NCBI GenBank assembly: GCA_024637095.1
Contig: JAGXFV010000049.1
Coordinates: 62,001-126,000 of the forward strand
Reading direction: 5' to 3'
Length of the DNA stretch: 64,000 nt
From: Actinomycetes bacterium
GTDB taxonomy: Bacteria; Actinomycetota; Thermoleophilia; RBG-16-64-13
Below are positions 1 to 64,000 of this stretch, piece after piece (the stretch's first letter is position 1; each line of letters opens with the position of its first letter). Below the pieces are notes generated by a model, which made no database searches, was not told the origin of the DNA, and saw only the letters and a program-made list of their open reading frames with translations. Both the position numbers and the translations under genes were made by a program.

Positions 1-2
1 CG

Positions 3-317
3 GGGCTGGACAAGCTGTTGGCGCTGAACGAACGCGTGCACGACGTCTATCTTCGCCACACCGGCCGCGTGTTCAACCTGGACATGATCCGCACCTACGA
101 GCTGCAGGGCATGGTGGAAGTGGCATTGACCACGGCCGCCGGTGCCCTGAATCGAACCGAATCTCGAGGCTCGCACTCGCGCACCGACTATCTCGCGCGA
201 GACGACGAGAATTGGCTGGCCCATACTCTCGCCTACCGCGAGCCGTACGGCCGTCCGAGGCTGGACCGCAAGCCGGTGACTCTGGGCCTCTACGAACCGC
301 AAGAGCGTAAGTACTAG
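3..317 (+). CDS. Succinate dehydrogenase/fumarate reductase flavoprotein subunit, C-terminal end (5' partial)
   Basis: The reading frame is open from the first bases of the window and ends at TAG 315-317, so only about the last 104 residues are present. They match the C-terminal capping and helical region of SdhA/FrdA flavoproteins: an ESRG-S-H-x-R-x-D segment, the DDENW motif, and a basic tail before the stop. The ESRG/SHSR arginines belong to the family's dicarboxylate and FAD environment. The iron-sulfur subunit follows 12 bases later, which fixes the assignment to a succinate:quinone oxidoreductase or fumarate reductase rather than L-aspartate oxidase. Direction of the reaction (succinate oxidation or fumarate reduction) cannot be told from this fragment. 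The FAD-binding half and any membrane anchor gene lie upstream of the window. Confidence 0.88.
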   Translation, partial: GLDKLLALNERVHDVYLRHTGRVFNLDMIRTYELQGMVEVALTTAAGALNRTESRGSHSRTDYLARDDENWLAHTLAYREPYGRPRLDRKPVTLGLYEPQERKY

Positions 318-329
318 GGAGGAGCGCAG

Positions 330-1049
330 ATGCCGGAAGCCACCTTCCGCATTCACAGGTACGACCCGGAGCGCGACGGCGACCGCCGCTGGCAGGAATT
401 CACCGTTCCGTACGAGAGCAGCCTCACCGTGTTGGAAGGCCTCTTCTACATCCAGGAGAGTCTGGACGGCTCTCTATCTTTTCGCTACTGCTGCCGTGCG
501 GCGGTTTGCGGTTCCTGCGCCATGTACATCAATGGGCGCTACCGTCTTGCCTGTCAGACGAATGTCAAGAATCTGGAGGACGCTCCCATAACGGTGGAGC
601 CGCTGCCACATATGCCGCTGGTCAAGGACCTGGTGTGCGACATGACCGACTTCTTTGCCAAGTATGAGTACGTCAAGCCGTACATCATGCATGACTCAAA
701 GTACCCGGAGAAGGAGACCCTTCAAAGCCCGGAAGACCGGCGCAAGCTGGACAACCCGGTTGACTGCATCCTCTGCGGCTCATGCTACAGTTCCTGCCCA
801 AGTGTGTGGGGAGAAGACAACTATCTCGGTCCCGCCGCGCTGCTCTGGGCTTACCGCTTCGAGGCCGACACCCGAGACGAGGCACGCAAGGCCCGTGTGT
901 CGAGTTTCGACAACGAGCGCGGGGTTTACCGCTGCCACACCATCACCAACTGCGTCGAGGCCTGCCCCAAGGAGTTGAACCCGACAGAGGCGGTTCAATG
1001 GCTCAAGGGAGCAGCCGTTCGCAGGCGGATTTTTGGGCGCTGGAAGTAG
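330..1049 (+). CDS. sdhB: Succinate dehydrogenase/fumarate reductase iron-sulfur subunit
   Basis: This 239-residue protein has the family's usual length. The N-terminal ferredoxin-like domain carries the [2Fe-2S] ligands in the CCRAAVCGSC segment plus a later Cys (RLAC). The C-terminal half has CILCGSCYSSCP and a CHTITNCVEACP segment, which supply ligands for the [4Fe-4S] and [3Fe-4S] clusters. It passes electrons from the flavoprotein to quinone through a membrane anchor that is not in this window. The ATG is preceded by a clear GGGAGGAG ribosome site and lies 12 bases after the flavoprotein stop, so the two are co-transcribed. No SdhC/D-like membrane gene follows; cydAB comes next after 250 bases. 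Confidence 0.94.
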   Translation: MPEATFRIHRYDPERDGDRRWQEFTVPYESSLTVLEGLFYIQESLDGSLSFRYCCRAAVCGSCAMYINGRYRLACQTNVKNLEDAPITVEPLPHMPLVKDLVCDMTDFFAKYEYVKPYIMHDSKYPEKETLQSPEDRRKLDNPVDCILCGSCYSSCPSVWGEDNYLGPAALLWAYRFEADTRDEARKARVSSFDNERGVYRCHTITNCVEACPKELNPTEAVQWLKGAAVRRRIFGRWK

Positions 1050-1161
1050 TCCTTCCAGGAGGGAATGCTCCGGCTCTGGTGATCAGGGTGCTGGGGTTCG
1101 CCGCCGGAGAAGAGGGCGAAGCGGGCTTCGGCGAGAAGTCAGGCGCTGCCCAAGCGGTTCG

Positions 1162-1190
1162 TTGCCCTTCGTCCGCAGCGTGATTATCGA
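1162..1190 (+). promoter_or_regulatory. Possible promoter of cydAB
   Basis: The 250-base gap 1050-1299 holds no gene I can support. Within it TTGCCC (1162-1167) and TATCGA (1185-1190) are 17 bases apart, a weak sigma-70-like pair upstream of cydA. I see no recognisable Rex or Fnr site. Confidence 0.3.
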
Positions 1191-1299
1191 ATAGGTTAGT
1201 GTGGGAAGTCATTTCAGCCTGCGCATCGCCGCGCGGGCGAACCCGCACGGGCAGGATCCGTCCCGCGCTCGCGACACCGGCCAATAGGAGGTTCCTGCC

Positions 1300-2679
1300 A
1301 TGGACGCCGTGATTCTCGCCCGCATTCAGTTCGCCTTCACCATCGGCTTCCACTTCCTCTTCGTGCCGCTGAGCCTGGGATTGTCACTGTTTCTTGTCAT
1401 GGCGGAACGGCGCTACTATCGGACGCGGTCCGAAGCCGACCGCAACGCGGCCCACTTCTGGCTCAAGCTCTTCACCGCGACCTTTGCCATTGGGGTGGCG
1501 ACGGGAATAACCATGGAGTTCGCCTTCGGCACCAACTGGGCCGCCTACTCCCGCTTCGTGGGCGACATCTTCGGAGCTCCTCTCGCGGCCGAGGCGCTCT
1601 TCAGCTTCTTCTTGGAATCGACCTTCCTCGGAGTGTTGCTCTTCGGGAGGAAGAAGGTGTCTCCGCGCTTCTATTACGTGTCGGCCATTTTGGTGACCTT
1701 CGGCGCTCACCTGTCGGCTTTGTGGATCCTCATCGCTAACTCGTGGCAGCAGACCCCCGCCGGCTACGAGATCCAGGATGGCCGCGCAGTGCTGACCGAC
1801 TTCTTCGCCGCCGCCCTCAACGACTCCACGATTCCCCGATTCCTGCATACGGTCTCGGCGACCTGGGCCGCCGGGGCATTCATGGCTGCGGGCATCGCAG
1901 CCTACTACCTGCTAAAAGGCAGGCATCTGCCATTCGCCCGTCGGACCATGGGGGCGGCACTGGTCTTTGGCCTTGCGGTAACCGCGGTCATACCGGTTAT
2001 CGGCCACTTCCATGCGGAGCAGGTGATTGCGACGCAACCGGTGAAGATGGCGGCTTATGAGGGTCAGTTTCAAGCCGCGAAGGCCGACGACTTGGTCATA
2101 TGGGGCTGGATTGACGAGACCGCCGGGGAACTCAAATACCCGATTGCGGTACCGGGGCTAATGGGGCTCTTGACCGGGGGGGAGCAGATCGCGGGCCTGA
2201 ACGACGTGGCCCCGTCCGATCGTCCGCCCTTGCAGTTGACCTTCCAGTCGTACCATCTGATGGTGCTGGTGGGGATGTACTTGGCCGGAGCCATGGCTCT
2301 TGGGCTGCTTCTCAAACTGACCAACCGCCTCGAGAGCAGTCGCTGGTTTCTATGGTTGCTCGTGATCTCTGCGCCGCTGCCCATCCTGGGCAGCGAACTC
2401 GGCTGGATTGCCGCCGAGGTGGGACGCCAACCCTGGATCGTGCAGGACCTCATGCGCACCTCGGACGCCATCTCGCCCGTGGTTCCTGCCGGACAGATCG
2501 CTTTCACGCTGGCCATGTTTGCGGTGGTCTACGCCCTGCTGTTCGTGGTGTTCCTGCGGGTTTTCCTTGGGGTCATCGCCCGGGGGCCCGCGTCCGGAGG
2601 CGAGCCTGCGCTTGACGAGGAGCCGGGACCCTTAGGTGGGCCCGACGACGCCAACCGCGCTCTGCCCGTGGGCGCGTGA
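1300..2679 (+). CDS. cydA: Cytochrome bd ubiquinol oxidase subunit I
   Basis: A 459-residue polytopic membrane protein. The N-terminus has the typical CydA opening (ARIQFAFTIGFHFLFVPLSLG) with the haem b595 histidine, and the C-terminal half has the diagnostic GRQPW motif (EVGRQPWIVQDLMRT). Length matches the short-Q-loop group of Gram-positive bd oxidases rather than the about 520-residue E. coli type. With CydB it oxidises quinol and reduces oxygen to water at the membrane with high affinity and without proton pumping. ATG 1300 follows AGGAGG at good spacing. cydB follows after 19 bases; no cydDC assembly genes are adjacent. Confidence 0.96.
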   Translation: MDAVILARIQFAFTIGFHFLFVPLSLGLSLFLVMAERRYYRTRSEADRNAAHFWLKLFTATFAIGVATGITMEFAFGTNWAAYSRFVGDIFGAPLAAEALFSFFLESTFLGVLLFGRKKVSPRFYYVSAILVTFGAHLSALWILIANSWQQTPAGYEIQDGRAVLTDFFAAALNDSTIPRFLHTVSATWAAGAFMAAGIAAYYLLKGRHLPFARRTMGAALVFGLAVTAVIPVIGHFHAEQVIATQPVKMAAYEGQFQAAKADDLVIWGWIDETAGELKYPIAVPGLMGLLTGGEQIAGLNDVAPSDRPPLQLTFQSYHLMVLVGMYLAGAMALGLLLKLTNRLESSRWFLWLLVISAPLPILGSELGWIAAEVGRQPWIVQDLMRTSDAISPVVPAGQIAFTLAMFAVVYALLFVVFLRVFLGVIARGPASGGEPALDEEPGPLGGPDDANRALPVGA

Positions 2680-2698
2680 CGAGGAAGGAAGTAGAACG

Positions 2699-3709
2699 AT
2701 GGATCTTCAGTTGATCTGGTACCTGCTCATCGGCGTTCTTCTGGTCGGCTACGCTGTCCTCGACGGCTACGATCTGGGCGTGGGCATCCTCTATCCGTTC
2801 GTTACCCGCACTGAGAACGAGAAACGGGAGTTGCGGACTGCGATCGGTCCCGTTTGGGACGGGAACGAGGTCTGGCTGATCACCGCGGGCGGGGCCTTGT
2901 TCGCCGCCTTCCCCTTCGTCTACGCGACGGTCTTCAGCGGTTTCTACCTCGCGATCATGCTGCTGCTGTTCTCGCTGATCTTCCGGGCGGTCTCGGTCGA
3001 ATATCGGTCCAAGGACCCTGCTTGGAGGGGGGTCTGGGACAGGGTCTTCTTCGTCTCGAGCGCTCTGATCGCCCTGCTGTTGGGCGTGGTGGTCGGCAAC
3101 CTCGTGCGGGGGGTGCCACTCACCGCTGCGGGCGAGTTCGACGGTAACTTCTTTACCCTACTTCATCCTTATCCCCTGTTGGTGGGCGTGGTGACCGTGG
3201 CCATGTTCGTGGTTCACGGCGCCGCCTGGGGAGCCTTGCGCACCCAAGGGGATTTGAGGGACCGCCTGGTAAGGGCGCGCAAGCTGGGCGCCCCGGTGTT
3301 CCTCGGGCTGTTCGCCTTGACGACCGCGGCCACCTTTCTTGCCGCGCCGGACCGCATGGACAGCATCTTTGGTTCGGTGCTTGGGTGGTTGATGCTGCTT
3401 CTCGTGGTGGCCGGACTGGTGGCCCCCTTGGTGCGGGCGATGTCGGAGCGGGCGGTCTTCCTCGCCTCGGCGGGGACGGTGCTAGGGCTGGTCGGTGTCT
3501 GGGCTGTGGGCAACTATCCGAACCTGGTGCCTGCGATAAACAATGCCGAATACAGCCTCACCACGGAGACCTCCTCCTCGGATCTGACGCTGACGGTGAT
3601 GCTGATCGTCGCTGTGATCGGGGTTCCCATAGTGATCGCATATACCGTGCTGGTACATTACGTGTTTAGCGGGAAGGTGGAACTGGAGTCCGACGGCGAG
3701 GGCTACTGA
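2699..3709 (+). CDS. cydB: Cytochrome bd ubiquinol oxidase subunit II
   Basis: 336 residues with about eight hydrophobic segments. The N-terminus contains the CydB signature LDGYDLGVGIL, followed by GPVWDGNEVWLI, which is strongly conserved in the family. I place the start at ATG 2699 (MDLQLIWYLL) because GAGGAAGG lies just upstream; an in-frame ATG at 2636 would overlap the end of cydA and add a non-family extension. It is the partner of CydA in the bd-type terminal oxidase. A GC-rich hairpin near 3797-3823 separates it from the convergent ric-like gene. Confidence 0.95.
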   Translation: MDLQLIWYLLIGVLLVGYAVLDGYDLGVGILYPFVTRTENEKRELRTAIGPVWDGNEVWLITAGGALFAAFPFVYATVFSGFYLAIMLLLFSLIFRAVSVEYRSKDPAWRGVWDRVFFVSSALIALLLGVVVGNLVRGVPLTAAGEFDGNFFTLLHPYPLLVGVVTVAMFVVHGAAWGALRTQGDLRDRLVRARKLGAPVFLGLFALTTAATFLAAPDRMDSIFGSVLGWLMLLLVVAGLVAPLVRAMSERAVFLASAGTVLGLVGVWAVGNYPNLVPAINNAEYSLTTETSSSDLTLTVMLIVAVIGVPIVIAYTVLVHYVFSGKVELESDGEGY

Positions 3710-3796
3710 TCCCCGAGGCCGAGAGTCGACTCCCCGACCCGGCGAATAACTGCGACCCTAGGTGCGGCGGCGGGGCTCGCTAACCCCAGTTGAGGG

Positions 3797-3823
3797 GCCC
3801 TCGCGCAAGCTACCCGCGAGGGC
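3797..3823. terminator. Hairpin between convergent cydB and ric
   Basis: A perfect 9-bp stem (GCCCTCGCG paired with CGCGAGGGC) with a 9-base loop sits between the two convergent stops. There is no clear T-tract on either side, so it is only a candidate bidirectional terminator. Confidence 0.4.
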
Positions 3824-3838
3824 GACCCAGCCGGGTTC

Positions 3839-4588
3839 TCAGCTCGAAGCCAAACGTGCGAGCGCTTCGCGCACCTCGGGAATCAGAATGTTGTTTTCCA
3901 GGTGGACGTGGCGGTGGATGTCGGCCTCGAGCGCAGCCAGCGTCTCGTAGAGCCCGCCGTAGGTGGCGCAGGCGTCCTCGGGGAGGCCATATCCGTCAGC
4001 GATCCTCCGCATTTCCTGGAGGAGACCCCCGGCCACGTCGTGGTCCGCTTCCAGGCCGTCCAACCAATCGAGCAGCTCGGGTGGCGGCGGCCCGAGTGCG
4101 CCTTCTTCGGCCTCCTCGCCCGGAGTGCCCTCGCCCAATGAGTCACGGATGGCCGGGAAGATCACCGTCTCCTCCCGCTCGAGATGAGCCAGCAGATCGT
4201 TCCGTAGACGCTGGAAGACCCGTCCCAGGTCGAACAGTTCTGAATGCCGGTCGCCGTGAACCTGGATCACCTTGGCCAGGGCGGCTCCGGCTTTGGGGAG
4301 CTCTTCCCGCAGGTATTCATGGTGCGCCTGCTCGATGTGGCGGGTGAGCCCCGCCGGAGAGTAGCGTGACCAGTCTTCGTGGAGGGAGTCCTCCCCCTGC
4401 TGAGCTTCGGCCGCAGCCTCGATCTCGGCGATCAGGTCGCCCACCGATAGCTTCGTGCCTTGGACCGCTTCGGATAGTGGCCGGTCTCCCCCGCAGCAAA
4501 AGTCGACACCGTATCTCTCAAAGACCACCAATGAAGCCGGGATGTCGCGAGCGACGTCTCGTATCTTTGATGAAGCCGTAATCGTCAT
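3839..4588 (-). CDS. ric: Iron-sulfur cluster repair di-iron protein (Ric/ScdA/YtfE family)
   Basis: About 249 residues. The N-terminal DUF542/ScdA_N domain has the family CCGG motif (VDFCCGG), and the rest is a hemerythrin-like four-helix bundle with spaced histidines and carboxylates (HIEQAHHEYL, VHGDRHSELFDL, HLEREETVIFP, LEADHD, HRHVHLENNILIP) that would hold a di-iron centre. Family members repair iron-sulfur clusters damaged by nitric oxide or oxidants. I chose ATG 4588 (MTITASSK) because GGAGGAGG precedes it; the frame extends further upstream but without a ribosome site. Its place next to cydAB is sensible, since bd oxidase tolerates nitric oxide, but they are convergent and not an operon. 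Confidence 0.9.
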   Translation of the reverse strand: MTITASSKIRDVARDIPASLVVFERYGVDFCCGGDRPLSEAVQGTKLSVGDLIAEIEAAAEAQQGEDSLHEDWSRYSPAGLTRHIEQAHHEYLREELPKAGAALAKVIQVHGDRHSELFDLGRVFQRLRNDLLAHLEREETVIFPAIRDSLGEGTPGEEAEEGALGPPPPELLDWLDGLEADHDVAGGLLQEMRRIADGYGLPEDACATYGGLYETLAALEADIHRHVHLENNILIPEVREALARLASS

Positions 4589-4705
4589 TGAAGCGCCTCC
4601 TCCTCCGACCAGCGGTCGTGTTGGTCTATTCATACCCTTAAGGGGTGGGGGTGGTAACGGACAGGCGCAGGTAGTCGGCACCGTGGGGTCTTGCGCATGG
4701 GACGA

Positions 4706-4740
4706 AAAAGGAGTGCCGGGCCATCGGGCGGCCCGGCACT
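4706..4740 (-). terminator. Rho-independent terminator of the 4.7-11.4 kb operon
   Basis: An 11-bp perfect stem (4712-4722 with 4730-4740, AGTGCCGGGCC) has a 7-base loop. Read on the minus strand it is followed by CCTTTTTC, a proper T-tract, 30 bases after the stop of the UroD-like gene. It closes the six-gene operon that begins near 11.36 kb. Confidence 0.85.
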
Positions 4741-4769
4741 CTCCAAGCGACTCGTGTAGCTGTTGCGCG

Positions 4770-5840
4770 CTAGCTCAGCGGATAGCGCCCGTACTCCTCG
4801 GCCGCCTCCATCATGGCGATCGCGTTCAGCAGCGGACCGTTTGGCGGGAACTCGCACCCGGTGGAAAGGATGTACCCACCGCCCGGGCCGAGGACCCGGA
4901 TCTGCTCCTTACAGGCTTCCTTCACCTGCTCGGGGGTGTGGAGAATCATGTCCGGGCTCGGCGGCATGTAGCCGATCAGGCAGACCTTGCTCCCGTACTT
5001 CTCCTTGAGCTCCTCAGGGGTCTTGCAGTCGTCCGGAAGCCATGCGAAAGAGATCGCCGCGGGATCCATGGCCTCTATCTGGACGTCGAAGTACACGTCG
5101 TTACCGCAATTGTGTACGATCGGCAGCATGTTGTTCTTCCGGCACCGGTCGGCGATCTCGGTCGTGAAGGGTCCCTCCATCTTCTTCCAGAGGTCCTTGC
5201 TCATGATGGATCCAGAGGCGAAGAGGGTGTCCAGCACGATGGCATGAGCTCCCGTTTCGCCGAGGGCGTCGATTTGTTCCAGAAGGACGTCGGTGACGAT
5301 CCGGCACGCGGCCCTAACTTCGTCCGGGCTCTTCATGCAGTCCAGGAACAACTTCTCTGCGCTCCGGAGCATGGCAAGGATACCCAGCGGACCGTAGAGG
5401 AAGGTCATGACGGCGGTGCGGTCGCCCATCGCCTTCATCACGCCGTCGGTGTAGCGCTGCAGGTATCTCATCCGCGTAGCCTTGCGGGGGTCGATGTGCT
5501 CGAGCTTCTTGTAGTCCTCGACCGTCTTGATGAGGGGACTGCCGTAGACGGGATGTGGCGTGTCTTCGAGCGGGTACACCATCTCGGCGCCGAAGTCCGC
5601 CGCCTCGACCGAGAGGTCGACGAGCATCAGCACGCCATCCATGCCGATCAGCTTCTCGGCATGGATCATCGACTCGATTGCGAGGTCCGCGTCCTGGGCC
5701 CATTCCTGGTAGCTAATGCCGAGGACCCGCCGGGCCGCTGCACAGACCAGTGGACCCGCCGGCACGCGGTCGGCTTCCTTGAATTGCAATGCGGCGACGA
5801 CTCGCTCTAGACCCGTCATTTGTTCGGTTCTTATTGCCAA
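4770..5840 (-). CDS. UroD-fold methyltransferase (MtaA/CmuA-like), uroporphyrinogen decarboxylase family
   Basis: 356 residues of the UroD superfamily. True haem-pathway HemE is unlikely. The protein has His243-x-Cys245 (VHNCGND) and a distant Cys329 (TGCEFPPNGP), which is the zinc-binding H-x-C...C pattern of the methylcorrinoid-dependent methyltransferases (MtaA, MtbA, CmuA). Those enzymes move a methyl group between a corrinoid protein and a thiol or pterin. No corrinoid-binding protein is encoded nearby, so the acceptor is unknown. TTG 5840 follows AGGGGGA at normal spacing; ATG 5819 is an alternative start. It is the last gene of a six-gene minus-strand operon with two P-loop GTPases and a MoxR/VWA pair, 79 bases after the GTPase stop, and is followed by a strong terminator. 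Confidence 0.85.
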   Translation of the reverse strand: MAIRTEQMTGLERVVAALQFKEADRVPAGPLVCAAARRVLGISYQEWAQDADLAIESMIHAEKLIGMDGVLMLVDLSVEAADFGAEMVYPLEDTPHPVYGSPLIKTVEDYKKLEHIDPRKATRMRYLQRYTDGVMKAMGDRTAVMTFLYGPLGILAMLRSAEKLFLDCMKSPDEVRAACRIVTDVLLEQIDALGETGAHAIVLDTLFASGSIMSKDLWKKMEGPFTTEIADRCRKNNMLPIVHNCGNDVYFDVQIEAMDPAAISFAWLPDDCKTPEELKEKYGSKVCLIGYMPPSPDMILHTPEQVKEACKEQIRVLGPGGGYILSTGCEFPPNGPLLNAIAMMEAAEEYGRYPLS

Positions 5841-5919
5841 TACTGTTCCCCCTGTGCCGGAACGCTCCTGTTCTCGCGCTCCACGCTTGTACGTCTCGAA
5901 TCGATCGTGGCGGTATTCG

Positions 5920-6546
5920 CTAGGTGCTTTGTCCCTTCACCTCCTCGCTCGACTCTCCCAGTAGAGTTGAAATTAGCTCCTCCGCGCCCTCTCCTGTGCG
6001 GAAACTGGCACGGAACAGACGACCCTGCGGCCTCGACCCGTGGATCGCCTCTTCGATGGCGGCGAGGGCATCCGGGGATGACCGGTCGATCTTTGTGATC
6101 GCGACCAGATCCGCCTGCTGAAGCTGTTGCTCGGTTATGTGCGCCATCTCGATACCGAAAGTGTGCTCTCGATTGTTGGGATCGAGCAGCAGGAGAATCT
6201 GGCCGGCCCGGATTCTTCCCAGCCGATCGGCCCCAGCGACCGCAGCCCTGATCTCCCTGGGGATGACGATCCCGGCGGGCTCGGCCAGGACGTATTCGAG
6301 CCGCTCCCTGTAGAGTTCGCTGAGCGCCCCTGCGAAGCTCCCGGCCTCGCTGCAGCCGATTCACCCACCGCCGATGCTCCGGATGGGGAACCGCTCCATT
6401 ATCGTGTCGGTCTCCGGTTGGACTTCGCCGGAGTCGTTGATGACCGCGCCCGCCCGCCCGCCGCGGCGGGCGATCTCCTCGAGTGCGGCCAGAATAGCGG
6501 TTGATTTGCCCGCGCCCAACATGCCGATTACCGAAAGGACCTTCAC
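5920..6546 (-). CDS. Probable selenocysteine-containing CobW/HypB-like GTPase (in-frame TGA at codon 62)
   Basis: Reading from GTG 6546 gives a P-loop GTPase start (GMLGAGKST, residues 8-16). Codon 62 is TGA (6363-6361), and the same frame then stays open for 146 codons to TAG at 5920. Across the TGA it reads IGGG-[TGA]-IGC, which aligns with IGGGCICC of the paralogue at 7066-7761, so the TGA stands at the first Cys of the CxCC metal motif. Similarity continues afterwards: LAEPAGIVIPREI here against LVEPTGVAIPRQV in the paralogue, and a G4 motif TKID at residues 151-154. A hairpin starting 10 bases after the TGA meets bacterial SECIS criteria. Total length would be 208 residues. The GTG start overlaps the preceding stop by four bases (GTGA). 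Alternatives are a recent nonsense mutation or a base error. No sel genes are in the window. Confidence 0.72.
6332..6350 (-). promoter_or_regulatory. Candidate bacterial SECIS element
   Basis: In the minus-strand RNA, GCGAGGC (6350-6344) pairs with GCUUCGC (6338-6332) through seven pairs, one of them G-U, around a 5-base loop CGGGA. Seventeen bases separate the UGA from the loop, and the second loop base is G. These values fall inside the published bSECIS pattern (loop 3-14 bases, G in the first two positions, 16-37 bases from UGA), at its short-distance edge. The loop lacks the GU of the E. coli fdhF element. Confidence 0.6.
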
Positions 6547-7064
6547 CGCTGGGGATCCTCTTGCTCGGGTTCGTTCTCGAACTGCGCCTGAAGTTGGGCG
6601 ATGTGCTCCTCGTCGCTCGCGAAGTCGTACTCGTCGAAGTAGAGGTGCTCGCGCTCTTTGACCACGCGGAGCCGGTGCCTCTCGGCCAGACTGTGAGCCG
6701 CCGCGAGCGTTGCCTGCTTGACCTCCTCTTCAGAGATGCCCTGAACTATGGAGTTGATGGCGACATACAGGTCCTTGGCCGGTCCGCGCAGCTCACCGTG
6801 ACTGGCCGCAGGGTGCTTCACCCCGATGGTGTCGGCTTTGAGCGTGCCCTGTGAGCACACCAGGTGAGACTTGATGTGTCCCACGAAGCGTGCTCCCCGG
6901 GCGACGCAGTCCCGGGCTATCTCGTCCATCATCTCGCGCAGGAGCCCGGCGATCTCCTCTGGGGGAAGGGGTTTCTCCGCGTGCAGCTTGACTGCGACTC
7001 CGTAGCCGCTAACGCCGTGATCGAGATAGCAGGCGTCGTCCAACAGATTCTCCTCCTCGGGCAA
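6543..7064 (-). CDS. Unknown 173-residue protein between the two GTPases
   Basis: I do not recognise this family. TTG 7064 is the likely start, with GGAGGTGA eight bases upstream and the preceding GTPase stop only two bases away; the frame runs further upstream but would then overlap that GTPase. The protein is soluble and mixed alpha/beta. Its middle has a cluster of potential metal ligands: His, Cys and Asp within the stretch HIKSHLVCSQG...DTIGVKHPAASHGEL. The C-terminus is acidic (EPEQEDPQR). Its stop overlaps the start of the selenoprotein-like GTPase, so the two are translationally coupled. Position between two metallochaperone-type GTPases suggests a partner, substrate or adaptor in metal or cofactor handling, which is inference. 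Confidence 0.75.
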   Translation of the reverse strand: MPEEENLLDDACYLDHGVSGYGVAVKLHAEKPLPPEEIAGLLREMMDEIARDCVARGARFVGHIKSHLVCSQGTLKADTIGVKHPAASHGELRGPAKDLYVAINSIVQGISEEEVKQATLAAAHSLAERHRLRVVKEREHLYFDEYDFASDEEHIAQLQAQFENEPEQEDPQR

Positions 7065-7065
7065 G

Positions 7066-7761
7066 CTACTCACCTCCCTGCCGTGTGGCGCTGTCAGGAT
7101 CGATGCCGCCCCTATTTGCCGCATCCCCCCCGGCCTCAGTACCGGGTGCGATTCGCTCGAGCAGTTGATCGACGCCTCGACCGGTGGTTGCGGAGACAGC
7201 GATGAACTCGGCCGTGGGGATGACCTCACGGGCCGCCGCTCGGGCGAACTCCAGCTGCGCTTCGTTGACCGCATCCGCTTTGGACACAGCCACGATGTCC
7301 GCGTCAGAGAGCTGTGCCGTGACCAGCCGCCCCATGAGCTCCGGATCCAGCAGCTCTTCAGGCCGGGTTGAATCAAAGAGGACAATGACGGGGCCGGCTT
7401 CGATGGTAACCGTCCTCCCGCTCATTGCGGCAGCGGCTTTGACCTGCCGGGGAATCGCTACTCCGGTGGGTTCGACGAGGACCAAATCTGGGCTGAAGGT
7501 GCGGGCCAGATCGGCGATGGATTTGGCGAAGGCCGTCGCTACTTCGCAGCAGATGCACCCTCCTCCGATGTCTTTCACCTTCATTCCCGACTCCTCCATT
7601 ACCTTGCCGTCTACGGGAATCTCGCCGATCTCGTTGACCACCATGGCGATCTTGAGACCCCGTTCCTCACTCAGGCGGCGGGAGAGCTGGAGCAGTAGGG
7701 TGGTCTTCCCGCTTCCAAGGAATCCCGCTATCTGGACCACTCGCAAGTTCTGTTTGGCCAT
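7066..7761 (-). CDS. CobW/COG0523-like P-loop GTPase, putative metallochaperone
   Basis: 231 residues. The Walker A is GFLGSGKTT (residues 12-20), and the metal motif GGGCICC places Cys69, Cys71 and Cys72 in the CxCC pattern of COG0523 G3E GTPases. A G4-like SKAD and a LVEPTGVAIP segment follow. The usual CobW C-terminal domain of about 100 residues is missing, so the protein is a minimal G-domain like HypB or UreG. Family members deliver or gate metals (Ni, Co, Zn) using GTP. It starts eight bases after the VWA gene and is followed by the unknown 173-residue gene. The paralogue two genes on has Sec (TGA) at the position of Cys69 and Gly at that of Cys71. Confidence 0.9.
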   Translation of the reverse strand: MAKQNLRVVQIAGFLGSGKTTLLLQLSRRLSEERGLKIAMVVNEIGEIPVDGKVMEESGMKVKDIGGGCICCEVATAFAKSIADLARTFSPDLVLVEPTGVAIPRQVKAAAAMSGRTVTIEAGPVIVLFDSTRPEELLDPELMGRLVTAQLSDADIVAVSKADAVNEAQLEFARAAAREVIPTAEFIAVSATTGRGVDQLLERIAPGTEAGGDAANRGGIDPDSATRQGGE

Positions 7762-7769
7762 GGGGCCTC

Positions 7770-10427
7770 CTACGCCGTCAGGTTGCGATAGATTCTGGGC
7801 AGCCGGGTTGGCAGGTGGCTGACGTTCTGAATCACCGTGTAGTGGTATTCGCCGAAGAGGTCGTCCAGGTAGGCGGGGCCTTTAGGGTCGACTGTGATGC
7901 AGAAGGCCTTGACCCCTTTGCGCCTGGCCTCGGCGAGCGCCATGCGAACGTCTTCGGTGGCGTAACGGACATCGCCGTAACCCAGATCGTATGGGCGTCC
8001 GTCGCTGAGGAGGACCAGCAGGCGGGACTCGGCGGGCTCCCCGGCCAGATGATCCGTGGCGTGGCGGAGAGCGGCGCCAAGGCGGGTGTAGTCGCGTGGT
8101 TCGACGCCGCCAATACGGCCGGCGACTTGGTCGCCATAGTCCTCATCGAATGCCTTGATGGTGAAGAGATCGACCCGGTGACGTCCCTCACTGCTGAAGC
8201 CCATGATGGCGTAACGGTCGTCCAGTCTGTCGATGGCGTTCGAGAGCAGCACGAGCCCCTGTTTCTCGACGTCGATGATGCGCCTCCCCGCTTCTACCTT
8301 CTCGTCGGTTGAGTCGCTCATGTCGAGCAGGAAGAGCACAGCGACGTCCCGCACCTTCTTGTCCCGCCTGATGTAAAGCTGATCGGTCATAGGAGCGCCC
8401 GCCGCCCGGTCAACGAGGGCATCTGTCAGGGCGTCCATATCCAGCTCGTCGCCGTCCGTCTGCCTGAAGTAGCGTCGTATTCGCTCTGGGCGCAAACGCT
8501 CGAATTGTCTCTGGATCAGATGGACTTCGCCGGCATACTCCTCGAGGGTCTCTTCCGCGAAGGTGGTTGCGCCGGTGGGCAGGCGACGGCAGCGGACCGT
8601 GATCCAATCCTTCTTGTAGTCGTCCGCCTCGTAATCCCATTCGTCGTACTTGAAGGTGCCGTGCCCCGCATCGTCTTCCGGAGGCGGTTCGTCTTCGAGC
8701 AACCGCTCATCCTCACTCCCGTCGGTGTCCTTGAACATGATCTCCAGTTCGGGCATCACTTCCGCGGGGTGGAAACTCTCCGGCAGCTCCAGACTCGAGC
8801 CGGGCGTCCCAAGGGTGATTCCAGAATCGTCCCCTTCAGCCGCGTGTCCGGCTGCCAACTGCATGCCCAGTGGAAAATGGTCGTGGAATGGCGGATACGG
8901 CACCTCGGCCAGGTCGAAATCCTTCATCCGCCTGGGAGAGCCGCCGTTCCCCTCAAGCCAGAGTTGCTCCATTTGCTCGAGCAGCCGCGCAGCCACCGCC
9001 AAGGCATCCTCCGGACCCGCGGACAGGTCGCGCAAGGCCTTGGTGTTTTCGGTTATCAGGCGCAGATGGGCGTCGTCAGCCAGCAGGCGAATCCCAAAGG
9101 GAAGGGCTACGAGTTGGGCCCGCAGCGTGGCGGGGGTCAAGTCCACCCGCCGGTTGGCCGGAGGCAAGAACTCAGCATAGATCTGCCGAAGAACGAGTTC
9201 GGCGTCTTGCCGCAGACCGGGAAGCGCATGGAAGAGGAGGTTGTCGATGCGGTGATCTTCGGCGAGCCCGACGAGGAATCGCTCCAGCCGTCTCGATGCT
9301 CCCTCTTCGCCGGAATGCCGCTTATCGAGCAATGCCGCGACCAGGCGTTCGTCGCGGAAGCTGCCAAACCGGGTGTGCGCCGCGGAGTGGAGCGCCACCA
9401 GTTTGTAGAGGGCGAGCGGAGAGCGGCCCAGGCATCCGAGCGTCGGACGAATGTGAATCGCTCGGCCGTCATTGAATGCGGGCACGTCCGGGGGAATGGT
9501 CGTGGGATCCAGCACGTCGAACATGCTTCGCACGGTAACCGGCTTACCCAGAAAGGCCTCGAGCAGCAGGCCAATCTTCCCCCTGAATGCCGAGAAGGAG
9601 GTGTGCCGGCAGAGCAACTGCACGGCTTCCTGGCTGCGCTTGGAACCGTAGGACATGTAGAGGACCAGGTCCTCGTCACGCGTGGCGACTTCCAGCCCCA
9701 AGTTGACCCACTCGCGCAGCTGCTCTACGGTCATTCCGGCGAGCAGAGCCGGTAGCGCCTGGAACATCCCTTTGACAGCATGGCGGGAACGCTCCGCCAC
9801 GCGCGCGCCCAATTCTCCGAGAACGGGAAGATCTTCGCGGGACAGCCACTGCGATCCCCGGCCCACTGAGTTCAAGAACCCCTTGGCGGCACGCCAGTCG
9901 GTGTCGAGGAGCAGCAAAGCCTCAGCATGCCAGTCTCGCAGGAAGGGAAAATCGCGTCGGGCGAGGACGGTGGGTGCCTGCTCGAAGTAGGTGGACGCCA
10001 GATCGATGTCGCGCGTCAGTTCGACTCCGCGCGCAGTGACCTCGCTGAACTGCTCGGCGGGAAGAAGCGGTGCCAGGGACTTGGTCATCTGCAGGTAGGC
10101 TTGAACAAGGCGCGGGGAACGGCGGGCGAGGACGGGCACGGTCTCGTGCACCTTTTCCCGGATTCCGGGGTTTTGCCCGAGTGAATCGAGGCCCTCCAGG
10201 GCGTCGGCGAGAAACGAGCGCTTATCCCGCAGGCGTTGAGGTGTCAGGTACTCCGCCAACTCCACCCAAAGGGCGAGGTCTTTGGGTGGCATGACCTCGA
10301 GGTAGCCCCGTTGCGACTCTGCGAACCGGCCCACCTCCCCTTCGAGCGAAGTGGCGAGCCCAATCAGATCTTGCCGCTCTTCTTCGGTTTCAGCGATGCC
10401 GGTGGTGTTATGAGTATTGCCGCTCAC
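7770..10427 (-). CDS. Large VWA-domain protein, CbbO/NorD-like
   Basis: 885 residues. A long helical N-terminal part of about 600 residues is followed by an acidic linker (about 580-610, rich in E and D) and a C-terminal von Willebrand A domain (about 690-885). The MIDAS is visible as DMSDST, a threonine in the DYTRLG segment, and a later Asp in LLSDGRPYD. This is the architecture of NorD and CbbO, which work with a MoxR-family AAA+ partner to insert metal or remodel enzyme active sites (NO reductase, Rubisco). The partner is encoded immediately upstream (19 bases). Neither NorBC nor Rubisco is in the window, and here the downstream genes are GTPases and a UroD-like methyltransferase, so the target may differ. 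Confidence 0.88.
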   Translation of the reverse strand: MSGNTHNTTGIAETEEERQDLIGLATSLEGEVGRFAESQRGYLEVMPPKDLALWVELAEYLTPQRLRDKRSFLADALEGLDSLGQNPGIREKVHETVPVLARRSPRLVQAYLQMTKSLAPLLPAEQFSEVTARGVELTRDIDLASTYFEQAPTVLARRDFPFLRDWHAEALLLLDTDWRAAKGFLNSVGRGSQWLSREDLPVLGELGARVAERSRHAVKGMFQALPALLAGMTVEQLREWVNLGLEVATRDEDLVLYMSYGSKRSQEAVQLLCRHTSFSAFRGKIGLLLEAFLGKPVTVRSMFDVLDPTTIPPDVPAFNDGRAIHIRPTLGCLGRSPLALYKLVALHSAAHTRFGSFRDERLVAALLDKRHSGEEGASRRLERFLVGLAEDHRIDNLLFHALPGLRQDAELVLRQIYAEFLPPANRRVDLTPATLRAQLVALPFGIRLLADDAHLRLITENTKALRDLSAGPEDALAVAARLLEQMEQLWLEGNGGSPRRMKDFDLAEVPYPPFHDHFPLGMQLAAGHAAEGDDSGITLGTPGSSLELPESFHPAEVMPELEIMFKDTDGSEDERLLEDEPPPEDDAGHGTFKYDEWDYEADDYKKDWITVRCRRLPTGATTFAEETLEEYAGEVHLIQRQFERLRPERIRRYFRQTDGDELDMDALTDALVDRAAGAPMTDQLYIRRDKKVRDVAVLFLLDMSDSTDEKVEAGRRIIDVEKQGLVLLSNAIDRLDDRYAIMGFSSEGRHRVDLFTIKAFDEDYGDQVAGRIGGVEPRDYTRLGAALRHATDHLAGEPAESRLLVLLSDGRPYDLGYGDVRYATEDVRMALAEARRKGVKAFCITVDPKGPAYLDDLFGEYHYTVIQNVSHLPTRLPRIYRNLTA

Positions 10428-10445
10428 GCGCCGCCTCTTCTCCGC

Positions 10446-11336
10446 TCAGGCGGGGAAGACAGTTTCCACAAGCTCTTGCAGGGTCTCTAGCATGTCCTCA
10501 TCGTCGGTGAGCGGCTTGACCATGGCCGCGTCGGCCGCCCGCCGGGCCGGCACTCCCGCCTGGATCAGGCGGGAAGCGTACACCAACAGGCGTGTCGAAA
10601 CCCCTTCTTCCAGTCCGTGATCACGCAGGTTGCGAACCATTGCGCCCAGTTCGACCAGTTGTTCTGCCAGCTCTCGGGTGGCACCGGTTTCCTCGACCAG
10701 GATCTCGGTTTCGACGGCCTTGGGCGGGTACTCGAAATCGAGGGCCATGAATCGCTGGCGGGTGGACTGCTTTAGGTCCTTGAGAATGCTCTGGTAGCCG
10801 GGATTGAAGCTGACCACCAGCATGAAGTCCGGATGGGCCTCGATCAGATGCCCCTTCTTCTCGATGGGCAGGATGCGCCGATCATCGCCCAATGGATGGA
10901 TGATGACCGTCGTATCCTTCCGCGCCTCGACCAGCTCGTCCAGATAGCAGATGGCACCGTGCCGGACGGCCGCGGTCAAAGGCCCGTCGATCCACTTGGT
11001 CTCGTTCCCGATGAAGAGATAGCGGCCGACCAGGTCGCTCGCCGTCAGGTCCTCGTGGCAGGCCACCGTCACCAAAGGGAGATCTAGCCGGAAGGCCATA
11101 TGCTCCAGAAAACGGGTCTTGCCGCTTCCGGTTGGCCCCTTGAGCATCACCGGCAGCTTGAGCTCGTGCGCGCGCTCGAATAGCTCCACCTCGTCACGGA
11201 TGGGGCGGTAGTAGGGTTCCTCGGCGAGTCGGTAGTCCTCGAGGGAGAGTTCTTGCCCGGGGTGCAGATGCGTCTTCACGAAATTCACCAGCCCGTTGGG
11301 GATGGACGAGGACAATTGCCCGCACAAGTGACGCAT
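10446..11336 (-). CDS. MoxR/CbbQ/NorQ-type AAA+ ATPase
   Basis: 296 residues. Walker A is GPTGSGKT, Walker B is [11 protein letters not shown], and an RQRFMALDF segment supplies the arginine-finger and sensor region typical of the CbbQ/NirQ/NorQ clade. The C-terminal CbbQ_C region (about 220-296) is present. These hexameric ATPases act with a VWA partner to remodel or load metal into a target enzyme. First gene of the six-gene operon; its stop is 19 bases before the VWA gene. A good promoter-like pair lies 30 to 57 bases upstream. ATG 11336 has only a weak GAGG upstream, so the exact start is uncertain. Confidence 0.92.
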
Positions 11337-11365
11337 AGAAAACGGCCAGCCTCTGCGAGGCAGGA

Positions 11366-11393
11366 ATTGTATAGGCAGATTTGCCGGTGTCTA
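11366..11393 (-). promoter_or_regulatory. Candidate promoter of the MoxR/VWA/GTPase operon
   Basis: On the minus strand TAGACA (11393-11388) and TACAAT (11371-11366) are 16 bases apart, a near-consensus sigma-70 pair. Transcription would begin near 11359, leaving a leader of about 22 bases before the AAA+ gene. Confidence 0.5.
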
Positions 11394-11471
11394 CTCCTAA
11401 TCAGCGGAACGGTCGACCTGCCCGGATTGTCGGAGACGGCTGGTCGACGGATGGCGATGCATCGGCCCACT

Positions 11472-11513
11472 AACAAAGGGCGGCCCGGCGGCGGGCCGGA
11501 ATCGCCCGCCGCG
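11472..11513 (-). terminator. Terminator of the D-lactate dehydrogenase/larA operon
   Basis: A perfect 9-bp stem (GCGGCGGGC 11488-11496 with GCCCGCCGC 11504-11512) lies 24 bases past the larA stop. On the minus strand the hairpin is followed by more G/C pairing and then CCCTTTGTTAG. It separates larA from the downstream operon promoter. Confidence 0.6.
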
Positions 11514-11536
11514 CCCGTGCCTTCCTGGATGGGCGC

Positions 11537-12829
11537 CTACAGCCGGGGCGCGGTGATCATGTCCCTGTCCGGGACCCGCGGAACCGTCACCGTTCCGTCG
11601 GTGAGCAGCACGACGCTGGCCGAGGGCCCCTTGCGGAAGAGGGCTGCGTCCACGGCCTTCTGCACGTCGGCGAAAGGACGGATGAAGGCGGCCTCCATGT
11701 CCTCCGGAGGGATGCTGGTAACTCCCCAAATCTCAGCCTTTTTGGAGATGTGCGCAAGCCGCGCCGCCTTGTGGTAGCCCAACACATACTCGCCCTTGAT
11801 CGAATCGAGCACCGCCTGCGGGGTGGGCTGCCCCGCCAGGAGATTGAAGAAGGTTTCGTCGCCGATCCCGTGCCGGCATTTGCTCACCAAAATCAGAATG
11901 CCGCCTTCCTTCAGCATGAGAGAGCCGTTCTCGATCGCCTTCTGCGACTGATAGAGGTCGTAGTCCATGGGATACGAAGCCACGGCGATGACGATGTCGG
12001 CGGCCTCGGGGACGTCGACCACGTAGTGCATGTCGGCGTGCTCGACGGCATCTTCGAAGCTCTTCTCCAGCTCGCCCGCGTGCACGGAGTGAATGCGGTG
12101 CTGCCGGTCGATGACCATCTGGATGGAGAAGATGGGCATGTTCCCGGTCTTCTCGCGGAAGATAGCGATACTCTCCATCATGTCTTCGTGAACCGGGTTG
12201 CCCTCCAGCGACAGGATCTCGGCCTCCGGTTCGAGGGCGAGCCGATGGTTTGCCTGCACGGTCTCGAAGCCCGCGACTCCCGGGAAGATCGATTTGCGTC
12301 CGCCGGTGTACCCCGCGAAGTAGTGGGGCTCCACCGAGTTGACCAGCACCAGCCGCTCCGCCTCGAGGACGCGGCGGTTGACCCAGAGCGGTACTCCTCG
12401 CGAGGTCTCCCCCAGGTACTCGAGCTCGTCCTTGTTGCGGGCGTCGTGCGCCCAGACGTGACCGAACCAATGGGCGCGCGCCGTGCGGCCCAGGATCTGC
12501 TCGAGCTCCTCCTCGTTGGGCGGCTTGTGTGTGCCGGTGGCCACCAGAAAATCGACGTCGTGACCCTCGAGGTCCTCCTTAAGAATCTCGAGCAGCTTTG
12601 GTGTCGGGGTGGGCCGGGTCGCGTCGTTGACTAGGAAGAGGATCTTGCCTTTGGACGCAGCCAGAAACTCGGGAAAACTGGGCTGGCCGTCGTGAGAGTC
12701 GAGAATCGAATGCAGATGGCCGGCCTCTTCGCGAACTTTTACCGTCTTGGGTTCGATGATGCCGCGCAGGCGGCGGCGATCGATCTTCAGGGGTACGGTT
12801 CCCATGTCCCAGCGGACGTCTATGTACAT
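11537..12829 (-). CDS. larA: Nickel-dependent lactate racemase family protein (LarA, DUF2088)
   Basis: 430 residues from ATG 12829 (MYIDVRWDMG). The N-terminal domain has the NDATRPTP motif, and the centre carries the PHYFAGYTGGRKSIFPGVAGFETV...NH block. In Lactobacillus LarA this region contains the lysine that is covalently joined to the nickel-pincer nucleotide and a nearby nickel-ligand histidine, both apparently kept here (GGRK and NH). The family racemises lactate or epimerises related 2-hydroxyacids. It follows the D-lactate dehydrogenase gene by 53 bases on the same strand, which suggests interconversion of L- and D-lactate feeding that enzyme. No larB, larC or larE cofactor genes are in the window. 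The open frame extends far upstream into the neighbour but only in shadow. Confidence 0.88.
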   Translation of the reverse strand: MYIDVRWDMGTVPLKIDRRRLRGIIEPKTVKVREEAGHLHSILDSHDGQPSFPEFLAASKGKILFLVNDATRPTPTPKLLEILKEDLEGHDVDFLVATGTHKPPNEEELEQILGRTARAHWFGHVWAHDARNKDELEYLGETSRGVPLWVNRRVLEAERLVLVNSVEPHYFAGYTGGRKSIFPGVAGFETVQANHRLALEPEAEILSLEGNPVHEDMMESIAIFREKTGNMPIFSIQMVIDRQHRIHSVHAGELEKSFEDAVEHADMHYVVDVPEAADIVIAVASYPMDYDLYQSQKAIENGSLMLKEGGILILVSKCRHGIGDETFFNLLAGQPTPQAVLDSIKGEYVLGYHKAARLAHISKKAEIWGVTSIPPEDMEAAFIRPFADVQKAVDAALFRKGPSASVVLLTDGTVTVPRVPDRDMITAPRL

Positions 12830-12882
12830 CGGCTCGCCCCTTCGCTCTTTGTCATCGCCGCGGCTCTCCTGCCGCGCCTGCT

Positions 12883-15819
12883 CTACCTGCCCTGATCGAC
12901 GGCGTAGGCCTGGCAGAGGATTCTGGCCGGATGAATGGCCTTCAGGCCGGTGCCGTCTTCCAACTGCATTCGGCAGGTGCTGCACTCCGTCAAGATAACC
13001 TCGGGTTGGACTTCGGCCACCCGCTCGAAGAGGGGCCGGCCGCAGTCCATCGAGAGTTCGTAGGTATCCCTTTTCATACCGAAGGTTCCCGCCATACCGC
13101 AGCAGCCGGCGTTGAGGTCGGCGACCTCGAGCCCCGGCACCTCGCGCAATAGATCGAGGAAGGCGGCTCCGGGCTTCTGGGCCTTCAGGTGGCAGGGCAG
13201 ATGGTAGGCGGCCTTCATCTCCACCCGCCGGGGCTGCGGCGACCGTTCGGGATGGTCCGCCCGGAACTTGGCCAGGAACTCGCCCAGGTCCCGCGTGGCG
13301 GCGGCCACCACGGCCGCCGCCTGTCCCTCCGGGCTCTCGGTGCCCAGATAGTCGTTGTAGTGCTCCTTGAAGGCAAGGGTGGCCGTGGGCTCGCCGCTCA
13401 CCAGAAGGGCACCGCCCTCGACGGCGGCCTTGGCCCCGATGACGTTTCGGGCTGCCGCCTGCCACGCCTTCTCCCGGTAGCCGTACAGCATCTCGGGGAT
13501 GCCGCTCGCCTGTTGATCGGGGAAGGTAACCTCGATCCCGTGGGCCAGCAACAACGCCTCCATGCACTCCGCCAACGAAGGATCGTGGTAGTTGGCATAG
13601 AGATCGTAGAAGAACGCCACCGAAGCAGCAGATGCCGCCTCGCCCCGGGGAAAGGCCTTGCCCAGGGCGCCGGCGTCCCGTTCTTTGAGCCTTTGTGCGA
13701 AGGTCTTGGCCGCGAAAGGCGGCATGGTGCGCCGGCGGTCGATCCCCGTGACGCCCTCGGCCACCTTCCGCAGGAGCTTATGGTTGGCCAGTCGGCCCGA
13801 GACTGCGGCAGTGCTGCTTCCCGTCTTTGAGAGGCGTTCGGGGTCGCCGAGCAGCCGGTCGGTCGCGCTGCCGGGATGCGCGTCACGGTACCGCGCCTTG
13901 GCTTCCAACATGAGTTTGGGGATGTTGACGTTGGAAGGGCATTCCACGGCGCACATACCGCACTCGATGCAGTAATCCGTGATCAGCTTGAGCTCTTGAT
14001 CCGCATGCGTAGACTCGGGGTCGAGCCGGCCGGAGAGGATGTTCCTCAGCACGTTGGCCTTGGCCCGGGGTGAGGCGTGCTCCCGCTTGAGCGCCTTGTA
14101 TGTGGGGCACATGGTGGTCGCCACCAAGCTCTTGCACTGAGCGCAGCCGTGGCACTTTTCCACCTCGGCCTGGTAGGCACCGTTCTCCCAGGCGAGCACG
14201 GTGCTCTGGTCGTATGTCCAGTAGTCCGCGCCGTAACGCATGTTCTGAGCGGCGCCGCCGCCGATCCCCGGTTGCAGGATTTTCTTGCCGGGGTTCATTA
14301 TCCCGGTAGGGTCGAGGGCGTCCTTGACCTCCTGGAACACGCCGTAGACTTCTTCGCCGTAAACCAGTGGAATCAGTGGCGTGCGCACCAGTCCGTCGCC
14401 GTGCTCGCCCGAGGGCGTGCCGCGCAACTCCAGCACCATCTCGACGACTTCCTCCAGCAGACGTTGCATCTTGGCCAGGTCTTTCGCGTCCTTGAGGTCG
14501 AGCAATGGCCGGGTGTGGACGTTGCCGTCGCCGGCGTGACCGTACATGATCCCGGGGATGTCCATCCCTTTGAGCATGCCGTCCAGGTTCTCCATGTAGT
14601 CGGCCAATACCGAGGGGTGAATGGTGACGTCCTCGATCACCTCGGCGATCCGCTTGGGACCCGGCAGCTTCTGCAGCAGGGGGACGGCGGTCTTGCGCAC
14701 CTGCCAGAGTTCCTCCTGCTCCACCGGATCAAGCGCCCGCTTGACCTCGACGGCGGGGCCTCCGGCCAGCAGGCTTTCCAGGGAGCGCAGCCTCTCGTCG
14801 AGCTCGTCGGTGTCTGCGCCTTCGAACTCGATCAGAAGCGCGGTGTTGGCGCCCGCCGGCAGCATGGCGTCCAGCTTGGGAAGTTGGGTGCGGACGAAGG
14901 TCAGGAAGTTGGAATCCATTATCTCGAGCGAAGTGGGCTTGAGATCCAGAATGGGGAAGACGGCCTCGCCCGCGGCCCTTACACCCGGGAAGTAGGCCAT
15001 AGCGATGGCGCGCTTGCCGGGGAGCGGCACGAGATTGAGGGTTGCCTCGGCGATCAGGCCCAGGCTGCCCTCGGAACCGACGAACAGCTTCTGCAGATTC
15101 ACCCGGCCGTCCTCGATCACCGTCTCGAGCCGGTAGCCGCTGGCGTTCTTCATCACGTGCGGTTGGGCTCGACGAATAGCATCGCCCTTGCTCTCTAGCA
15201 GTGGCAGGATCCGGCTGAAGGCACTGGCGGGGCCACCCGAGCCACCGACCAGTCTCGCCAGATCGCCGTTGCGCGCGACCGTCCCGGCGTCGAAGAGCTC
15301 CCCGCCGCTCAGGGCCATGCGCAAACCGAGTACGTGGTCGATGGTCATCCCGTATGCGACCGAGCGTGATCCCGAGGAGTTGTTCGCCATCATGCCGCCG
15401 AGCGTGCAGTAGTTCTCACTCGAGGGGTTGGGCGCGAAGAAGGTGCCGTAGGCTTTGACGTGCGCGTTGAGCAGGCCCATGACCACACCCGGTTGCACCC
15501 GTGCCCACGAGCCGTCCTCGGCCACCTCCAGAATCTTGTTCATGTGGCGGGTGAAGTCGACCTGCAGGCCGGGACCCACCGCCGCCCCGGCGAGACCGGA
15601 ACCCGCCCCGCGCGGCACGAGCGGCACGCCGTTCTCGGTGGCGTAGGCGACCAGCGCGAGCAGATCCTCGGTATCGCGCGGCGACACCACCCCGATCGGG
15701 GTGATCTGGTAAAGTCCCGCATCCGTGGCATAGAGGTGGCGGGTGAAGCTGTCGAACTCGACGTCGCCACGAAGCTGCCGACGCAGGTCGCGCTCGAGAG
15801 CATTGATGCTGGGTCTCAT
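12883..15819 (-). CDS. FAD/iron-sulfur D-lactate (or D-2-hydroxyacid) dehydrogenase, fused GlcD-GlpC type
   Basis: 978 residues. Residues about 40-230 form a PCMH FAD-binding domain (PRGAGSGLAGAAVGPG, then NNSSGSRSVAYGMT), followed by the FAD-oxidase C-terminal domain with the HAGDGNVHTRP motif. From about 554 there are two cysteine clusters for [4Fe-4S] binding (CHGCAQC and CIECGMCAVECP), and the last third is a CCG-type domain (YHLPCHLKAQ, NAGCCGMAGTFG). This is the YdiJ/Dld2-like architecture that oxidises D-lactate, glycolate or D-2-hydroxyglutarate and passes electrons to the quinone pool or another carrier. Location in front of larA favours D-lactate. The start ATG 15819 has no strong ribosome site. 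Confidence 0.92.
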   Translation of the reverse strand: MRPSINALERDLRRQLRGDVEFDSFTRHLYATDAGLYQITPIGVVSPRDTEDLLALVAYATENGVPLVPRGAGSGLAGAAVGPGLQVDFTRHMNKILEVAEDGSWARVQPGVVMGLLNAHVKAYGTFFAPNPSSENYCTLGGMMANNSSGSRSVAYGMTIDHVLGLRMALSGGELFDAGTVARNGDLARLVGGSGGPASAFSRILPLLESKGDAIRRAQPHVMKNASGYRLETVIEDGRVNLQKLFVGSEGSLGLIAEATLNLVPLPGKRAIAMAYFPGVRAAGEAVFPILDLKPTSLEIMDSNFLTFVRTQLPKLDAMLPAGANTALLIEFEGADTDELDERLRSLESLLAGGPAVEVKRALDPVEQEELWQVRKTAVPLLQKLPGPKRIAEVIEDVTIHPSVLADYMENLDGMLKGMDIPGIMYGHAGDGNVHTRPLLDLKDAKDLAKMQRLLEEVVEMVLELRGTPSGEHGDGLVRTPLIPLVYGEEVYGVFQEVKDALDPTGIMNPGKKILQPGIGGGAAQNMRYGADYWTYDQSTVLAWENGAYQAEVEKCHGCAQCKSLVATTMCPTYKALKREHASPRAKANVLRNILSGRLDPESTHADQELKLITDYCIECGMCAVECPSNVNIPKLMLEAKARYRDAHPGSATDRLLGDPERLSKTGSSTAAVSGRLANHKLLRKVAEGVTGIDRRRTMPPFAAKTFAQRLKERDAGALGKAFPRGEAASAASVAFFYDLYANYHDPSLAECMEALLLAHGIEVTFPDQQASGIPEMLYGYREKAWQAAARNVIGAKAAVEGGALLVSGEPTATLAFKEHYNDYLGTESPEGQAAAVVAAATRDLGEFLAKFRADHPERSPQPRRVEMKAAYHLPCHLKAQKPGAAFLDLLREVPGLEVADLNAGCCGMAGTFGMKRDTYELSMDCGRPLFERVAEVQPEVILTECSTCRMQLEDGTGLKAIHPARILCQAYAVDQGR

Positions 15820-15967
15820 AAGCGTCCAACCATCCTGCTGAGCATTAGGGAACTTGCCATACTACCATCGGCTTCGTTAGCTATTCATGGTCCATTCTGA
15901 GACAATGCGTGCGGGCATTGGCCCCCCGGGCCCCTTCTGCCCAGCGTAGTCGGGAGGAGGTGATCTC

Positions 15968-16900
15968 TTGCTCAACATCTTCAAATCCACTTCGGCCGGA
16001 CTGGAACGGCGCGAGGACTTCGAACCGGGAAGCTGGATCGACCTCGTGGACCCGAGCGAGGAGGAGATCCTCCGGGTGAGCCAGGCCCTCTCGATCCCCA
16101 CCGATTTTCTGCGCAGCCCCCTGGATCCCGAGGAGAAGTCGCGGATCGATGTCGAGGATGACGTGGTGTTGATCATCGTCGACATTCCGGTGATCACCCG
16201 CACCGAGGAGGAGCAGGGATACGACACCATCCCGCTGGGCATGGTGGTGCACCCCAACTTCTTCATCACGACAACCCTGCAGCCGAACCCCATTCTGGGC
16301 GAATTCGAGCGGGGCTCTGTCCGGGGTTTTTCCACCGCCAAGAAGACCCGCTTCCTGCTGCAGGTCCTCAAGGAGATCGCGACCTTCTATCTGCGCTACC
16401 TGAGCCGGATCAACCGGGAGACCGACAAGCTGGAGCGGGAACTGCGCTCCTCTATGCGCAATGCTGAGCTTTTTGATCTCCTCACGCTCGAAAAGGCGCT
16501 CGTCTATTTCACCACCTCGCTTCGCTCGAACGACGCGGTGCTGACCAAGCTGCTGCGCACCGGCGCGGTCCGCATGTACGAGGAGGACGAGGATCTGCTC
16601 GAGGACGTGATCGTGGAGAACCGGCAGGCGCTCGAGATGAGCCAGATCTACTCGAACATCCTGTCGGGGATGATGGACGCCTTCGCCTCGGTGATCTCCA
16701 ACAACCTGAACATGGTGATGAAGCTGCTGACCTCGATCACCATCATCCTCTCGATTCCGACCATGGTGGCCAGCTTCTACGGCATGAACGTGGATCTGCC
16801 CTTCATGGAGAACCCGTATGCCTTCCCCATTACCATCGGCATCGCCTTCTTCCTCTCGGCGTCGGCCGCCTTTCTTTTCTGGCGGAAGGACTTCCTCTAG
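15968..16900 (+). CDS. corA: CorA-family magnesium/divalent cation transporter
   Basis: 310 residues. A large soluble N-terminal domain with long helices (about 1-250) is followed by two C-terminal transmembrane segments joined by the family YGMN motif (ASFYGMNVDLPF). The loop after GMN contains MEN, as in CorA selectivity loops. It should form a pentameric channel for Mg2+ or Co2+. TTG 15968 is chosen because GGGAGGAGGTGA precedes it at ideal spacing. Divergent from the D-lactate dehydrogenase gene, with 148 bases between. Confidence 0.93.
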   Translation: MLNIFKSTSAGLERREDFEPGSWIDLVDPSEEEILRVSQALSIPTDFLRSPLDPEEKSRIDVEDDVVLIIVDIPVITRTEEEQGYDTIPLGMVVHPNFFITTTLQPNPILGEFERGSVRGFSTAKKTRFLLQVLKEIATFYLRYLSRINRETDKLERELRSSMRNAELFDLLTLEKALVYFTTSLRSNDAVLTKLLRTGAVRMYEEDEDLLEDVIVENRQALEMSQIYSNILSGMMDAFASVISNNLNMVMKLLTSITIILSIPTMVASFYGMNVDLPFMENPYAFPITIGIAFFLSASAAFLFWRKDFL

Positions 16901-16952
16901 CGCGGAGAACATTCGCGGCCTGTGGATCGTCCGGCCGTGGGAAGGAGACATC

Positions 16953-17732
16953 GTGGAACTGGTAGTGCTGGGCTCGAGCGGATGGTTTCCCCGGGGTCCG
17001 CGGGCGACGCCTTCGTTAGCCGTGCGCGAGGAGGACCGGTTGATCGTGTTCGATGCCGGCACGGGAATCGCCCATCTGCGCGAGGAGGGTTTTCGGCATC
17101 TGTTGCCCGAACACGGCGAGATACACCTGTTTCTCTCTCACCTTCATTTGGACCACACGGTCGGCCTGAGTTTTCTCCCGGCCCTGTGGTCGAATCCCGT
17201 GGTACTCCACGTCCCGGATCGCGAGACCACGGGCTATCCACCCGGCGAGGTCTTGGACCGCCTGATCGGTCCGCCCTTCTTCCCTCACGGTTTCGCGGGG
17301 TTCCCAATGGACATCCGGATTGAGCCTTTGACGGATGGCGAGTTCGAGATCCCCCCGCTGCGTGTTCGCGCGCGAAGGCAGAAACATCCGGGAGGTTCCT
17401 TCGGCTTCCGCGTCGGCGACCGGCTAGTGTTCCTGACGGACACGGTCTACGATGAGGGGTCCGCCGATTTTGCCCGTGGAGCGCGTCTGCTGGTTCACGA
17501 AGCCTGGATCCGCGGCCATGAGGATTCCGAGCAGCTGAAAGCTGGATTGAACGCGCACACCTCGGCGGAAGGGGCCGCCAGAGTCGCGCGAGACGCAGGC
17601 GTCGAGGAGCTCCTCCTCAGTCACCTCACCCCGCTGCGGGACGAAGGCTTCCATCAGGAGATGCTTGCCACGGCCCGGGCGATCTTCCCCCGGACGTTTC
17701 TCTGCAGCGACGGACTCTCCCGCCTGCTTTAG
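16953..17732 (+). CDS. MBL-fold metal-dependent hydrolase (RNase Z-like)
   Basis: 259 residues from GTG 16953, which has GGGAAGGAG nine bases upstream. The N-terminus is LGSSGWFPRGPR...SLAV, typical of the RNase Z/ElaC and related phosphodiesterase branch, followed by the metal motif SHLHLDHTVGL (HxHxDH), an FLTDT segment giving the metal-bridging Asp, and LLSHLTP near the end with the last His. It is short for RNase Z and lacks an obvious exosite arm, so a specific tRNA role is not supported. Substrate unknown. Downstream of corA by 52 bases and convergent with the M28-like gene. Confidence 0.85.
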   Translation: MELVVLGSSGWFPRGPRATPSLAVREEDRLIVFDAGTGIAHLREEGFRHLLPEHGEIHLFLSHLHLDHTVGLSFLPALWSNPVVLHVPDRETTGYPPGEVLDRLIGPPFFPHGFAGFPMDIRIEPLTDGEFEIPPLRVRARRQKHPGGSFGFRVGDRLVFLTDTVYDEGSADFARGARLLVHEAWIRGHEDSEQLKAGLNAHTSAEGAARVARDAGVEELLLSHLTPLRDEGFHQEMLATARAIFPRTFLCSDGLSRLL

Positions 17733-17768
17733 GGGAGGACGCGAGTCATCTCGACCGGGAGCCCGCCG

Positions 17769-19586
17769 CTAGATCCGGCGCACGCGCGGCCACGGCGCGG
17801 GAACGGCCGCCATGCCTTCTCTGCGCTCCAGAGTCTCCACGGGGAGAAGGCGAAGGCGGCGCACCCCCATGAGGAGCAGGAAGCTGGCCGTTAGCAGCGC
17901 CGTGGCCAGCGGCCCGCGCACGCCGTAGGCTCCGGACACAGTCTGCACCAGCAGGTACCACCAGCCATCCAGCCAGCCCAGAGGTGTTTCCAGGGCCAGG
18001 TAGGCGTAAAGCGTGAGCGGCGCGATCAGTCCGGCGAGCAGGAGCCCGGCATTGTGTCGAAGCCGCGGCCACTGTCCGAAGCTAAAGTATTTGGGTTCGA
18101 AGAAGCAGGTGGCCAGGGGCCAGAGCCAGGCAGCGGTAATCGCCGTCAGCAGACTGAACGGGGAGTGGCTCGCCAGCAGCGCCAGTCCTGCCAAGAGCAC
18201 CAATAGCCCGCTGCCCAGCTTGGCCATCTCGGCCATCACCACCGGCTCCCGCGGCTTGAGATATCCCAGGAAATGCCGCGACACTATGAAGGTCACCAGA
18301 CCGGCGATCAGCAGGCCCAGAGTCAGGGGTAACTTGGGTTCGGTGGCCTCCGCCGAGGTCCATGGGGCGGCACCCTCGAAGCGCGGAAGCAGGCCGGTGT
18401 GTCCGGCGACGACGGCCAAGCCGAGCACGGCTGCCACCGGGAGCACGAAGGAGAGAACGTTGCGGATGTAGCGCAGCCAGGATTCGGGCCGTATCTGAAT
18501 GACCGCCAGCCAGGTGAGGGCCATAACCCCGGAGGGCAGTAGCATCAGGTAGGCGAGCACGTTGAGGGCGCGGTGTGTCAGATATCGTCCGGAAGGCAGC
18601 ACGAGCGCGGCCGGCGCCGCCTCGGGAACTGCTGTGCCGCGATCCAGCGTGAGTATTAGCCTCTCGATGGCGGCGCCCTGATTGGCCATGGCCTCCGGCG
18701 TCAACGTGCCCTCAGTGAGGTCGAACAGCGAGATGGTGGGGATCCCTTTTTCGAGCCCCGCCACCTGTTCCCCGGCCTCGAGGCGCAGGGCGTGACCCGC
18801 GATCTGATGGCCCAGCCCCGGAAGCTCCAGGCTGATCTCCGCCTTGCGCAAGATCTCCTGGGTGAGCTGCACATACCAGCCCGGTGTCACCGTGTTTTCT
18901 CCCATTACGCCGGCTGTGAGGCGGGTGCGCTCGGCTTTGCCGAGGCCTTGAATCGACAGCACGCTCTTCACCGCCACGCCGTCCAGCGAGTCCAGGTACT
19001 TCTTTAGACCCAGGCCCCCGTAGCCCCCGCCCTCCGTCGATAGCAACACGATGGTCTTCTCGTGAGGACGGGCAAAGAAGGTCTGGGCAAGCTCCAGAAG
19101 CATCGCCGTGCCCGAGGCGTTTGCGACCGGTGTGAGCGGGGTGTCCAGGCGGTCTGCCCGTGGGGCCGAGATGACGAGGGTCTCTGCGGATTGGCCGGGT
19201 AGCGTGACGACGACGTTGCGCAGTTCTCGGCTATCTTCGCCGAGGTCGGCATCGAAGGTCTGAACCTCGGCCCCCAAACCGAGTTCGCCGAGCCGTTCTT
19301 CAAGCCAGGAGGCCGCCTGAGAACTCTCCTCGCTGCCCACGGGGCGCTCTGGATGAACGCCGGCCAGCTCCTCTGCCGCGCGAAACGAACGGTCTCCGTC
19401 GAAGAAGGTGAGCTCGGTCGAAAGCTCGGGAATCGCGTCCGGCAAAGAGATAGAGAGGAAGATCGCGGCGAGGACGAGCGCGGCCAGCCCGGCGCTGATG
19501 ACATAGACAACCTTGCGCCACTGCCAGATGTAGTCGGCCAGGCGTCGTCGAACTGTTGACTGGTGAATACCGCCCCGGGAAGCCAT
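17769..19586 (-). CDS. Membrane protein with degenerate M28-peptidase-like domain
   Basis: 605 residues from ATG 19586. One transmembrane helix near the N-terminus (about 25-47) is followed by an extracytoplasmic M28/Zn-peptidase-like domain (about 60-330), then about seven hydrophobic segments to the C-terminus. The fold markers are visible (a PVGSEESSQAASWL start, then NASGTAMLLELAQTF), but the catalytic metal ligands appear to be lost. Where active M28 enzymes have His-x-Asp and a D-N-A-S-G motif, this protein has SAPRADR and VANASG, and the usual E-E block is TEGGG. The plan resembles non-peptidase M28 relatives such as GAA1 or nicalin. I would expect a binding or assembly role rather than proteolysis. 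Second gene after the FlgM-like gene, 124 bases apart. Confidence 0.7.
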   Translation of the reverse strand: MASRGGIHQSTVRRRLADYIWQWRKVVYVISAGLAALVLAAIFLSISLPDAIPELSTELTFFDGDRSFRAAEELAGVHPERPVGSEESSQAASWLEERLGELGLGAEVQTFDADLGEDSRELRNVVVTLPGQSAETLVISAPRADRLDTPLTPVANASGTAMLLELAQTFFARPHEKTIVLLSTEGGGYGGLGLKKYLDSLDGVAVKSVLSIQGLGKAERTRLTAGVMGENTVTPGWYVQLTQEILRKAEISLELPGLGHQIAGHALRLEAGEQVAGLEKGIPTISLFDLTEGTLTPEAMANQGAAIERLILTLDRGTAVPEAAPAALVLPSGRYLTHRALNVLAYLMLLPSGVMALTWLAVIQIRPESWLRYIRNVLSFVLPVAAVLGLAVVAGHTGLLPRFEGAAPWTSAEATEPKLPLTLGLLIAGLVTFIVSRHFLGYLKPREPVVMAEMAKLGSGLLVLLAGLALLASHSPFSLLTAITAAWLWPLATCFFEPKYFSFGQWPRLRHNAGLLLAGLIAPLTLYAYLALETPLGWLDGWWYLLVQTVSGAYGVRGPLATALLTASFLLLMGVRRLRLLPVETLERREGMAAVPAPWPRVRRI

Positions 19587-19710
19587 AGGGACCCATTCTA
19601 GTCCTTGTGGAGACGGCGGGCCAAATGCGCGGCCCATGGTGGCGCCGGAGGGCCGAGCCGAGGCGGGCGGCGGAGAGGGGGTGGCGCTACGTCAACAGTT
19701 GCGCAGGGCG

Positions 19711-20001
19711 CTAATCTGTCGCTGTCCGGTCCGTACTCTTCTCGTAGCGGCCGGAGATCTGATCGCAGAGAGCGCGGCCGATCATCTTGTCGGCCACCAT
19801 TTCGGGAGGGATCTCGTATCCGTCGCCCGAAAGCAGTTCGCGCAGGCTCTTGATGCGCACAGTCCGTACCTCAGGGCTGAGGCCATGAGGCCCCGCTTTG
19901 CCGCCTCCTCGAGGTTGAGTCTCGGGGTTAGTCGGTTCTCGGGAATCGGGTGCGGATAGGTAGTGCAGGCATTTTAGGATCTGGTCGGTCGAAATGATCA
20001 C
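19711..20001 (-). CDS. Small FlgM-like protein
   Basis: 96 residues from GTG 20001, preceded by GAGGGAG. The C-terminal half (VRTVRIKSLRELLSGDGY, then IPPEMVADKMIG) resembles the sigma-28-binding region of FlgM anti-sigma factors: a short helix, a G-x-Y turn, then a pattern of the V-A-D-K-M type. The N-terminal 40 residues are polar and Pro/Gly-rich, as expected of a disordered FlgM N-terminus. No flagellar gene is in the window. It lies divergent from moeA with 103 bases between, and upstream of the M28-like gene. Similarity is by eye only; it could be an unrelated small regulator. Confidence 0.55.
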   Translation of the reverse strand: MIISTDQILKCLHYLSAPDSREPTNPETQPRGGGKAGPHGLSPEVRTVRIKSLRELLSGDGYEIPPEMVADKMIGRALCDQISGRYEKSTDRTATD

Positions 20002-20104
20002 GCGTTCTCCCTCGGGGGCATGGCGAGCGCCTCGTGTTATTCTGGCTTATCGACCCTTCGCGGCACCTTCTTTACACTCATCGTGCAAACAGGAGGCCTC
20101 CATT

Positions 20105-21325
20105 TTGATCTCGATCGAGGAAGCTCTAGACCTCATCCTTGGCCAGGTGCGGGCTCTTCCGCCGATCCGCCTTCCTTTGACCGAGACTCTCGGCCGCGCG
20201 CTCGCCGAGGATGTATTTTCGCAGGACGATATCCCGCCCTTCGACAACTCAGCCATGGACGGCTTCGCGGTGCGAGCCGAGGATCTGCGGGGGGCGACGG
20301 CAGCCGCACCTGCGGCTCTGCGGTTGACCGAGACTATTCAGGCGGGCGGCAACAGTGAGCGACCGGTGCAGTCCGGGGAGGCTGCGAAGATCATGACCGG
20401 GGCGCCTGTGCCTCCGGGTGCCGACACCGTGGTCAAAGTCGAGGTGACCGAAGAGCGCGAGGGCCGGGTGTTCATTTCTGAAGATCCTGGTGAAGGCGCG
20501 AACATCCGTCAAGCCGGGGAGGACATCGAGTCCGGCGACCGGGTGCTGGAACGCGGAGATCCCATTGGGCCCGCCGAAATGGGACTGCTCGCCAGCGTGG
20601 GCCGGGCGGAGGTGGAGGTTCACGGAGCGCCGCGGATCGCCATCATCGCGACCGGGAGCGAATTGGTGCCACCCGGGACTCCGCTCGCTGCGGGTCAGAT
20701 CAGGGACTCAAACAGCTACACCCTGTTCTCTCTGTGCAGGGAGATGGGACTGGAGCCGGACAGGTTGGGCATCGCCCCTGACGAGTACTCGGCCACTCGA
20801 CAGATGATCGAGGCCGGGCTCGACTACGACGTGCTGTTGACCTCGGGAGGGGTTTCGGTGGGCGAGTTCGATTTTGTCAAAGAGGTGCAGGACGATCTCG
20901 GGGTAGAGCGCTTGCTGTGGAAGGTGGCGATGAAGCCGGGCAAGCCTCTGGTGTTCGGGCGGCGGGGGGACGCGCTTGTCTTCGGCACTCCCGGCAATCC
21001 CGTTGCGGTGATGGTCGCCTTCGAGGTTTTCATCCGCCCCGCGCTCGTCAAGATGATGGGGTTCGCCCGATATCGGCGACCGCTGCGGCGCGCGGTGTTG
21101 GACGAACCCGTGCGTAACCGGCACGGAAGGGTTCACGTGATGCGCGTGCGGGCCCGCGAAGAGACGGATGGGCGCTGGCACGTGCGCTCGACGGGACCCC
21201 AGGGATCGGGGATTCTGCGCTCAATGCACTTGGCCAACGGTCTTATATTCATCCCCACGGATAGCCCGCAGATGGAGCCGGGGGAAGAAGTCGACCTTAT
21301 GCTCCTGCGTGAGAACCTGGTCTGA
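20105..21325 (+). CDS. moeA: Molybdopterin molybdenumtransferase
   Basis: 406 residues. The MoeA core is clear: an SMDGFAVRA-type segment (NSAMDGFAVRAED), the PPGADTVV block, the GSELVPPG motif starting the MoaB-like domain, TSGGVSVGEFDF, and the PGKPLVFG...GTPGNPVAV signature. It inserts molybdate into adenylated molybdopterin in the cytoplasm. Start TTG 20105 is chosen for the AGGAGG eight bases upstream; an upstream in-frame extension has no such site. The C-terminal domain IV is present. It stands alone with no other moa or mog genes nearby, so Mo enzymes must be encoded elsewhere. Confidence 0.94.
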   Translation: MISIEEALDLILGQVRALPPIRLPLTETLGRALAEDVFSQDDIPPFDNSAMDGFAVRAEDLRGATAAAPAALRLTETIQAGGNSERPVQSGEAAKIMTGAPVPPGADTVVKVEVTEEREGRVFISEDPGEGANIRQAGEDIESGDRVLERGDPIGPAEMGLLASVGRAEVEVHGAPRIAIIATGSELVPPGTPLAAGQIRDSNSYTLFSLCREMGLEPDRLGIAPDEYSATRQMIEAGLDYDVLLTSGGVSVGEFDFVKEVQDDLGVERLLWKVAMKPGKPLVFGRRGDALVFGTPGNPVAVMVAFEVFIRPALVKMMGFARYRRPLRRAVLDEPVRNRHGRVHVMRVRAREETDGRWHVRSTGPQGSGILRSMHLANGLIFIPTDSPQMEPGEEVDLMLLRENLV

Positions 21326-21380
21326 CGAGGCGGGTTCGCCGAGGGGTGGTGTTCTCAGGTCACGTTTTCCTAACGTTTCG

Positions 21381-21409
21381 TTGAAACATTGCCCGACCCG
21401 GACTAGAAT
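21381..21409 (+). promoter_or_regulatory. Strong sigma-70-type promoter
   Basis: TTGAAA (21381-21386) and TAGAAT (21404-21409) are exactly 17 bases apart, the best promoter match I found in the window. Transcription would start at about 21416-21417, right at the ATG of a 27-codon mini-ORF. Confidence 0.65.
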
Positions 21410-21416
21410 GATCCCC

Positions 21417-21500
21417 ATGAATGCCGCCACGGATCGGAGGAGGGTCCCCGATAAGACGGGATCCTTGCGGGAAGCCTCCTTTGGGGGTGCGTTTATTTGA
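21417..21500 (+). CDS. Possible leaderless 27-residue leader peptide or small structured RNA
   Basis: Starting at the predicted transcription start, ATG 21417 opens a 27-codon frame that stops at TGA 21498-21500, one base before a strong terminator hairpin. The peptide is basic in the middle (DRRRVPDKTGS) and has no family I know. The RNA itself can fold: AGGAGG pairs with CCTCCT later in the same stretch, and GGATC pairs with GATCC. The unit may be a leader peptide or attenuator for the small HTH gene at 21578, or an independent small RNA. The sequence cannot decide which. Confidence 0.35.
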   Translation: MNAATDRRRVPDKTGSLREASFGGAFI

Positions 21501-21533
21501 GGCCTGGTAGCCCTGTGCTGCCGGGCCTTTTTC
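21501..21533 (+). terminator. Rho-independent terminator ahead of the small HTH gene
   Basis: An 11-bp stem with two G-U pairs (GGCCTGGTAGC 21501-21511 with GCTGCCGGGCC 21517-21527), a 5-base loop and then TTTTTC. It sits 45 bases upstream of the next gene and 174 bases after moeA. Confidence 0.85.
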
Positions 21534-21577
21534 GTTCCGGACGGCCCAACGGCTGAACACCACGGAAAGGAGCGGTG

Positions 21578-21763
21578 ATGGCGAACCACTTCACCCCGGA
21601 GGAACTGGCAAGAGAGTTTGGCTTGGAGACAAAGGAGATCGTCCAGTTCTGCTTCCGTGAAGGGATTCCCATCTACAAGGGCAAGGTCGACCGCAGTCTG
21701 TTGAGCGTGGTCATGGACGCAAGGGGTGCCAAGCCTGCCGACAGGGAGGCAGCCACCGTCTAG
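21578..21763 (+). CDS. Small putative helix-turn-helix protein
   Basis: 61 residues from ATG 21578, with GGAAAGGAG upstream. The sequence (TPEELAREFGLETKEIVQFCFREGIPIYKG) has the helix-turn-helix pattern of small MerR- or excisionase-like DNA-binding domains, in which a short beta hairpin follows the second helix. There is no effector domain. It is bracketed by two strong terminators, so it forms its own short transcript unless the upstream terminator is read through. Function unknown; probably transcriptional regulation. Confidence 0.65.
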   Translation: MANHFTPEELAREFGLETKEIVQFCFREGIPIYKGKVDRSLLSVVMDARGAKPADREAATV

Positions 21764-21808
21764 ATGGTGGCCCCCGCAGAGCACGGGGACAATTCAGAAT
21801 CAAGAGTC

Positions 21809-21838
21809 GGGGCCCTCGGGTGGGGCCCCTATTCTTTT
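21809..21838 (+). terminator. Rho-independent terminator of the small HTH gene
   Basis: A 7-bp G/C stem (GGGGCCC 21809-21815 with 21823-21829) and 7-base loop, followed by TATTCTTTT, 46 bases past the stop. Confidence 0.8.
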
Positions 21839-21937
21839 GGAGCTAGTGGCTCCCGCAGACAGATGAGTTTGCCGTCCGCTTTGGGGGTGGGCATTTTCGC
21901 CTCGAGCGGGGCGGAACGTGGGAGGCAGCGCATTCGC

Positions 21938-23869
21938 TTAGAGCAGGTCCTCCAAATTGCGGAGGATGGTCTCCCGCCAGCGACCCGCGTGATCGCCGAG
22001 CGGTGAGGGAGAGGTGCCATTCGGCAGGTTGACCAGCACGGCGCCTTTCGCGCCCTCTTTGACCCAGCGCCGAACCGCCATGACGCCGTCGAGCTCGGTC
22101 TGTTCCAGCGAGATCAGGGGACCGGGTGACTCCGACTCGAAGTCCAACGTCCGCAGAACGCGCCCTATCTCGAGTGCGGCGGTTGCCCGAGTGACATTGA
22201 GAGCCGCTCTTAGTTCCCCGTCCCAGACGAGGTTGACCCGGGCTTCCCGGCCGCGGCTTCCGTCTGCATAAGGCCAAAGGGCGGCGAAGCGCAACGAGCA
22301 GGCATCCCGCAAAGCGCGATGGGAGCGCCTCAAGCCCTGCAGCGCTTCGAACCCCTCGCGGACCCTGCCCGCCTCCTCGTATCTCTGCTCGCGTGACAAC
22401 CGGCGCATCAGTCGGTCGGCGCGGGCCTGGGGACTCTCCTCCAGTTCAACCGGCTCGCCTCTCAGCCAAGCTGCCAGCCGGTCTGCCAGCTCGTCGTGGC
22501 GGGCCTTTCGCTCTTCGGTCGAGCAGGGCCGTAGGCAGCGGTCCGTTTGACCATAGATGCAGGGGGTTGCCGCCGGGGTCTGACAGCGCCTTAGGGGATA
22601 GCAACGCTGCAGCAGTTCGATGGCGGCGTTGACGCGGGAGCGGCCGCGATAGGGGCCGCAGGCCTCTACTGCAGAGGCATCGCCGTTGCTCTGCCCGCTG
22701 CGGCTGAACCGGCGGTCGCTGACGTAGAGACGCATCCCGGCTTCTTCCTGTGCCAGTTTGACGTAGACGTAGTTCTCTGGCCGCCGCCCGTAGATGTTAG
22801 CGGGTGGCCGATGCTCCAGGATGAGTTGCTGTTCTTTGACCACAGCCTCGAGGGAGGTTCCCAGGGGCTCGTGTTCCACCCGGGAGAGCTTCTTGATGGC
22901 CTGACGCACCTTGCGCGAGTGCGCGGCTCCGGAGAGGAAGTAGGAACGCACCCGCTCGCGCAGGTTCTCGGCCTTGCCCACATATAGCGGATTGCCTTCA
23001 GCATCGAGGAACAGATAGACCCCGGGCGCTTTTGGCAGGTCCTGGGTCAAAGCCAGTTTGTGCCGGTCGCCTTTGTGGCTGGGATCGGCGAAGCTCCGGA
23101 GCTCGCCCAGCCTGGTGATCCCCTGCTCCTGCAGCCGGCCCACCAGATGCGCGAAGACGTGAGCGGTGGCCTGCGCGTCCGCGAGGGCGCGGTGACATGC
23201 CTGCACCGGCGAACCCAGGCTCGCGGCCACCGTCCCCAGCCGGTAGTTGGGAAGGCCGGGCGCCGCCCGCCGCGCCAGGGAGACCGTGTCGATGGCGTCG
23301 TCTCCCAGGCGCCTACCCTTGAGGCGACCCAGCTCGTAATTGAGGAAGCTCAGGTCGAAAGTGGGGTTATGGGCGACGATCACCGCACCTCTGAGGAAGT
23401 CCAGGAAGTGTGGCATCACCTGCTCGATCCGGGGAGAGTTGACCACCATTTGCGGGGTAATCCCGGTGATCTCGACCACCTTGGGGTGAATGGGCCGCTG
23501 CGGATTGACCAGCGTCTCGAAGATGGCAACCTCCTGGAGACCCTCGAGGCGAACCGCGCCGATCTCCGTGATCTTGCCGATCCCCGGCCGCATGCCCGTG
23601 GTCTCCAGGTCGAGGACCACGAAAGTGATCTCACTCAGGTCGGGATCCTGGATTTTCCAACTTGCCAGACTGAGCGTGCTGGGGCTGTTCCAGGCAAAGC
23701 GGTGATCGCTCCTGACGATGGCGTCCATAGCCTCGCGGCAGAGCCCCTCCGGCGCCGCTTTTAGCGCCAGCACCCGGGAGGCGGCTTCGATATGGTCTAC
23801 CGGCTCACCGCGAAGGAGGAGCATGTCATAGAGATCGTCAGCCAGTCCTAGAGCAAGCTGGAGCTGCAA
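21938..23869 (-). CDS. DEDDh 3'-5' exonuclease fused to GIY-YIG (UvrC-like) nuclease
   Basis: About 643 residues. A DnaQ-type exonuclease domain (about 75-245) shows Exo I VVLDLETTGM, Exo II AHNPTFDLSFL and Exo III-epsilon HRALADAQAT. A UvrC N-terminal GIY-YIG domain follows (PGVYLFLDAEGNPLYVGKAENLRERVRSYF), then a Cys-bearing region (CIYGQTDRCLRPC) and a helical UVR-like stretch. The UvrC C-terminal RNase H-like and HhH domains are missing. The same fusion occurs in actinobacteria (M. tuberculosis Rv2191 type) and resembles Cho. Probable role in DNA repair. The best start is TTG 23869, five bases after the cyclodeaminase stop, but no ribosome site is obvious and the frame runs further upstream. 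Confidence 0.88.
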   Translation of the reverse strand: MQLQLALGLADDLYDMLLLRGEPVDHIEAASRVLALKAAPEGLCREAMDAIVRSDHRFAWNSPSTLSLASWKIQDPDLSEITFVVLDLETTGMRPGIGKITEIGAVRLEGLQEVAIFETLVNPQRPIHPKVVEITGITPQMVVNSPRIEQVMPHFLDFLRGAVIVAHNPTFDLSFLNYELGRLKGRRLGDDAIDTVSLARRAAPGLPNYRLGTVAASLGSPVQACHRALADAQATAHVFAHLVGRLQEQGITRLGELRSFADPSHKGDRHKLALTQDLPKAPGVYLFLDAEGNPLYVGKAENLRERVRSYFLSGAAHSRKVRQAIKKLSRVEHEPLGTSLEAVVKEQQLILEHRPPANIYGRRPENYVYVKLAQEEAGMRLYVSDRRFSRSGQSNGDASAVEACGPYRGRSRVNAAIELLQRCYPLRRCQTPAATPCIYGQTDRCLRPCSTEERKARHDELADRLAAWLRGEPVELEESPQARADRLMRRLSREQRYEEAGRVREGFEALQGLRRSHRALRDACSLRFAALWPYADGSRGREARVNLVWDGELRAALNVTRATAALEIGRVLRTLDFESESPGPLISLEQTELDGVMAVRRWVKEGAKGAVLVNLPNGTSPSPLGDHAGRWRETILRNLEDLL

Positions 23870-23873
23870 AGGA

Positions 23874-24533
23874 TCAGCCGGCGTCCGCGTAATCCGGGGC
23901 GGTCTGCAGCAAGATGCGCTGGGCTTCCGCCTGCTGGGCTTCCAGCCGGGCGCCAAGCTCGGCGATCCTCGACCGCGCAAGGTGCTGGGCGTCTTCGCCG
24001 CTCAAGGAGCTCGAGTTGATCTTGGCGTTTCGCAGGGAGCCTCGCGCGGAAGCCTCAGCCAGGTCCATCGCCGCGACCAGGTCGCCCATCACCGGCGTGC
24101 TGACGGCGGGGATGGTCTGTGCGGCCATGGAGTAAACCTCCAGGCTGGCCGCCGCCAGTTGCAACGGGATTTCGATCGCCTGGAGCAGGGCTCCGTCCAG
24201 AGCGGCGCAGCGCGCCTCTCGCTCCTGCTGGTTGCTCTGCGGCAGGCGTAGCGCCCGCTTCACCTGTTGGTAGGCGACCACATCCTCGTCGATCAGATCC
24301 TCGATGCGGTGAAGCAGGGGATCGACCGAAATGTGGCAGCGACCGACGGTTTGCTCGTCCTGCTGGGAGCGGCCGTTGGTGCGTGAGGCGATGTGACAGG
24401 CCAGACTGACCAGTGCCGCGGCCGAGGCTCCGGCCAGGGCGAGCGCAGACCCGCCCGCAACTTCGCGGGATCTGCCCGATAGGCTCAGCAAGAACGAGCG
24501 CAAGGAATCGTCGACGTAGCTCGGCGCAGGCAC
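23874..24533 (-). CDS. Cyclodeaminase/cyclohydrolase family protein (FTCD C-terminal/FchA-like)
   Basis: 219 residues from GTG 24533, chosen for the GGGAGGGAGAG just upstream. The family marks are an early [22 protein letters not shown] stretch (the GGG.xAA-type folate-binding segment) and [27 protein letters not shown] near the C-terminus. Members are methenyl-tetrahydrofolate cyclohydrolases or formimino-THF cyclodeaminases, acting on one-carbon folates in the cytoplasm. No fhs or folD gene is near. It sits directly upstream of the exonuclease fusion (four-base gap) and is divergent from the fatty-acid operon. Confidence 0.85.
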
Positions 24534-24723
24534 GTTAGGCTCTCCCTCCCACACTTCGGCTGCAGCCACCTGCAAACAGGTGCAAGGCTACTCCACCGAT
24601 CGGACGGAAACCAGACTCCGCTTGCATTTGCTCGTGCTCTCGGGCTTAATTAGGAGCGCTCTTCAGCCCGGCGGTGGGAGACGGCTCCGCCAGGTCTTAC
24701 ACATTTCTAGGGGTGTGCACCTC

Positions 24724-25155
24724 ATGCTCGACAAGCAGCAGATCGAAGAAATCCTTCCTCACCGCGACCCCTTTCTCTGGCTGGACCGGGTGCTCGAGCT
24801 CGAGCCGGCCAAGCGGGTGGTGGCCGAAAAGACCCTGACCGGCGAGGAGGATGTCTTTCGGGGGCACTTCCCCGGTCATCCTGTCTTCCCCGGCGTGCTG
24901 CAGATCGAGGCTCTGGCCCAGTCCGGCGCCGTAGCAGTACTCTCTCTCGAGGAGAACCGGGGCAAGATCGCCCTTTTTGCCGCGGTGGACGACGTCCGTT
25001 TCAGACGGCAGGTGGTTCCCGGCGAGACCCTACGGTTCGAGGTCGAACTCACCCGGCTGCGTGGGACCATCGGCAAGGGGAAGGGCGTCGCCTATGTGGG
25101 CGAGGAAGTGGCCTGCTCGGCCAGCCTGACTTTCGCCCTGCTCGACCCGGCTTGA
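24724..25155 (+). CDS. fabZ: 3-hydroxyacyl-ACP dehydratase
   Basis: 143 residues with a hot-dog fold signature: [13 protein letters not shown] near the start, then [22 protein letters not shown], which carries the catalytic His (GHFPGHP) and Glu (QIEALAQ). It dehydrates 3-hydroxyacyl-ACP in fatty-acid elongation. ATG 24724 is preceded by AGGGGTG. First gene of a seven-gene fatty-acid operon. The 190-base divergent region before it contains a CACCTG-CAAA-CAGGTG inverted repeat near 24570, but I could not identify a known fatty-acid regulator site. Confidence 0.93.
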
Positions 25156-25180
25156 GCGCGGCCGGAAGAGAAGCCACGTC

Positions 25181-26182
25181 GTGAGCATGCTGCAAGGACG
25201 GCCGGTCGCGCTGGCGGCGCTCGGCACCTGGGTTCCACCGCGGGTCGTGGGCAACAAAGACCTGCCCGCCCAGCTTGAGACTTCGGACGAGTGGATTTCG
25301 CAAAGGACGGGCATTCGCTCCCGCCGGATTGCGGAAACGGGCACTCCGGCCTCCGTACTGGGGATCGAAGCGGCGCGTGAAGCTCTCGCCGCAAGCGGTA
25401 TCGATCCGGGCGAGATCGACCTGGTGATTTGCGCCAGCGTATCCCCCGACCAGCTGATGCCTGCCACCGCCGCGCGCATCGCGGCGGCAGTGGGTGCCGT
25501 GAATGCAGGGGCCTACGACGTGCTCGCTGGCTGCACCGGCTTCATCTATGCTCTGGGGGCCGCGGCGTCTTCCGTGGCTGCCGCATTGGCGGAACGGGTG
25601 CTGGTGGTGGGTGCCGAGGTAATCTCGAGCATTCTCGACTGGGAGGACCGGTCCACCTGCGTGCTTTTCGGGGACGGGGCCGGCGCGGCGATCGTGGCCC
25701 CGGCCCAGGGGCGGGGGCGCTTGATCGGCTTTGATCTGGGAAACGACGGCTCGGGCGCCGATCTTCTCGAAGTCCCCGCCGGGGGCTCCCGGCTGCCGGC
25801 AAGCGCCCAGACCGTGCAGCAACGGTTGCACTTCCTTCGCATGAACGGTCGAGAGGTCTACCGCTTTGCCACCCGTGTGGTACCGGAATCGGCCCAGCGA
25901 ATGCTGGCGGAGGCGGGCCGCAGCATCGACGAGGTGGATCTCTTCGTGCCCCATCAGGCGAACCAGAGAATCATCGACGTTGTCGCCGAGAAGCTCGGCA
26001 TTCCCGAAGACCGCGTCCTCAGCAGCTTGGCCGAGTATGGGAACACCTCCTGCGCCTCCATTCCCATCTCTCTGGCGCGCGCGGTCGAACAGGACCGTCT
26101 GCGCGACGGCGACCTGGTGCTGCTAACCGGCTTCGGAGCCGGCCTCAGTTGGGGCTCGTGTCTCCTGGAATGGGGAGCGTAG
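25181..26182 (+). CDS. fabH: 3-oxoacyl-ACP synthase III
   Basis: 333 residues. The catalytic triad is visible: Cys in LAGCTGF, His in PHQANQR and Asn in YGNTSCAS. The N-terminal TSDEWISQRTGI motif is typical of FabH. It condenses acyl-CoA with malonyl-ACP to start fatty-acid synthesis; branched or straight primer use cannot be judged. GTG 25181 starts 25 bases after fabZ. Its stop is eight bases before the fabD start. Confidence 0.95.
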   Translation: MSMLQGRPVALAALGTWVPPRVVGNKDLPAQLETSDEWISQRTGIRSRRIAETGTPASVLGIEAAREALAASGIDPGEIDLVICASVSPDQLMPATAARIAAAVGAVNAGAYDVLAGCTGFIYALGAAASSVAAALAERVLVVGAEVISSILDWEDRSTCVLFGDGAGAAIVAPAQGRGRLIGFDLGNDGSGADLLEVPAGGSRLPASAQTVQQRLHFLRMNGREVYRFATRVVPESAQRMLAEAGRSIDEVDLFVPHQANQRIIDVVAEKLGIPEDRVLSSLAEYGNTSCASIPISLARAVEQDRLRDGDLVLLTGFGAGLSWGSCLLEWGA

Positions 26183-26190
26183 GGGCCGCG

Positions 26191-27135
26191 ATGCTGCTGT
26201 TATTTCCTGGACAGGGCAGTCAGAAGGTGGGCATGGGCCGCCATCTGTGGGAGGAGTATCCGCAGGCGGAAGCCACTTTTGCCGAGGCCGAGGAGATTCT
26301 GGGGTGGGATTTGCGGAAGCTCTGCGCCGAGGGCCCTCAGGAAGAACTTACGCGGACCGACAACGCCCAGCCCGCGATCTTCGTCACCGGCGTAGCCGCC
26401 TACCGTGCCCTGCAGGATCTGGGGCTCTCCTTCGAGGTGGCCGCCGGGCACTCCTTGGGCGAGTACGGTGCCTTGGTGGCCTGCGGTCAGCTGACCTTCG
26501 CCGATGCCCTGACCGTCGTGGCCGCGCGGGGGAAGGCCATGTGGCGCTGTGGGCTGGAGCAGTCCGGGACCATGGCGGCCATCGTCGGCTTGGACGAGGC
26601 CGAGGTGGAGGCGATCTGCGCCGTGGTGGAGGGCGCCTGGCCCGCCAACTACAATAGCCCCGGCCAGGTGGTGGTTTCGGGGAGCCTCGAGGGTGTCGAG
26701 CGGGCAATGGCCGCGGCCCGGGAGCGGGGAGCCAAGCGGGTGCTGCCCCTCGAGGTGTCCGGAGCTTTCCACAGTCCGCTGGTGGCCGGAGCTGCCAAGG
26801 AACTGGCCGAGGTGCTGGATCGGGTGCAGGTTAAGGAGCCCGTGGGCGCCCGTTTCTTCTCGACCATCGAGGTGCGCTATCCTGACGCGTCTGAGATCCG
26901 CGAGATCCTTGTGCGCCAACTGACTTCGCCGGTCAAGTTCAGCCAAAGCCTACGCGTGCTCCTGAGAGAGGGGGGCGCGGCGGTGGAGACGGGACCAGGA
27001 ACCGTGTTGGCGGGCTTGGTGAAACGGATCGATCGGCGCTTCCCTGTGTACTCTGCGGATGACCGGGGATCTCTTGCCGCGGTGCCGGTACGCGACACCG
27101 CGGTGCCGGTACGCGACGGCGGCCAAAGCCGATGA
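26191..27135 (+). CDS. fabD: Malonyl-CoA:ACP transacylase
   Basis: 314 residues from ATG 26191 (MLLLFPGQGSQ). The FPGQGSQ start, the nucleophile in GHSLGEYG, the catalytic His in SGAFHSPLV and the C-terminal ETGPGTVLAGLVKRI are all present. It loads malonyl groups on ACP. The frame is open upstream to 26149, overlapping fabH, but FPGQGSQ normally begins within a few residues of the start. Near the C-terminus a 21-base unit is duplicated in tandem, adding AVPVRDT. Confidence 0.94.
   Translation: MLLLFPGQGSQKVGMGRHLWEEYPQAEATFAEAEEILGWDLRKLCAEGPQEELTRTDNAQPAIFVTGVAAYRALQDLGLSFEVAAGHSLGEYGALVACGQLTFADALTVVAARGKAMWRCGLEQSGTMAAIVGLDEAEVEAICAVVEGAWPANYNSPGQVVVSGSLEGVERAMAAARERGAKRVLPLEVSGAFHSPLVAGAAKELAEVLDRVQVKEPVGARFFSTIEVRYPDASEIREILVRQLTSPVKFSQSLRVLLREGGAAVETGPGTVLAGLVKRIDRRFPVYSADDRGSLAAVPVRDTAVPVRDGGQSR
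27076..27117 (+). repeat. 21-bp tandem duplication in the fabD tail
   Basis: Two 21-base copies (27076-27096 and 27097-27117) differ only at their first base and encode AVPVRD twice. The unit is in frame, so it lengthens the C-terminal tail without disrupting the enzyme core. Confidence 0.85.
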
Positions 27136-27190
27136 CACAGCTTAACCACCAACAATTCTTCAACCCAATCTTCGAGGGAGATCGCTCGAC

Positions 27191-27964
27191 ATGAGCCCCG
27201 AACTCAACCATGACTTCAGATCGCTGGAGGGCCGTGTGGCCCTGGTCACCGGGGCGGCTCGGGGAATCGGGCGCGAGATCGCTCTGCGGCTGGCGGTGCT
27301 GGGTGCCGACGTGGCCGTCAACGACGTCCCGTCAGCCCAGGCGGGGGCCGAACAGACCGCCGCCAAGATCCGCGAACTCGGCCGGATATCGGCCGTCACC
27401 CTGGGCAGCGTGGCGAGCGGAGACGACGCTGCGCGGATGATCTCCGAGGTCGAGGAGGCGTTGGGCGGGCTGGACATCCTGGTCAACAACGCCGGGCTCA
27501 CGCGCGATGGGCTGTTCGTGCGCATGACCGAAGAGGATTGGGACCTGGTGGTCGACGTGAGCCTCAAGGGCAGTTTCTTGATGAGCAAGGCGGCCGCGCG
27601 GGGCATGATGAAGCGCCGCCGGGGGGCCATCGTGAATCTCTCCAGTGTGGTGGGCCGCCGCGGGAACGCCGGCCAGGCCAACTACTCTGCGGCCAAAGCG
27701 GGCCTGATCGGGTTGACCAAGACGCTGGCCCGCGAACTGGCCTCGCGAAACGTTCGGGTCAACGCGGTCGCCCCCGGTTATATCCAAACGGAGATGACGG
27801 CGGCATTGCCCGAAGAGGTCCGCGGGCAGATCGCCGGGAACACGCCGCTGGCCCGCCTGGGCGAGCCAAGCGACGTGGCGGAGGCGGTCGCCTTCCTCGC
27901 CGGCGACGGAGCGGCCTTCGTTACCGGAGTCGTGCTACCGGTCGACGGCGGCCTGGGCATCTAG
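27191..27964 (+). CDS. fabG: 3-oxoacyl-ACP reductase
   Basis: 257-residue short-chain dehydrogenase. The NAD(P) motif TGAARGIG is near the N-terminus, NNAG follows, and the catalytic Ser-Tyr-Lys is seen in NLSSVVGRRG and YSAAKAG. The PGYIQTEMT segment and the C-terminal VLPVDGGLGI are typical of FabG. It reduces 3-oxoacyl-ACP with NADPH. The ATG follows GAGGGAGATCG. In many bacteria acpP comes next; here fabF starts after 20 bases instead. Confidence 0.94.
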   Translation: MSPELNHDFRSLEGRVALVTGAARGIGREIALRLAVLGADVAVNDVPSAQAGAEQTAAKIRELGRISAVTLGSVASGDDAARMISEVEEALGGLDILVNNAGLTRDGLFVRMTEEDWDLVVDVSLKGSFLMSKAAARGMMKRRRGAIVNLSSVVGRRGNAGQANYSAAKAGLIGLTKTLARELASRNVRVNAVAPGYIQTEMTAALPEEVRGQIAGNTPLARLGEPSDVAEAVAFLAGDGAAFVTGVVLPVDGGLGI

Positions 27965-27984
27965 CTGCGATGGGAGGAGCATCG

Positions 27985-29244
27985 GTGGGACAGCAGGACA
28001 TCAACGGGCGCCGGGTGGTGGTGACCGGAATTGGGGCGGTCTCGCCCGTAGGCCTGGGCAAAGATGACTTTTTCAACTCGCTTCTCGAGGGCCGATCGGG
28101 AGTGGGTTGCATCACCCGCTTCGACACCGAGGGTTACGCGGTGAGAATCGGGGCCGAGGTCAAGGACTTCAACGCCGCGGATTTCGTTGAGCGCAAGGCG
28201 GCCAAACGCATGGACCGCTACGCGCAGTACGCGGTCGCTGCTGCGCGCATGGCGCTCGAGGATGGGCATCTGGATCTTTCCGTTACGGACCCCTACGCGG
28301 TGGGCGCTTTCATCGGCTCGGGGATCGGGGGCCTGGACACCTTCTTCGAGCAGACCAAGATCTTGATCGAACGGGGGCCGGATCGAGTCAGCCCGTTCTT
28401 CATCCCCATGATGATCCCGAATATGGCTTCTGCCAACGTCTCCATCACTCTGGGACTCAAAGGCCCGGTCACGGCGACTTCCACCGCCTGTGCGGCCAGC
28501 ACTCATGCGATCGGGGACTCACTCGAACTGATCCGGCGCGGAGCCGCCGATGTGATGTTGGCCGGAGGTTCCGAAGCCCCCATCGGTCCCATCGGCCTCA
28601 GCGCTTTCGCCTCGCTGCGTGCCCTCTCCACGCGCAACGACGACCCGACCGCGGCAAGCCGGCCTTTCGACATCGACCGCGATGGCTTCGTCATGGGCGA
28701 AGGCGCTGCCGTGCTGATCCTGGAGGAGCGCGAACACGCCCTTGCCCGGGGAGCGCACATATATGCCGAACTCGTGGGCTACGGCATGACCGGGGACGCC
28801 AGCCATCTGACCGAGCCCGACGAGAGCGGAGAGCCCGCTGCGCGGGCTCTCATTGGGGCCATGCTCATGGGAGGCTGCCCGCCCGAGGAGCTCGACTACA
28901 TAAACGCGCACGGCACCTCGACTCCGCTCGGCGATGTCATGGAGACCCGCGCCATCCACTTGGCTCTGGGGGATTCGGCCAAACGTGTGATGGTGAGCTC
29001 GACCAAGAGTATGATTGGTCATTGTCTGGGAGCCGCCGGCGCGCTTGAGGCAGCGGTAACGGTGCTTGCCATTTCCAAAGGCAAGGTGCCGCCGACGATC
29101 AACCTAGACAAGCAGGATCCCAGATGCGATCTGGACTGCGTCCCCAATCAGTTGCGGAAGGCGGAATTGCGCTACGCTGCTTCCAACAGCTTCGGTTTTG
29201 GCGGCCACAACGCGTCTGTGGTTTTCCGCCGGCACGGAGAATAG
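27985..29244 (+). CDS. fabF: 3-oxoacyl-ACP synthase II
   Basis: 419 residues from GTG 27985, with GGGAGGAG six bases upstream; ATG 27970 would overlap that ribosome site. Catalytic Cys is in TACAASTHAIGD, and the two His are in NAHGTSTPLGD and IGHCLGAAG. It elongates acyl-ACP by condensing malonyl-ACP. It forms part of the fab-acc operon, with accD starting 50 bases later. Confidence 0.95.
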   Translation: MGQQDINGRRVVVTGIGAVSPVGLGKDDFFNSLLEGRSGVGCITRFDTEGYAVRIGAEVKDFNAADFVERKAAKRMDRYAQYAVAAARMALEDGHLDLSVTDPYAVGAFIGSGIGGLDTFFEQTKILIERGPDRVSPFFIPMMIPNMASANVSITLGLKGPVTATSTACAASTHAIGDSLELIRRGAADVMLAGGSEAPIGPIGLSAFASLRALSTRNDDPTAASRPFDIDRDGFVMGEGAAVLILEEREHALARGAHIYAELVGYGMTGDASHLTEPDESGEPAARALIGAMLMGGCPPEELDYINAHGTSTPLGDVMETRAIHLALGDSAKRVMVSSTKSMIGHCLGAAGALEAAVTVLAISKGKVPPTINLDKQDPRCDLDCVPNQLRKAELRYAASNSFGFGGHNASVVFRRHGE

Positions 29245-29294
29245 AAGCGCGGCCCGTTCGCGGGGCAGCGCGATTCCCGACGATATCCGAGTAA

Positions 29295-30272
29295 ATGAAC
29301 AAGTACGTCACAGTTCAGATAACCCAAAAAGGGGCGGTTCCCAGCGAACCGGTAGAGCAGGGGAAGCGCTGCCCCTCCTGCGGCATCCCGCTCACGCAAG
29401 AGGTTCTGGAGGAATCGCTCTTCGTCTGCCCGGGTTGCGAGCATCACCTGCCTCTGGATGCGCCCGGCCGTATCCACGCGCTCGCCGACCCTGGCTCCTG
29501 GCGGGAGGTGGCGGCCGATCTCAGACCGGAGGATCCGCTGAGCTTCTGGGACGTGCGTCCCTACTCCGAGCGTCTGGAAGAGGCTCAGGCAGATACAGGG
29601 CTCTCCGAAGCCTTTCTTGCCGGAACCTGCCGCATCAACGGTCTGCCCGCCGCCCTGGGGGTTATGGACTTCCGTTTCCTGGGCGGGTCGATGGGCTCGG
29701 TTGTGGGGGAGCGGTTTCATCAGCTGGTGCTGGCCGCGGTCGAGGATCATCGGGCGCTCGTCGTGGTCACGTCCTCCGGGGGAGCGCGAATGCAGGAAGG
29801 CATCCTGTCGCTCATGCAAATGCCCAAAACGGTGGTCGCCCTGGACCTTCTCGCCGAGGAGGGTCTGCCCTTCGTGTCTGTCTTGGCGCATCCGACGACC
29901 GGCGGGGTACTCGCAAGCTTCGCCACGCTGGCCGACGTAATCATGGCAGAGCCAGGCGCACTTCTCTGTTTTGCCGGCCCGCGGGTGATTGAGCAGACCA
30001 CGAGGGAGAAGCTTCCTGAAGGCTTCGGCCGGGCGGAGGCCAACCTGGAGAACGGTCAGCTCGACATGGTCGTGCACCGCCGCGACATCAAGGAGCGCGT
30101 GGTGGAGACCCTGAGGCTGTTGGAGGGGGGTGTTATCTGTCGACTTGAAGAACCCGTTCGAGAGGATGAGGAAGTCCTACCATGGGGAAGCGGCGCGTTT
30201 GCTCAAGCGTTTGCACGAGCTAAGGAGCTTGCCGTCGCTTCCCGGAGTTGGTTACTCGGAAGAGATACGTAG
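29295..30272 (+). CDS. accD: Acetyl-CoA carboxylase carboxyltransferase subunit beta with unusual C-terminal extension
   Basis: 325 residues. An N-terminal zinc ribbon (CPSCG and CPGC) precedes the crotonase-like carboxyltransferase core (TSSGGARMQEGILSLMQM, PTTGGV, GPRVIEQT, LPEGFGRAE). Normal AccD would end around RLLEGG, near base 30127. Here about 48 further residues continue to TAG 30270, and this extra tail is encoded by the same DNA as the AccA N-terminus in another frame. Pairs with AccA to transfer carboxyl from carboxybiotin to acetyl-CoA; accB and accC are not in the window. Confidence 0.93.
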   Translation: MNKYVTVQITQKGAVPSEPVEQGKRCPSCGIPLTQEVLEESLFVCPGCEHHLPLDAPGRIHALADPGSWREVAADLRPEDPLSFWDVRPYSERLEEAQADTGLSEAFLAGTCRINGLPAALGVMDFRFLGGSMGSVVGERFHQLVLAAVEDHRALVVVTSSGGARMQEGILSLMQMPKTVVALDLLAEEGLPFVSVLAHPTTGGVLASFATLADVIMAEPGALLCFAGPRVIEQTTREKLPEGFGRAEANLENGQLDMVVHRRDIKERVVETLRLLEGGVICRLEEPVREDEEVLPWGSGAFAQAFARAKELAVASRSWLLGRDT

Positions 30273-31110
30273 TCTCGAGGAGCGCCTCGAGGAGTTGCGT
30301 GAGCGCCAACCCTCGGCCGCGGTTTGGAAGGTGGTGGAGCGCGCCAGGCATCCCCAGCGTCCGCAAACCCTGGATTACATCGAGCACATCTTCCCGGATT
30401 TCCAGGAACTCCGGGGCGATCGCGTTTCGGCAGACGATCCGGCCATCGTCGGCGGCATGGGCTCGCTCGCGGGCCGCTCTGTGATGCTCATCGGTCAGCA
30501 GAAAGGCCACGATCTGAAGCAGCGGCAACGCCACAACTTTGGTATGGCGAGGCCTGAGGGCTACCGCAAGGCCCAGAGACTGGCGCGGCTGGCCGAGAAG
30601 TTCCACATGCCGGTGATCAGCTTCGTGGACACGCCGGGAGCCTTTCCCGGCGCCGATGCCGAAGAGGGCGGACAGGCGGGTACCATAGCGCGCACGCTTC
30701 AGGTCTTCAGCGGACTGACGGTACCGACCCTGTCCGCGATCCTGGGCGAAGGGGGTTCCGGGGGCGCGGTCGCCCTGGCGCTGACCGACCGGGTCTACAT
30801 GCTCGAGAACTCGATCTATTCGGTGATTACCCCTGAGGGTTGCGCGGCGATTCTCTGGCGGGATTCGGCCGAGGCGGCGAGCGCCGCCGATGCTCTGCGC
30901 GTGACGGCGCAGGATCTGTTGGCGTTGGGCGTGATCGACGAGATCATCCCCGAGCCGCGTAAAGGCGCGCACAAGGCGCACCGGGCGACTGCCAAGAAAC
31001 TGGCTCGGGCGCTGGAGGCGGGGTTACTCGAATTGGAGGAGCTGAGCCCCTCAGAGCGGAGGCGTCTGCGCCGGGAAAAGTACCTGGAAATGGGGCGGTT
31101 GGCCTCTTAG
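30130..31110 (+). CDS. accA: Acetyl-CoA carboxylase carboxyltransferase subunit alpha
   Basis: Up to 326 residues. The N-terminal coiled helix (ARLLKRLHELRSL, then EEIRSLEERLEELRER) leads into VVERARHPQRPQTLDYI and the core (GQQKGHD, GYRKAQRLARLA, FVDTPGAFPG, GEGGSGGA, PEGCAAILW). The start is uncertain: GTG 30130 is very close to GGAGGGG, TTG 30145 has more room, and ATG 30166 is also in frame. Whichever is right, accA begins more than 100 bases inside accD. Last gene of the fab-acc operon; its stop overlaps the convergent response regulator stop by four bases. Confidence 0.93.
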   Translation: MLSVDLKNPFERMRKSYHGEAARLLKRLHELRSLPSLPGVGYSEEIRSLEERLEELRERQPSAAVWKVVERARHPQRPQTLDYIEHIFPDFQELRGDRVSADDPAIVGGMGSLAGRSVMLIGQQKGHDLKQRQRHNFGMARPEGYRKAQRLARLAEKFHMPVISFVDTPGAFPGADAEEGGQAGTIARTLQVFSGLTVPTLSAILGEGGSGGAVALALTDRVYMLENSIYSVITPEGCAAILWRDSAEAASAADALRVTAQDLLALGVIDEIIPEPRKGAHKAHRATAKKLARALEAGLLELEELSPSERRRLRREKYLEMGRLAS

Positions 31111-31535
31111 GCGCCCGGCTGCAGCTGCGCGGCCTGCCGATTTCGGGCGCGGCCGGCCTCTCTCACCTCCAGCGCATGTCTTACGGTTTCGGTCAATTCG
31201 GCCACTCGGAAAGGCTTCATCACGAAGTGGTCCGCCCCCTCATCCAGCGCGCGCAGCGTGGTGTTCGGGTGGCTGAGGCAGGAGATCATCACCACCGCTG
31301 GATCCAGATCGGTGCGCTCCCTGATCTGCCGCAGCACCTCGATGCCGCTCATGCCCGGCATCATGATGTCGAGGAGAACCAGGTCCGGACGGAGGGCGTC
31401 CACCTGGGCCAGCGCGGTGCGCCCGTTCTCGGCCCAAGAGCATCGGTAACCGGACTCGGCCAGGAGATCAGCGAGGAAATTGCGGATATCCGCTTCGTCG
31501 TCCACGATGAGGACGACCTTGTCCTGGGGTTCCAA
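31107..31535 (-). CDS. Single-domain response regulator
   Basis: 142 residues from TTG 31535, which has GGGAGG seven bases upstream; an ATG 33 bases further up lacks a ribosome site. A single CheY-like receiver: acidic pair VDDEAD, phospho-acceptor Asp in LVLLDIMMPGMSG, a Ser in MISCLSH and Lys in VMKPF. About 25 residues of Arg/Ala/Gln-rich tail follow, with no output domain. No histidine kinase is adjacent, so its partner is unknown. Convergent with accA. Confidence 0.88.
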   Translation of the reverse strand: MEPQDKVVLIVDDEADIRNFLADLLAESGYRCSWAENGRTALAQVDALRPDLVLLDIMMPGMSGIEVLRQIRERTDLDPAVVMISCLSHPNTTLRALDEGADHFVMKPFRVAELTETVRHALEVREAGRARNRQAAQLQPGA

Positions 31536-31615
31536 AGTGCGGACCTCCCATGCGCTTCTTACCGACAATGCGTGTATCGGTCAACGGAGTCGGAGGCTTG
31601 AGAGTGCGGGTGGGC

Positions 31616-32119
31616 TCAGGCTACGGCCTGCTCCAGGTAAGGCTGCCAGGACTCGGGGATGATGGGCGAAGCCACCAGAAAATCGGTAAGCGAGGGAGGT
31701 TTGGGTTTGGTCTGAAGCACCATCCCGATCTCGTGTGGCAGTTTGCAGCCCTTGCGCAGATTGCAGGGTGCGCAGGAAGTGACGATATTCTCCCAACTGG
31801 TGTCGCCCCCACGGCTGCGCGGCACGACGTGGTCCATGGTCAGATGCCGGGTGCTCCCGCAGTACTGACAGGAGTAACCGTCCCGGGCCAGCACCGCTCT
31901 GCGCGATATGCGTCGGCGTTCCCCGCGTGGCACCTTCACGTAATACTTGAGCCGGACCACCAGCGGAGAATCGAAGCAGAAGCGTTCGGAGCGGAGCGTG
32001 TGGGGGCCGGGGGCGACAACCTCGGCCTTTTCCTTGAGGACGAGCACCAGCGCCCGCTTGAAAGAGCAAACATTGATTGGCTCGTATGTTGCGTTAAGGA
32101 CCAGTACCTTGCGCGGCAA
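31616..32119 (-). CDS. HNH endonuclease
   Basis: 167 residues from TTG 32119 (AGAGAGG upstream). N-terminal VLVLNATYEPINVCS is the common opening of the bacterial single-gene HNH family. The HNH zinc finger is clear: CQYCG, then LTMDHVVPRSRGG, NIVTSC and CNLRKG, giving two C-x2-C zinc pairs and the catalytic DH. No methyltransferase or phage gene is nearby, so it is probably a housekeeping HNH protein of unknown biological role. Confidence 0.87.
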   Translation of the reverse strand: MPRKVLVLNATYEPINVCSFKRALVLVLKEKAEVVAPGPHTLRSERFCFDSPLVVRLKYYVKVPRGERRRISRRAVLARDGYSCQYCGSTRHLTMDHVVPRSRGGDTSWENIVTSCAPCNLRKGCKLPHEIGMVLQTKPKPPSLTDFLVASPIIPESWQPYLEQAVA

Positions 32120-32248
32120 CCGACCTCTCTCCCGCGGCGCTGACCTGAACGCATTCTACCCGAGGGGCGCGGTCGGCTCAAGAATGGTCTGCCCTGGGCC
32201 TGCTCCCCGCGACTGCCCCCAGCGCCCAGCGTCCGTTACTATGGGCAG

Positions 32249-33583
32249 ATGCACGAACCCGATTTGTTCTCCAGCCGGCTGGCCGAAGAGCTGGCCCGCA
32301 ACGCGCCTCTCGCCACGCGCATGCGTCCCCGCACCCTCGATGAGGTGGCCGGCCAAAGCGAACTGCTCGGTCCCGAGGGACCCTTGCGACGTTCTCTGGC
32401 CAGCGGCACGGCAGGATCCATGGTCCTCTTCGGCCCCCCGGGCACGGGTAAGACCACCGTCGCACGGCTGGTGGCAGAGGAGTTGGGCGCCGCCTTCTCG
32501 GAGCTCTCTGCGGTTAACTCCGGCGTGGCCGATGTGCGCCGGGTCCTGGTGGAGGCCGAGCAAAGGCGCGGCGAGCGGGGCAGCCGGACCGTGCTCTTCA
32601 TCGACGAAATTCACCGCTTCTCAAAATCGCAGCAGGATGCCCTGCTCCACGCGGTCGAGGACGGGGTCGTCACCCTGGTGGGGGCAACCACCGAAAACCC
32701 CTACTTCGAGGTGATAGCACCTCTGGTGTCGCGCTCGGATCTCTATCGCTTCCGTCAGCTTTCGGTGGATGAGTTGTCGGGCCTCCTCGACCGGGCGCTT
32801 CAGGACGAAGAACGGGGCATCACCGGGGTCGACGTGCCTTCGGAAATCAGACATGCGATCGCCGAGGCGGCTCTCGGAGACGCCCGCCGGGCGCTCAACA
32901 GCCTCGAGCGCGCCGTTGCCCTGGCCCGTGCAAAAGGGTTGGCTGTCTTGGACGAGGAGACCCTATTTGGGGCGGTCCAGCAGAAGCTGGTTCTCTACGA
33001 CAAGGACGCCGACGCCCACTACGACACGATCTCCGCTTTCATCAAGAGCCTGCGCGGGTCGGATCCAGACGGGGCCCTTTATTATCTGGCGGTGATGCTC
33101 AGTGGCGGAGAGGACCCCAAGTTCATCGCCCGGCGGTTGATCGTTTTTGCCAGTGAAGACGTGGGTAATGCTGATCCCCGCGGAATAGAATTGGCTATCG
33201 CCGTGGCACGGGCCGTGGAGTTCGTCGGACTGCCCGAAGCGCGGATCAACCTGGCCCAAGCCGTGACCTATTTGGCGCTCGCGCCGAAATCCAATGCCGC
33301 ATATGTGGGCATCAACGAGGCTTTGGCGGAAGTCGAGCGCAACGGCGCTGAGGCCCCGCCTCCCCATCTGCGCGACACTCATTATTCGGGAGCGGAAGCC
33401 CTTGGGCATGGGGTCGGCTACGTGTACCCCCATGATCACGGAGGTTACGTGGGCCAGCAGCACCTTCCGGAGAAGCTTCGGGGCCGCCGTTTCTACCGGC
33501 CCACCCAGGAAGGCGTGGAGGCGAGGCTGGCTGCACTTCTGGAGCGGATGCGCTCCCTGCGGGGGGAGGAAAGCAAGCGATGA
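32249..33583 (+). CDS. rarA: Replication-associated recombination protein A (RarA/MgsA)
   Basis: 444 residues. N-terminal LATRMRPRTLDEVAGQ is the family signature; Walker A is GPPGTGKTT (about residues 64-72), Walker B is VLFIDEIHRFSKSQQDALL, sensor 1 is GATTENPYFE, and the C-terminal MgsA domain includes SEDVGNADPRG and HYSGAE...YPHDHGGYVGQQHLP. It acts at stalled replication forks. The ATG lies 18 bases after CCGTTACTATGG; there is no strong ribosome site. The next gene overlaps its stop by four bases (ATGA). Confidence 0.95.
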   Translation: MHEPDLFSSRLAEELARNAPLATRMRPRTLDEVAGQSELLGPEGPLRRSLASGTAGSMVLFGPPGTGKTTVARLVAEELGAAFSELSAVNSGVADVRRVLVEAEQRRGERGSRTVLFIDEIHRFSKSQQDALLHAVEDGVVTLVGATTENPYFEVIAPLVSRSDLYRFRQLSVDELSGLLDRALQDEERGITGVDVPSEIRHAIAEAALGDARRALNSLERAVALARAKGLAVLDEETLFGAVQQKLVLYDKDADAHYDTISAFIKSLRGSDPDGALYYLAVMLSGGEDPKFIARRLIVFASEDVGNADPRGIELAIAVARAVEFVGLPEARINLAQAVTYLALAPKSNAAYVGINEALAEVERNGAEAPPPHLRDTHYSGAEALGHGVGYVYPHDHGGYVGQQHLPEKLRGRRFYRPTQEGVEARLAALLERMRSLRGEESKR

Positions 33584-34041
33584 GCGCTTCGCTCGTGCTG
33601 CTCAGCCTGATCCTAATGGTGCTGCTCTTTACCGGATATTACGTCTTCCGGTTGGTCTCCGCGCGCCGCGAATTCACCCGGCGACAGGGGCGTCAATCGG
33701 CTTTGGGCGGAAAGGATGCGGGTAGTCTCAGCCCTCCGCTCATGTCGGCGCGGGCTCAGGAGGCCACGCGAGCCACCGCGGAGGTCCGTCTTCATGACGC
33801 ACCCCTGGGGCTTAGGCGGATTTCCCAGGAACCCATCTTCGTGCGCAAACGCAAAGACGGCCAGACCACGGTGCAGCTCGAAAAGCGGCCCGCCACTCCC
33901 CTGCGGTACGTCCTCGATCCGGTGATCCGGCATGTGTTGGAGCAGGTAGTAGCGAGGGCGGATTCAGACTATGGTAAAGCGTGGTCTGTGTTGGCCGAAG
34001 AGGACGACGAGGGCCGGCTCAGGCTGACCAGGCTGGACTGA
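33580..34041 (+). CDS. Small membrane-anchored protein of unknown function
   Basis: 153 residues. One N-terminal transmembrane helix (LVLLSLILMVLLFTGYYVF, about 4-24) is followed by a basic stop-transfer region and a soluble, probably cytoplasmic domain. No family recognised. ATG 33580 overlaps the rarA stop (ATGA), so it is translationally coupled to rarA. Confidence 0.75.
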   Translation: MSASLVLLSLILMVLLFTGYYVFRLVSARREFTRRQGRQSALGGKDAGSLSPPLMSARAQEATRATAEVRLHDAPLGLRRISQEPIFVRKRKDGQTTVQLEKRPATPLRYVLDPVIRHVLEQVVARADSDYGKAWSVLAEEDDEGRLRLTRLD

Positions 34042-34289
34042 GCGGACCTACAAGAGGGTTCGACGTTGCCCGCTGCTACGGTCGACCCGGGCAGGGCACC
34101 GGCCCCAGGGTCCCGCGGCGCTGGTCGTGCGGAAGGAGAGACGTCTGGGGCCGGCGAAGAGAGCCCGGGCGTTGCCTCTGGCGTGCGGACGCGTTTGAGG
34201 GTTAAGGCAAGATGCACTCGGGACGATGACCAAAGAGCGGGTGTTAGTATGACGGCGAGCTCGTATTCTCGCGGAATTGCAGGTATTTG
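34042..34289. other. Intergenic stretch without identified function
   Basis: 248 bases between the rarA-linked gene and the YtxH-like gene. It is GC-rich and has several short G/C inverted repeats (for example around 34075-34110). I see no confident promoter, terminator, RNA or open frame that looks coding. Confidence 0.6.
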
Positions 34290-35714
34290 ATGGCCGGAAA
34301 AGGAGGGGGCGGTCCTATGGGCGGCTACGGTAAGTTCTTCTTCGGTGGGCTCCTTGGGGCCCTAGTAGGGTTCCTGGTGTCGCCTAAGCGTGCGCAGAAG
34401 GTGCGCGAAGCACTGTTGGGTGGCGCGCGGCAGCAAATGGGCCAGGCGTCGACTCGGCTCCTCGAGCCTCCCTCCACTCAACCCGAGCCCTTCGACTGGA
34501 GGGAAGCGGCACCGACGATCGTCGAGCCCCCTGCGGAGATGGAAACGGAGTTGGAATCCGCCCCCGTGGTCGTGGAGGAAGCTTCTGCAGAACCGGTGAC
34601 CTGGGAAGTGGTCGCACACGACGGACTTCGCGAAGAGCCGATTGAGGTGCCGGAATACGAGCCGCAGCGCCCGGCGGACACGCCGGAGGAGATGTCGGCT
34701 CAAGCGCCGAGCGACAAGGAGTCCGAGGCCGGGGAACCCGAACCGCCGGAGGCGGCCGCGGCTGTCGCGGCCGAACCGCCGGAGCCCGAGGAACTCGAAG
34801 CTGAGCAGACGGAAGCCCCCGTCTTCGCGGAGGAAGAGGCAGAGACAGAGGAGGAGGCAAAGACAGAGGAGGAGTCTCGCGTCTCCGCGGAAGGATCCGA
34901 GGTCTACGTCGAAGAGCCTTCCGGAGAGGAACTGCCGATCTGGACCGTCCCAGTGGACGACGAGGAGATTGGGGCCTTTTCCGGGTCCGCCCCTAAAGGT
35001 GCCTACGAGGACGCGCAGGCACCCGCAGCCGAACCCCCCCTCGAGCCCGAGCCCGAGCCAGAGCCCGAACCAAAGCCCACGACGGCGGTCGCCCCCGAGC
35101 CCGAACCAGAGCCCGAGCCCGAATCGGCCCCCGAGACGGAGACCGCTCCTCTTGCCGAGGCCGAGCCGGAGTTCGAACCGGAGCCTGAGTCCGCCCCAGA
35201 ACCGGAGCCTGCCGCCACTGCTCTGGGCGCGATTGCCCCAGCGGATCTCAAGGCGCGCATCGAAGAAACGCGGCGCAGGATTCAACAGGAGCTGGAGCAG
35301 CCTTTCGCCGAGACCGAATCCCTTTCCCCGGTCAGCTTCGAGCCCCCGCGCGCGGAGGATTTCGTCGCCGAGCCGAGCGCCGGCCCCCAGACGGAAGAGC
35401 CGGCCGGGCCGCCTGTGGCGAGCGAACCCGCTGCGTCTGCTGAGATCCCGGCGGAGCCCGAGGATTCCGCGCTTGCGGACGCTCCCGCACTCGACCCCAC
35501 CACCGGCGAATTTGATCAGGAGGCCATGCGCCGCCGCATCGAAGAAACCCGCAGCCGTCTGAAGGCAAAGGCGTTCGACGCCATGATGAGCGGCGAAGGA
35601 GCTCTACTCGGGCGACACGAGGATAAGGGTGCGCCCGCGCAGGGGACCAAGGTTCACGTCGATACCGAAGTCGACAATACGATCGAATCGACCCTGACCG
35701 AAGAGGAATTCTAG
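34290..35714 (+). CDS. YtxH-like protein with long Glu/Pro-rich region
   Basis: 474 residues from ATG 34290. The N-terminus ([27 protein letters not shown]) is a glycine-zipper-like hydrophobic segment with the SPKRAxxVR pattern of YtxH proteins. It is followed by about 400 residues of acidic, low-complexity sequence, including PEPEPEPE runs around residues 250-310. Two copies of a short helix, [14 protein letters not shown] (about 320) and [14 protein letters not shown] (about 420), lie near the C-terminus. Likely membrane-associated and mostly disordered. Function unknown; YtxH proteins are often stress-related. Confidence 0.7.
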
Positions 35715-35780
35715 CGGCAGGAGGCGCCTCACGGAGATCCGCGCGCGCGGCGGCTTTCGCTCCAGGCCCGGCCTACGTAC

Positions 35781-35815
35781 AGAGCGCTCCTTGCGGGGGG
35801 CGCTCTTCTCTTTGT
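35781..35815 (+). terminator. Rho-independent terminator of the YtxH-like gene
   Basis: A 10-bp stem with one G-U pair (AGAGCGCTCC 35781-35790 with 35797-35806) and a 6-base loop is followed by TCTCTTTGTC. It lies between convergent genes. Confidence 0.75.
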
Positions 35816-35822
35816 CGCCCGG

Positions 35823-36887
35823 TCAGCGCGTGTCTTCCTGGGGCGGCAGGAAGTCCTCCTCTTGGTGAGCCGCCTGTGGCACGTGCAGCGGGCGGCGGAA
35901 TAGATTTCGCAGATCCGTCCAAGGCGCGCTGCGGGAGCCCTCCACGATCTCGAGAAAGCCTTTGACCTTGGCATCCAGATTGTCGACGTGATGCAGGATT
36001 AGCGCTTCGATGGTCTTAGGCCGTTTGGGCGATCCCCACTCGAGCTCGCCGTGATGGCTGGCCAGGCAATGCAGAATCAGGTGGAGCTTGTCCTCAGGAA
36101 ATCCCTCCAGCCCGCGTGCACGTTCGGCCACCATATTGAGGCCCAAGACGGTGTGCCCCAGGAAACGCCCTGCGCTGCTGAAGTCGATGGTGGTGCCGTA
36201 GGTCAGCTCCTCCACCTTGCCAATGTCGTGCAACAGGCCGGCGGTTATCAGCAGGTCGCGGTTGATCCGCGCGTACTGCTGAGCGATATGGTCGCTCAGC
36301 GCTGCCACCGAAACGGTATGTTCGAGCAGCCCGCCCAGGTAGGCGTGATGGTTTTGCTTGGCCGCCGGGGCGGTGACGAACCGCTCGAGAAATCCCGGGT
36401 CTCCGAAGAAGGCATCCAGCAATCGCCGCAGATCAGAGTCGTACACCGACTCGATGTGGAAAGCGAGAAAGCCTTTCAACTCGTCGACGTCGCGGTAGGT
36501 GCGGGGGAGGAAATCGGAGGGATCGATCAGATCGTCCTCGACTCGGCGTATTTGTGCCGCTTCGATTTGGAGCTGGCCATCGAACTCGGTTACGCGCCCC
36601 TCGACCCAGACCACGTCGCCGCCCTCGAAGCCCGAGGCCAGAGACTCGACGTCGTCCCAGACCATGCATACCACCTGACCGTCCCGGTCAGCCAGCTTGA
36701 GCCGCATGTAGGGCTTGCCGTTCTTGGCGGTGCGCAGGTCTTTGGCGTTGACCAGGTACGTTTCCTTGAGCCTCAGACCCACCCGGAGCCCGGCCGTGCC
36801 TAGGCGCTCCGGCCCCCCGCCGGAATTGCCATTGGCGCTGTTGGGGGTGTCCGCCCTGTGGGATTGTCCGAAGTCGAGTTGTGCCAC
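35823..36887 (-). CDS. YhaM-like 3'-5' exoribonuclease (OB-fold plus HD domain)
   Basis: 354 residues from GTG 36887, with CAGGAGGTAG upstream. Residues about 35-120 form an OB-fold nucleic-acid-binding domain (YLVNAKDLRTAKNGKPYMRLKLADRDG). An HD domain follows with NHHAYLGGLLEHTVSVA, GLLHDIGKVEEL and LASHHGELEWG, and these histidines and the HD pair hold two metals. This is the YhaM architecture, a 3'-5' exonuclease acting on RNA and single-stranded DNA. Convergent with the YtxH-like gene. The tail is Gln/Glu-rich. Confidence 0.88.
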   Translation of the reverse strand: MAQLDFGQSHRADTPNSANGNSGGGPERLGTAGLRVGLRLKETYLVNAKDLRTAKNGKPYMRLKLADRDGQVVCMVWDDVESLASGFEGGDVVWVEGRVTEFDGQLQIEAAQIRRVEDDLIDPSDFLPRTYRDVDELKGFLAFHIESVYDSDLRRLLDAFFGDPGFLERFVTAPAAKQNHHAYLGGLLEHTVSVAALSDHIAQQYARINRDLLITAGLLHDIGKVEELTYGTTIDFSSAGRFLGHTVLGLNMVAERARGLEGFPEDKLHLILHCLASHHGELEWGSPKRPKTIEALILHHVDNLDAKVKGFLEIVEGSRSAPWTDLRNLFRRPLHVPQAAHQEEDFLPPQEDTR

Positions 36888-36955
36888 CGATCTACCTCCT
36901 GATTGGCGGCGATTCTACCAGTCCGGGAGGACGGAACGGGGAGCTTTGGGGCAGG

Positions 36956-37109
36956 CGGCCCCTTCGGGACTCAGCGGGCGGCGCGGCGCCCGAACCAGAA
37001 AGTGGCCGCGATCCCCGCAGCGGCGACGATCGCGGCCCCTTCGGGACTCAGCGGGCGGCGCGGCGCCCGAACCAGAAAGTGGCCGCGATCCCCGCAGCGG
37101 CGCCGATCG
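36956..37109. repeat. 77-bp tandem duplication covering the 3' end of the MFS gene
   Basis: Two adjacent 77-base copies, 36956-37032 and 37033-37109, differ at one base (A at 37026, C at 37103). The right copy holds the last codons and stop of the MFS gene; the left copy is an out-of-frame (77 is not a multiple of three) duplicate just downstream. Each copy, with its right flank, gives a GGCCGCGATC/GATCGCGGCC hairpin that could act as a terminator. Confidence 0.92.
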
Positions 37110-38517
37110 CGGCCACGAGGAAGAATTCAGAGTAGACCACGCGAAGGGCGGTAGCCAGGGTTTCGTCGTAGGCCGCGACCAGCGCCTGATACTCCGCCTC
37201 CCGCATACCCTCGGCCCGCAGTGGGAGCGATTCATCGGCCATCAGTCCGTTGAAACGGCGTATTCCCCAGGAACTGAGCGCCGCGAGTCCTACCATCATG
37301 CCGACCATCCTCGAAACCGTGACCAGGGCGGACCCGGTGGCCATCCAGGCCGTTCCTGCGGCCCGGATCACCGTTGCGCCGATTGGCGGGATGACGAAAC
37401 CGAAGCCGAAACCGGTGATCAGCAGATCCCTTGTCATGACGGCGTTGCCCGGGTCCGCCGGCCACCGCGAAATCAGCAGGTAGCCCAGCGCCGTGACGAG
37501 AAAACCGGCGGCGGCCACAGGTCGATATCCCAATCGATCGGCAAGATAACCTCCGATCAGCGCGCCCACCGGGATCATCACGGTCATCCTCATGAGAAGT
37601 AGACCGCCTTCGATCTGGTTCATGCCGAGCAGTGAATAGGCGTACAGCGGCACCTCGACCATCCCCACGATCAGGGCGACGCCCACCGCGAAGTTGGCAA
37701 GATTGGCGGCGGAGAAGGCAGCGGAACGGAAGAGCCTCAGGTTGACCAGGGCCTGGGCGCGTCCCGACTGGTTGAGCAGGAAGGCGATGAAAGCGGCTGC
37801 GGCGAGCACCAGCCAGGCCGGTTTGACCGCGGCGGAGCCGGTCTCGGTGTTGCCCGCTAGGCCGACCGCGAGGCCGGTGAGACTGACCGCGAGGATCGCG
37901 GCGCCGAGCCAGTCCACTCGCGTATGGGTCCCGTCCTCGCCGGTGTGGCCGGGCACCAGCCGCCAGATACCCCACGCGAGGAGCAGTCCCAGGGGGACGT
38001 TGACCAGGAAGACTCCCCGCCAGCCGAAGACTTCGGCCAGAGCCGCGCCGTACAGCGGCCCGAGGACTCCGCCCGCTTCGGCGCTCGCACCAATCACCCC
38101 CAGGGAGAAAGCCAGTCGCCGAGGCGGGTAGAGGTGGGCGGCCACCGCCATGGCGATCGGTACCAGGGCCCCTCCGCCCGCAGCCTGCACGATCCGCGCC
38201 GCCACCAGAGTGCGCAGGTCGGGAGCCAGGACGCAAAGGACGCTGCCGGCGCCGAAGATCGCCAGCGAGATCAGGTAGAGCAGGCGGCGCCCGCGCACGT
38301 CGGCGATGCGCCCGAACAGGGGCATCGCCACCGTGTAGCCCAACAGATAGCCCGTGATGATCCAGGCGGCGTCATCCAGTCGCGTGACGGGAATGCGCAG
38401 GTCCCGCAGAATGGACGGCAGAATAGTGACCACCATGGTCTGGTCCAGCGCGGCCAGAAAGACACCGGCCGAGACCGCCGCGAGTGACAGGCCGGGGCCT
38501 CTCGCCAACAGGCGCAT
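37048..38517 (-). CDS. MFS drug/solute:proton antiporter (DHA2, EmrB/QacA type)
   Basis: 489 residues with about 14 hydrophobic segments. The motif LDQTMVVTILPSI in the first helix is motif D1 of the 14-TMS DHA2 family, and GRIADVRGRRLLY after helix 2 is motif A. A GVLGPLYGAALAE segment matches motif C of antiporters. Probably exports drugs or other toxic compounds; the substrate is unknown. No TetR or MarR regulator is adjacent. The 3' end lies in a recent 77-bp tandem duplication. The upstream lipoprotein gene ends 16 bases before this start, so the two may be co-transcribed. Confidence 0.9.
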   Translation of the reverse strand: MRLLARGPGLSLAAVSAGVFLAALDQTMVVTILPSILRDLRIPVTRLDDAAWIITGYLLGYTVAMPLFGRIADVRGRRLLYLISLAIFGAGSVLCVLAPDLRTLVAARIVQAAGGGALVPIAMAVAAHLYPPRRLAFSLGVIGASAEAGGVLGPLYGAALAEVFGWRGVFLVNVPLGLLLAWGIWRLVPGHTGEDGTHTRVDWLGAAILAVSLTGLAVGLAGNTETGSAAVKPAWLVLAAAAFIAFLLNQSGRAQALVNLRLFRSAAFSAANLANFAVGVALIVGMVEVPLYAYSLLGMNQIEGGLLLMRMTVMIPVGALIGGYLADRLGYRPVAAAGFLVTALGYLLISRWPADPGNAVMTRDLLITGFGFGFVIPPIGATVIRAAGTAWMATGSALVTVSRMVGMMVGLAALSSWGIRRFNGLMADESLPLRAEGMREAEYQALVAAYDETLATALRVVYSEFFLVAAIGAAAGIAATFWFGRRAAR

Positions 38518-38533
38518 GCGCGGTCGCGCCGCC

Positions 38534-39328
38534 TTAGCCGGTGGTCTCGGGACTCACCGCTTCACTCCCGGAGCCGCTCCCGCTTTCGCTTCCCGAATCC
38601 CCCTCGCCGTCCGGGGCCTCAATGGTGATCTCTTCGCCGAAATCGGAGAGGCTTAGGTGGCGGACGGTCTCTTCGGGCTCGCCCGAGGTGGCCGCGCCTT
38701 CCAGACGGATCTGCCGCACGAGATTGTCGTCGACCCCGATCCAGACCTCGGTAGGGAAGGGTTCCTCGCGGTCCACCGCCTGGACGATGGCCTCCACCTC
38801 CTGGGCGGGAGTGGAGCCCCCGAAGTGGTGGGTGTCGTTGCCGTCGATCTCTTCCCGGCCCAGATACTCCGGCTCTTCGATCTGCTGGAGAATCCCTATC
38901 ATGCCTTCGCCCAGGTTGAGGTTGCCCACCGGGCTGAACGCCGCCGGCACCGGCTGCCAGGACGAAGCTCCGGGAGAGCGCAGATAGTGGGTATCCTCGA
39001 GCGCCACGAATTCGATCTCGATCGGGACCCCGTTCTGCAGCAGGTCGACGCTGGCCCGCATCCGCCCCTCGACCGCGACATCGCCCTCGAGGGCGACCAC
39101 GTCAAAGCCTTCCGGGGCCTCCGCGTCCGAGGGCTTCTCGACCTCGTAGGTGAAGTGGAAGGATTCCTCGGCCTGCATCGCGTCGACCGAGGCGGCGAAG
39201 ACCTCCTCCGGAACCACGGATTCCTCGTCGTCTCCCGAGCAGGACCAAAACGTAATCGAACCGAGCGCGAGCAGCAGCGCTATTGACGTCAGCGCCAGCG
39301 GGGGCCGGAGTTGAAACCTCATCTTCAT
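38534..39328 (-). CDS. LppX/LprG-like lipoprotein
   Basis: 264 residues from ATG 39328 (MKMRFQL), with AGAAGGTG upstream. A signal peptide (about 1-29) ends in a probable though atypical lipobox, FWSC, followed by an acidic stretch. The mature part (SFHFTYEVEKP, VEGRMRASVDLLQNG, then EEIDGNDTHHFGG) resembles the LppX_LprAFG family, whose half-barrel fold carries lipids across the actinobacterial envelope. The C-terminus is a Ser/Gly repeat (SGSESGSGSGSE). Just upstream of the MFS gene, echoing the lprG-p55 (lipoprotein plus MFS pump) pair of mycobacteria, which supports a joint export role by inference. Confidence 0.78.
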   Translation of the reverse strand: MKMRFQLRPPLALTSIALLLALGSITFWSCSGDDEESVVPEEVFAASVDAMQAEESFHFTYEVEKPSDAEAPEGFDVVALEGDVAVEGRMRASVDLLQNGVPIEIEFVALEDTHYLRSPGASSWQPVPAAFSPVGNLNLGEGMIGILQQIEEPEYLGREEIDGNDTHHFGGSTPAQEVEAIVQAVDREEPFPTEVWIGVDDNLVRQIRLEGAATSGEPEETVRHLSLSDFGEEITIEAPDGEGDSGSESGSGSGSEAVSPETTG

Positions 39329-39417
39329 GCGAGTCCACCTTCTCGGAGCGGGTGAGCCGGGGTTAAGGATAGGGGTATTATGAGCGGGCGGTGACATTGG
39401 AAACAAGCGGGAGGCGA

Positions 39418-39990
39418 ATGGTGGAGCCCACGAGGGAGATACCCAAGGATCTGAAAAGGGCGCTCGACTTCCACGGGCATCTCTGCCCCGGCCTTCTGAT
39501 CGGCTACCGCGCAGCGGCAGCGGCGTCCCGCGCTCTCGAGGTCGGTGCATCCGAGGACGAGGAACTGGTACTTATCTCAGAGAACGACAGCTGCTCGGTA
39601 GACGCCTTTCAAACGATGCTTTCCACCACCTTCGGGAAGGGGAACCTGATCTTCCGGGATTACGGAAAGCAGGTGTTCACCCTGGGTGAGCGCGGATCGG
39701 GCCGGGCCGTGAGGGTCGCGCTTCGTTACGACGCGCTGGACGCCGGGACCCCGGGTGTCGGGACACTGGACCGCGAGGGAAAGATCGACCGCCTGCTGCA
39801 CGCGGCTGAGGAGGATCTCTTCAACATCAACTCGGTTCGCCTCGAGCTTCCGGCCAAGGCCAGTATTCACGCCACGGTTCGTTGCAGCCGCTGCGGCGAA
39901 GGAACCATGGAGACGCGGGCGATCCGGAGCGAAGGTGACTCCTTCTGCCTGCCCTGCGCCGCCGACCTGGGGCTTGCCACCGGAAGTTGA
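39418..39990 (+). CDS. FmdE-family protein (formylmethanofuran dehydrogenase subunit E-like)
   Basis: About 190 residues from ATG 39418, with GGGAGG close upstream; GTG 39421 and an upstream GTG 39391 are alternatives. The FmdE domain is clear: LDFHGHLCPGLLIGYRAA, ENDSCSVDAFQ and TTFGKGNLIFRDYGKQVFTL. A Cys common in this family (GCT before FGKG) is Thr here. The C-terminal zinc ribbon is RCSRCGEG...CLPCAADL. Orphan FmdE proteins occur in bacteria with Mo/W enzymes and tend to bind zinc or molybdopterin-related partners; the exact role is unknown. No fmd or fwd genes are nearby. Confidence 0.85.
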   Translation: MVEPTREIPKDLKRALDFHGHLCPGLLIGYRAAAAASRALEVGASEDEELVLISENDSCSVDAFQTMLSTTFGKGNLIFRDYGKQVFTLGERGSGRAVRVALRYDALDAGTPGVGTLDREGKIDRLLHAAEEDLFNINSVRLELPAKASIHATVRCSRCGEGTMETRAIRSEGDSFCLPCAADLGLATGS

Positions 39991-40034
39991 GCTCTCCGCG
40001 GTTCGCGTGAACCGGCCAGGCCCGCCCGGACCGT

Positions 40035-40063
40035 TTGTCTTTTTCTCACCCCGGCCGTTTAAC
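40035..40063 (+). promoter_or_regulatory. Possible promoter upstream of two small unknown genes
   Basis: TTGTCT (40035-40040) and TTTAAC (40058-40063) are 17 bases apart, in the 129-base gap after the FmdE-like gene. Confidence 0.3.
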
Positions 40064-40119
40064 CCTTCTCGTCGATTGAAACAATGGCCCAGAAGAGGAC
40101 TGTATGCAGGGGGTATCTC

Positions 40120-40593
40120 ATGGCCCGAGAAGGACGCAACGGCCATCCCAACTATTTCTCCGGCGAGGACTACATCCTTGAGTTCCGCAGCTTCCGCTAC
40201 GGCTTTAACCGCACGGATTTCCGTCAGCGGGTGGAACAGGCGGCGGTGGAACTCGACCTGGTGCGGCCGGGGACACTCGACGAAGACGAATGCGCCGACC
40301 TGGTCCAACTCGTCGCCAGCGGCGCCATCGACAACCCGGTGAGCATGATGGGCGACTATCTGCTGGACGGCCGGAAGTCCGTCATCAGCCACGGCGGGGA
40401 ATGTCTGATCTATTGGCTGAGGGAGTTGGTCTTCCGCGGAGCCTGGCTGGACCAACGGTTGCTGGACAACCAACTTGAAGTGGTATTCGACGAGGACGAT
40501 GGCGTTTTCTATTACTTTCCGCGGGGTCATCGCTCCCGTCAGATAGGGCCGCCGCCCCACCCGTCCTGGGTGGAGGTCGCCTACGAGAAGTGA
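40120..40593 (+). CDS. Conserved-looking protein of unknown function
   Basis: 157 residues from ATG 40120, preferred because AGGGGGT lies just upstream; ATG 40084 would add 12 residues without a ribosome site. Soluble, acidic, with aromatic-rich ends (YILEFRSFRYGFN, DDGVFYYFPRGH). No family recognised. The next gene starts in its stop codon (GTGA overlap), so the two are a coupled pair. Confidence 0.65.
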   Translation: MAREGRNGHPNYFSGEDYILEFRSFRYGFNRTDFRQRVEQAAVELDLVRPGTLDEDECADLVQLVASGAIDNPVSMMGDYLLDGRKSVISHGGECLIYWLRELVFRGAWLDQRLLDNQLEVVFDEDDGVFYYFPRGHRSRQIGPPPHPSWVEVAYEK

Positions 40594-40916
40594 GCGTGGA
40601 AGGCTCGCTTTCCGATCTTCGTCTGAAGCTCAAGCGGGTATTCGCCCGCTACTATCTGGATCTCTGCTCGCCGGCGATCCCGGACCCTTCGTTCGCCTTC
40701 GATGCGTGCCGCCGGTACCTGGACGCCTGGTCCGAGTCGGCTGAGTACGGGCTGGTCGAAGGGGAACTCAGTGATGAGGTTGAGAAGCTTGCAGGAGAGA
40801 TCGAGCAGGACCTGCGGCAGAAGCATAAGGGACTCGGTGAGTGCTTTCGTGACGAGCCGCTGGACGAGCGCTTTTGGGAAGTCGTCCAGCAGAGCCGAAG
40901 AAGCGCCAATCGCTGA
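40590..40916 (+). CDS. Small unknown protein coupled to the preceding gene
   Basis: 108 residues from GTG 40590, overlapping the previous stop by four bases. Mostly helical and charged (EGELSDEVEKLAGEIEQDLRQK), with two Cys. No family recognised. Probable partner of the 157-residue protein. Confidence 0.6.
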   Translation: MSVEGSLSDLRLKLKRVFARYYLDLCSPAIPDPSFAFDACRRYLDAWSESAEYGLVEGELSDEVEKLAGEIEQDLRQKHKGLGECFRDEPLDERFWEVVQQSRRSANR

Positions 40917-40993
40917 AAAGAATGAATCTGGCGAGGCAGGAATCCGGTGAAGCGTAACCGCCGCCGGTTGCCCACGTTCTAGCGGTCGGGGAG

Positions 40994-41027
40994 CCTCCGT
41001 AGCGGGAGGAAAATCTACCTACGGAGG
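40994..41027 (+). promoter_or_regulatory. Hairpin that sequesters a ribosome binding site
   Basis: CCTCCGTAG (40994-41002) pairs perfectly with CTACGGAGG (41019-41027), and the right arm contains the GGAGG ribosome site of the gene starting at 41032. Such a fold would block translation unless opened by heat, a protein or a ligand. Confidence 0.6.
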
Positions 41028-41031
41028 TGCA

Positions 41032-41748
41032 ATGATGCGAGTCATTGGCGGTCCCAAGACCGTCCTCGCGCTGCTACTGGCGTTTCTACTTGCCCTGACC
41101 CTGGGGGCGACGGCGTACGCTCAAGAGGACGAGAGCGGGTCAGACGACGGTGTGACCGACGTCCTGTCCGAAGATGGGGAAGCGACCGAAGATGGGGAAG
41201 CGACGGAAGGCGAAGGGTTGCCGGAGGAGGAAGCCGACCCGGAAGCGACCGCCGAAGAGCCCACCTGGGAGTTGGACCTCCCTACCGACAGCTTCCGCCT
41301 CATGGTCACCTTTAGCAAGATTACCTTGATCGTAGGTGAGGACGGTCCCATCGAGATCGCCGTGGACGAACCGCTCAACCACGGCAAATATGTGAGTGCC
41401 GTCGCCCACGCCGCGCCCAAAGGCAAGCTCCACGGCTCCGTGGTGAGCACGGTGGCGAAGAGCGATTTGGGCAAGAAGAGCTTCGTGCCGCCGGACACCA
41501 CCGACACCACCGAGCCGGTCGTTGGAGGGGAGCCGGAGGATCTGGACACCCCCGAGGAGCTGGGCGATGATGACGTCTCCGCGCCGACCGAGACCGCGGT
41601 GCAGGCCGGCGCTGCGGCCGTGGGCGCGAAGGCGGCGAAGGTGGGCAAAGCCGAGAAGGTGAAGCCCGCCACCAGCAAGGCCGTAGCCAAGCAAAAGCCC
41701 GCCAAGAAGCCGGTAAAGTCGTCGGCTTCCAAGGGTAAGAAGAAGTAA
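41032..41748 (+). CDS. Secreted bipolar protein: acidic N-terminal half, Lys/Ala-rich tail
   Basis: 238 residues. A clear signal peptide (VLALLLAFLLALTLGATAYA, cleavage after AYA) is followed by an acidic stretch (about 30-75, with an EDGEAT repeat), a central region (LDLPTDSFRLMVTFSKITLIVGEDGP) and a very basic tail from about residue 195 (KVGKAEKVKPATSKAVAK, ending SKGKKK) that looks like a histone H1 tail. Not a known family. The basic tail could bind acidic polymers, cell wall teichuronic acids or DNA outside the cell. Its ribosome site is inside a 9-bp hairpin. Confidence 0.7.
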   Translation: MMRVIGGPKTVLALLLAFLLALTLGATAYAQEDESGSDDGVTDVLSEDGEATEDGEATEGEGLPEEEADPEATAEEPTWELDLPTDSFRLMVTFSKITLIVGEDGPIEIAVDEPLNHGKYVSAVAHAAPKGKLHGSVVSTVAKSDLGKKSFVPPDTTDTTEPVVGGEPEDLDTPEELGDDDVSAPTETAVQAGAAAVGAKAAKVGKAEKVKPATSKAVAKQKPAKKPVKSSASKGKKK

Positions 41749-41774
41749 GAGAGGGTTCTGCCTTTCCTTGCACG

Positions 41775-41798
41775 GGGCGCGGCCGGCCGGCCGCGCCC
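41775..41798 (+). terminator. Terminator between convergent genes
   Basis: A 10-bp G/C stem (GGGCGCGGCC 41775-41784 with GGCCGCGCCC 41789-41798), 4-base loop, then TTCGCTTCT. It lies 27 bases after the secreted-protein stop. Confidence 0.65.
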
Positions 41799-41807
41799 TT
41801 CGCTTCT

Positions 41808-42740
41808 CTAGACCAGCACCTCCAAGGCAGCCGGCACCACGCGCGCCCAGAAGGGCGCAGACCCCGGGTGTTCCCCGTCCATCTCCAGCGGAACGAGCGG
41901 CTCTCCTTCCTCCTGCCCTTCAACCTCGATCGTCACCTCTGACCCGACGAAGTGCGCGATTCGAGGGTGGCCTAGATGCCGGCCGGCATAGAGCAGGCGC
42001 AGGTTGAGCAGGAGGTCCCGCCGGCTCACGTCGCCGATGGCGATGACGTCCAGCAGGCCGTCGTCCACCCGGGCGTCCGGGGCGATCCGCATTCCTCCCG
42101 CAAAGTATTGCCCGTTGGCCACCACGATGCTGGTGCTCCGGCCGTCGAACCGGACCTTTCCGTCGACGGTCAGCCGCAGGCCGCGATTCTCGTAGGTCCA
42201 GAAGGCGGTCAGGATCGCGCTCAGAAACGAAGCGAAGCCGCCGAAGACCTTGCTGCGGGAGTCGACCAACTCGGCGACCCGCCCGCCGAGGCCCACGTCA
42301 CTGATGTTGAGGAAGTGGCGGCGGGTCGCCGCTCCGCTCCGGTCGACGAAGGCGCACTCGACCGCGTCGATTGTTCGAGCGCGGCGTCGGCGAAGCCGCG
42401 CCGCCACCGCTTCCAGGCTCCTGTCCAGATCGAGGCCTCGGGGGAAGTCGCCGCCGGTGCCGCGGGGTATCGCCGCGAGCTGCGGCCTTTCCTGAGGCGG
42501 GAGCGCCAGGATTCCGTTAGCCACCTCGTTGGCTGTTCCGTCTCCCCCCACATAACCGATGACGGCGTATCCTTGAAGAAAGCCGCTCTCGGCCAGTTCT
42601 GCCGCGTGCCCAGAATATTCGGTCACGGCGTGGTCGAAGTCCACTCCCAATGCTTCCAGGCGGCGGGAGAGTTCGGGCCATCGCCTGCCGGTCGCCCCGT
42701 TGTCGGACGCCGGGTTGACGATGAGTAAGATGTCCGTCAT
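41808..42740 (-). CDS. Diacylglycerol/lipid kinase family protein
   Basis: 310 residues of the DAGK_cat/YegS family. The nucleotide motif GYVGGDGTANEVANGI (GGDGT) is near residue 70, IPRGTGGDFPRGL (G-T-x-D-F) follows, and the C-terminal domain has the VANGQYFAGGMRIAP and DGLLDVIAIGD blocks typical of bacterial DgkB/YegS enzymes. It should phosphorylate diacylglycerol or a related lipid at the membrane. Divergent from PEP carboxylase with 88 bases between. No strong ribosome site before ATG 42740. Confidence 0.9.
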   Translation of the reverse strand: MTDILLIVNPASDNGATGRRWPELSRRLEALGVDFDHAVTEYSGHAAELAESGFLQGYAVIGYVGGDGTANEVANGILALPPQERPQLAAIPRGTGGDFPRGLDLDRSLEAVAARLRRRRARTIDAVECAFVDRSGAATRRHFLNISDVGLGGRVAELVDSRSKVFGGFASFLSAILTAFWTYENRGLRLTVDGKVRFDGRSTSIVVANGQYFAGGMRIAPDARVDDGLLDVIAIGDVSRRDLLLNLRLLYAGRHLGHPRIAHFVGSEVTIEVEGQEEGEPLVPLEMDGEHPGSAPFWARVVPAALEVLV

Positions 42741-42828
42741 GAGCGCAAGTAAAGCAGAAGGGCAGAGGGATCGGCATTGCCAGAGGAATCAAGAGTCTGG
42801 CGCTGCCGAGGAGAAAGGGGATGCGGAA

Positions 42829-44439
42829 TTGTATCTGCAAGAAGGATTAGCGGCGGTCAAGGTCCCGCGCACCATGGCCACGCAGCATCCGGACTCCGCC
42901 GCCCGCTACGTGGGCATCCAGGAAGAGGCCGAAGAAGCGGTAAACGCGCTTTCGCCTCCGCCCCTAGGTCTGGGCATCGAAGAGATCATGATCGACTTCG
43001 AGGGGAAACTCACCCCCTATCACCAGACAAACCAAATAGCCCAGGGATTGCTCGACCGGGGCGTAGTCCCCGGGCGGGACGTCTGGATTACCCCCCGTAT
43101 CTCCTCGGCCACCGAAGAGACTGCCTTCAGACAGCTGATGGCGCTGATGAGCGTGATCGAGGCCACCTACCAGGCCGGCCAGCGCGAGCCAGAGGCCCGC
43201 GTGGAGGAGGTCATTATCCCCATGGTCCAGAACTGGGGAGACCTGGTTAAGGTTCGCGACCGCATTCGCGACGTGATCTACCTGGGCCACAAGGAGTTCC
43301 GGCTGCCCTACGAACCGGATTCCCTGCAGCTGGTCCCTCTCCTGGAAGACGTGCCCAATCTGCTCTGTGCAGGGGATTTGCTGCGCGGTTACGTCAGGGG
43401 GAGCGCCGAGCAGGGTTTTGGTGTGACGCGCCTGCGCGTCATGATCGGGCGAAGTGACGCCGCCCTCTCCTACGGCCATCTGGCTTCCGCTCTGTGCGCG
43501 CGGATAGCCCTGTCGCAGATCTATCACGCGGCCGATCAGGTCGAGTTGGAGGCTGCCCCCATCCTAGGTGCGGGCTATCTGCCTTTCCGGGGCGGCGTCA
43601 TGCTCAGCAACCTGGAGCGTTTGGTTTCGGTCTATCCCGGCCTGAAGACCATCACCATCCAGAGCGGCATCCGCTATGACACCGGCGAAGCCGCGGAGGC
43701 CGTCTCCCGGATCCACGAGCTGCTTTCGGCCGAGTCCGCGGCGGAACCTCGGCTGGAGGCCGAGCTCGAGAGCTTTCTGCACAACGTCGTGGGCGCGGTC
43801 AGCCTGCCCTACCTGCGGACCTTCGACAAGCTGCTGAATCTGGTAAGACCGCTCTCCGACATGATGCCGGCGCAGCGTGACCGGCTGGCCCGCAAGGGCA
43901 GCGCCGGCTACGCGCGCGCGGCGGCGGAACCCAAGGCGATCGCCGATCTGGTTGACGACGCGGACCTGGCTCGGGATCTGCGCGATCTGCGGCTCACTGC
44001 GGTCACCGACCTACCCCGCGCCATCAGCTTCACCGGTGCCTTGTACTCCGTGGGTCTCCCGCCGGAACTCATCGGCCTGGGCCGCGGCCTCGACGAGGTG
44101 CGCAGACGCTGGGGAGACGACGCGCTGGGGCGCACCCTTGAGATCTATCCTGCCGTCAGGGACGATCTCGAGTGGGCCTTCCGCTATCTGAACCTGCCCG
44201 TAGCGCAGAAGGTATTGTCCGATGAAGCCTTTGCAGAGGTCCGTCAGGACGTGGAACTTGCCGCGGAACTGGTTGGCGTGCAGTTTCGCGAGCCATCCGG
44301 GGACTACCATCTCCTGCTGGAGACGATTCAACCCATGCTGCGGACTCTGGTCAGAGGCCACGAGTTGCCTCAGACGGATCTCGACTTGGTGCGGAGTTGG
44401 CTCGCGCGGTTGGGTGTCCTTCGGGGCAGTCTCGGATGA
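42829..44439 (+). CDS. ppcA: Phosphoenolpyruvate carboxylase, archaeal type
   Basis: 536 residues from TTG 42829 (AAAGGGG upstream), the usual length of the archaeal-type enzyme and much shorter than the 900-residue bacterial form. The N-terminal VPRTMATQHPDS motif is diagnostic of this type. Conserved blocks follow, including the IGRSDAALSYGH and FRGGVMLSN segments. It carboxylates PEP to oxaloacetate, filling the TCA cycle, which suits growth on lactate or acetate. An open frame to ATG 42700 exists upstream but would overlap the divergent lipid kinase. This form is patchily distributed in bacteria. Confidence 0.93.
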   Translation: MYLQEGLAAVKVPRTMATQHPDSAARYVGIQEEAEEAVNALSPPPLGLGIEEIMIDFEGKLTPYHQTNQIAQGLLDRGVVPGRDVWITPRISSATEETAFRQLMALMSVIEATYQAGQREPEARVEEVIIPMVQNWGDLVKVRDRIRDVIYLGHKEFRLPYEPDSLQLVPLLEDVPNLLCAGDLLRGYVRGSAEQGFGVTRLRVMIGRSDAALSYGHLASALCARIALSQIYHAADQVELEAAPILGAGYLPFRGGVMLSNLERLVSVYPGLKTITIQSGIRYDTGEAAEAVSRIHELLSAESAAEPRLEAELESFLHNVVGAVSLPYLRTFDKLLNLVRPLSDMMPAQRDRLARKGSAGYARAAAEPKAIADLVDDADLARDLRDLRLTAVTDLPRAISFTGALYSVGLPPELIGLGRGLDEVRRRWGDDALGRTLEIYPAVRDDLEWAFRYLNLPVAQKVLSDEAFAEVRQDVELAAELVGVQFREPSGDYHLLLETIQPMLRTLVRGHELPQTDLDLVRSWLARLGVLRGSLG

Positions 44440-44490
44440 AGTTCGGCTGGGAAAGTGGCTGGAAACGCGCAGGGTTCCCATTTAGGCTAT

Positions 44491-44503
44491 ATGGTTGTAC
44501 CAT
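44491..44503. promoter_or_regulatory. GntR/LldR-type operator upstream of the lut operon
   Basis: ATGGTTGTACCAT is a perfect inverted repeat around TGT. It matches the TGGT-N3-ACCA consensus bound by FadR-subfamily GntR regulators such as LldR and LutR. It lies 112 bases upstream of lutC, in the 175-base gap after PEP carboxylase, next to a TATAT-like stretch. Confidence 0.55.
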
Positions 44504-44614
44504 TCTTAGTCGGAGGATCGCCTGCGGACACGGATAGGCTTCTCGAGGTTACCCCGACAACGGCACCTTGAGCCGACAACCACAGTTCTTCCCCAACATA
44601 GTAGAGGTAGCGCC

Positions 44615-45181
44615 ATGAGCACTCCCCTGACCGAAGCTTTTGCCGAGAGGATGCAGAGCGTCGGCGGCCGCATCTCTTACACGACCGCCGAGGGGCTTGC
44701 CGAGACGCTCGGCGGGCTGGTGGAGCGCGACCGCCCGGTTCTTTTCACACCCGAGCTCCGGGACCTGGCCCGGCAGCTGCGCGATGTCGGTCACGAGGCC
44801 TACGTCGGTACCCGCGAAGGTGTGGCCGAGCAGACCGAAGCCGCGTTCGAAGGAGTCCTGGAGCGTGCCGGCACCGGCGTCTCCGGGTCGCTCCTTGGCA
44901 TTTCTTCCACCGGTTCGATAGCCGTGGGACCGGGTGGCGGCAACGGCGGCCTGCTGATCGCCTTCCCTCCGCACAGCGTGATCATTTTGCAGGCCGACAG
45001 CCTTCGTAAGAACCTCGCGGAGGCCCTGCCCGAGGTAGAGCGTCGTTTTGACGAACTCGATGGAGAGGCCGTCTTTGTCAGCGGCCCTTCGCGCACCGCG
45101 GACATCGAGATGATGAGCGTGGTGGGGGTGCACGGCCCCACCGGGCTGGACGTGATCATCGTTGAGGGGAAGGAGGCGTAG
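44615..45181 (+). CDS. lutC: Lactate utilization protein C (LUD domain)
   Basis: 188 residues of the LUD/YkgG family. The conserved parts are the GISSTGSIAV segment, the PPHSVIIL block and the C-terminal SGPSRTADIE motif with VGVHGP. It forms the LutABC (LldEFG) complex that oxidises L-lactate to pyruvate. ATG 44615 follows GTAGAGGTAG. The LutB/A fusion gene begins at the next base after the stop. Confidence 0.93.
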   Translation: MSTPLTEAFAERMQSVGGRISYTTAEGLAETLGGLVERDRPVLFTPELRDLARQLRDVGHEAYVGTREGVAEQTEAAFEGVLERAGTGVSGSLLGISSTGSIAVGPGGGNGGLLIAFPPHSVIILQADSLRKNLAEALPEVERRFDELDGEAVFVSGPSRTADIEMMSVVGVHGPTGLDVIIVEGKEA

Positions 45182-47338
45182 GTGGCTACCACCAGCAAAC
45201 GCAACCTGCGCGAAGAGATACACCGCTCGCTCGAGGACGAGACGCTACAGCGGGCGATCACCAGCGCCATGGCTACTCTTTTCGAGCGGCGCAAAGGGGC
45301 TCTCGAAAGCATCGATTTCGAAGAGACGCGCCTCGAGGCGAGGCGGCTCAAGGAGGAGGCGCTCGAGCGCAATCCCGAGCTGTTGGAGCAGTTGGTCCGG
45401 AAAGTCGAGGGCTACGGGGGCAAGGTCTTCCTGGCCAAGGACGGCGTAGCCGCCCGCACCTACATCGCCGACCTCGCGGTGGAAAAGGGCGTTAAGACGG
45501 TGGTCAAGTCCAAATCTATGGTCTCGGAAGAGGTCCACCTGAACGCCGCCCTCGAAGAAGAGGGCATCGAGGTCGTCGAGACCGATCTGGGCGAGCGCAT
45601 CATCCAATTGGCCCATGAACGGCCGAGCCACTTGATCGTGCCCGCGGTCCACAAGACCAAGGATCAGATCATCGAGCTCTTCGCCCGGACCATGGGAGTG
45701 GAGAATCCCCCCACCGAGGCGGAGGATCTCACCCGCCTGGTCCGGGACGATCTGCGCCCGCGCTTCATGAAAGCCGACATGGGCGTGACCGGGGCGAACT
45801 TCGTGGTCGCCGACACGGGCACGCTCGTCATCGTCGAGAACGAGGGTAACGCCCGCCTATCGACGCAACTGCCGCCCATCCATGTGGCCATCACCGGTAT
45901 TGAGAAAATCATCCCCTCGCTGGAGCAGTTGGGCACCTTCCTCGAACTTTTGCCACGCAGCGGCACGGGCCAACTCCTCACCGCCTACGTCTCTCTGATC
46001 ACCGGCGAGCCTTCGACCGACGTGCTCGACATGGGCCGGGCCAACGGCGGACAGGTCACCGAACGCGAGTTCCATCTTGTGCTGGTCGACAATGGCCGGA
46101 GCGAGGCCCGGGAAGACCCGGAACTTCGCGAAGCCCTCTATTGCGTCCGCTGCGGAGCCTGCCTGAACGCCTGCGCGCCTTACAATCAGGTGGGCGGCCA
46201 TGTCTACGGAGTGGATCCCTATCCCGGCGGCATAGGCTGTGCCTGGACCTGGATCACCAAGGGCCCCGACTCCGCCAAGGAGATCAACGGGCTGTGCACG
46301 ACCTGCTCGCGCTGTACCGAGGTGTGTCCGAGCATGATCGATATTCCCTGGCTGAACACGGTGATCAAGCAGCGGAACAACGAGCGCCTGGGAATGAAAT
46401 TCCGAGATCGGGTTTTCGCCCGGGCCGACCTGCTGGGCGATGTCTCCAGTCCGTTCGCCCCGGTGGTGAACGCGGTCATGAAGACCCCGCTGGCCAAGGT
46501 TCCCATGGGCAGAATCGGCATCGACCGCACGCGAAAGATGCCCGAGTATGCCAGAGAAACTTTTGAGGACTGGTTCCAAAAGCGCGGTCAGGTCACCGTG
46601 CGCGAACCCCGCCGCGAAGCGGCCATGTTCGTGGATTGTTTCATCAACCACAATAAGCCCCACGTGGGCGAAGCCGCGGTTCAGGTCCTGGAGCGCGTGG
46701 GCGTCAAGCTGGAGCTCGCGCACAACGAGTGCTGCGGCCGGCCCGCTATGAGCCAGGGTAGCCTCGACAAACCCCGGGCGTGGGCGAAGAAGAACATCGA
46801 GCGTCTCTACCAACTGGTGCAGGAGGATAAAGACATCCTCTTCATCGAGCCTTCCTGTCTCTCCTCGATCCGTGATGACTACCGTCGCCTTCTGGAGAAC
46901 GAGGGCGAAGAGACAATGCGCAAGCTCGACCAGATCGAAGAGCGCAGCTGGGACGTGACCGAGTACTTCCTGCATCTGGTGAAGGAAGAAAGGCTGGATC
47001 TGCACTTGCGGCCGCTCGACGAGACTTTCGTCGTGCACGGCCATTGCCACCAGAAGTCCATGGGCATCGGTAGCGTGCCGGGCGAGGCCCTGCGATTGAT
47101 CCCGGAGGCGGACGTCATCGATGTCAACGCGCTCTGCTGCGGCATGGTGGGCTCCTTTGGCTACAAGGAGGAGTACAGCGAACTGTCACGGGCGATCGGG
47201 CAGCGACTCTTTGACAAATTGAACGAGCACGAAGGTACCGTGGTGGCTTCGGGCATCTCCTGTCAGTCGCAGATCGGCGAAGGCACGGAGCGCGATCCCA
47301 AGCATCCCATGGAGATCCTGATCAAGGCTTTTGCCTGA
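45182..47338 (+). CDS. lutB: LutB-LutA fusion: iron-sulfur lactate oxidation protein
   Basis: 718 residues. The N-terminal LUD domain (about 1-310) has the MGVTGANFVVADTGTLVIVENEGN motif. Two [4Fe-4S] motifs follow (CVRCGACLNACAP at about 321 and CTTCSRCTEVCPS at about 372). The C-terminal 240 residues form a CCG domain as in LutA/GlpC (VDCFINHNKP, HNECCGRP, HGHCHQKSMG, LCCGMVGSFG). In Bacillus LutA and LutB are separate proteins, so this is a fused form that also carries the LutA role. GTG 45182 starts immediately after lutC. Together they should oxidise L-lactate in the cytoplasm and pass electrons to the respiratory chain. Confidence 0.93.
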   Translation: MATTSKRNLREEIHRSLEDETLQRAITSAMATLFERRKGALESIDFEETRLEARRLKEEALERNPELLEQLVRKVEGYGGKVFLAKDGVAARTYIADLAVEKGVKTVVKSKSMVSEEVHLNAALEEEGIEVVETDLGERIIQLAHERPSHLIVPAVHKTKDQIIELFARTMGVENPPTEAEDLTRLVRDDLRPRFMKADMGVTGANFVVADTGTLVIVENEGNARLSTQLPPIHVAITGIEKIIPSLEQLGTFLELLPRSGTGQLLTAYVSLITGEPSTDVLDMGRANGGQVTEREFHLVLVDNGRSEAREDPELREALYCVRCGACLNACAPYNQVGGHVYGVDPYPGGIGCAWTWITKGPDSAKEINGLCTTCSRCTEVCPSMIDIPWLNTVIKQRNNERLGMKFRDRVFARADLLGDVSSPFAPVVNAVMKTPLAKVPMGRIGIDRTRKMPEYARETFEDWFQKRGQVTVREPRREAAMFVDCFINHNKPHVGEAAVQVLERVGVKLELAHNECCGRPAMSQGSLDKPRAWAKKNIERLYQLVQEDKDILFIEPSCLSSIRDDYRRLLENEGEETMRKLDQIEERSWDVTEYFLHLVKEERLDLHLRPLDETFVVHGHCHQKSMGIGSVPGEALRLIPEADVIDVNALCCGMVGSFGYKEEYSELSRAIGQRLFDKLNEHEGTVVASGISCQSQIGEGTERDPKHPMEILIKAFA

Positions 47339-47345
47339 ATCCGGC

Positions 47346-47376
47346 CGGCGCCGGGCGACCTCGGTCCCCGGCGCCG
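47346..47376 (+). terminator. Hairpin after the lut operon
   Basis: A perfect 10-bp stem (CGGCGCCGGG with CCCGGCGCCG) starts seven bases past the lutB stop. The following CTTCCGGCTTCTCC is only weakly T-rich. Confidence 0.5.
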
Positions 47377-47480
47377 CTTCCGGCTTCTCCGGTATACTCT
47401 GCGCAGGTCCGCAGCGGCCGTCGGGCGTGCTGCGGGGCTGATCATGATGTTGCATTTCACCGTCCGTTAAGGAGTTGTAG

Positions 47481-48641
47481 ATGTCGTCCTTCTTCCAGCG
47501 CCGCACGAACTTCATTGTGCTCTTCATTGCGGGCGCAATATTCTTCACGGCTCTGGGCTTCTTCGTCGCCACCGGCGTGGATCAGCCCTCCCAGATCCAG
47601 GCGCAGGAGCTTTGGACTGAGGGCTCCGGCTTCTCCGACGGAAAGGACGAAGTGCCGAGCTTCGCCCCCATCGCCAAACAGATGCGCAAGAGCGTTGTGC
47701 GCGTCGAGGTGCTGGGCAGCGTCTCGGGATCGACCATCCCAATGGTCCCTGACGGGCAGGCGCCGGAAGACGAGTTCCATGATCCCAACAACCCCGACGG
47801 ACAGCTGCCCGAGGACCATCCCACTGTGCCTTCCGAGGGCTCGGGGGTCATCATCCGGTCGGACGGCTACATCCTGACAAACAACCACGTGGTTGACGGC
47901 GGTCAGAGCATCACCGTCTTCCTGTCCGAGGGAGAGAGCTACGACGCTCAGATCGTCGGCGCCGATGCCCGCGACGACCTGGCTCTGATCAAGGTGGAGC
48001 CGGAGGGCGACCTCTCCGTGGCTCCCCTGGGCGACTCAGACGCCATGGAGATCGGCGACTGGGTGATGGCCATGGGCAACCCGCTGGGCTTTCAGTACTC
48101 TGCTACGGTGGGAGTGGTGAGCGGCAAGGGGCGCGCACTGCCGGCCAGCACATTCCGCGACTTCATTCAGACCGACGCCGCCATCTACCCGGGCAACAGC
48201 GGTGGTCCCCTGTTCAACCTGGCCGGTGAAGTGATCGGCATCAACACCGCCGTCATCCCCGATACGAATCTGGGCTTCGCCGTGCCGATCAATTCCGCCA
48301 AGGAGATCTTGCCTGACCTGCTGGAGGTGGGCAGCGTGACCCGCGGCTACCTGGGCGTGACCATAATGGACGTGGTCGACAATCCGGAAGCTCCGGTGGA
48401 CGTGACTCAGGGTGCGTACGTTCAGGCGGTGCACGAAGGCGCCCCCGCAGCCGGGGGCGACATCCAGGAGGGTGACGTCATCGTCGAGTTCGACGGCGAA
48501 GAGGTGGTGGATTCGACTCAGCTCACGAACCTGGTGACTCGGACCGAACCGGATTCCACGGTGGTGATGGTGGTCGTCCGCGACGGCGCGCGCAAGAATC
48601 TCGAGATCACAATCGGGAAGCTTCCCGGTACTCTCGAGTAG
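47481..48641 (+). CDS. HtrA/DegP-like membrane serine protease with PDZ domain
   Basis: 386 residues. One N-terminal transmembrane anchor (FIVLFIAGAIFFTALGFFVA, about 12-31) is followed by an S1C trypsin-like domain with the complete triad: His in ILTNNHVV, Asp in ARDDLALIKV and Ser in YPGNSGGPLF. A C-terminal PDZ domain follows (about 285-380; RGYLGVTI...GDVIVEFDGEEV). It works in extracytoplasmic protein quality control. ATG 47481 follows TTAAGGAG. A TATACT box at 47393 could be its -10, but the -35 is poor. Confidence 0.92.
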   Translation: MSSFFQRRTNFIVLFIAGAIFFTALGFFVATGVDQPSQIQAQELWTEGSGFSDGKDEVPSFAPIAKQMRKSVVRVEVLGSVSGSTIPMVPDGQAPEDEFHDPNNPDGQLPEDHPTVPSEGSGVIIRSDGYILTNNHVVDGGQSITVFLSEGESYDAQIVGADARDDLALIKVEPEGDLSVAPLGDSDAMEIGDWVMAMGNPLGFQYSATVGVVSGKGRALPASTFRDFIQTDAAIYPGNSGGPLFNLAGEVIGINTAVIPDTNLGFAVPINSAKEILPDLLEVGSVTRGYLGVTIMDVVDNPEAPVDVTQGAYVQAVHEGAPAAGGDIQEGDVIVEFDGEEVVDSTQLTNLVTRTEPDSTVVMVVVRDGARKNLEITIGKLPGTLE

Positions 48642-48657
48642 TCCCCTGGGAGAGACC

Positions 48658-49647
48658 ATGAAGCCGCCGGAGGCACGACCCCCGGCTTCCTCCGGGGATG
48701 CCGCGCTCGGGGGGGGCGAATCGCTCTCCTGGGCCGGCATATACCTTCGCGGGCTTTTCATGGGCTCGGCGGACGCAGTGCCCGGCGTATCCGGGGGAAC
48801 TATCGCTTTGATCACCGGGATCTACGGGCGGCTCATCGGCGCGATCACGGGGGTCGGCCCCTGGTTGGTGCGCGATTTGCCCAAGCTGAGAGACACTGGA
48901 GCCCGGCGCGATTACTGGCGAAGCCTGCAAAGGGTGGATCTGGCCTTTCTGGCGGTCCTGGGCACGGGTATCGTCACCGCCGTCATCACCGTGGCCAGGT
49001 TGCTTAATGCAGCTCTCGAAGACTATCCCGCTCCGACCTACGCCTTCTTCTTCGGACTCATCGCCGCCTCGGCTTACGTCCTCTACCACGAGGTCTCCCT
49101 GTCGACGGGCGGGCGGATCGCGGCGGGTGTTGCCGGCCTCTCTTTTGGCTTCGTCCTAACCGGGATCACCGCCGAGGCGGGGCTGCCTCACAATCCCTTG
49201 ATCATCTTCGGCGCGGGCATCCTGGCCCTGAGCGCCATGATCTTGCCGGGGATCTCCGGAGCCTTCATTCTTCTCATCCTCGGTCAGTACCCGTATCTGA
49301 CGGGCAAGCTCGAGGAGTTGACGGACGGCCTCGCGGGGTTGGTTTCCGGAGGCGGCGGTCCGGTGCTGCGGCCTGCGCTGGTGGTGGCGGCATTTCTCAG
49401 CGGAGGGGTCGTGGGACTGCTATCCATGTCCCGTTTCGTCAAATGGGCCCTGGAGCACTACCGGCAGGCCACGCTCACCTTCCTGGTCAGTCTCATGCTG
49501 GGTGCACTCCGGTTGCCGGCGCAAAAGGTGATCGACGGGACAGAGGCGTGGAGCGCGGGCGTGATTGGGGTTACGTTGGCCGCGGCTCTGGTGGGCGCCG
49601 GTCTGGTGCTGGTCGTCGAGCGCCTGGCCGGAGGAATCGAGGTCTAG
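48658..49647 (+). CDS. DUF368 membrane protein (undecaprenyl-phosphate translocase, PopT-like)
   Basis: 329 residues with about eight or nine hydrophobic segments. The family mark GSADAVPGVSGGTIALITGIY is near the N-terminus, and a mirrored MILPGISGAFILLILGQY is in the second half, showing an internal repeat. DUF368 proteins have been identified as translocases returning undecaprenyl phosphate to the inner leaflet for envelope synthesis. It starts 17 bases after the HtrA gene, so the two are likely one envelope-stress transcript. Confidence 0.88.
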   Translation: MKPPEARPPASSGDAALGGGESLSWAGIYLRGLFMGSADAVPGVSGGTIALITGIYGRLIGAITGVGPWLVRDLPKLRDTGARRDYWRSLQRVDLAFLAVLGTGIVTAVITVARLLNAALEDYPAPTYAFFFGLIAASAYVLYHEVSLSTGGRIAAGVAGLSFGFVLTGITAEAGLPHNPLIIFGAGILALSAMILPGISGAFILLILGQYPYLTGKLEELTDGLAGLVSGGGGPVLRPALVVAAFLSGGVVGLLSMSRFVKWALEHYRQATLTFLVSLMLGALRLPAQKVIDGTEAWSAGVIGVTLAAALVGAGLVLVVERLAGGIEV

Positions 49648-49681
49648 GCTCTGCGCTGGGCCGGTGCAGTGGGGAATCCCA

Positions 49682-50419
49682 CTACAGCACCATGCCCAGG
49701 AACTTCTGGGTGCGCTCCTCGCTCGGGTTCTCGATCATCACCCGGGGGTCGCCCTCCTCGACGATCACGCCCTCGTCCATGAACATCAGACGCGACCCCA
49801 CCTCGCGGGCAAAGCCCATTTCGTGGGTGACCACGACCATGGTCATTCCCTCTCGGGCCAGGTCTTTCATCACGTTGAGCACGTCGGCGACCAGTTCGGG
49901 ATCGAGGGCCGACGTGACTTCGTCGAAGAGCATCATGTCGGGCTGCATGGCCAAGGCACGGGCGATGGCCACCCTCTGCTGCTGCCCGCCGGAAAGGGTG
50001 CCCGGGTATTCGTCGGCCTTCTCGGAGAGCCCCACTTTGGCCAGCAGGTCCTGGCCGATCTGCTCGGCTACACTCTGGGACTTACCCTGCACCTTCATGG
50101 GCGAGAGCGTCAGATTCTCGAGTGCGGTTTTGTGGGGGAAGAGGTTGAACTGCTGAAAGACCATTCCCACCTTCTGCCGGATCTGGTTGATGTTGGTCTT
50201 CGAACCGGTGATGTCGATGCCTTCGATGAAGATCCTGCCGAGGTGAATGGGCTCGAGGCCGTTGATGCAGCGCAGCATGGTGGACTTGCCGGATCCCGAG
50301 GGCCCGATTACGACCACCACCTCGCTGCGCCGGACCTCGAGGTCGATGCCGCGCAGCACCTCGAGATCGCCGAAGCGTTTGTGCACACCCTCGAGCTTTA
50401 TCAGAGGCTGATCCATCAT
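49682..50419 (-). CDS. Polar amino-acid ABC transporter ATP-binding protein (GlnQ-like)
   Basis: 245 residues. Walker A is GPSGSGKST, the Q-loop is [12 protein letters not shown], the signature is [15 protein letters not shown], and Walker B is [14 protein letters not shown], as in GlnQ/HisP. It energises the permease encoded immediately upstream (five-base gap). Last gene of the minus-strand operon with the permease and binding protein. Confidence 0.95.
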
Positions 50420-50424
50420 CCCTC

Positions 50425-51153
50425 CTACATACCCACAGGACGCGCACCTTTGCCGTAGCGCCGCTCCAGTCGGGCGGCAACACGGATCAGCGGCAGGGTA
50501 AAGGCGACGTAGAGAATGGCTGCCGCCGTCAACGGTGTCGGGTTCGCCTTCAGACCCATGATTTCCCGAGAACGGAAGAGCAGTTCCGGCGTCGTGATGA
50601 CGGAGGCCAAGGCGGTGTCCTTGATCATGGCGATCAACTCGTTGGTCAGGGGCGGAACCACTATGCGCATGGTCTGCGGGAGAACCACATGGAGCATGGC
50701 CTTGTAGTTGTTCATGCCCAGGGAGCGGGCGGCCTCCATCTGTCCGTGGGGGACGGAGCTGATGCCCGCCCGGAAGATCTCCGCCGAATAGGCGGAGTAG
50801 GTGATGGTGATGCCCAGGATGGCCGCCGGGATGGGATCGAGGATGAGAAAACGCAGTCCGGTGGTCGAGCCGAAGAGCCCGAGTCCGTAGTAGATGTAGG
50901 TCAGCAGCAGGAGCAGCGGCAGCGCGCGGAAGAAGTCGACGTAAGCTCCCACGAGCCAGCGGAGGGGCCGCAGGGGAACGAGCCGCGTCAGAGCCAGGGT
51001 CAGGCCCCCGATGAATGAGAAGAGCAGGCTCAGGAACAGGATTTCGAAGACGACGAGCAGCGCGGGCAGCAGCTGGGGAATGGTGTCCCGAAGGATCTCG
51101 ATATTGAAGAAGTACCGTTCGAGGTCGGCAAAGGCCTGGCCTATTGCGTCCAC
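50425..51153 (-). CDS. Polar amino-acid ABC transporter permease (HisM/GlnP-like)
   Basis: 242 residues with about five transmembrane helices. The N-terminal [16 protein letters not shown] and the EAA loop ([21 protein letters not shown]) are typical of HisM-type permeases. One permease gene only, so it probably works as a homodimer. Separated from the binding protein gene by a very stable hairpin. Confidence 0.94.
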
Positions 51154-51172
51154 TCTGCTGCTCCCCCTGACC

Positions 51173-51230
51173 TCAATTCGCGAGAAAGGGACGGGGGCCG
51201 TCTAGACCCCCGTCCCTTCTCGCGAATTGA
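51173..51230 (-). terminator. Long stable hairpin between binding-protein and permease genes
   Basis: An almost perfect inverted repeat of about 24 bp (TCAATTCGCGAGAA... paired with ...TTCTCGCGAATTGA, one bulged base) with a 9-base loop. It falls between the stop of the binding protein and the start of the permease. This is the usual place for partial termination or mRNA 3' protection that gives excess binding protein over permease. Confidence 0.8.
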
Positions 51231-51244
51231 ATCGGATCGCTTGT

Positions 51245-52231
51245 CTACTGCTGTTCCGCGGGCAGTTCGCCGAACCACTTCTGGAAGATGCGATCGTACA
51301 AACCTTCGTCTTTGAGTTCCTGCAGCGCCTGGTTAATGGCATCCCGTAGTTGCTCGTTTTCCTGCTTGAGTCCGTAGCCGTACACATCGCCGGTCTCGAT
51401 CGTGCCGGTGTTCTCGACATTGGGGTTGTCGCGGATAATGTAGGCGTTGACGGGCGCGTCGTTGACGACGGCATCCAGGCGGCCGGTCTCCAGATCCTGG
51501 AAGGCATTCAGGATGGTTTCGTACTTGCGGATTTCTCCCACGTCCTCGATCTCCTCGACCGCGAACTGGCCGGTGGTGTCGATCTGCACGCCCACAGTCT
51601 TATCGGCGAGGTCCTCGGCGGTTTCGATGGGACTGTCCACCGGGGCAGAGATGGCGATGTCCGCGGAGATGTAGGGATCGGAGAACGAGATCTGTTCTTC
51701 GCGCTCCTCCGTAATGGTCATGGCGGACGCGATTATGTCGTAGCGGTCGCTCACCAGTGCGGGAATGATGCCATCCCAGGCGGTGGGCACGATTTCGAAC
51801 TCGAGGCCCATCTTCTTGGCAATCGCAGTCATCAGGTCCACGTCGAAGCCGACGTAGTCGCCCTGATCATCGGCGAACTCGAAGGGCGGGAAGGCGGTGT
51901 CGGAGCCACCCTGCAGCATGCCGTCATCGATGGTCGGGGGAGTCTCGATGTTCTCGGACTTCTGCACCGCTTCGATGTCAGCGGACAATTCCTCGTCTAC
52001 GGGAACCACGGTCGCCTCTCCAGCGGCGGTATCCTCGGTGGCCGTGTCCTCGGTCATGCTGTCTTCGGTCGCGGTGTCCTCGGTCATGCTGTCTTCGGTC
52101 GCGGTGTCCTCGGTCATGCTGTCTTCGGTCGCGGTGTCCTCAGTGTCGTCGTCGCCACAGCCGATCAGGGCCGGGACCAGGGCGAGCGCGAGCACTAGGA
52201 GAACTGCAAGCCACAGGTGGTTTCTCTTCAA
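51245..52231 (-). CDS. Amino-acid ABC transporter substrate-binding lipoprotein
   Basis: 328 residues from TTG 52231, with GAGGGAGG upstream. A signal peptide with lipobox LIGC (about residue 25) is followed by an unusual acidic linker built of TEDTATEDSM repeats. The SBP_bac_3 domain follows (GGSDTAFPPFEFADD, then YDIIASAMTITEEREEQISFS and DVYGYGL). It binds a polar amino acid outside the membrane for the downstream permease and ATPase. First gene of that operon. Confidence 0.93.
   Translation of the reverse strand: MKRNHLWLAVLLVLALALVPALIGCGDDDTEDTATEDSMTEDTATEDSMTEDTATEDSMTEDTATEDTAAGEATVVPVDEELSADIEAVQKSENIETPPTIDDGMLQGGSDTAFPPFEFADDQGDYVGFDVDLMTAIAKKMGLEFEIVPTAWDGIIPALVSDRYDIIASAMTITEEREEQISFSDPYISADIAISAPVDSPIETAEDLADKTVGVQIDTTGQFAVEEIEDVGEIRKYETILNAFQDLETGRLDAVVNDAPVNAYIIRDNPNVENTGTIETGDVYGYGLKQENEQLRDAINQALQELKDEGLYDRIFQKWFGELPAEQQ
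52041..52140 (-). repeat. 30-bp tandem repeats encoding the binding-protein linker
   Basis: Three full 30-base units plus a partial fourth begin at 52041, 52071, 52101 and 52131. The first differs by one base. Each encodes the ten residues TEDTATEDSM, so copy-number change keeps the frame. Confidence 0.9.
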
Positions 52232-52421
52232 AGCGGGCCTCCCTCGGATTCGAGTGGGTCTGTTGCATAAGCATACGACGGGCGGAATACCCTGCCGGTT
52301 AGCCGCCATTGATACCACACGGTTGTGAAGCTGTCCACGAAGCAGCCGGGGCCATGATCGAGGTCTGGTAGGGTTCTGTGGACGGATCGCGACCAATCTG
52401 GTGACTGACTCGAGGAGGAGC

Positions 52422-53450
52422 ATGGATCGTCCGCACGTGCCGGATTGGCTGTCCGCCCTGGTGGACGACCTCGCCGCGGAGGTCTGTGGGGTGGTCGCCC
52501 CTAACCTGGGACAGGCGGCGGCCAAGGGCCTGGCCGGCCGGGCGGAGGGCGGGGACACCACCTTCTCGATCGACGTCCTAGCCGAAGACTGCGTATCGGC
52601 CTTTCTCGAGGAGCGCGGGGAGCCGGTCGCTCTCTATTCGGAGGATCAGGGCCTGCTCGCCATCGGTGCGGCGAGGGCGGAATTCGTCCTCGTGGTCGAC
52701 CCCATCGACGGCACCCGTCCCGCCGCCGCCGGGTTCGAAGCCGCCTGCGTCAGCGTGGCCGCCGCGGTTCTGACCGGCGATGACCTCGCGTCCGCATCCC
52801 CTCGGATGGGGGACGTGGTCTACGGAGTGGTGCAGGAGATCAAAGAGGGCGGGGTCTTTCGCGCAGGGCGCGGGCTTGGCGTTGAGGCCCTTGATTCGGA
52901 AGGCCGGGCCCGGCCGCTCGCCCCTTCGGTGAGCGAGGATCTGTCCCGGCTCTTCTGGGCACTCGGCTTCCGCGGCCGCCCTGCTCGGGAGTTGACCGCA
53001 GTCCTCGGGGATTTGATCGATCTATCTTCGGTAGATGGCGGAGTGTTCGACTTGGGGAGCGCAACGTACTGCATGACCCGCATCCTCACCGGGCAGCTCG
53101 ATTGCTTCATCGATCCAGGGCCCCGAATGATCGAAGTCGCCCCTTGGGTAGAGGAACGCTTTCGCCAGGTTGGGAAAGGAGCCGTATTGAACAACGCCCC
53201 CTACGACGTGGCGGCTTCCGCTCTGATTCTCGAAGAGGCGGGCTGCCCGGTCACGGATACCACGGGCCGGAGCCTGCACGAGCGTCCGTTGCTGGGCGCG
53301 GGCATGGAGTATCAGATGGCGGTGGTCGCCTCTGCCAACGACCCGCTGCACCGGCTGGTCCTGGAGGAACTCGATCGCGGTCTAAAGGCCTTCTCCTGCG
53401 GGGGGCCGTCCGGAGGAAGACCGGGGACCCGGGGGAGGGCGCGAACATGA
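52422..53450 (+). CDS. Inositol monophosphatase-family protein
   Basis: 342 residues from ATG 52422 (GAGGAGG upstream). The metal site DPIDGTRP is clear, with SEDQG upstream in place of the usual GEE motif, and a C-terminal PYDVAASALILEEAGCPVTDT block replaces the common WDxAAG. It belongs to the Mg-dependent, Li-sensitive phosphatase superfamily (IMPase, FBPase, CysQ); the substrate cannot be assigned. A Gly/Arg-rich tail follows. Its stop overlaps the radical SAM gene start by four bases (ATGA). Confidence 0.82.
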   Translation: MDRPHVPDWLSALVDDLAAEVCGVVAPNLGQAAAKGLAGRAEGGDTTFSIDVLAEDCVSAFLEERGEPVALYSEDQGLLAIGAARAEFVLVVDPIDGTRPAAAGFEAACVSVAAAVLTGDDLASASPRMGDVVYGVVQEIKEGGVFRAGRGLGVEALDSEGRARPLAPSVSEDLSRLFWALGFRGRPARELTAVLGDLIDLSSVDGGVFDLGSATYCMTRILTGQLDCFIDPGPRMIEVAPWVEERFRQVGKGAVLNNAPYDVAASALILEEAGCPVTDTTGRSLHERPLLGAGMEYQMAVVASANDPLHRLVLEELDRGLKAFSCGGPSGGRPGTRGRART

Positions 53451-54469
53451 TTGCCGAGTTCTGGGAGCCCGTCGCAGGCGGACGCACCAAGTGCACGCTC
53501 TGCCCGCATTTCTGTGTGATCGACGAGGGCCGCGAAGGTTTGTGCAAGGTTCGCGGCACCCGCGGAGCCCGGCTCGAGAGCCTGGTCTACGGACGCGTGG
53601 CCACCGTGGTTTCGGACAGCATCGAGCGCAAGCCTTTCTTCCACTTTCATCCGGGCGCCTTCGTCCTTTCGCTGAGCACTCTCGGCTGCAACGTGCTCTG
53701 TTCGGGGTGTAACACTTGGCAGCTGTCGCACGCCACCGCCGCCCGCGGGGAGGCGGAGAAGTTGTCCTTCATGGCGCCTGAAGAAGCAGTGGCCATGGCC
53801 GAGAAGCATAGGCTGCCCGGGATCGCCTTCGCATTCGGCGAGGCAGCCATCTGGGCCGAGTACGTCCATGATGTCTGCATCGCGGCGAAGGAAGCCGGCC
53901 TCTTCACCTGTTTCGTCACCGCGGGCTACATGAACGTGAAGACGCTCGATTATCTAGCCCCGCACATCGACGCCCTCAAGTACGACCTCAAAGCCCCGGA
54001 CGGCAGGGGTTGGGGGTGGCTCACCAAGGTCGAAGATCCTGAAATCACCCTCGACGTCGTGGCCCGCGCGAAGGAGGATCACGGCTGCCATGTGGAAGTG
54101 GTAAGCAACCTGGTTCCGGGCATGAACGATGACGACGACAGCCTGAGGACGATGGCGAATCAGGTGCTCGAGCGCTTCGGAGCCAGAACCGCTTGGCATG
54201 TGACCCGCTTTTTGCCCGAGTTTGAACTCTCCTACGTGAGGTCAACTCCGGTGAAGACGCTGGAAAGGGCGGCCCAGATCGGACGCGAGGCCGGGTTGGA
54301 GTTTGTCTATGTGGGGAACGTCCCCGGCCACCCCGGCCGGCATACCGTCTGCCCGAAGTGCGGGCGCACGGTGATCCGGCGCGGAGACCAGCGTGCCGAG
54401 GAAAACTGGCTCCGCGAGGGCCGCTGTCCCGACTGCGGCGAGGAGTTGGGGATCGTGGGTGGTGACTAG
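53447..54469 (+). CDS. AmmeMemoRadiSam-type radical SAM protein (PflA-like)
   Basis: 340 residues. An N-terminal cysteine motif CTLCPHFCVI precedes the radical SAM cluster motif LGCNVLCSGCNTWQ (C-x3-C-x2-C, about residue 82). A GYMNVKTLDYL and ALKYDLKA region follows, and the C-terminus has a zinc-ribbon pair (CPKCGRT and CPDCGEE). This is the AmmeMemoRadiSam/PflA-like activase family, usually encoded with MEMO1- and AMMECR1-like proteins; neither partner is in the window. Target unknown. Translationally coupled to the phosphatase-like gene. Confidence 0.88.
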   Translation: MIAEFWEPVAGGRTKCTLCPHFCVIDEGREGLCKVRGTRGARLESLVYGRVATVVSDSIERKPFFHFHPGAFVLSLSTLGCNVLCSGCNTWQLSHATAARGEAEKLSFMAPEEAVAMAEKHRLPGIAFAFGEAAIWAEYVHDVCIAAKEAGLFTCFVTAGYMNVKTLDYLAPHIDALKYDLKAPDGRGWGWLTKVEDPEITLDVVARAKEDHGCHVEVVSNLVPGMNDDDDSLRTMANQVLERFGARTAWHVTRFLPEFELSYVRSTPVKTLERAAQIGREAGLEFVYVGNVPGHPGRHTVCPKCGRTVIRRGDQRAEENWLREGRCPDCGEELGIVGGD

Positions 54470-54521
54470 TCATGAGAGTGGGGGTCCGCGTCGCCTGTGC
54501 AGCCGCATTTTTGGGTGTGGT

Positions 54522-54550
54522 TTGCGGCGCGCGAGGGGAACCGATATAAG
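54522..54550 (+). promoter_or_regulatory. Promoter of the RsbW-like/LytTR pair
   Basis: TTGCGG (54522-54527) and TATAAG (54545-54550) are 17 bases apart, with the gene start 62 bases downstream of the -10. Confidence 0.5.
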
Positions 54551-54612
54551 TGACAGGCCCCCATGCCACCGGGGAAGTCAGTGCGCATTGGAACTAAGGT
54601 TAGGAGAGCCAT

Positions 54613-55050
54613 TTGCAGGCCGCCCGGCGAGTCGTCCTCACACTTCCGGCCAAAGCCGAATATGTAGCTCTGTCGCGTCTGGCCACCTCCGGACTCGGCA
54701 GCGGGTCCGGCATGCCCGAGGACGTGGTGGACGATCTCAAGGTCGCGGTCAGCGAGGCCTGCTCCTACTTCATCCAGGAGGCTCCGGCTGAGGACGAGAC
54801 GGATAAGTCCGCCCTCCAACCCGACCGAGACGCCGAGGAGCTTCGTATCGAGTACGAACTGGGGGACGAGGTGCTCCAGATATCGATCTCTGGGTGCAGC
54901 GATGTCCGCGCTGACGGGACCGTGGAAGTCGATCCGTTTTCGGAGTTCGGCCTGGGGATGACGATTGTCCGGGCGCTCGTCGACAAGCTCGAGCTTTCCG
55001 AAGCGCCCGAATCGCGCACGTTGCTCCGTTTGACCAAACGCTTGAAATGA
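54613..55050 (+). CDS. RsbW-like anti-sigma/HATPase_c protein with altered N-box
   Basis: 145 residues from TTG 54613 (TTAGGAGAG upstream). It is a stand-alone GHKL ATPase domain like RsbW or SpoIIAB: DDLKVAVSEACSYF is the N-box region, and FGLGMTIVRALVD is the later G-box. The Asn that binds Mg-ATP in RsbW-type kinases (EACTN) is Tyr here, and a 15-residue acidic insert follows, so kinase activity is doubtful. It is coupled to a LytTR response regulator (ATGA overlap), an unusual partner. Confidence 0.78.
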   Translation: MQAARRVVLTLPAKAEYVALSRLATSGLGSGSGMPEDVVDDLKVAVSEACSYFIQEAPAEDETDKSALQPDRDAEELRIEYELGDEVLQISISGCSDVRADGTVEVDPFSEFGLGMTIVRALVDKLELSEAPESRTLLRLTKRLK

Positions 55051-55787
55051 AAGACTTCTACAGGGCTCTCATCGTGGACGATGAGCCCCCGGCCCGGGCC
55101 GAACTGAGGTTCATGCTCGCGCGTCACAACCGGATCAAGGTTGTGGGGGAGGCCGGGGGCGCTGAGGAGGCTCTTGCGCTTGCCGAGAGTCTCATGTACG
55201 ACGTCGTCTTCCTCGACGTCAATCTCCCCGACATGGACGGAATCGAGGTGGCCGGCCGACTGGCCAAGCTCGCCGAGCACCCGTACGTGGTGTTCATTAC
55301 TGCATATTCCGAGTTTGCGGTTCGGGCTTTCGAAGTCAGCGCCTTCGACTATCTCGTGAAACCGGTGACGGAGCGCCGCATGGATCAGACTGTCAACCGG
55401 CTGCTCTCCACGCTCGACGCTACGCCTTCTGCGGTGGAGCAAACCCCGCGGCAACTCGATCGCCTCCCGGTCAGCCGGGGCGACAAGACGGTTCTGCTGG
55501 ACATGCAGGAGATCTACTACTTCCAGGCGGAGGGGGATTACGCCCGCGTGTTCACGAACAAAGCGGGCTATCTGGTGAACTATTCGCTCAAAGCGTTGGA
55601 CGAGCGCCTGGATTCCCGTTCGTTCTTCAGGTGTCATCGGAGTTACATCGTCAATCTGGAGCATGTCTCGGAGATCATCTCCCTCCCCTCCAACCTCTAC
55701 GAGCTCAGGCTCGACGACGACCGACGGACGGTGCTGCCGCTGAGCCGCCGGCAGACCCGGGAGTTGCGCAAGCGCCTCGATTTCTGA
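55047..55787 (+). CDS. LytTR-family response regulator
   Basis: 246 residues. Receiver domain (about 5-125): acidic triad VDDEPPAR, phospho-Asp in VVFLDVNLPDMDG, Thr in FITAYSEFAVRAF and Lys in YLVKPV. The C-terminal LytTR DNA-binding domain (about 145-245) shows DMQEIYYFQAEGDYARVFTN and FFRCHRSYIVNLEHV. It is an AlgR/AgrA-type transcription regulator. There is no LytS-like sensor kinase; the upstream RsbW-like protein may be the signalling partner (inference). Confidence 0.93.
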   Translation: MKDFYRALIVDDEPPARAELRFMLARHNRIKVVGEAGGAEEALALAESLMYDVVFLDVNLPDMDGIEVAGRLAKLAEHPYVVFITAYSEFAVRAFEVSAFDYLVKPVTERRMDQTVNRLLSTLDATPSAVEQTPRQLDRLPVSRGDKTVLLDMQEIYYFQAEGDYARVFTNKAGYLVNYSLKALDERLDSRSFFRCHRSYIVNLEHVSEIISLPSNLYELRLDDDRRTVLPLSRRQTRELRKRLDF

Positions 55788-55846
55788 GGCCGTGCGCCGG
55801 TCGTCGCGTCCTCTAGCTGGAGTCCGCCCAACTTGCGGTAGAGAAA

Positions 55847-55870
55847 GGGCCCTCCGTTTCCGGAGGGCCC
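55847..55870. terminator. Bidirectional terminator between LytTR and symporter genes
   Basis: A perfect 10-bp stem (GGGCCCTCCG with CGGAGGGCCC) and TTTC loop. On the minus strand it is followed by TTTCTCTACC, on the plus strand by TCCTCGATTC, so the better termination is for the symporter gene. Confidence 0.75.
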
Positions 55871-55945
55871 TCCTCGATTCGCCCCGTCAGGACGAGGTTC
55901 CGGTGCCCCGCCGAACTGTGTGCTTCGGCGCTTGGGCGGAACTCT

Positions 55946-57619
55946 TTAGTGGGTGTCGACGCCTTCGCCGGCGCCGCGCGGCACGCGGACGCTTTCGACC
56001 ATTTCTTGGATATGCAGGGGCGGAGCCGGGGTAACCCGGGAGACCCCGAAGGCCACGATGAAGTTCATCGCTGCACCTACGGTGCCGATGCCCTGCGCGT
56101 TGATGTCGAAGAAGAACGGGTTCATGTCGAAGAACTGGGCTCCGATGATGTAGAAGGAGGTGAAGCCCAGACCGACGATCATGCCGGCGATGGCGCCCTC
56201 CCGGTTCATCCTCTTGTCGAAGATACCGAGGATGATGATCGGGAAGAAGCTGGCCGCCGCGAGGCCGAAGGCGAAGGCCACCACCTCGGCCACGAACCCG
56301 GGTGGGTTGATGCCGAAGTATCCCGCAACTACGACCGCACCCAGGATCACCAGGCGGCCCACGAGCAGGCGTTCACCCTCACTTGCCTCCGGGTGAATCA
56401 GCTTGTAGTAGATGTCATGGGATAGGGAGCTCGAGATGACGAGCAGCAGTCCGGCCGCGGTGGAGAGAGCTGCTGCCAAACCGCCGGCCGCCACTAGGGC
56501 GATGACGATGGCCGGAAGGCCTGCCACCTCGGGGGTCGACAGGACGATGATGTCGCGGTCGATCGTGATTTCACTGGTCTCGGGGTCGGCCGTCATCTCC
56601 AGGACGCCGTCGGCGTTCTTGTCCTCGAGGCCCAAGAGGCCGGTGTCCGACCAGCTGCCGACCCATTCGATCTCGTTGGCTTCTGCCGGGGTCTTGCCTT
56701 GCAGTTCGTTGATCAGATTGTACTTGGCGAACACGGCGATGGCCGGAGCCGTGGTGTACAGCAGGGCGATGAACAGCAGCGCCCATCCCGCCGAGTACCG
56801 GGCGGCGCGAACGCTGCGCACGGTGTAGAAGCGGATGATGACATGGGGCAGGCCGGCTGTCCCGATCATCAATGACATTGTCACCATAAACACATTCAGA
56901 CCGGATAAGTTAGTAAACGGCTGCGTGTAGTTGGTCAACCCCAGATCCGTCTGTATCTGGTTCAGGCGACTGGTGATGTCGCTGAAGGTCAGAGCCAGCT
57001 GGGGAATCGGGATGTCGGTCAGGATCACCGCGATGGCCACCGCGGGCACCATGTAGGCGATAATGAGAACCGAGTACTGCGCCACCTGGGTCCAGGTGAT
57101 GCCCTTCATTCCACCGAGCACGGCGAAGAAGGCCACGATTAGCACACCGACGACAACCCCCCACTCGATCGACAAACCGAGGAAGCGGCTGAAGACGATG
57201 CCGACGCCCCGCATCTGACCGGCGACGTAGGTGAAGGAAACGAACATAGCCGCAATGGCGGCTACCACTCGGGCTGTGTTGGAGTAGTAGCGGTCGCCGA
57301 CGAAGTCGGGGACCGTGTACTTTCCGAACTTCCGCAGGTACGGGGCCAGGAGCAGCGCCAGCAGCACGTAGCCGCCGGTCCATCCCATCAGATAGATGGC
57401 TCCGTCATACCCCAGGAACGAGATGAGACCGGCCATAGAGATGAACGACGCGGCCGACATCCAGTCGGCCGCGGTGGCCGCTCCGTTGGCTATGGCGGGA
57501 ACGCCGCGGCCGGCGACGTAGAAACCGCTGGTCTCCTTGACGCGGCTGGCGTACCCGATGTAGATGTAGCCGGCGAATGTCAGCCCGACCAGTAGATAAG
57601 TCCAAGCTTCAACAGACAT
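55946..57619 (-). CDS. Sodium:solute symporter, ActP-like (VC_2705 subfamily)
   Basis: 557 residues with about 13 hydrophobic segments of the SSS family. The N-terminal YVAGRGVPAIANGAATAADWMSAASFISMAG and the TWTQVAQYSVLI region are typical of acetate/monocarboxylate symporters (ActP). A hydrophilic insert (about 300-350, rich in D and E) separates two membrane blocks, as in the subfamily that pairs with a DUF4212 small subunit, encoded ten bases upstream. Probably imports acetate or a similar monocarboxylate with sodium, which fits the lactate/PEP carboxylase context. Confidence 0.88.
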   Translation of the reverse strand: MSVEAWTYLLVGLTFAGYIYIGYASRVKETSGFYVAGRGVPAIANGAATAADWMSAASFISMAGLISFLGYDGAIYLMGWTGGYVLLALLLAPYLRKFGKYTVPDFVGDRYYSNTARVVAAIAAMFVSFTYVAGQMRGVGIVFSRFLGLSIEWGVVVGVLIVAFFAVLGGMKGITWTQVAQYSVLIIAYMVPAVAIAVILTDIPIPQLALTFSDITSRLNQIQTDLGLTNYTQPFTNLSGLNVFMVTMSLMIGTAGLPHVIIRFYTVRSVRAARYSAGWALLFIALLYTTAPAIAVFAKYNLINELQGKTPAEANEIEWVGSWSDTGLLGLEDKNADGVLEMTADPETSEITIDRDIIVLSTPEVAGLPAIVIALVAAGGLAAALSTAAGLLLVISSSLSHDIYYKLIHPEASEGERLLVGRLVILGAVVVAGYFGINPPGFVAEVVAFAFGLAAASFFPIIILGIFDKRMNREGAIAGMIVGLGFTSFYIIGAQFFDMNPFFFDINAQGIGTVGAAMNFIVAFGVSRVTPAPPLHIQEMVESVRVPRGAGEGVDTH

Positions 57620-57629
57620 CGTCTACCCC

Positions 57630-57929
57630 TTACTCGTGCACGTCGAATTCTTTATCAATACGGTCCATCCAGCGCGCGTACACGAATATCAGGATCACGA
57701 AGACTACGATCGATCCTTGATGCGCGAACCAGAAGGAGAGCGGCACACTAAAGAAGTTAATGTCCGCGAGAGGCTTCGCCAGAAGAATTCCGGCGACGAA
57801 GGACACGAGTGCCCACACGACTAGGAGGCCGATGATCAGAGTGATGTTCTTCCGCCAGTAGGCCTTTCCGGCAGGACTGTTGTAATCGTATGCTGCGCGT
57901 TCGGGTGGTGTTTGCTGGTCAGGTTCCAT
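57630..57929 (-). CDS. DUF4212 sodium/substrate symporter small subunit
   Basis: 99 residues from ATG 57929; AAGGGGG lies eight bases upstream, while ATG 57938 is too near that site. Two transmembrane helices (IGLLVVWALVSFVAGILLA and FWFAHQGSIVVFVILIFVYA) with the family YWRKN segment before the first. Co-transcribed with the symporter. Confidence 0.9.
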   Translation of the reverse strand: MEPDQQTPPERAAYDYNSPAGKAYWRKNITLIIGLLVVWALVSFVAGILLAKPLADINFFSVPLSFWFAHQGSIVVFVILIFVYARWMDRIDKEFDVHE

Positions 57930-58287
57930 GAGAGGCATCCCCCTTAGACGAATCGAGGAGCTTCGCCGGTGGTTCCGGTGCTGAGTGCTCCCGCCGGCGA
58001 GTTGGACCGGTTGTGGGCCGGTCCGAGTGGTGGTCTGTCATCTACCTCCCTTCTGCAAAAGCCATGGTGATTGAGAGTTGTAGGACGAAGAGAGTGTATT
58101 GCAGAGACTTCACCGCGGAGAATCGCGGCAGCTCAGTGGTGAGGCCGTGCCGATGAACGGTGAGAATGGTCGGGGATGCGGCGGAGGCCGGTGCAGCTCC
58201 CCCGACGAATGGCCTTCTAAGGGCTTTCTAAGGCATCTTCTCCCTCCATGCATGGCGACTGTTGCCCCTTTTTGACAGAATGACCCC
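57930..58287. other. Divergent regulatory region between symporter and ATP-sulfurylase-like genes
   Basis: 358 bases without a gene. It holds a hairpin (GGACCGG 58004-58010 with CCGGTCC 58018-58024) in the symporter leader, and a direct repeat TTCTAAGG at 58215-58222 and 58226-58233, 11 bases apart, about one helical turn. That repeat could bind an activator of the plus-strand gene. No confident -10/-35 pair is visible. The gene at 58288 has no ribosome site, so it may be leaderless. Confidence 0.6.
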
Positions 58288-60012
58288 ATGGCGACGTCAA
58301 AAAAGCAGGACGGGGGTGCGCCTCAGACACCGCTTGGCGGGCGTTTGGTAGAGCGGGCGCTGCAGGGTGATCGTCTCGAGGCGGCGCTTGAGCGCGCCCA
58401 AGGACTTCCCCGCATCATGATCGACCGCGAGGCCGAGATCACTTTCGAAATGGTGGCCACCGGGGTCTTCTCCCCTCTTACCGGCACGCTCGGCCGCGCC
58501 GACAGCGAGACCGTTATCGAGCACGGCCGGCTGGCCGATGGCACGCCCTGGCCTATCCCCCTTACGTTTGCTCCCGCCGGCCGGCGGAACCACGAAGTCA
58601 TCGAGAAGCTACGCGAAGGCGACGAGGTGCTGCTCGTCGGCCAGAACGGGCAACCGGTGGCGCTACAGCGGATCAGCGAAATCTTCACCTATGACCGCGA
58701 GAAACGGGCGCAGCGCCTCTTCGGCACCACATCTCCCGAGGTTCACCCCGGCGTGGACGCCATCTTTCGGCGGATGGGCGAACTCTCGATCGCAGGCGAG
58801 ATCGAACTTCTCGACCGGCCGAGTTGGGGATCGTTCGAGCGCTACCGCATGACGCCGCGCGAGACCTACCGACTGTTGTATGAGGAGCGGGGATACCGTT
58901 CCGTGGCGGGTTTCATCACCGGGGCCAATCCCCCGCACGTCGGCCACGAGTACATGCATCGAACCGCCCTCGAGATGGTCGACGCCATCCTACTCTTGCC
59001 GCAGGTGGAGCTCGAGCGGCCGGAGTACGTCAGGCCCGATTACCGCATCCAGGCGCTGGAGGCGTTGACCGACGTCTACTATCCGCCGTTTCGAGTGGTC
59101 ATGTCGGCGCTTCGCAGCAATTATCTATTCGCCGGCCCCCGCGAGGCCGTGCTGCACGCGATCATCATGCGTAACTACGGTTGCACCCACGCCTTGATAG
59201 GACGTGATCACGCCGGCGTGGGCGACGTATACGACATGTATGCCAGCCACCGCATCTTCGATGAATACTCGCCCGAGGAACTCGGCATCGAGATCGTGGC
59301 CTTCTCGGAGGTCTTCTACTGCGCGCGTTGCCGCGTTCCCGCCACGGAAAAGACCTGCCCGCACGACACGCGCTACCGCGTGCAGATCTCCGGTACGGGA
59401 ATCCGTGAGGTGCTCCGCCGAGGATTCTTCCCGCCCAAGGAGATTTGCCGCCCCGAGGTCAGCCACATTGCCCTGCAGGGGGTCGTGCCTACCAGTGGCG
59501 GCGTGGGGGCCGGCTCCAAACGTGGAGTCTACGCTCCCGGGCGGACCATCCACAGCCTCTTTTCCTTCTACGAGGTGGCGTACCGGCTGGGCGGTTATCT
59601 GCGACCGGAGATCATCGGGGAAGCGGCGCTCGGAGAACGCGACCTCGAGGCGGCGTTGCTCGACGTGCGCAGCCACGCGGATCAGGTCTACGAGGCGGTC
59701 TTCGACGAAATGGCCGAAGCAGGAGAGGCCAACCGCAGCCTGGCTGCCCGTTGGCGCACCGAGGCCCGCGAGATCCTGATCGATCATCAGGCCGAACTCC
59801 TGGCGCAACTCCAGGAAAAGCGGCGGTTGTTGCAGGCCGGCGAATGGCTCGATCCTGCCGAGGACAGATTGGAGGGAGACGTCTCCCGCGCCGAACGCGT
59901 TCTCGAGCAACACCCTCGGCCGCTGCACCCAGACGCCATTCGAGCCCACCTGTCCGATCCGACCTCTCTCGACTGGAGCGCGGGCAAGGAAGAGGAGAAG
60001 GCGGGGGAGTGA
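58288..60012 (+). CDS. Divergent ATP-sulfurylase-like protein
   Basis: 574 residues. The N-terminal PUA-like and catalytic domains of sulfate adenylyltransferase are recognisable: FSPLTG, FAGPREAVLHAIIMRNYGCTHALIGRDHAG and SGTGIREVLRRG. The thermophile-type zinc site YCARC...CPH is at about 344-360. But the active-site motif that is QTRNP-x-H-x-x-H in true enzymes is TGANPPHVGH here (about 210-219). The HxxH that handles ATP is kept, while the Gln and Arg that hold sulfate are Thr and Ala. About 140 extra C-terminal residues are mostly helical and charged. It may be a variant ATP sulfurylase or a nucleotidyltransferase for another substrate. There is no ribosome site; two CBS genes follow directly. 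Confidence 0.8.
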   Translation: MATSKKQDGGAPQTPLGGRLVERALQGDRLEAALERAQGLPRIMIDREAEITFEMVATGVFSPLTGTLGRADSETVIEHGRLADGTPWPIPLTFAPAGRRNHEVIEKLREGDEVLLVGQNGQPVALQRISEIFTYDREKRAQRLFGTTSPEVHPGVDAIFRRMGELSIAGEIELLDRPSWGSFERYRMTPRETYRLLYEERGYRSVAGFITGANPPHVGHEYMHRTALEMVDAILLLPQVELERPEYVRPDYRIQALEALTDVYYPPFRVVMSALRSNYLFAGPREAVLHAIIMRNYGCTHALIGRDHAGVGDVYDMYASHRIFDEYSPEELGIEIVAFSEVFYCARCRVPATEKTCPHDTRYRVQISGTGIREVLRRGFFPPKEICRPEVSHIALQGVVPTSGGVGAGSKRGVYAPGRTIHSLFSFYEVAYRLGGYLRPEIIGEAALGERDLEAALLDVRSHADQVYEAVFDEMAEAGEANRSLAARWRTEAREILIDHQAELLAQLQEKRRLLQAGEWLDPAEDRLEGDVSRAERVLEQHPRPLHPDAIRAHLSDPTSLDWSAGKEEEKAGE

Positions 60013-60016
60013 GGCG

Positions 60017-60463
60017 ATGAAGGGCATACGCGCCTTTGACTTCGCCACGGTCGACTACCCGCGGGTCGGCTTCGACGACAAAGCGTTGGACGCCCTCGAA
60101 CTCATGGTGCAGAGCGAGCGCAACTACGCCATGATCATCGAGGCCGGCGACATCGTGGGAGTGATAGAGCAGGGCGAGATCGTAGCGGCCTACGGGCGGG
60201 GCGATCTCCACACGGACACCCCGGTTTCGGCACTCGCCCAAGACCGCCCCTGCATCGATAAGGCAGCCAGCTTCGATGACGTCGTGCAGTTTATGGCGGC
60301 TTTCGACCTCTTCCAGATCTGCGTAGAGGATCGGGTGCTGGACGATTTCATGCTGCTGCGGGCGATTTGGACCGAACAGCTCGCGGTCGCCAAGGAGTTT
60401 CGTGAGTATGAAGCCCCCGCCACCCCGATAGAGGAAGGCGCTTATGGCATCGGGTACGGGTAG
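60017..60463 (+). CDS. CBS-domain-like small protein
   Basis: 148 residues from ATG 60017, four bases after the sulfurylase-like stop. A CBS pair can be discerned: DDKALDALELMVQSERNYAMIIEAGDIVGVIEQGEIV, then a second weaker unit (ASFDDVVQFMAAFDLFQICVEDR). The second CBS repeat is degenerate and lacks the usual G-x-x-T/S end. Likely an adenosyl-nucleotide sensor subunit; the partner is probably the preceding enzyme. Confidence 0.7.
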   Translation: MKGIRAFDFATVDYPRVGFDDKALDALELMVQSERNYAMIIEAGDIVGVIEQGEIVAAYGRGDLHTDTPVSALAQDRPCIDKAASFDDVVQFMAAFDLFQICVEDRVLDDFMLLRAIWTEQLAVAKEFREYEAPATPIEEGAYGIGYG

Positions 60464-60905
60464 CGCGGAGGGAGCCGGCCGGGGTCCGGTCCGACCCCCC
60501 CTGGTGGGGGAGTTGGCCACTGCCAACTACATTCAGGTCTCGCGCCGGCAGCGGGTGGTCGAGGTGGCGCGGCTCATGGCTGAGCGTTGGATATCCTCGG
60601 TGCTGGTCCTCGAGGCGCGGCGCCCCGTGGGTATCCTGACCAAGCGGACCATCATCAAGGATGTCCTAGCGCGCGGGTACACGGGCATGGAGTTGACCGC
60701 CGGTGAGATCATGCACTCTCCGATCGTCACCATAAGTGCCGGCGCCACCGTCGATGAGGCTGCAGCGATGATGGCGAGGACCGGTCTTCGCCACCTGGCA
60801 GTGGTGCGGAACGGCGAGCTCATCGGAGTGCTTTCGCACTACCACTTGGCCCGCATTCTGCCCGACCTGGTTCGCACGCGCGAGGCGGCCAAGCCCCGAG
60901 CCTAG
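60444..60905 (+). CDS. CBS-domain protein
   Basis: 153 residues from ATG 60444, overlapping the previous gene by 20 bases; GAGGAAGG precedes it. Two canonical CBS motifs: QRVVEVARLMAERWISSVLVLEARRPVGILTKRTIIKDV and ATVDEAAAMMARTGLRHLAVVRNGELIGVLSHYHLARIL, linked by EIMHSPIVTI. Such modules bind AMP, ATP or SAM and regulate enzymes. With the neighbouring CBS protein it may regulate the ATP-sulfurylase-like enzyme. Its stop overlaps the convergent isomerase stop by four bases. Confidence 0.9.
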   Translation: MASGTGSAEGAGRGPVRPPLVGELATANYIQVSRRQRVVEVARLMAERWISSVLVLEARRPVGILTKRTIIKDVLARGYTGMELTAGEIMHSPIVTISAGATVDEAAAMMARTGLRHLAVVRNGELIGVLSHYHLARILPDLVRTREAAKPRA

Positions 60906-61744
60906 CCCTGTGCCTGCCCCCCGCGCCGTTCCCGAGTGAGTCCCGTCACGCCCTCCACCCAGCGCACGAAGTCCTTGAGCGCACCTGTGATTCCTCCCTC
61001 GTGCGTCTGAAGGAATTCGGGGAAGACCTCGAGGGTCAGCAGCCCGCTGAAACCCATGCCGAGGGCTCGGTCGATGAAATCGGCCAGATCCAGGTCGCCC
61101 TGGTCAAAGGGAAGGTGCTCCTGAAATTCCTTCTTCGAGAAATTGGAGAGGTGAATGGTGCGGACTCGGTCCCGAAACTGGGCATAGGCGGCCACCAGAT
61201 TCTCGCCCGCGGTGCCGAAGTGAGTCGTGTCGAAGGTCATGAACAGATTCTGCTCTTCCAACAACTCCCAGAGTTCGTCCCGCTCTTGGTAGCGGTAGGG
61301 TGCCGTGGCGAAGGGTACTTTGATCCCCCGCCAGCTCTTGGACCGCGGCATGTTCTCCACGGTGATCATGACGTCGCCGCCGCCCACGGTCTTCTGGAAG
61401 TCGTCGATTCCGACCATCCAGCGGTTAAAAGTGACGCCGTCCACTGCCCGCTCGGGGGGATGGAAGGTCACGCTGCGGGCTTCGATAGCTCGGGCAACGT
61501 TGACCGTCGAGAGCAGAGAGGTCACCGGCCCGTCCCAGCCGGGGACCGGCTGAAAGGGGGCGTGCACGTTGCGGATGGGTATCTCGTAGTGGCGGGAAAG
61601 CTCGATCAGTTTCGCGGTGGTCTCGGGGACGTGCTCCCGGTTCACCAAGTACTCGAATCCGTCGAACCCGGCCTCGGCTGCAACCTTGAACTGGTCCTCC
61701 AGTCCGAGGACGTAAGCGCAGCCGCTTGAGACGATCAGCTCCAC
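60902..61744 (-). CDS. Sugar phosphate isomerase/epimerase-like TIM-barrel protein
   Basis: 280 residues from GTG 61744, seven bases after the DUF294 gene stop; the frame is open further upstream but then overlaps that gene. The AP-endonuclease-2-like barrel is recognisable by metal-ligand positions: NVHAPFQP, TVENMPRSK, FDTTHFGTAG, RTIHLSN and LTLEVFPE. Substrate unknown; the family covers xylose isomerase-like and inosose enzymes. Confidence 0.82.
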   Translation of the reverse strand: MELIVSSGCAYVLGLEDQFKVAAEAGFDGFEYLVNREHVPETTAKLIELSRHYEIPIRNVHAPFQPVPGWDGPVTSLLSTVNVARAIEARSVTFHPPERAVDGVTFNRWMVGIDDFQKTVGGGDVMITVENMPRSKSWRGIKVPFATAPYRYQERDELWELLEEQNLFMTFDTTHFGTAGENLVAAYAQFRDRVRTIHLSNFSKKEFQEHLPFDQGDLDLADFIDRALGMGFSGLLTLEVFPEFLQTHEGGITGALKDFVRWVEGVTGLTRERRGGQAQG

Positions 61745-61751
61745 AGGCGCG

Positions 61752-63182
61752 TTAGAGGTGGAAGTGGAATCGGAGGATGCCCGCCAGGTGATCCACCGCC
61801 TTGAAGGCGCGCTTGAGATTTTGTCGCTCCCATTCCGACCATTCCTCGGGATAGACGAAATACTCGTCATCTGAGCCGTGCAGCACTTGTTCGAGCGAGT
61901 CCTGGACCTTGAGCCTCAGGAAGAGTTCGTTGGCAAAGAGCAGGTTTTCGGCCGATTCCTTTTCCAGGGCGCTCTTGTCCTGCAGCGTCCGGATCCGTTC
62001 GGTGGTCTGGGTGTCCCTGATGCCGTACTCAATCGCCAGCACCTTGATCGAGGCCATTAGCGGCAGCAGGCCATATCGTTTGACGTTGATGCCTCTGCGG
62101 CCGTCGGGGCCCTTGTCGTACTGCAGTCGCCCCAGGAAATTGAGGGGGACCGGCTTGGCCACGGCGTCTTCGGCCAAAGCGCGCACCGCAAAAGGCGCTC
62201 GCCCCAACTCGTCGATTGTGAAGTCCCAGAGCTCGTCGACATAGCGTGATTCACCCTCGACGATGCGAAGATCCAGAAAGATGGTGAGATCGCGCAGCAG
62301 CTCCCCGTCCTCCATGCCGTGGATCAACCGGTATACTCGCTTTTTCCACTCGGTCAATGTACCGAACCACTGGTCTTCTCGGGCCATGACGCCACCCTGG
62401 CACAACTCGAAACCGCACGTGTCCAGGTCCTCATTCACTTCCCGCGCCAGACGGAGGTAATAGGTCAGGGCGTCAGCATCCGCGTCGTCGGCGACGATCA
62501 TCCCGTTGTCCTGGTCGCCGCGCAGGACCTGCTCGCGGCGACCTTCGGATCCGAAGCAAACCCAAGCGAAGGACTGAGCCGGGCGGCGCAGTTCGGGCCT
62601 CAGTTCTTGCTGGGCCAGACGGATGACCCGTCGCGTGAGCGCATCGTTGTAGTCCGTGAGGATTTCGGTCAGTGATTGAGCGTCCACGTCGCCAAGGAAT
62701 AGCTTGTGGATGAAGCCGTCGATCTCCATGCGAGTTCGGCACAGTTCTGTTATCGATTGAGCGCTGCCTATGCGGGAGGTGAGCACCTCTCCCTCGTAGC
62801 CTTCCACTCGGATGAGATCCTTCATGGAGACGAAGCCCAGCAGCTGCCCGGCCCCATCGACGACTACCAGGCGACGCACCCGATGGCGCATCATCAGGTA
62901 GAGGGCCTCGTACAGATGAACGTCGGGTGTCGTGGTGATCAGAGGGCTGCTCATGATTTCCGACGCCGGGGTGCCGATCTCGCCCGAAGTGACGATCTTG
63001 TAGACCAGGTCGCGCTCTGTGACGATTCCCAGGGGCCGCTCGTCGGCGTCGGTGACAATGACCGCCACCAATTGTTGATCCCGCATCAGCATGGCCATTC
63101 CCTGAGCGCTCATGTCGGCGGAAACCGTGCACGCCCTGGGAGACAGCACCTCGCCCACCCGGGCCTTGTAGAATAAGCCCAA
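61752..63182 (-). CDS. CBS-domain plus DUF294 nucleotidyltransferase-like protein
   Basis: 476 residues from TTG 63182. Two CBS repeats (about 10-125: AVIVTDADERPLGIVTERDL and RRLVVVDGAGQLLGFVSMKDL) precede a DUF294 domain with the CFGSEGRREQ...DQDNGMI motif, a GlnD-like nucleotidyltransferase active site (G-S-x10-D-x-D type), and the DUF294 C-terminal helical domain. Such proteins commonly occur near DUF4212/SSS symporters, as here about 5 kb away, and may nucleotidylate or sense regulators of transport. No ribosome site is evident, so the start may lie upstream. Confidence 0.85.
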   Translation of the reverse strand: MGLFYKARVGEVLSPRACTVSADMSAQGMAMLMRDQQLVAVIVTDADERPLGIVTERDLVYKIVTSGEIGTPASEIMSSPLITTTPDVHLYEALYLMMRHRVRRLVVVDGAGQLLGFVSMKDLIRVEGYEGEVLTSRIGSAQSITELCRTRMEIDGFIHKLFLGDVDAQSLTEILTDYNDALTRRVIRLAQQELRPELRRPAQSFAWVCFGSEGRREQVLRGDQDNGMIVADDADADALTYYLRLAREVNEDLDTCGFELCQGGVMAREDQWFGTLTEWKKRVYRLIHGMEDGELLRDLTIFLDLRIVEGESRYVDELWDFTIDELGRAPFAVRALAEDAVAKPVPLNFLGRLQYDKGPDGRRGINVKRYGLLPLMASIKVLAIEYGIRDTQTTERIRTLQDKSALEKESAENLLFANELFLRLKVQDSLEQVLHGSDDEYFVYPEEWSEWERQNLKRAFKAVDHLAGILRFHFHL

Positions 63183-63331
63183 GCGCTTTTCGGGCGAGAC
63201 TCCGCCTCCGAATCCACCGGTTGGCTGGCCTGTAATGTGAGTATCGATCGAAACCCCCCGTGCGCGGATTCTACCAGTCTAGTCGCTCCCCGCAGAATGT
63301 GCTGCACCAACCGTATGCTAGACTCGCGGCC

Positions 63332-64000
63332 ATGAGGGCAAAAAGCGCCTCGTCCCCCCTCGCCCTCCGTGGCTTCCCGCTCGCGCTCTTGGTGGCGGTT
63401 ACCGTCTTATTGCTGGCGGCGGCTTCGGCCTCCGCGCAGGACATCCCCAGTCTCACGATGAGTCACGATCCAATCCTCGCCTCGGATACGACACCCGGCG
63501 TCCTGACCGTCGAAGCGCAGACCGACGCCCTCTGGAACGCGGCCCGCCTCACCGTTACCATCCGCGGCCCTGGTGATCCTTCTCCTGCCGCGGATCCGTT
63601 GACCTGGCCGGTCGCCGCCGAGGTCCGCCGGGAACTGGAGACGGTCGGCCCCCGGGTCAACCTCGAGGTGCCCCTATCGGCGGAATCCCTCGCCGGGCCG
63701 GGCGCCTACCGGGCATTCGCCGTCCTCACCGGGGAAGGCGACAGGCGGGTGGAAGGCGAGGCCTGGGTCGGCCTGATTCCCGGCGGAGTCACCGTCGATT
63801 TGGCCACGGTCTGGCCGGTCGCCTTCGGCATTCACCGGGACCCCGATGGTGTCTTCGTCGACGAGGTGCTCATCGAAGCAGTCAGGCCCGAGGCGGAGGC
63901 GGCGGGCAGTCTCTATGCCCTCTTCCGAGCGATCGACGACTTCCCCTCTTGGCACCAGACCCTGGCGATTGAGCCGGTGCTGCTGACCCAACTCGGGGAG
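63332..64000 (+). CDS. Secreted protein of unknown function (3' partial)
   Basis: The frame opens at ATG 63332 and runs off the end of the window after 223 codons. A signal peptide is clear (LALLVAVTVLLLAAASASAQ, cleavage after ASA, about residue 36). The rest is extracytoplasmic, with beta-rich sequence and Pro/Gly turns (TPGVLTVEAQTD, VNLEVPLSAES). No family recognised from the visible part. A TAGACT box ends eight bases before the ATG and there is no ribosome site, so it may be translated from a leaderless mRNA. The promoter -35 is not recognisable. Confidence 0.75.
   Translation, partial: MRAKSASSPLALRGFPLALLVAVTVLLLAAASASAQDIPSLTMSHDPILASDTTPGVLTVEAQTDALWNAARLTVTIRGPGDPSPAADPLTWPVAAEVRRELETVGPRVNLEVPLSAESLAGPGAYRAFAVLTGEGDRRVEGEAWVGLIPGGVTVDLATVWPVAFGIHRDPDGVFVDEVLIEAVRPEAEAAGSLYALFRAIDDFPSWHQTLAIEPVLLTQLGE

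Follow-up and report, generated by a model that had tools for sequence, protein, structure and literature searches.

Does a TGA inside the reading frame of a GTPase gene end translation, or is it read as selenocysteine (Sec), and what would selenium do in such a protein? These questions arose from a preliminary description of the window (the whole 64,000-nucleotide stretch of DNA analyzed here), in which a probable selenoprotein GTPase had been proposed. The proposal was borne out: SelA, SelB, SelD, and tRNA-Sec are present in the genome, the TGA is kept in all six orthologues, and selection continues past it. Decoding of this TGA as Sec is near certain by sequence, and we hold with good confidence that the product would be a selenium-dependent metal chaperone, a CobW-type GTPase in which Sec would bind metal together with Cys65.

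The interrupted gene and its orthologues

The gene has the following features:

5920..6546, minus strand: gene for a CobW-type (G3E) GTPase with an in-frame TGA; the product has 208 residues, of which residue 62 is predicted to be Sec, and a PF02492 domain
6502..6525, minus strand: Walker A motif GMLGAGKS, residues 8-15, from the sequence and the alignment with Escherichia coli YjiA
6361..6363, minus strand: TGA codon, residue 62, predicted Sec, in the context IGGG-U-IGC; opposite Cys64 of E. coli YjiA, the first Cys of CxCC, in the alignment
6352..6354, minus strand: codon of Cys65, the last residue of UxGC; it corresponds to Cys67 of YjiA and is TGC in all six orthologues
6332..6350, minus strand: SECIS-like hairpin with a 7-pair stem and a 5-base loop, CGGGA, beginning 18 bases past the TGA

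The frame (6546-5920, minus strand) runs from a GTG start to a TAG stop and, as had been described, is broken by a single TGA at 6363-6361. Its product matched PF02492 with 73.1 bits (gathering cut-off 20.7), which together with the Walker A motif places it among the G3E GTPases. PF02492 was the only domain found in the 208 residues, and no C-terminal CobW_C domain was detected. The G4 motif is TKxD among the six orthologues, with TKTA in one genome. When the structural model was compared with the PDB, the top matches were G3E proteins, with HypB at ranks 1-3, MMAA at 4, and UreG at 5.

The 146 codons that were said to stay open, and similar to the paralogue, after the TGA do so. Third-position GC in the window gene is 0.82 before the TGA and 0.75 after it, coding-like on both sides. 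Past the TGA, dN/dS was 0.119/0.393 (about 0.30) between the window and a genome of the same genus and 0.096/0.619 (about 0.16) in a second close pair, and purifying selection was similar on the two sides. Because dN/dS stays below 1 and third-position GC remains coding-like after the TGA, the open stretch is, by these measures, more than chance.

Among 61 genomes, including that of the window, 18 gave some match to the Sec GTPase and six carried a full-length orthologue (E 1.5e-44 or better). All six have a single inner TGA, and its codon position is shared down to 41% identity. It had been expected that some homologues would have TGA and others TGC or TGT at this position; the first kind was found in all six orthologues, but Cys occupied the position in none of them. 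The lower-scoring matches listed had no inner stop. Of 399 genomes searched across the class, 11 gave matches with an E of 1e-20 or lower, and the six best of these were again the six orthologues. One lower match of that search listed with a TGA, G039:C263, was rejected as a Sec candidate: its protein (L026, an open frame of 252 codons' worth of residues) has CICC and no inner stop, so the listed TGA lies past the end of that protein. Five loci carrying the gene family belong to metagenome-derived genomes that bear the labels Actinomycetota, Thermoleophilia, or Actinomycetes. When 396 genomes of the phylum were searched with the family NF041053, a TGA was listed in two matches, the genome of the window and the one of the same genus; the other four carriers are missing from that match list and probably lie outside the sample.

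In the alignment with YjiA, U62 falls on Cys64, Gly64 on Cys66, and Cys65 on Cys67, so that the site is UxGC, not CxCC. The context IGGG-U-IGC is invariant in the six orthologues, and Gly replaces the middle Cys in every one. The earlier claim that Sec takes the place of the first Cys of CxCC therefore holds for the position but not for the rest of the motif: because the middle Cys has been lost, the predicted site is a two-ligand U..C rather than a CxCC with Sec swapped in. At the TGA position, YjiA has Cys, as do 17 further CobW-type proteins that were read. Eighteen CobW-type loci were chosen from the genome, class, and phylum searches, and all 17 that could be read have CxCC (L031 gave no match).

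The protein database, in which 7994 candidates were scored, holds at least 26 proteins that match the six-row orthologue alignment. Among the matches listed, 18 close ones are fragments of 118-130 residues whose alignments start at residues 73-84, that is, 11-22 past the TGA; three of them, at 99% identity or more, come from the six genomes, and the remaining 15 are different proteins (84% or less). The other eight, again among those listed, are far weaker (72 bits or less), and one that was read (P0020) has CICC. No close full-length Cys form was found among the database matches listed, and Sec in this GTPase is, on present sequences, apparently obligate. We infer a TGA upstream of the 15 further fragments. 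Eight out of the 18, including the G012 fragment, are on contigs that equal in length a contig with a Cys-type paralogue (among the best 120 of 1356), which suggests that the two genes are linked there as well. Because the 18 close copies among the matches listed are truncated, the family is easily missed by annotation.

Selenocysteine machinery and the reading of the TGA

A check for the sel genes had been recommended. In the genome (2.47 Mb, 96.55% complete), SelA was found with 555 bits, its gene directly before that of SelB; SelB and SelD were above their cut-offs; and tRNA-Sec scored 74.9 bits, with the anticodon tca. All four components of the bacterial machinery are thus present and, judged by its genes, the host is able to make selenoproteins. 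SelB was over the cut-off in 40 of the 61 genomes, including all six carriers, and tRNA-Sec in five of the six, the miss being a 78%-complete genome. The SelD gene has one in-frame TGA itself, in the context GSG-U-ACKLG (L109, G000:C40:12598-13521), so SelD is probably a selenoprotein too. A predicted hairpin follows this TGA, its loop starting 21 bases past it (18 in the GTPase gene) and its fold energy giving a z of -1.04. SelD serves as a same-genome control for the GTPase gene, with a fold energy that is likewise unremarkable.

The hairpin that had been noticed in the SECIS position was recovered, at 6350-6332 with seven pairs, and is conserved, but its energy is not unusually low for the composition (z 0.10); in the other five orthologues, z ranges from -0.49 to -2.19. 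The stem is paired in 92.9% of the cells of the six sequences, a value reached by 12 of 500 shuffles and falling to 26-43% when the stem is slid along the alignment. One covarying pair was seen, G-C being replaced by C-G, and 391 of 500 shuffles contain at least as many. Support for the window hairpin comes from conservation, not from energy. Excess synonymous conservation points to the same place, as the top eight of 188 ten-codon windows begin at codons 0 to +8 past the TGA. Codons +6 to +9 (GCC GGG AGC TTC), which form the loop and the upper stem, are identical in the six genomes. The matching ten-codon window of the Cys paralogue, compared across these genomes, ranks 29 of 192. The gene thus has a conserved hairpin right after its TGA, as is expected of bacterial selenoprotein genes.

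Reading of the TGA as Trp or another common amino acid, by a changed code or by near-cognate read-through, is the least probable explanation: an open frame by itself does not identify the residue, but TGA serves as a normal stop within this cluster, since it ends the upstream gene ORF176 in an overlap with the start of the Sec gene, and it also ends the Sec gene itself in three of the six genomes, while the genome has a complete Sec system and Cys holds the position in YjiA and its 17 relatives.

Scarcely more probable is a true stop, in a GTPase gene that has either decayed or come to be made as two separate pieces. Gene callers do cut at this codon, leaving 18 database proteins, among the matches listed, that consist of the post-TGA part only, and the window hairpin has no special stability. 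A real stop is hard to reconcile, however, with a TGA at the same codon in six of six orthologues as far apart as 41% identity, with purifying selection alike before and after it, and with an invariant IGGG-U-IGC around it. The called fragments, moreover, start at differing internal sites (alignments from residue 73 to 84). The preliminary description had named three grounds for giving up the selenoprotein, namely, a lack of sel genes, Cys in all homologues, and similarity decaying after the TGA, and none of these held. The GTPase is very probably a real and functional selenoprotein, as far as sequence can tell.

The gene cluster and the proposed function

The genes and signals around the Sec GTPase gene are:

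11366..11393, minus strand: promoter-like site before the MoxR gene; consensus match (1 in the region, where chance alone would give 1.3)
10446..11336, minus strand: MoxR-type AAA ATPase with a CbbQ/NirQ/NorQ C-terminal domain; PF07728 110.7 bits, PF08406 109.1 bits; in six of six genomes
7770..10427, minus strand: VWA-domain protein, NorD/CbbO-like by domain and neighborhood; PF00092 39.0 bits; in six of six genomes
7066..7761, minus strand: Cys-type GTPase paralogue, IGGGCICC; PF02492 117.9 bits; in six of six genomes
6543..7073, minus strand: ORF176, a conserved 176-residue protein, ferredoxin-like in its structural model; the gene ends in a TGA that overlaps the start codon (GTG) of the Sec gene
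4770..5840, minus strand: MtaA/CmuA-like methyltransferase (URO-D fold) with HNC...C, the last gene of the cluster; PF01208 179.5 bits
4711..4741, minus strand: terminator-like hairpin after the MtaA-like gene, with 13 pairs (10 of them G-C) and a T-rich tail; consensus match, 8 found against 4.8 expected

The order MoxR ATPase, VWA protein, Cys-type GTPase, ORF176, and Sec GTPase is the same in all six genomes. The paralogue with IGGGCICC is, as reported before, two genes upstream of the Sec gene (7761-7066), with the 176-residue gene in between. A MoxR ATPase with a CbbQ_C domain beside a VWA protein is the arrangement by which MoxR-VWA metal-insertion systems are recognized. The MtaA-like protein scored 107.8 bits against TIGR01463, below the cut-off of 235.4. 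A gene of this kind with HNC...C, at 70% identity or closer, is next to the Sec GTPase in three of the six genomes (the window's own included); in the other three, the second gene past the Sec GTPase codes for a URO-D protein that is more distant and lacks HxC. The HxC...C of MtaA is presumably zinc-holding.

Several genes were observed outside this cluster. Just past the terminator-like hairpin, at 3839-4681 (minus strand), is a gene for an iron-sulfur repair di-iron protein (RIC/YtfE; TIGR03652, 209.5 bits, cut-off 204.7). At 11537-12829 (minus strand) is a LarA-like nickel-pincer racemase, whose best NCBIfam match was the LarAH6 malate racemase (345.9 of a 500-bit cut-off), and directly upstream of it, at 12883-15819 (minus strand), is a 978-residue FAD/4Fe-4S/CCG fusion resembling GlcD or D-2-hydroxyglutarate dehydrogenase. 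Three relatives share a different set of genes past the Sec GTPase. In locus L050 (reverse-strand coordinates 10057-14942), these encode, in order, a 4Fe-4S protein, a URO-D protein, a protein of 90 residues, two proteins with DGC domains, and a GCV_H-like protein; L051 and L052 have the same gene order, with families taken from the L050 copies.

In the five other carrier genomes, ORF176 is 72-91% identical to the window protein, and its size across the six is 161-176 residues, depending on the starts chosen. No Pfam or NCBIfam family matched it, and its model (pLDDT 74.6) has a ferredoxin-like fold. Among the 396 phylum genomes, strong matches were obtained in two (the window's own and that of the same genus) and weak ones in six. 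The weak matches in G000:C49, G001:C7, and G007:C93 adjoin a CxCC GTPase, and those in G000:C49 and G001:C7 end in a His-rich tail (L097:8291-8698 and L098:7090-7650). Such tails are frequent in nickel and zinc chaperones. The position of these distant relatives beside CxCC GTPases and their His-rich tails suggest that ORF176 is a metal-handling partner of the GTPase.

Since the TGA falls on the likely metal-binding spot, and does so at the same place in five related genomes, selenium is probably a metal ligand in this protein. If the predicted Sec62 binds metal with Cys65, the protein is likely a selenium-dependent metal chaperone, and metal chaperoning is the likely role from sequence. Its best reading would be a Sec-dependent chaperone that works with a NorQD-like metal-insertion machine, whose metal and client we infer. 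In this mechanism, SelB and tRNA-Sec would decode the TGA, and the Sec GTPase, with its Cys-type twin and ORF176, would take up metal at the UxGC site in a GTP-dependent manner, zinc or cobalt being the first guesses. The metal would then go to the MoxR and VWA proteins. These two, if they act as NorQ-NorD do, may remodel an apo-enzyme at the expense of ATP for metal insertion. The client could perhaps be the downstream MtaA-like methyltransferase. We counted against the chaperone reading that the usual three-Cys site is down to two ligands, and against the methyltransferase link that the HNC-bearing gene is next door in half of the genomes only. The fuller picture of one selenium-dependent machine, made of a MoxR-VWA motor, a CxCC GTPase, an obligate Sec-Cys GTPase, and ORF176 as a detached metal-handling partner, with Sec as metal ligand and not redox center, is put forward tentatively.

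Sec might instead be redox-active, forming a selenenylsulfide switch with Cys65 in a UxxC pair like that of thioredoxin-like selenoproteins, which we consider rather improbable. A review table (PMC13188914) gives UxxC as the motif of many thioredoxin- and glutaredoxin-type selenoproteins, a second review (PMC9312934) considers most selenoproteins of prokaryotes to be redox proteins, and the loss of the middle Cys would agree with such a pair. The fold and the neighbors, however, are typical of metal-handling systems, and the site is where CobW-type proteins are thought to hold metal. Should selenium be a metal ligand here, the presence of Sec in the metal site of a chaperone GTPase, with no Cys counterpart found, would open to experiment the question of why cells spend selenium on moving a metal. 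The selenoprotein is also tied to a conserved metal-insertion cluster, so that a client enzyme can be sought.

Comparison with known families

The preliminary description did not count G3E GTPases among the commonly listed selenoprotein families, a point that needs correcting. CobW-type selenoproteins are already catalogued with the motif UxxC in review tables (PMC13188914, PMC9312934), the first of which credits the CobW-related selenoprotein to a study of the Olavius algarvensis symbionts (Zhang and Gladyshev 2007). The best NCBIfam match of the Sec GTPase is NF041053, the "CobW-related selenoprotein" (CobW_rel_Se), so the kind is known. From the listed motif, NF041053 members probably have Sec at the same first-Cys position.

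Whether the Sec GTPase is a plain Actinomycetota member of NF041053, with nothing distinct about it, is the alternative that survives best, and we still regard it as unlikely. The match spans profile positions 2-194 of 195, and both are CobW-type GTPases with UxxC, which here is UIGC in six of six. The score, however, is 98.5 bits against a cut-off of 180, lower than those of Cys-type proteins, namely, the window paralogue (132.9) and two Thermodesulfobacteriota proteins (119.9 and 128.5), and none of the 396 phylum genomes gave a match above the cut-off. In a tree of 36 proteins, the Sec clade formed one group (100/100) on a long stem beside the Cys paralogues; long branches may join falsely, and descent from the Cys paralogue of the cluster appears likely. 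The clade may also be a sister group of NF041053. Here, the TGA form was detected in a single Actinomycetota family, and its gene is clustered with MoxR-VWA and ORF176.

With the COG0523/CobW/YjiA chaperone GTPases, the Sec GTPase shares the PF02492 domain, the Walker A motif, and the position of the metal motif. These proteins have CxCC, whereas the Sec GTPase has UxGC in all six genomes and lacks a detectable C-terminal CobW_C domain, which most COG0523 members have. All COG0523 members are described as having CxCC, and RV0106, with CxSC, is set apart as an outgroup that is only COG0523-like (PMC2770081). For CobW, binding of Co(II), probably at CxCC, is reported to be over a thousand times tighter with GTP than with GDP (PMC7689651). 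The MtaA-like neighbor, present in three of the six genomes, recalls COG0523 subfamily 13, which is found beside corrinoid methyltransferase genes, e.g., mtaA, mtaB, and mtaC; in its description of this subfamily, that source makes no mention of Sec or MoxR-VWA, unlike the cluster here (PMC2770081). A text search of the literature returned no paper that combines metallochaperone, selenocysteine, GTPase, and SECIS.

The G3E fold is shared with the nickel chaperones HypB and UreG, although the Sec GTPase has no His-rich stretch, has a Sec site, and is in a cluster whose six genes include no hydrogenase or urease. MoxR-VWA pairs assist in metal insertion, NorQ-NorD doing so for nitric oxide reductase (PMC13036017), and the adjoining MoxR ATPase with CbbQ_C domain and VWA protein resemble both NorQ-NorD and CbbQ-CbbO. 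To that arrangement the present cluster adds two G3E GTPases and ORF176, and none of its six genes codes for nitric oxide reductase or Rubisco. The Sec GTPase is thus, on sequence and gene order, a distinct variant of the known CobW-type selenoproteins, set apart by its apparently obligate Sec, its predicted two-ligand site, and its place in a conserved metal-insertion cluster.
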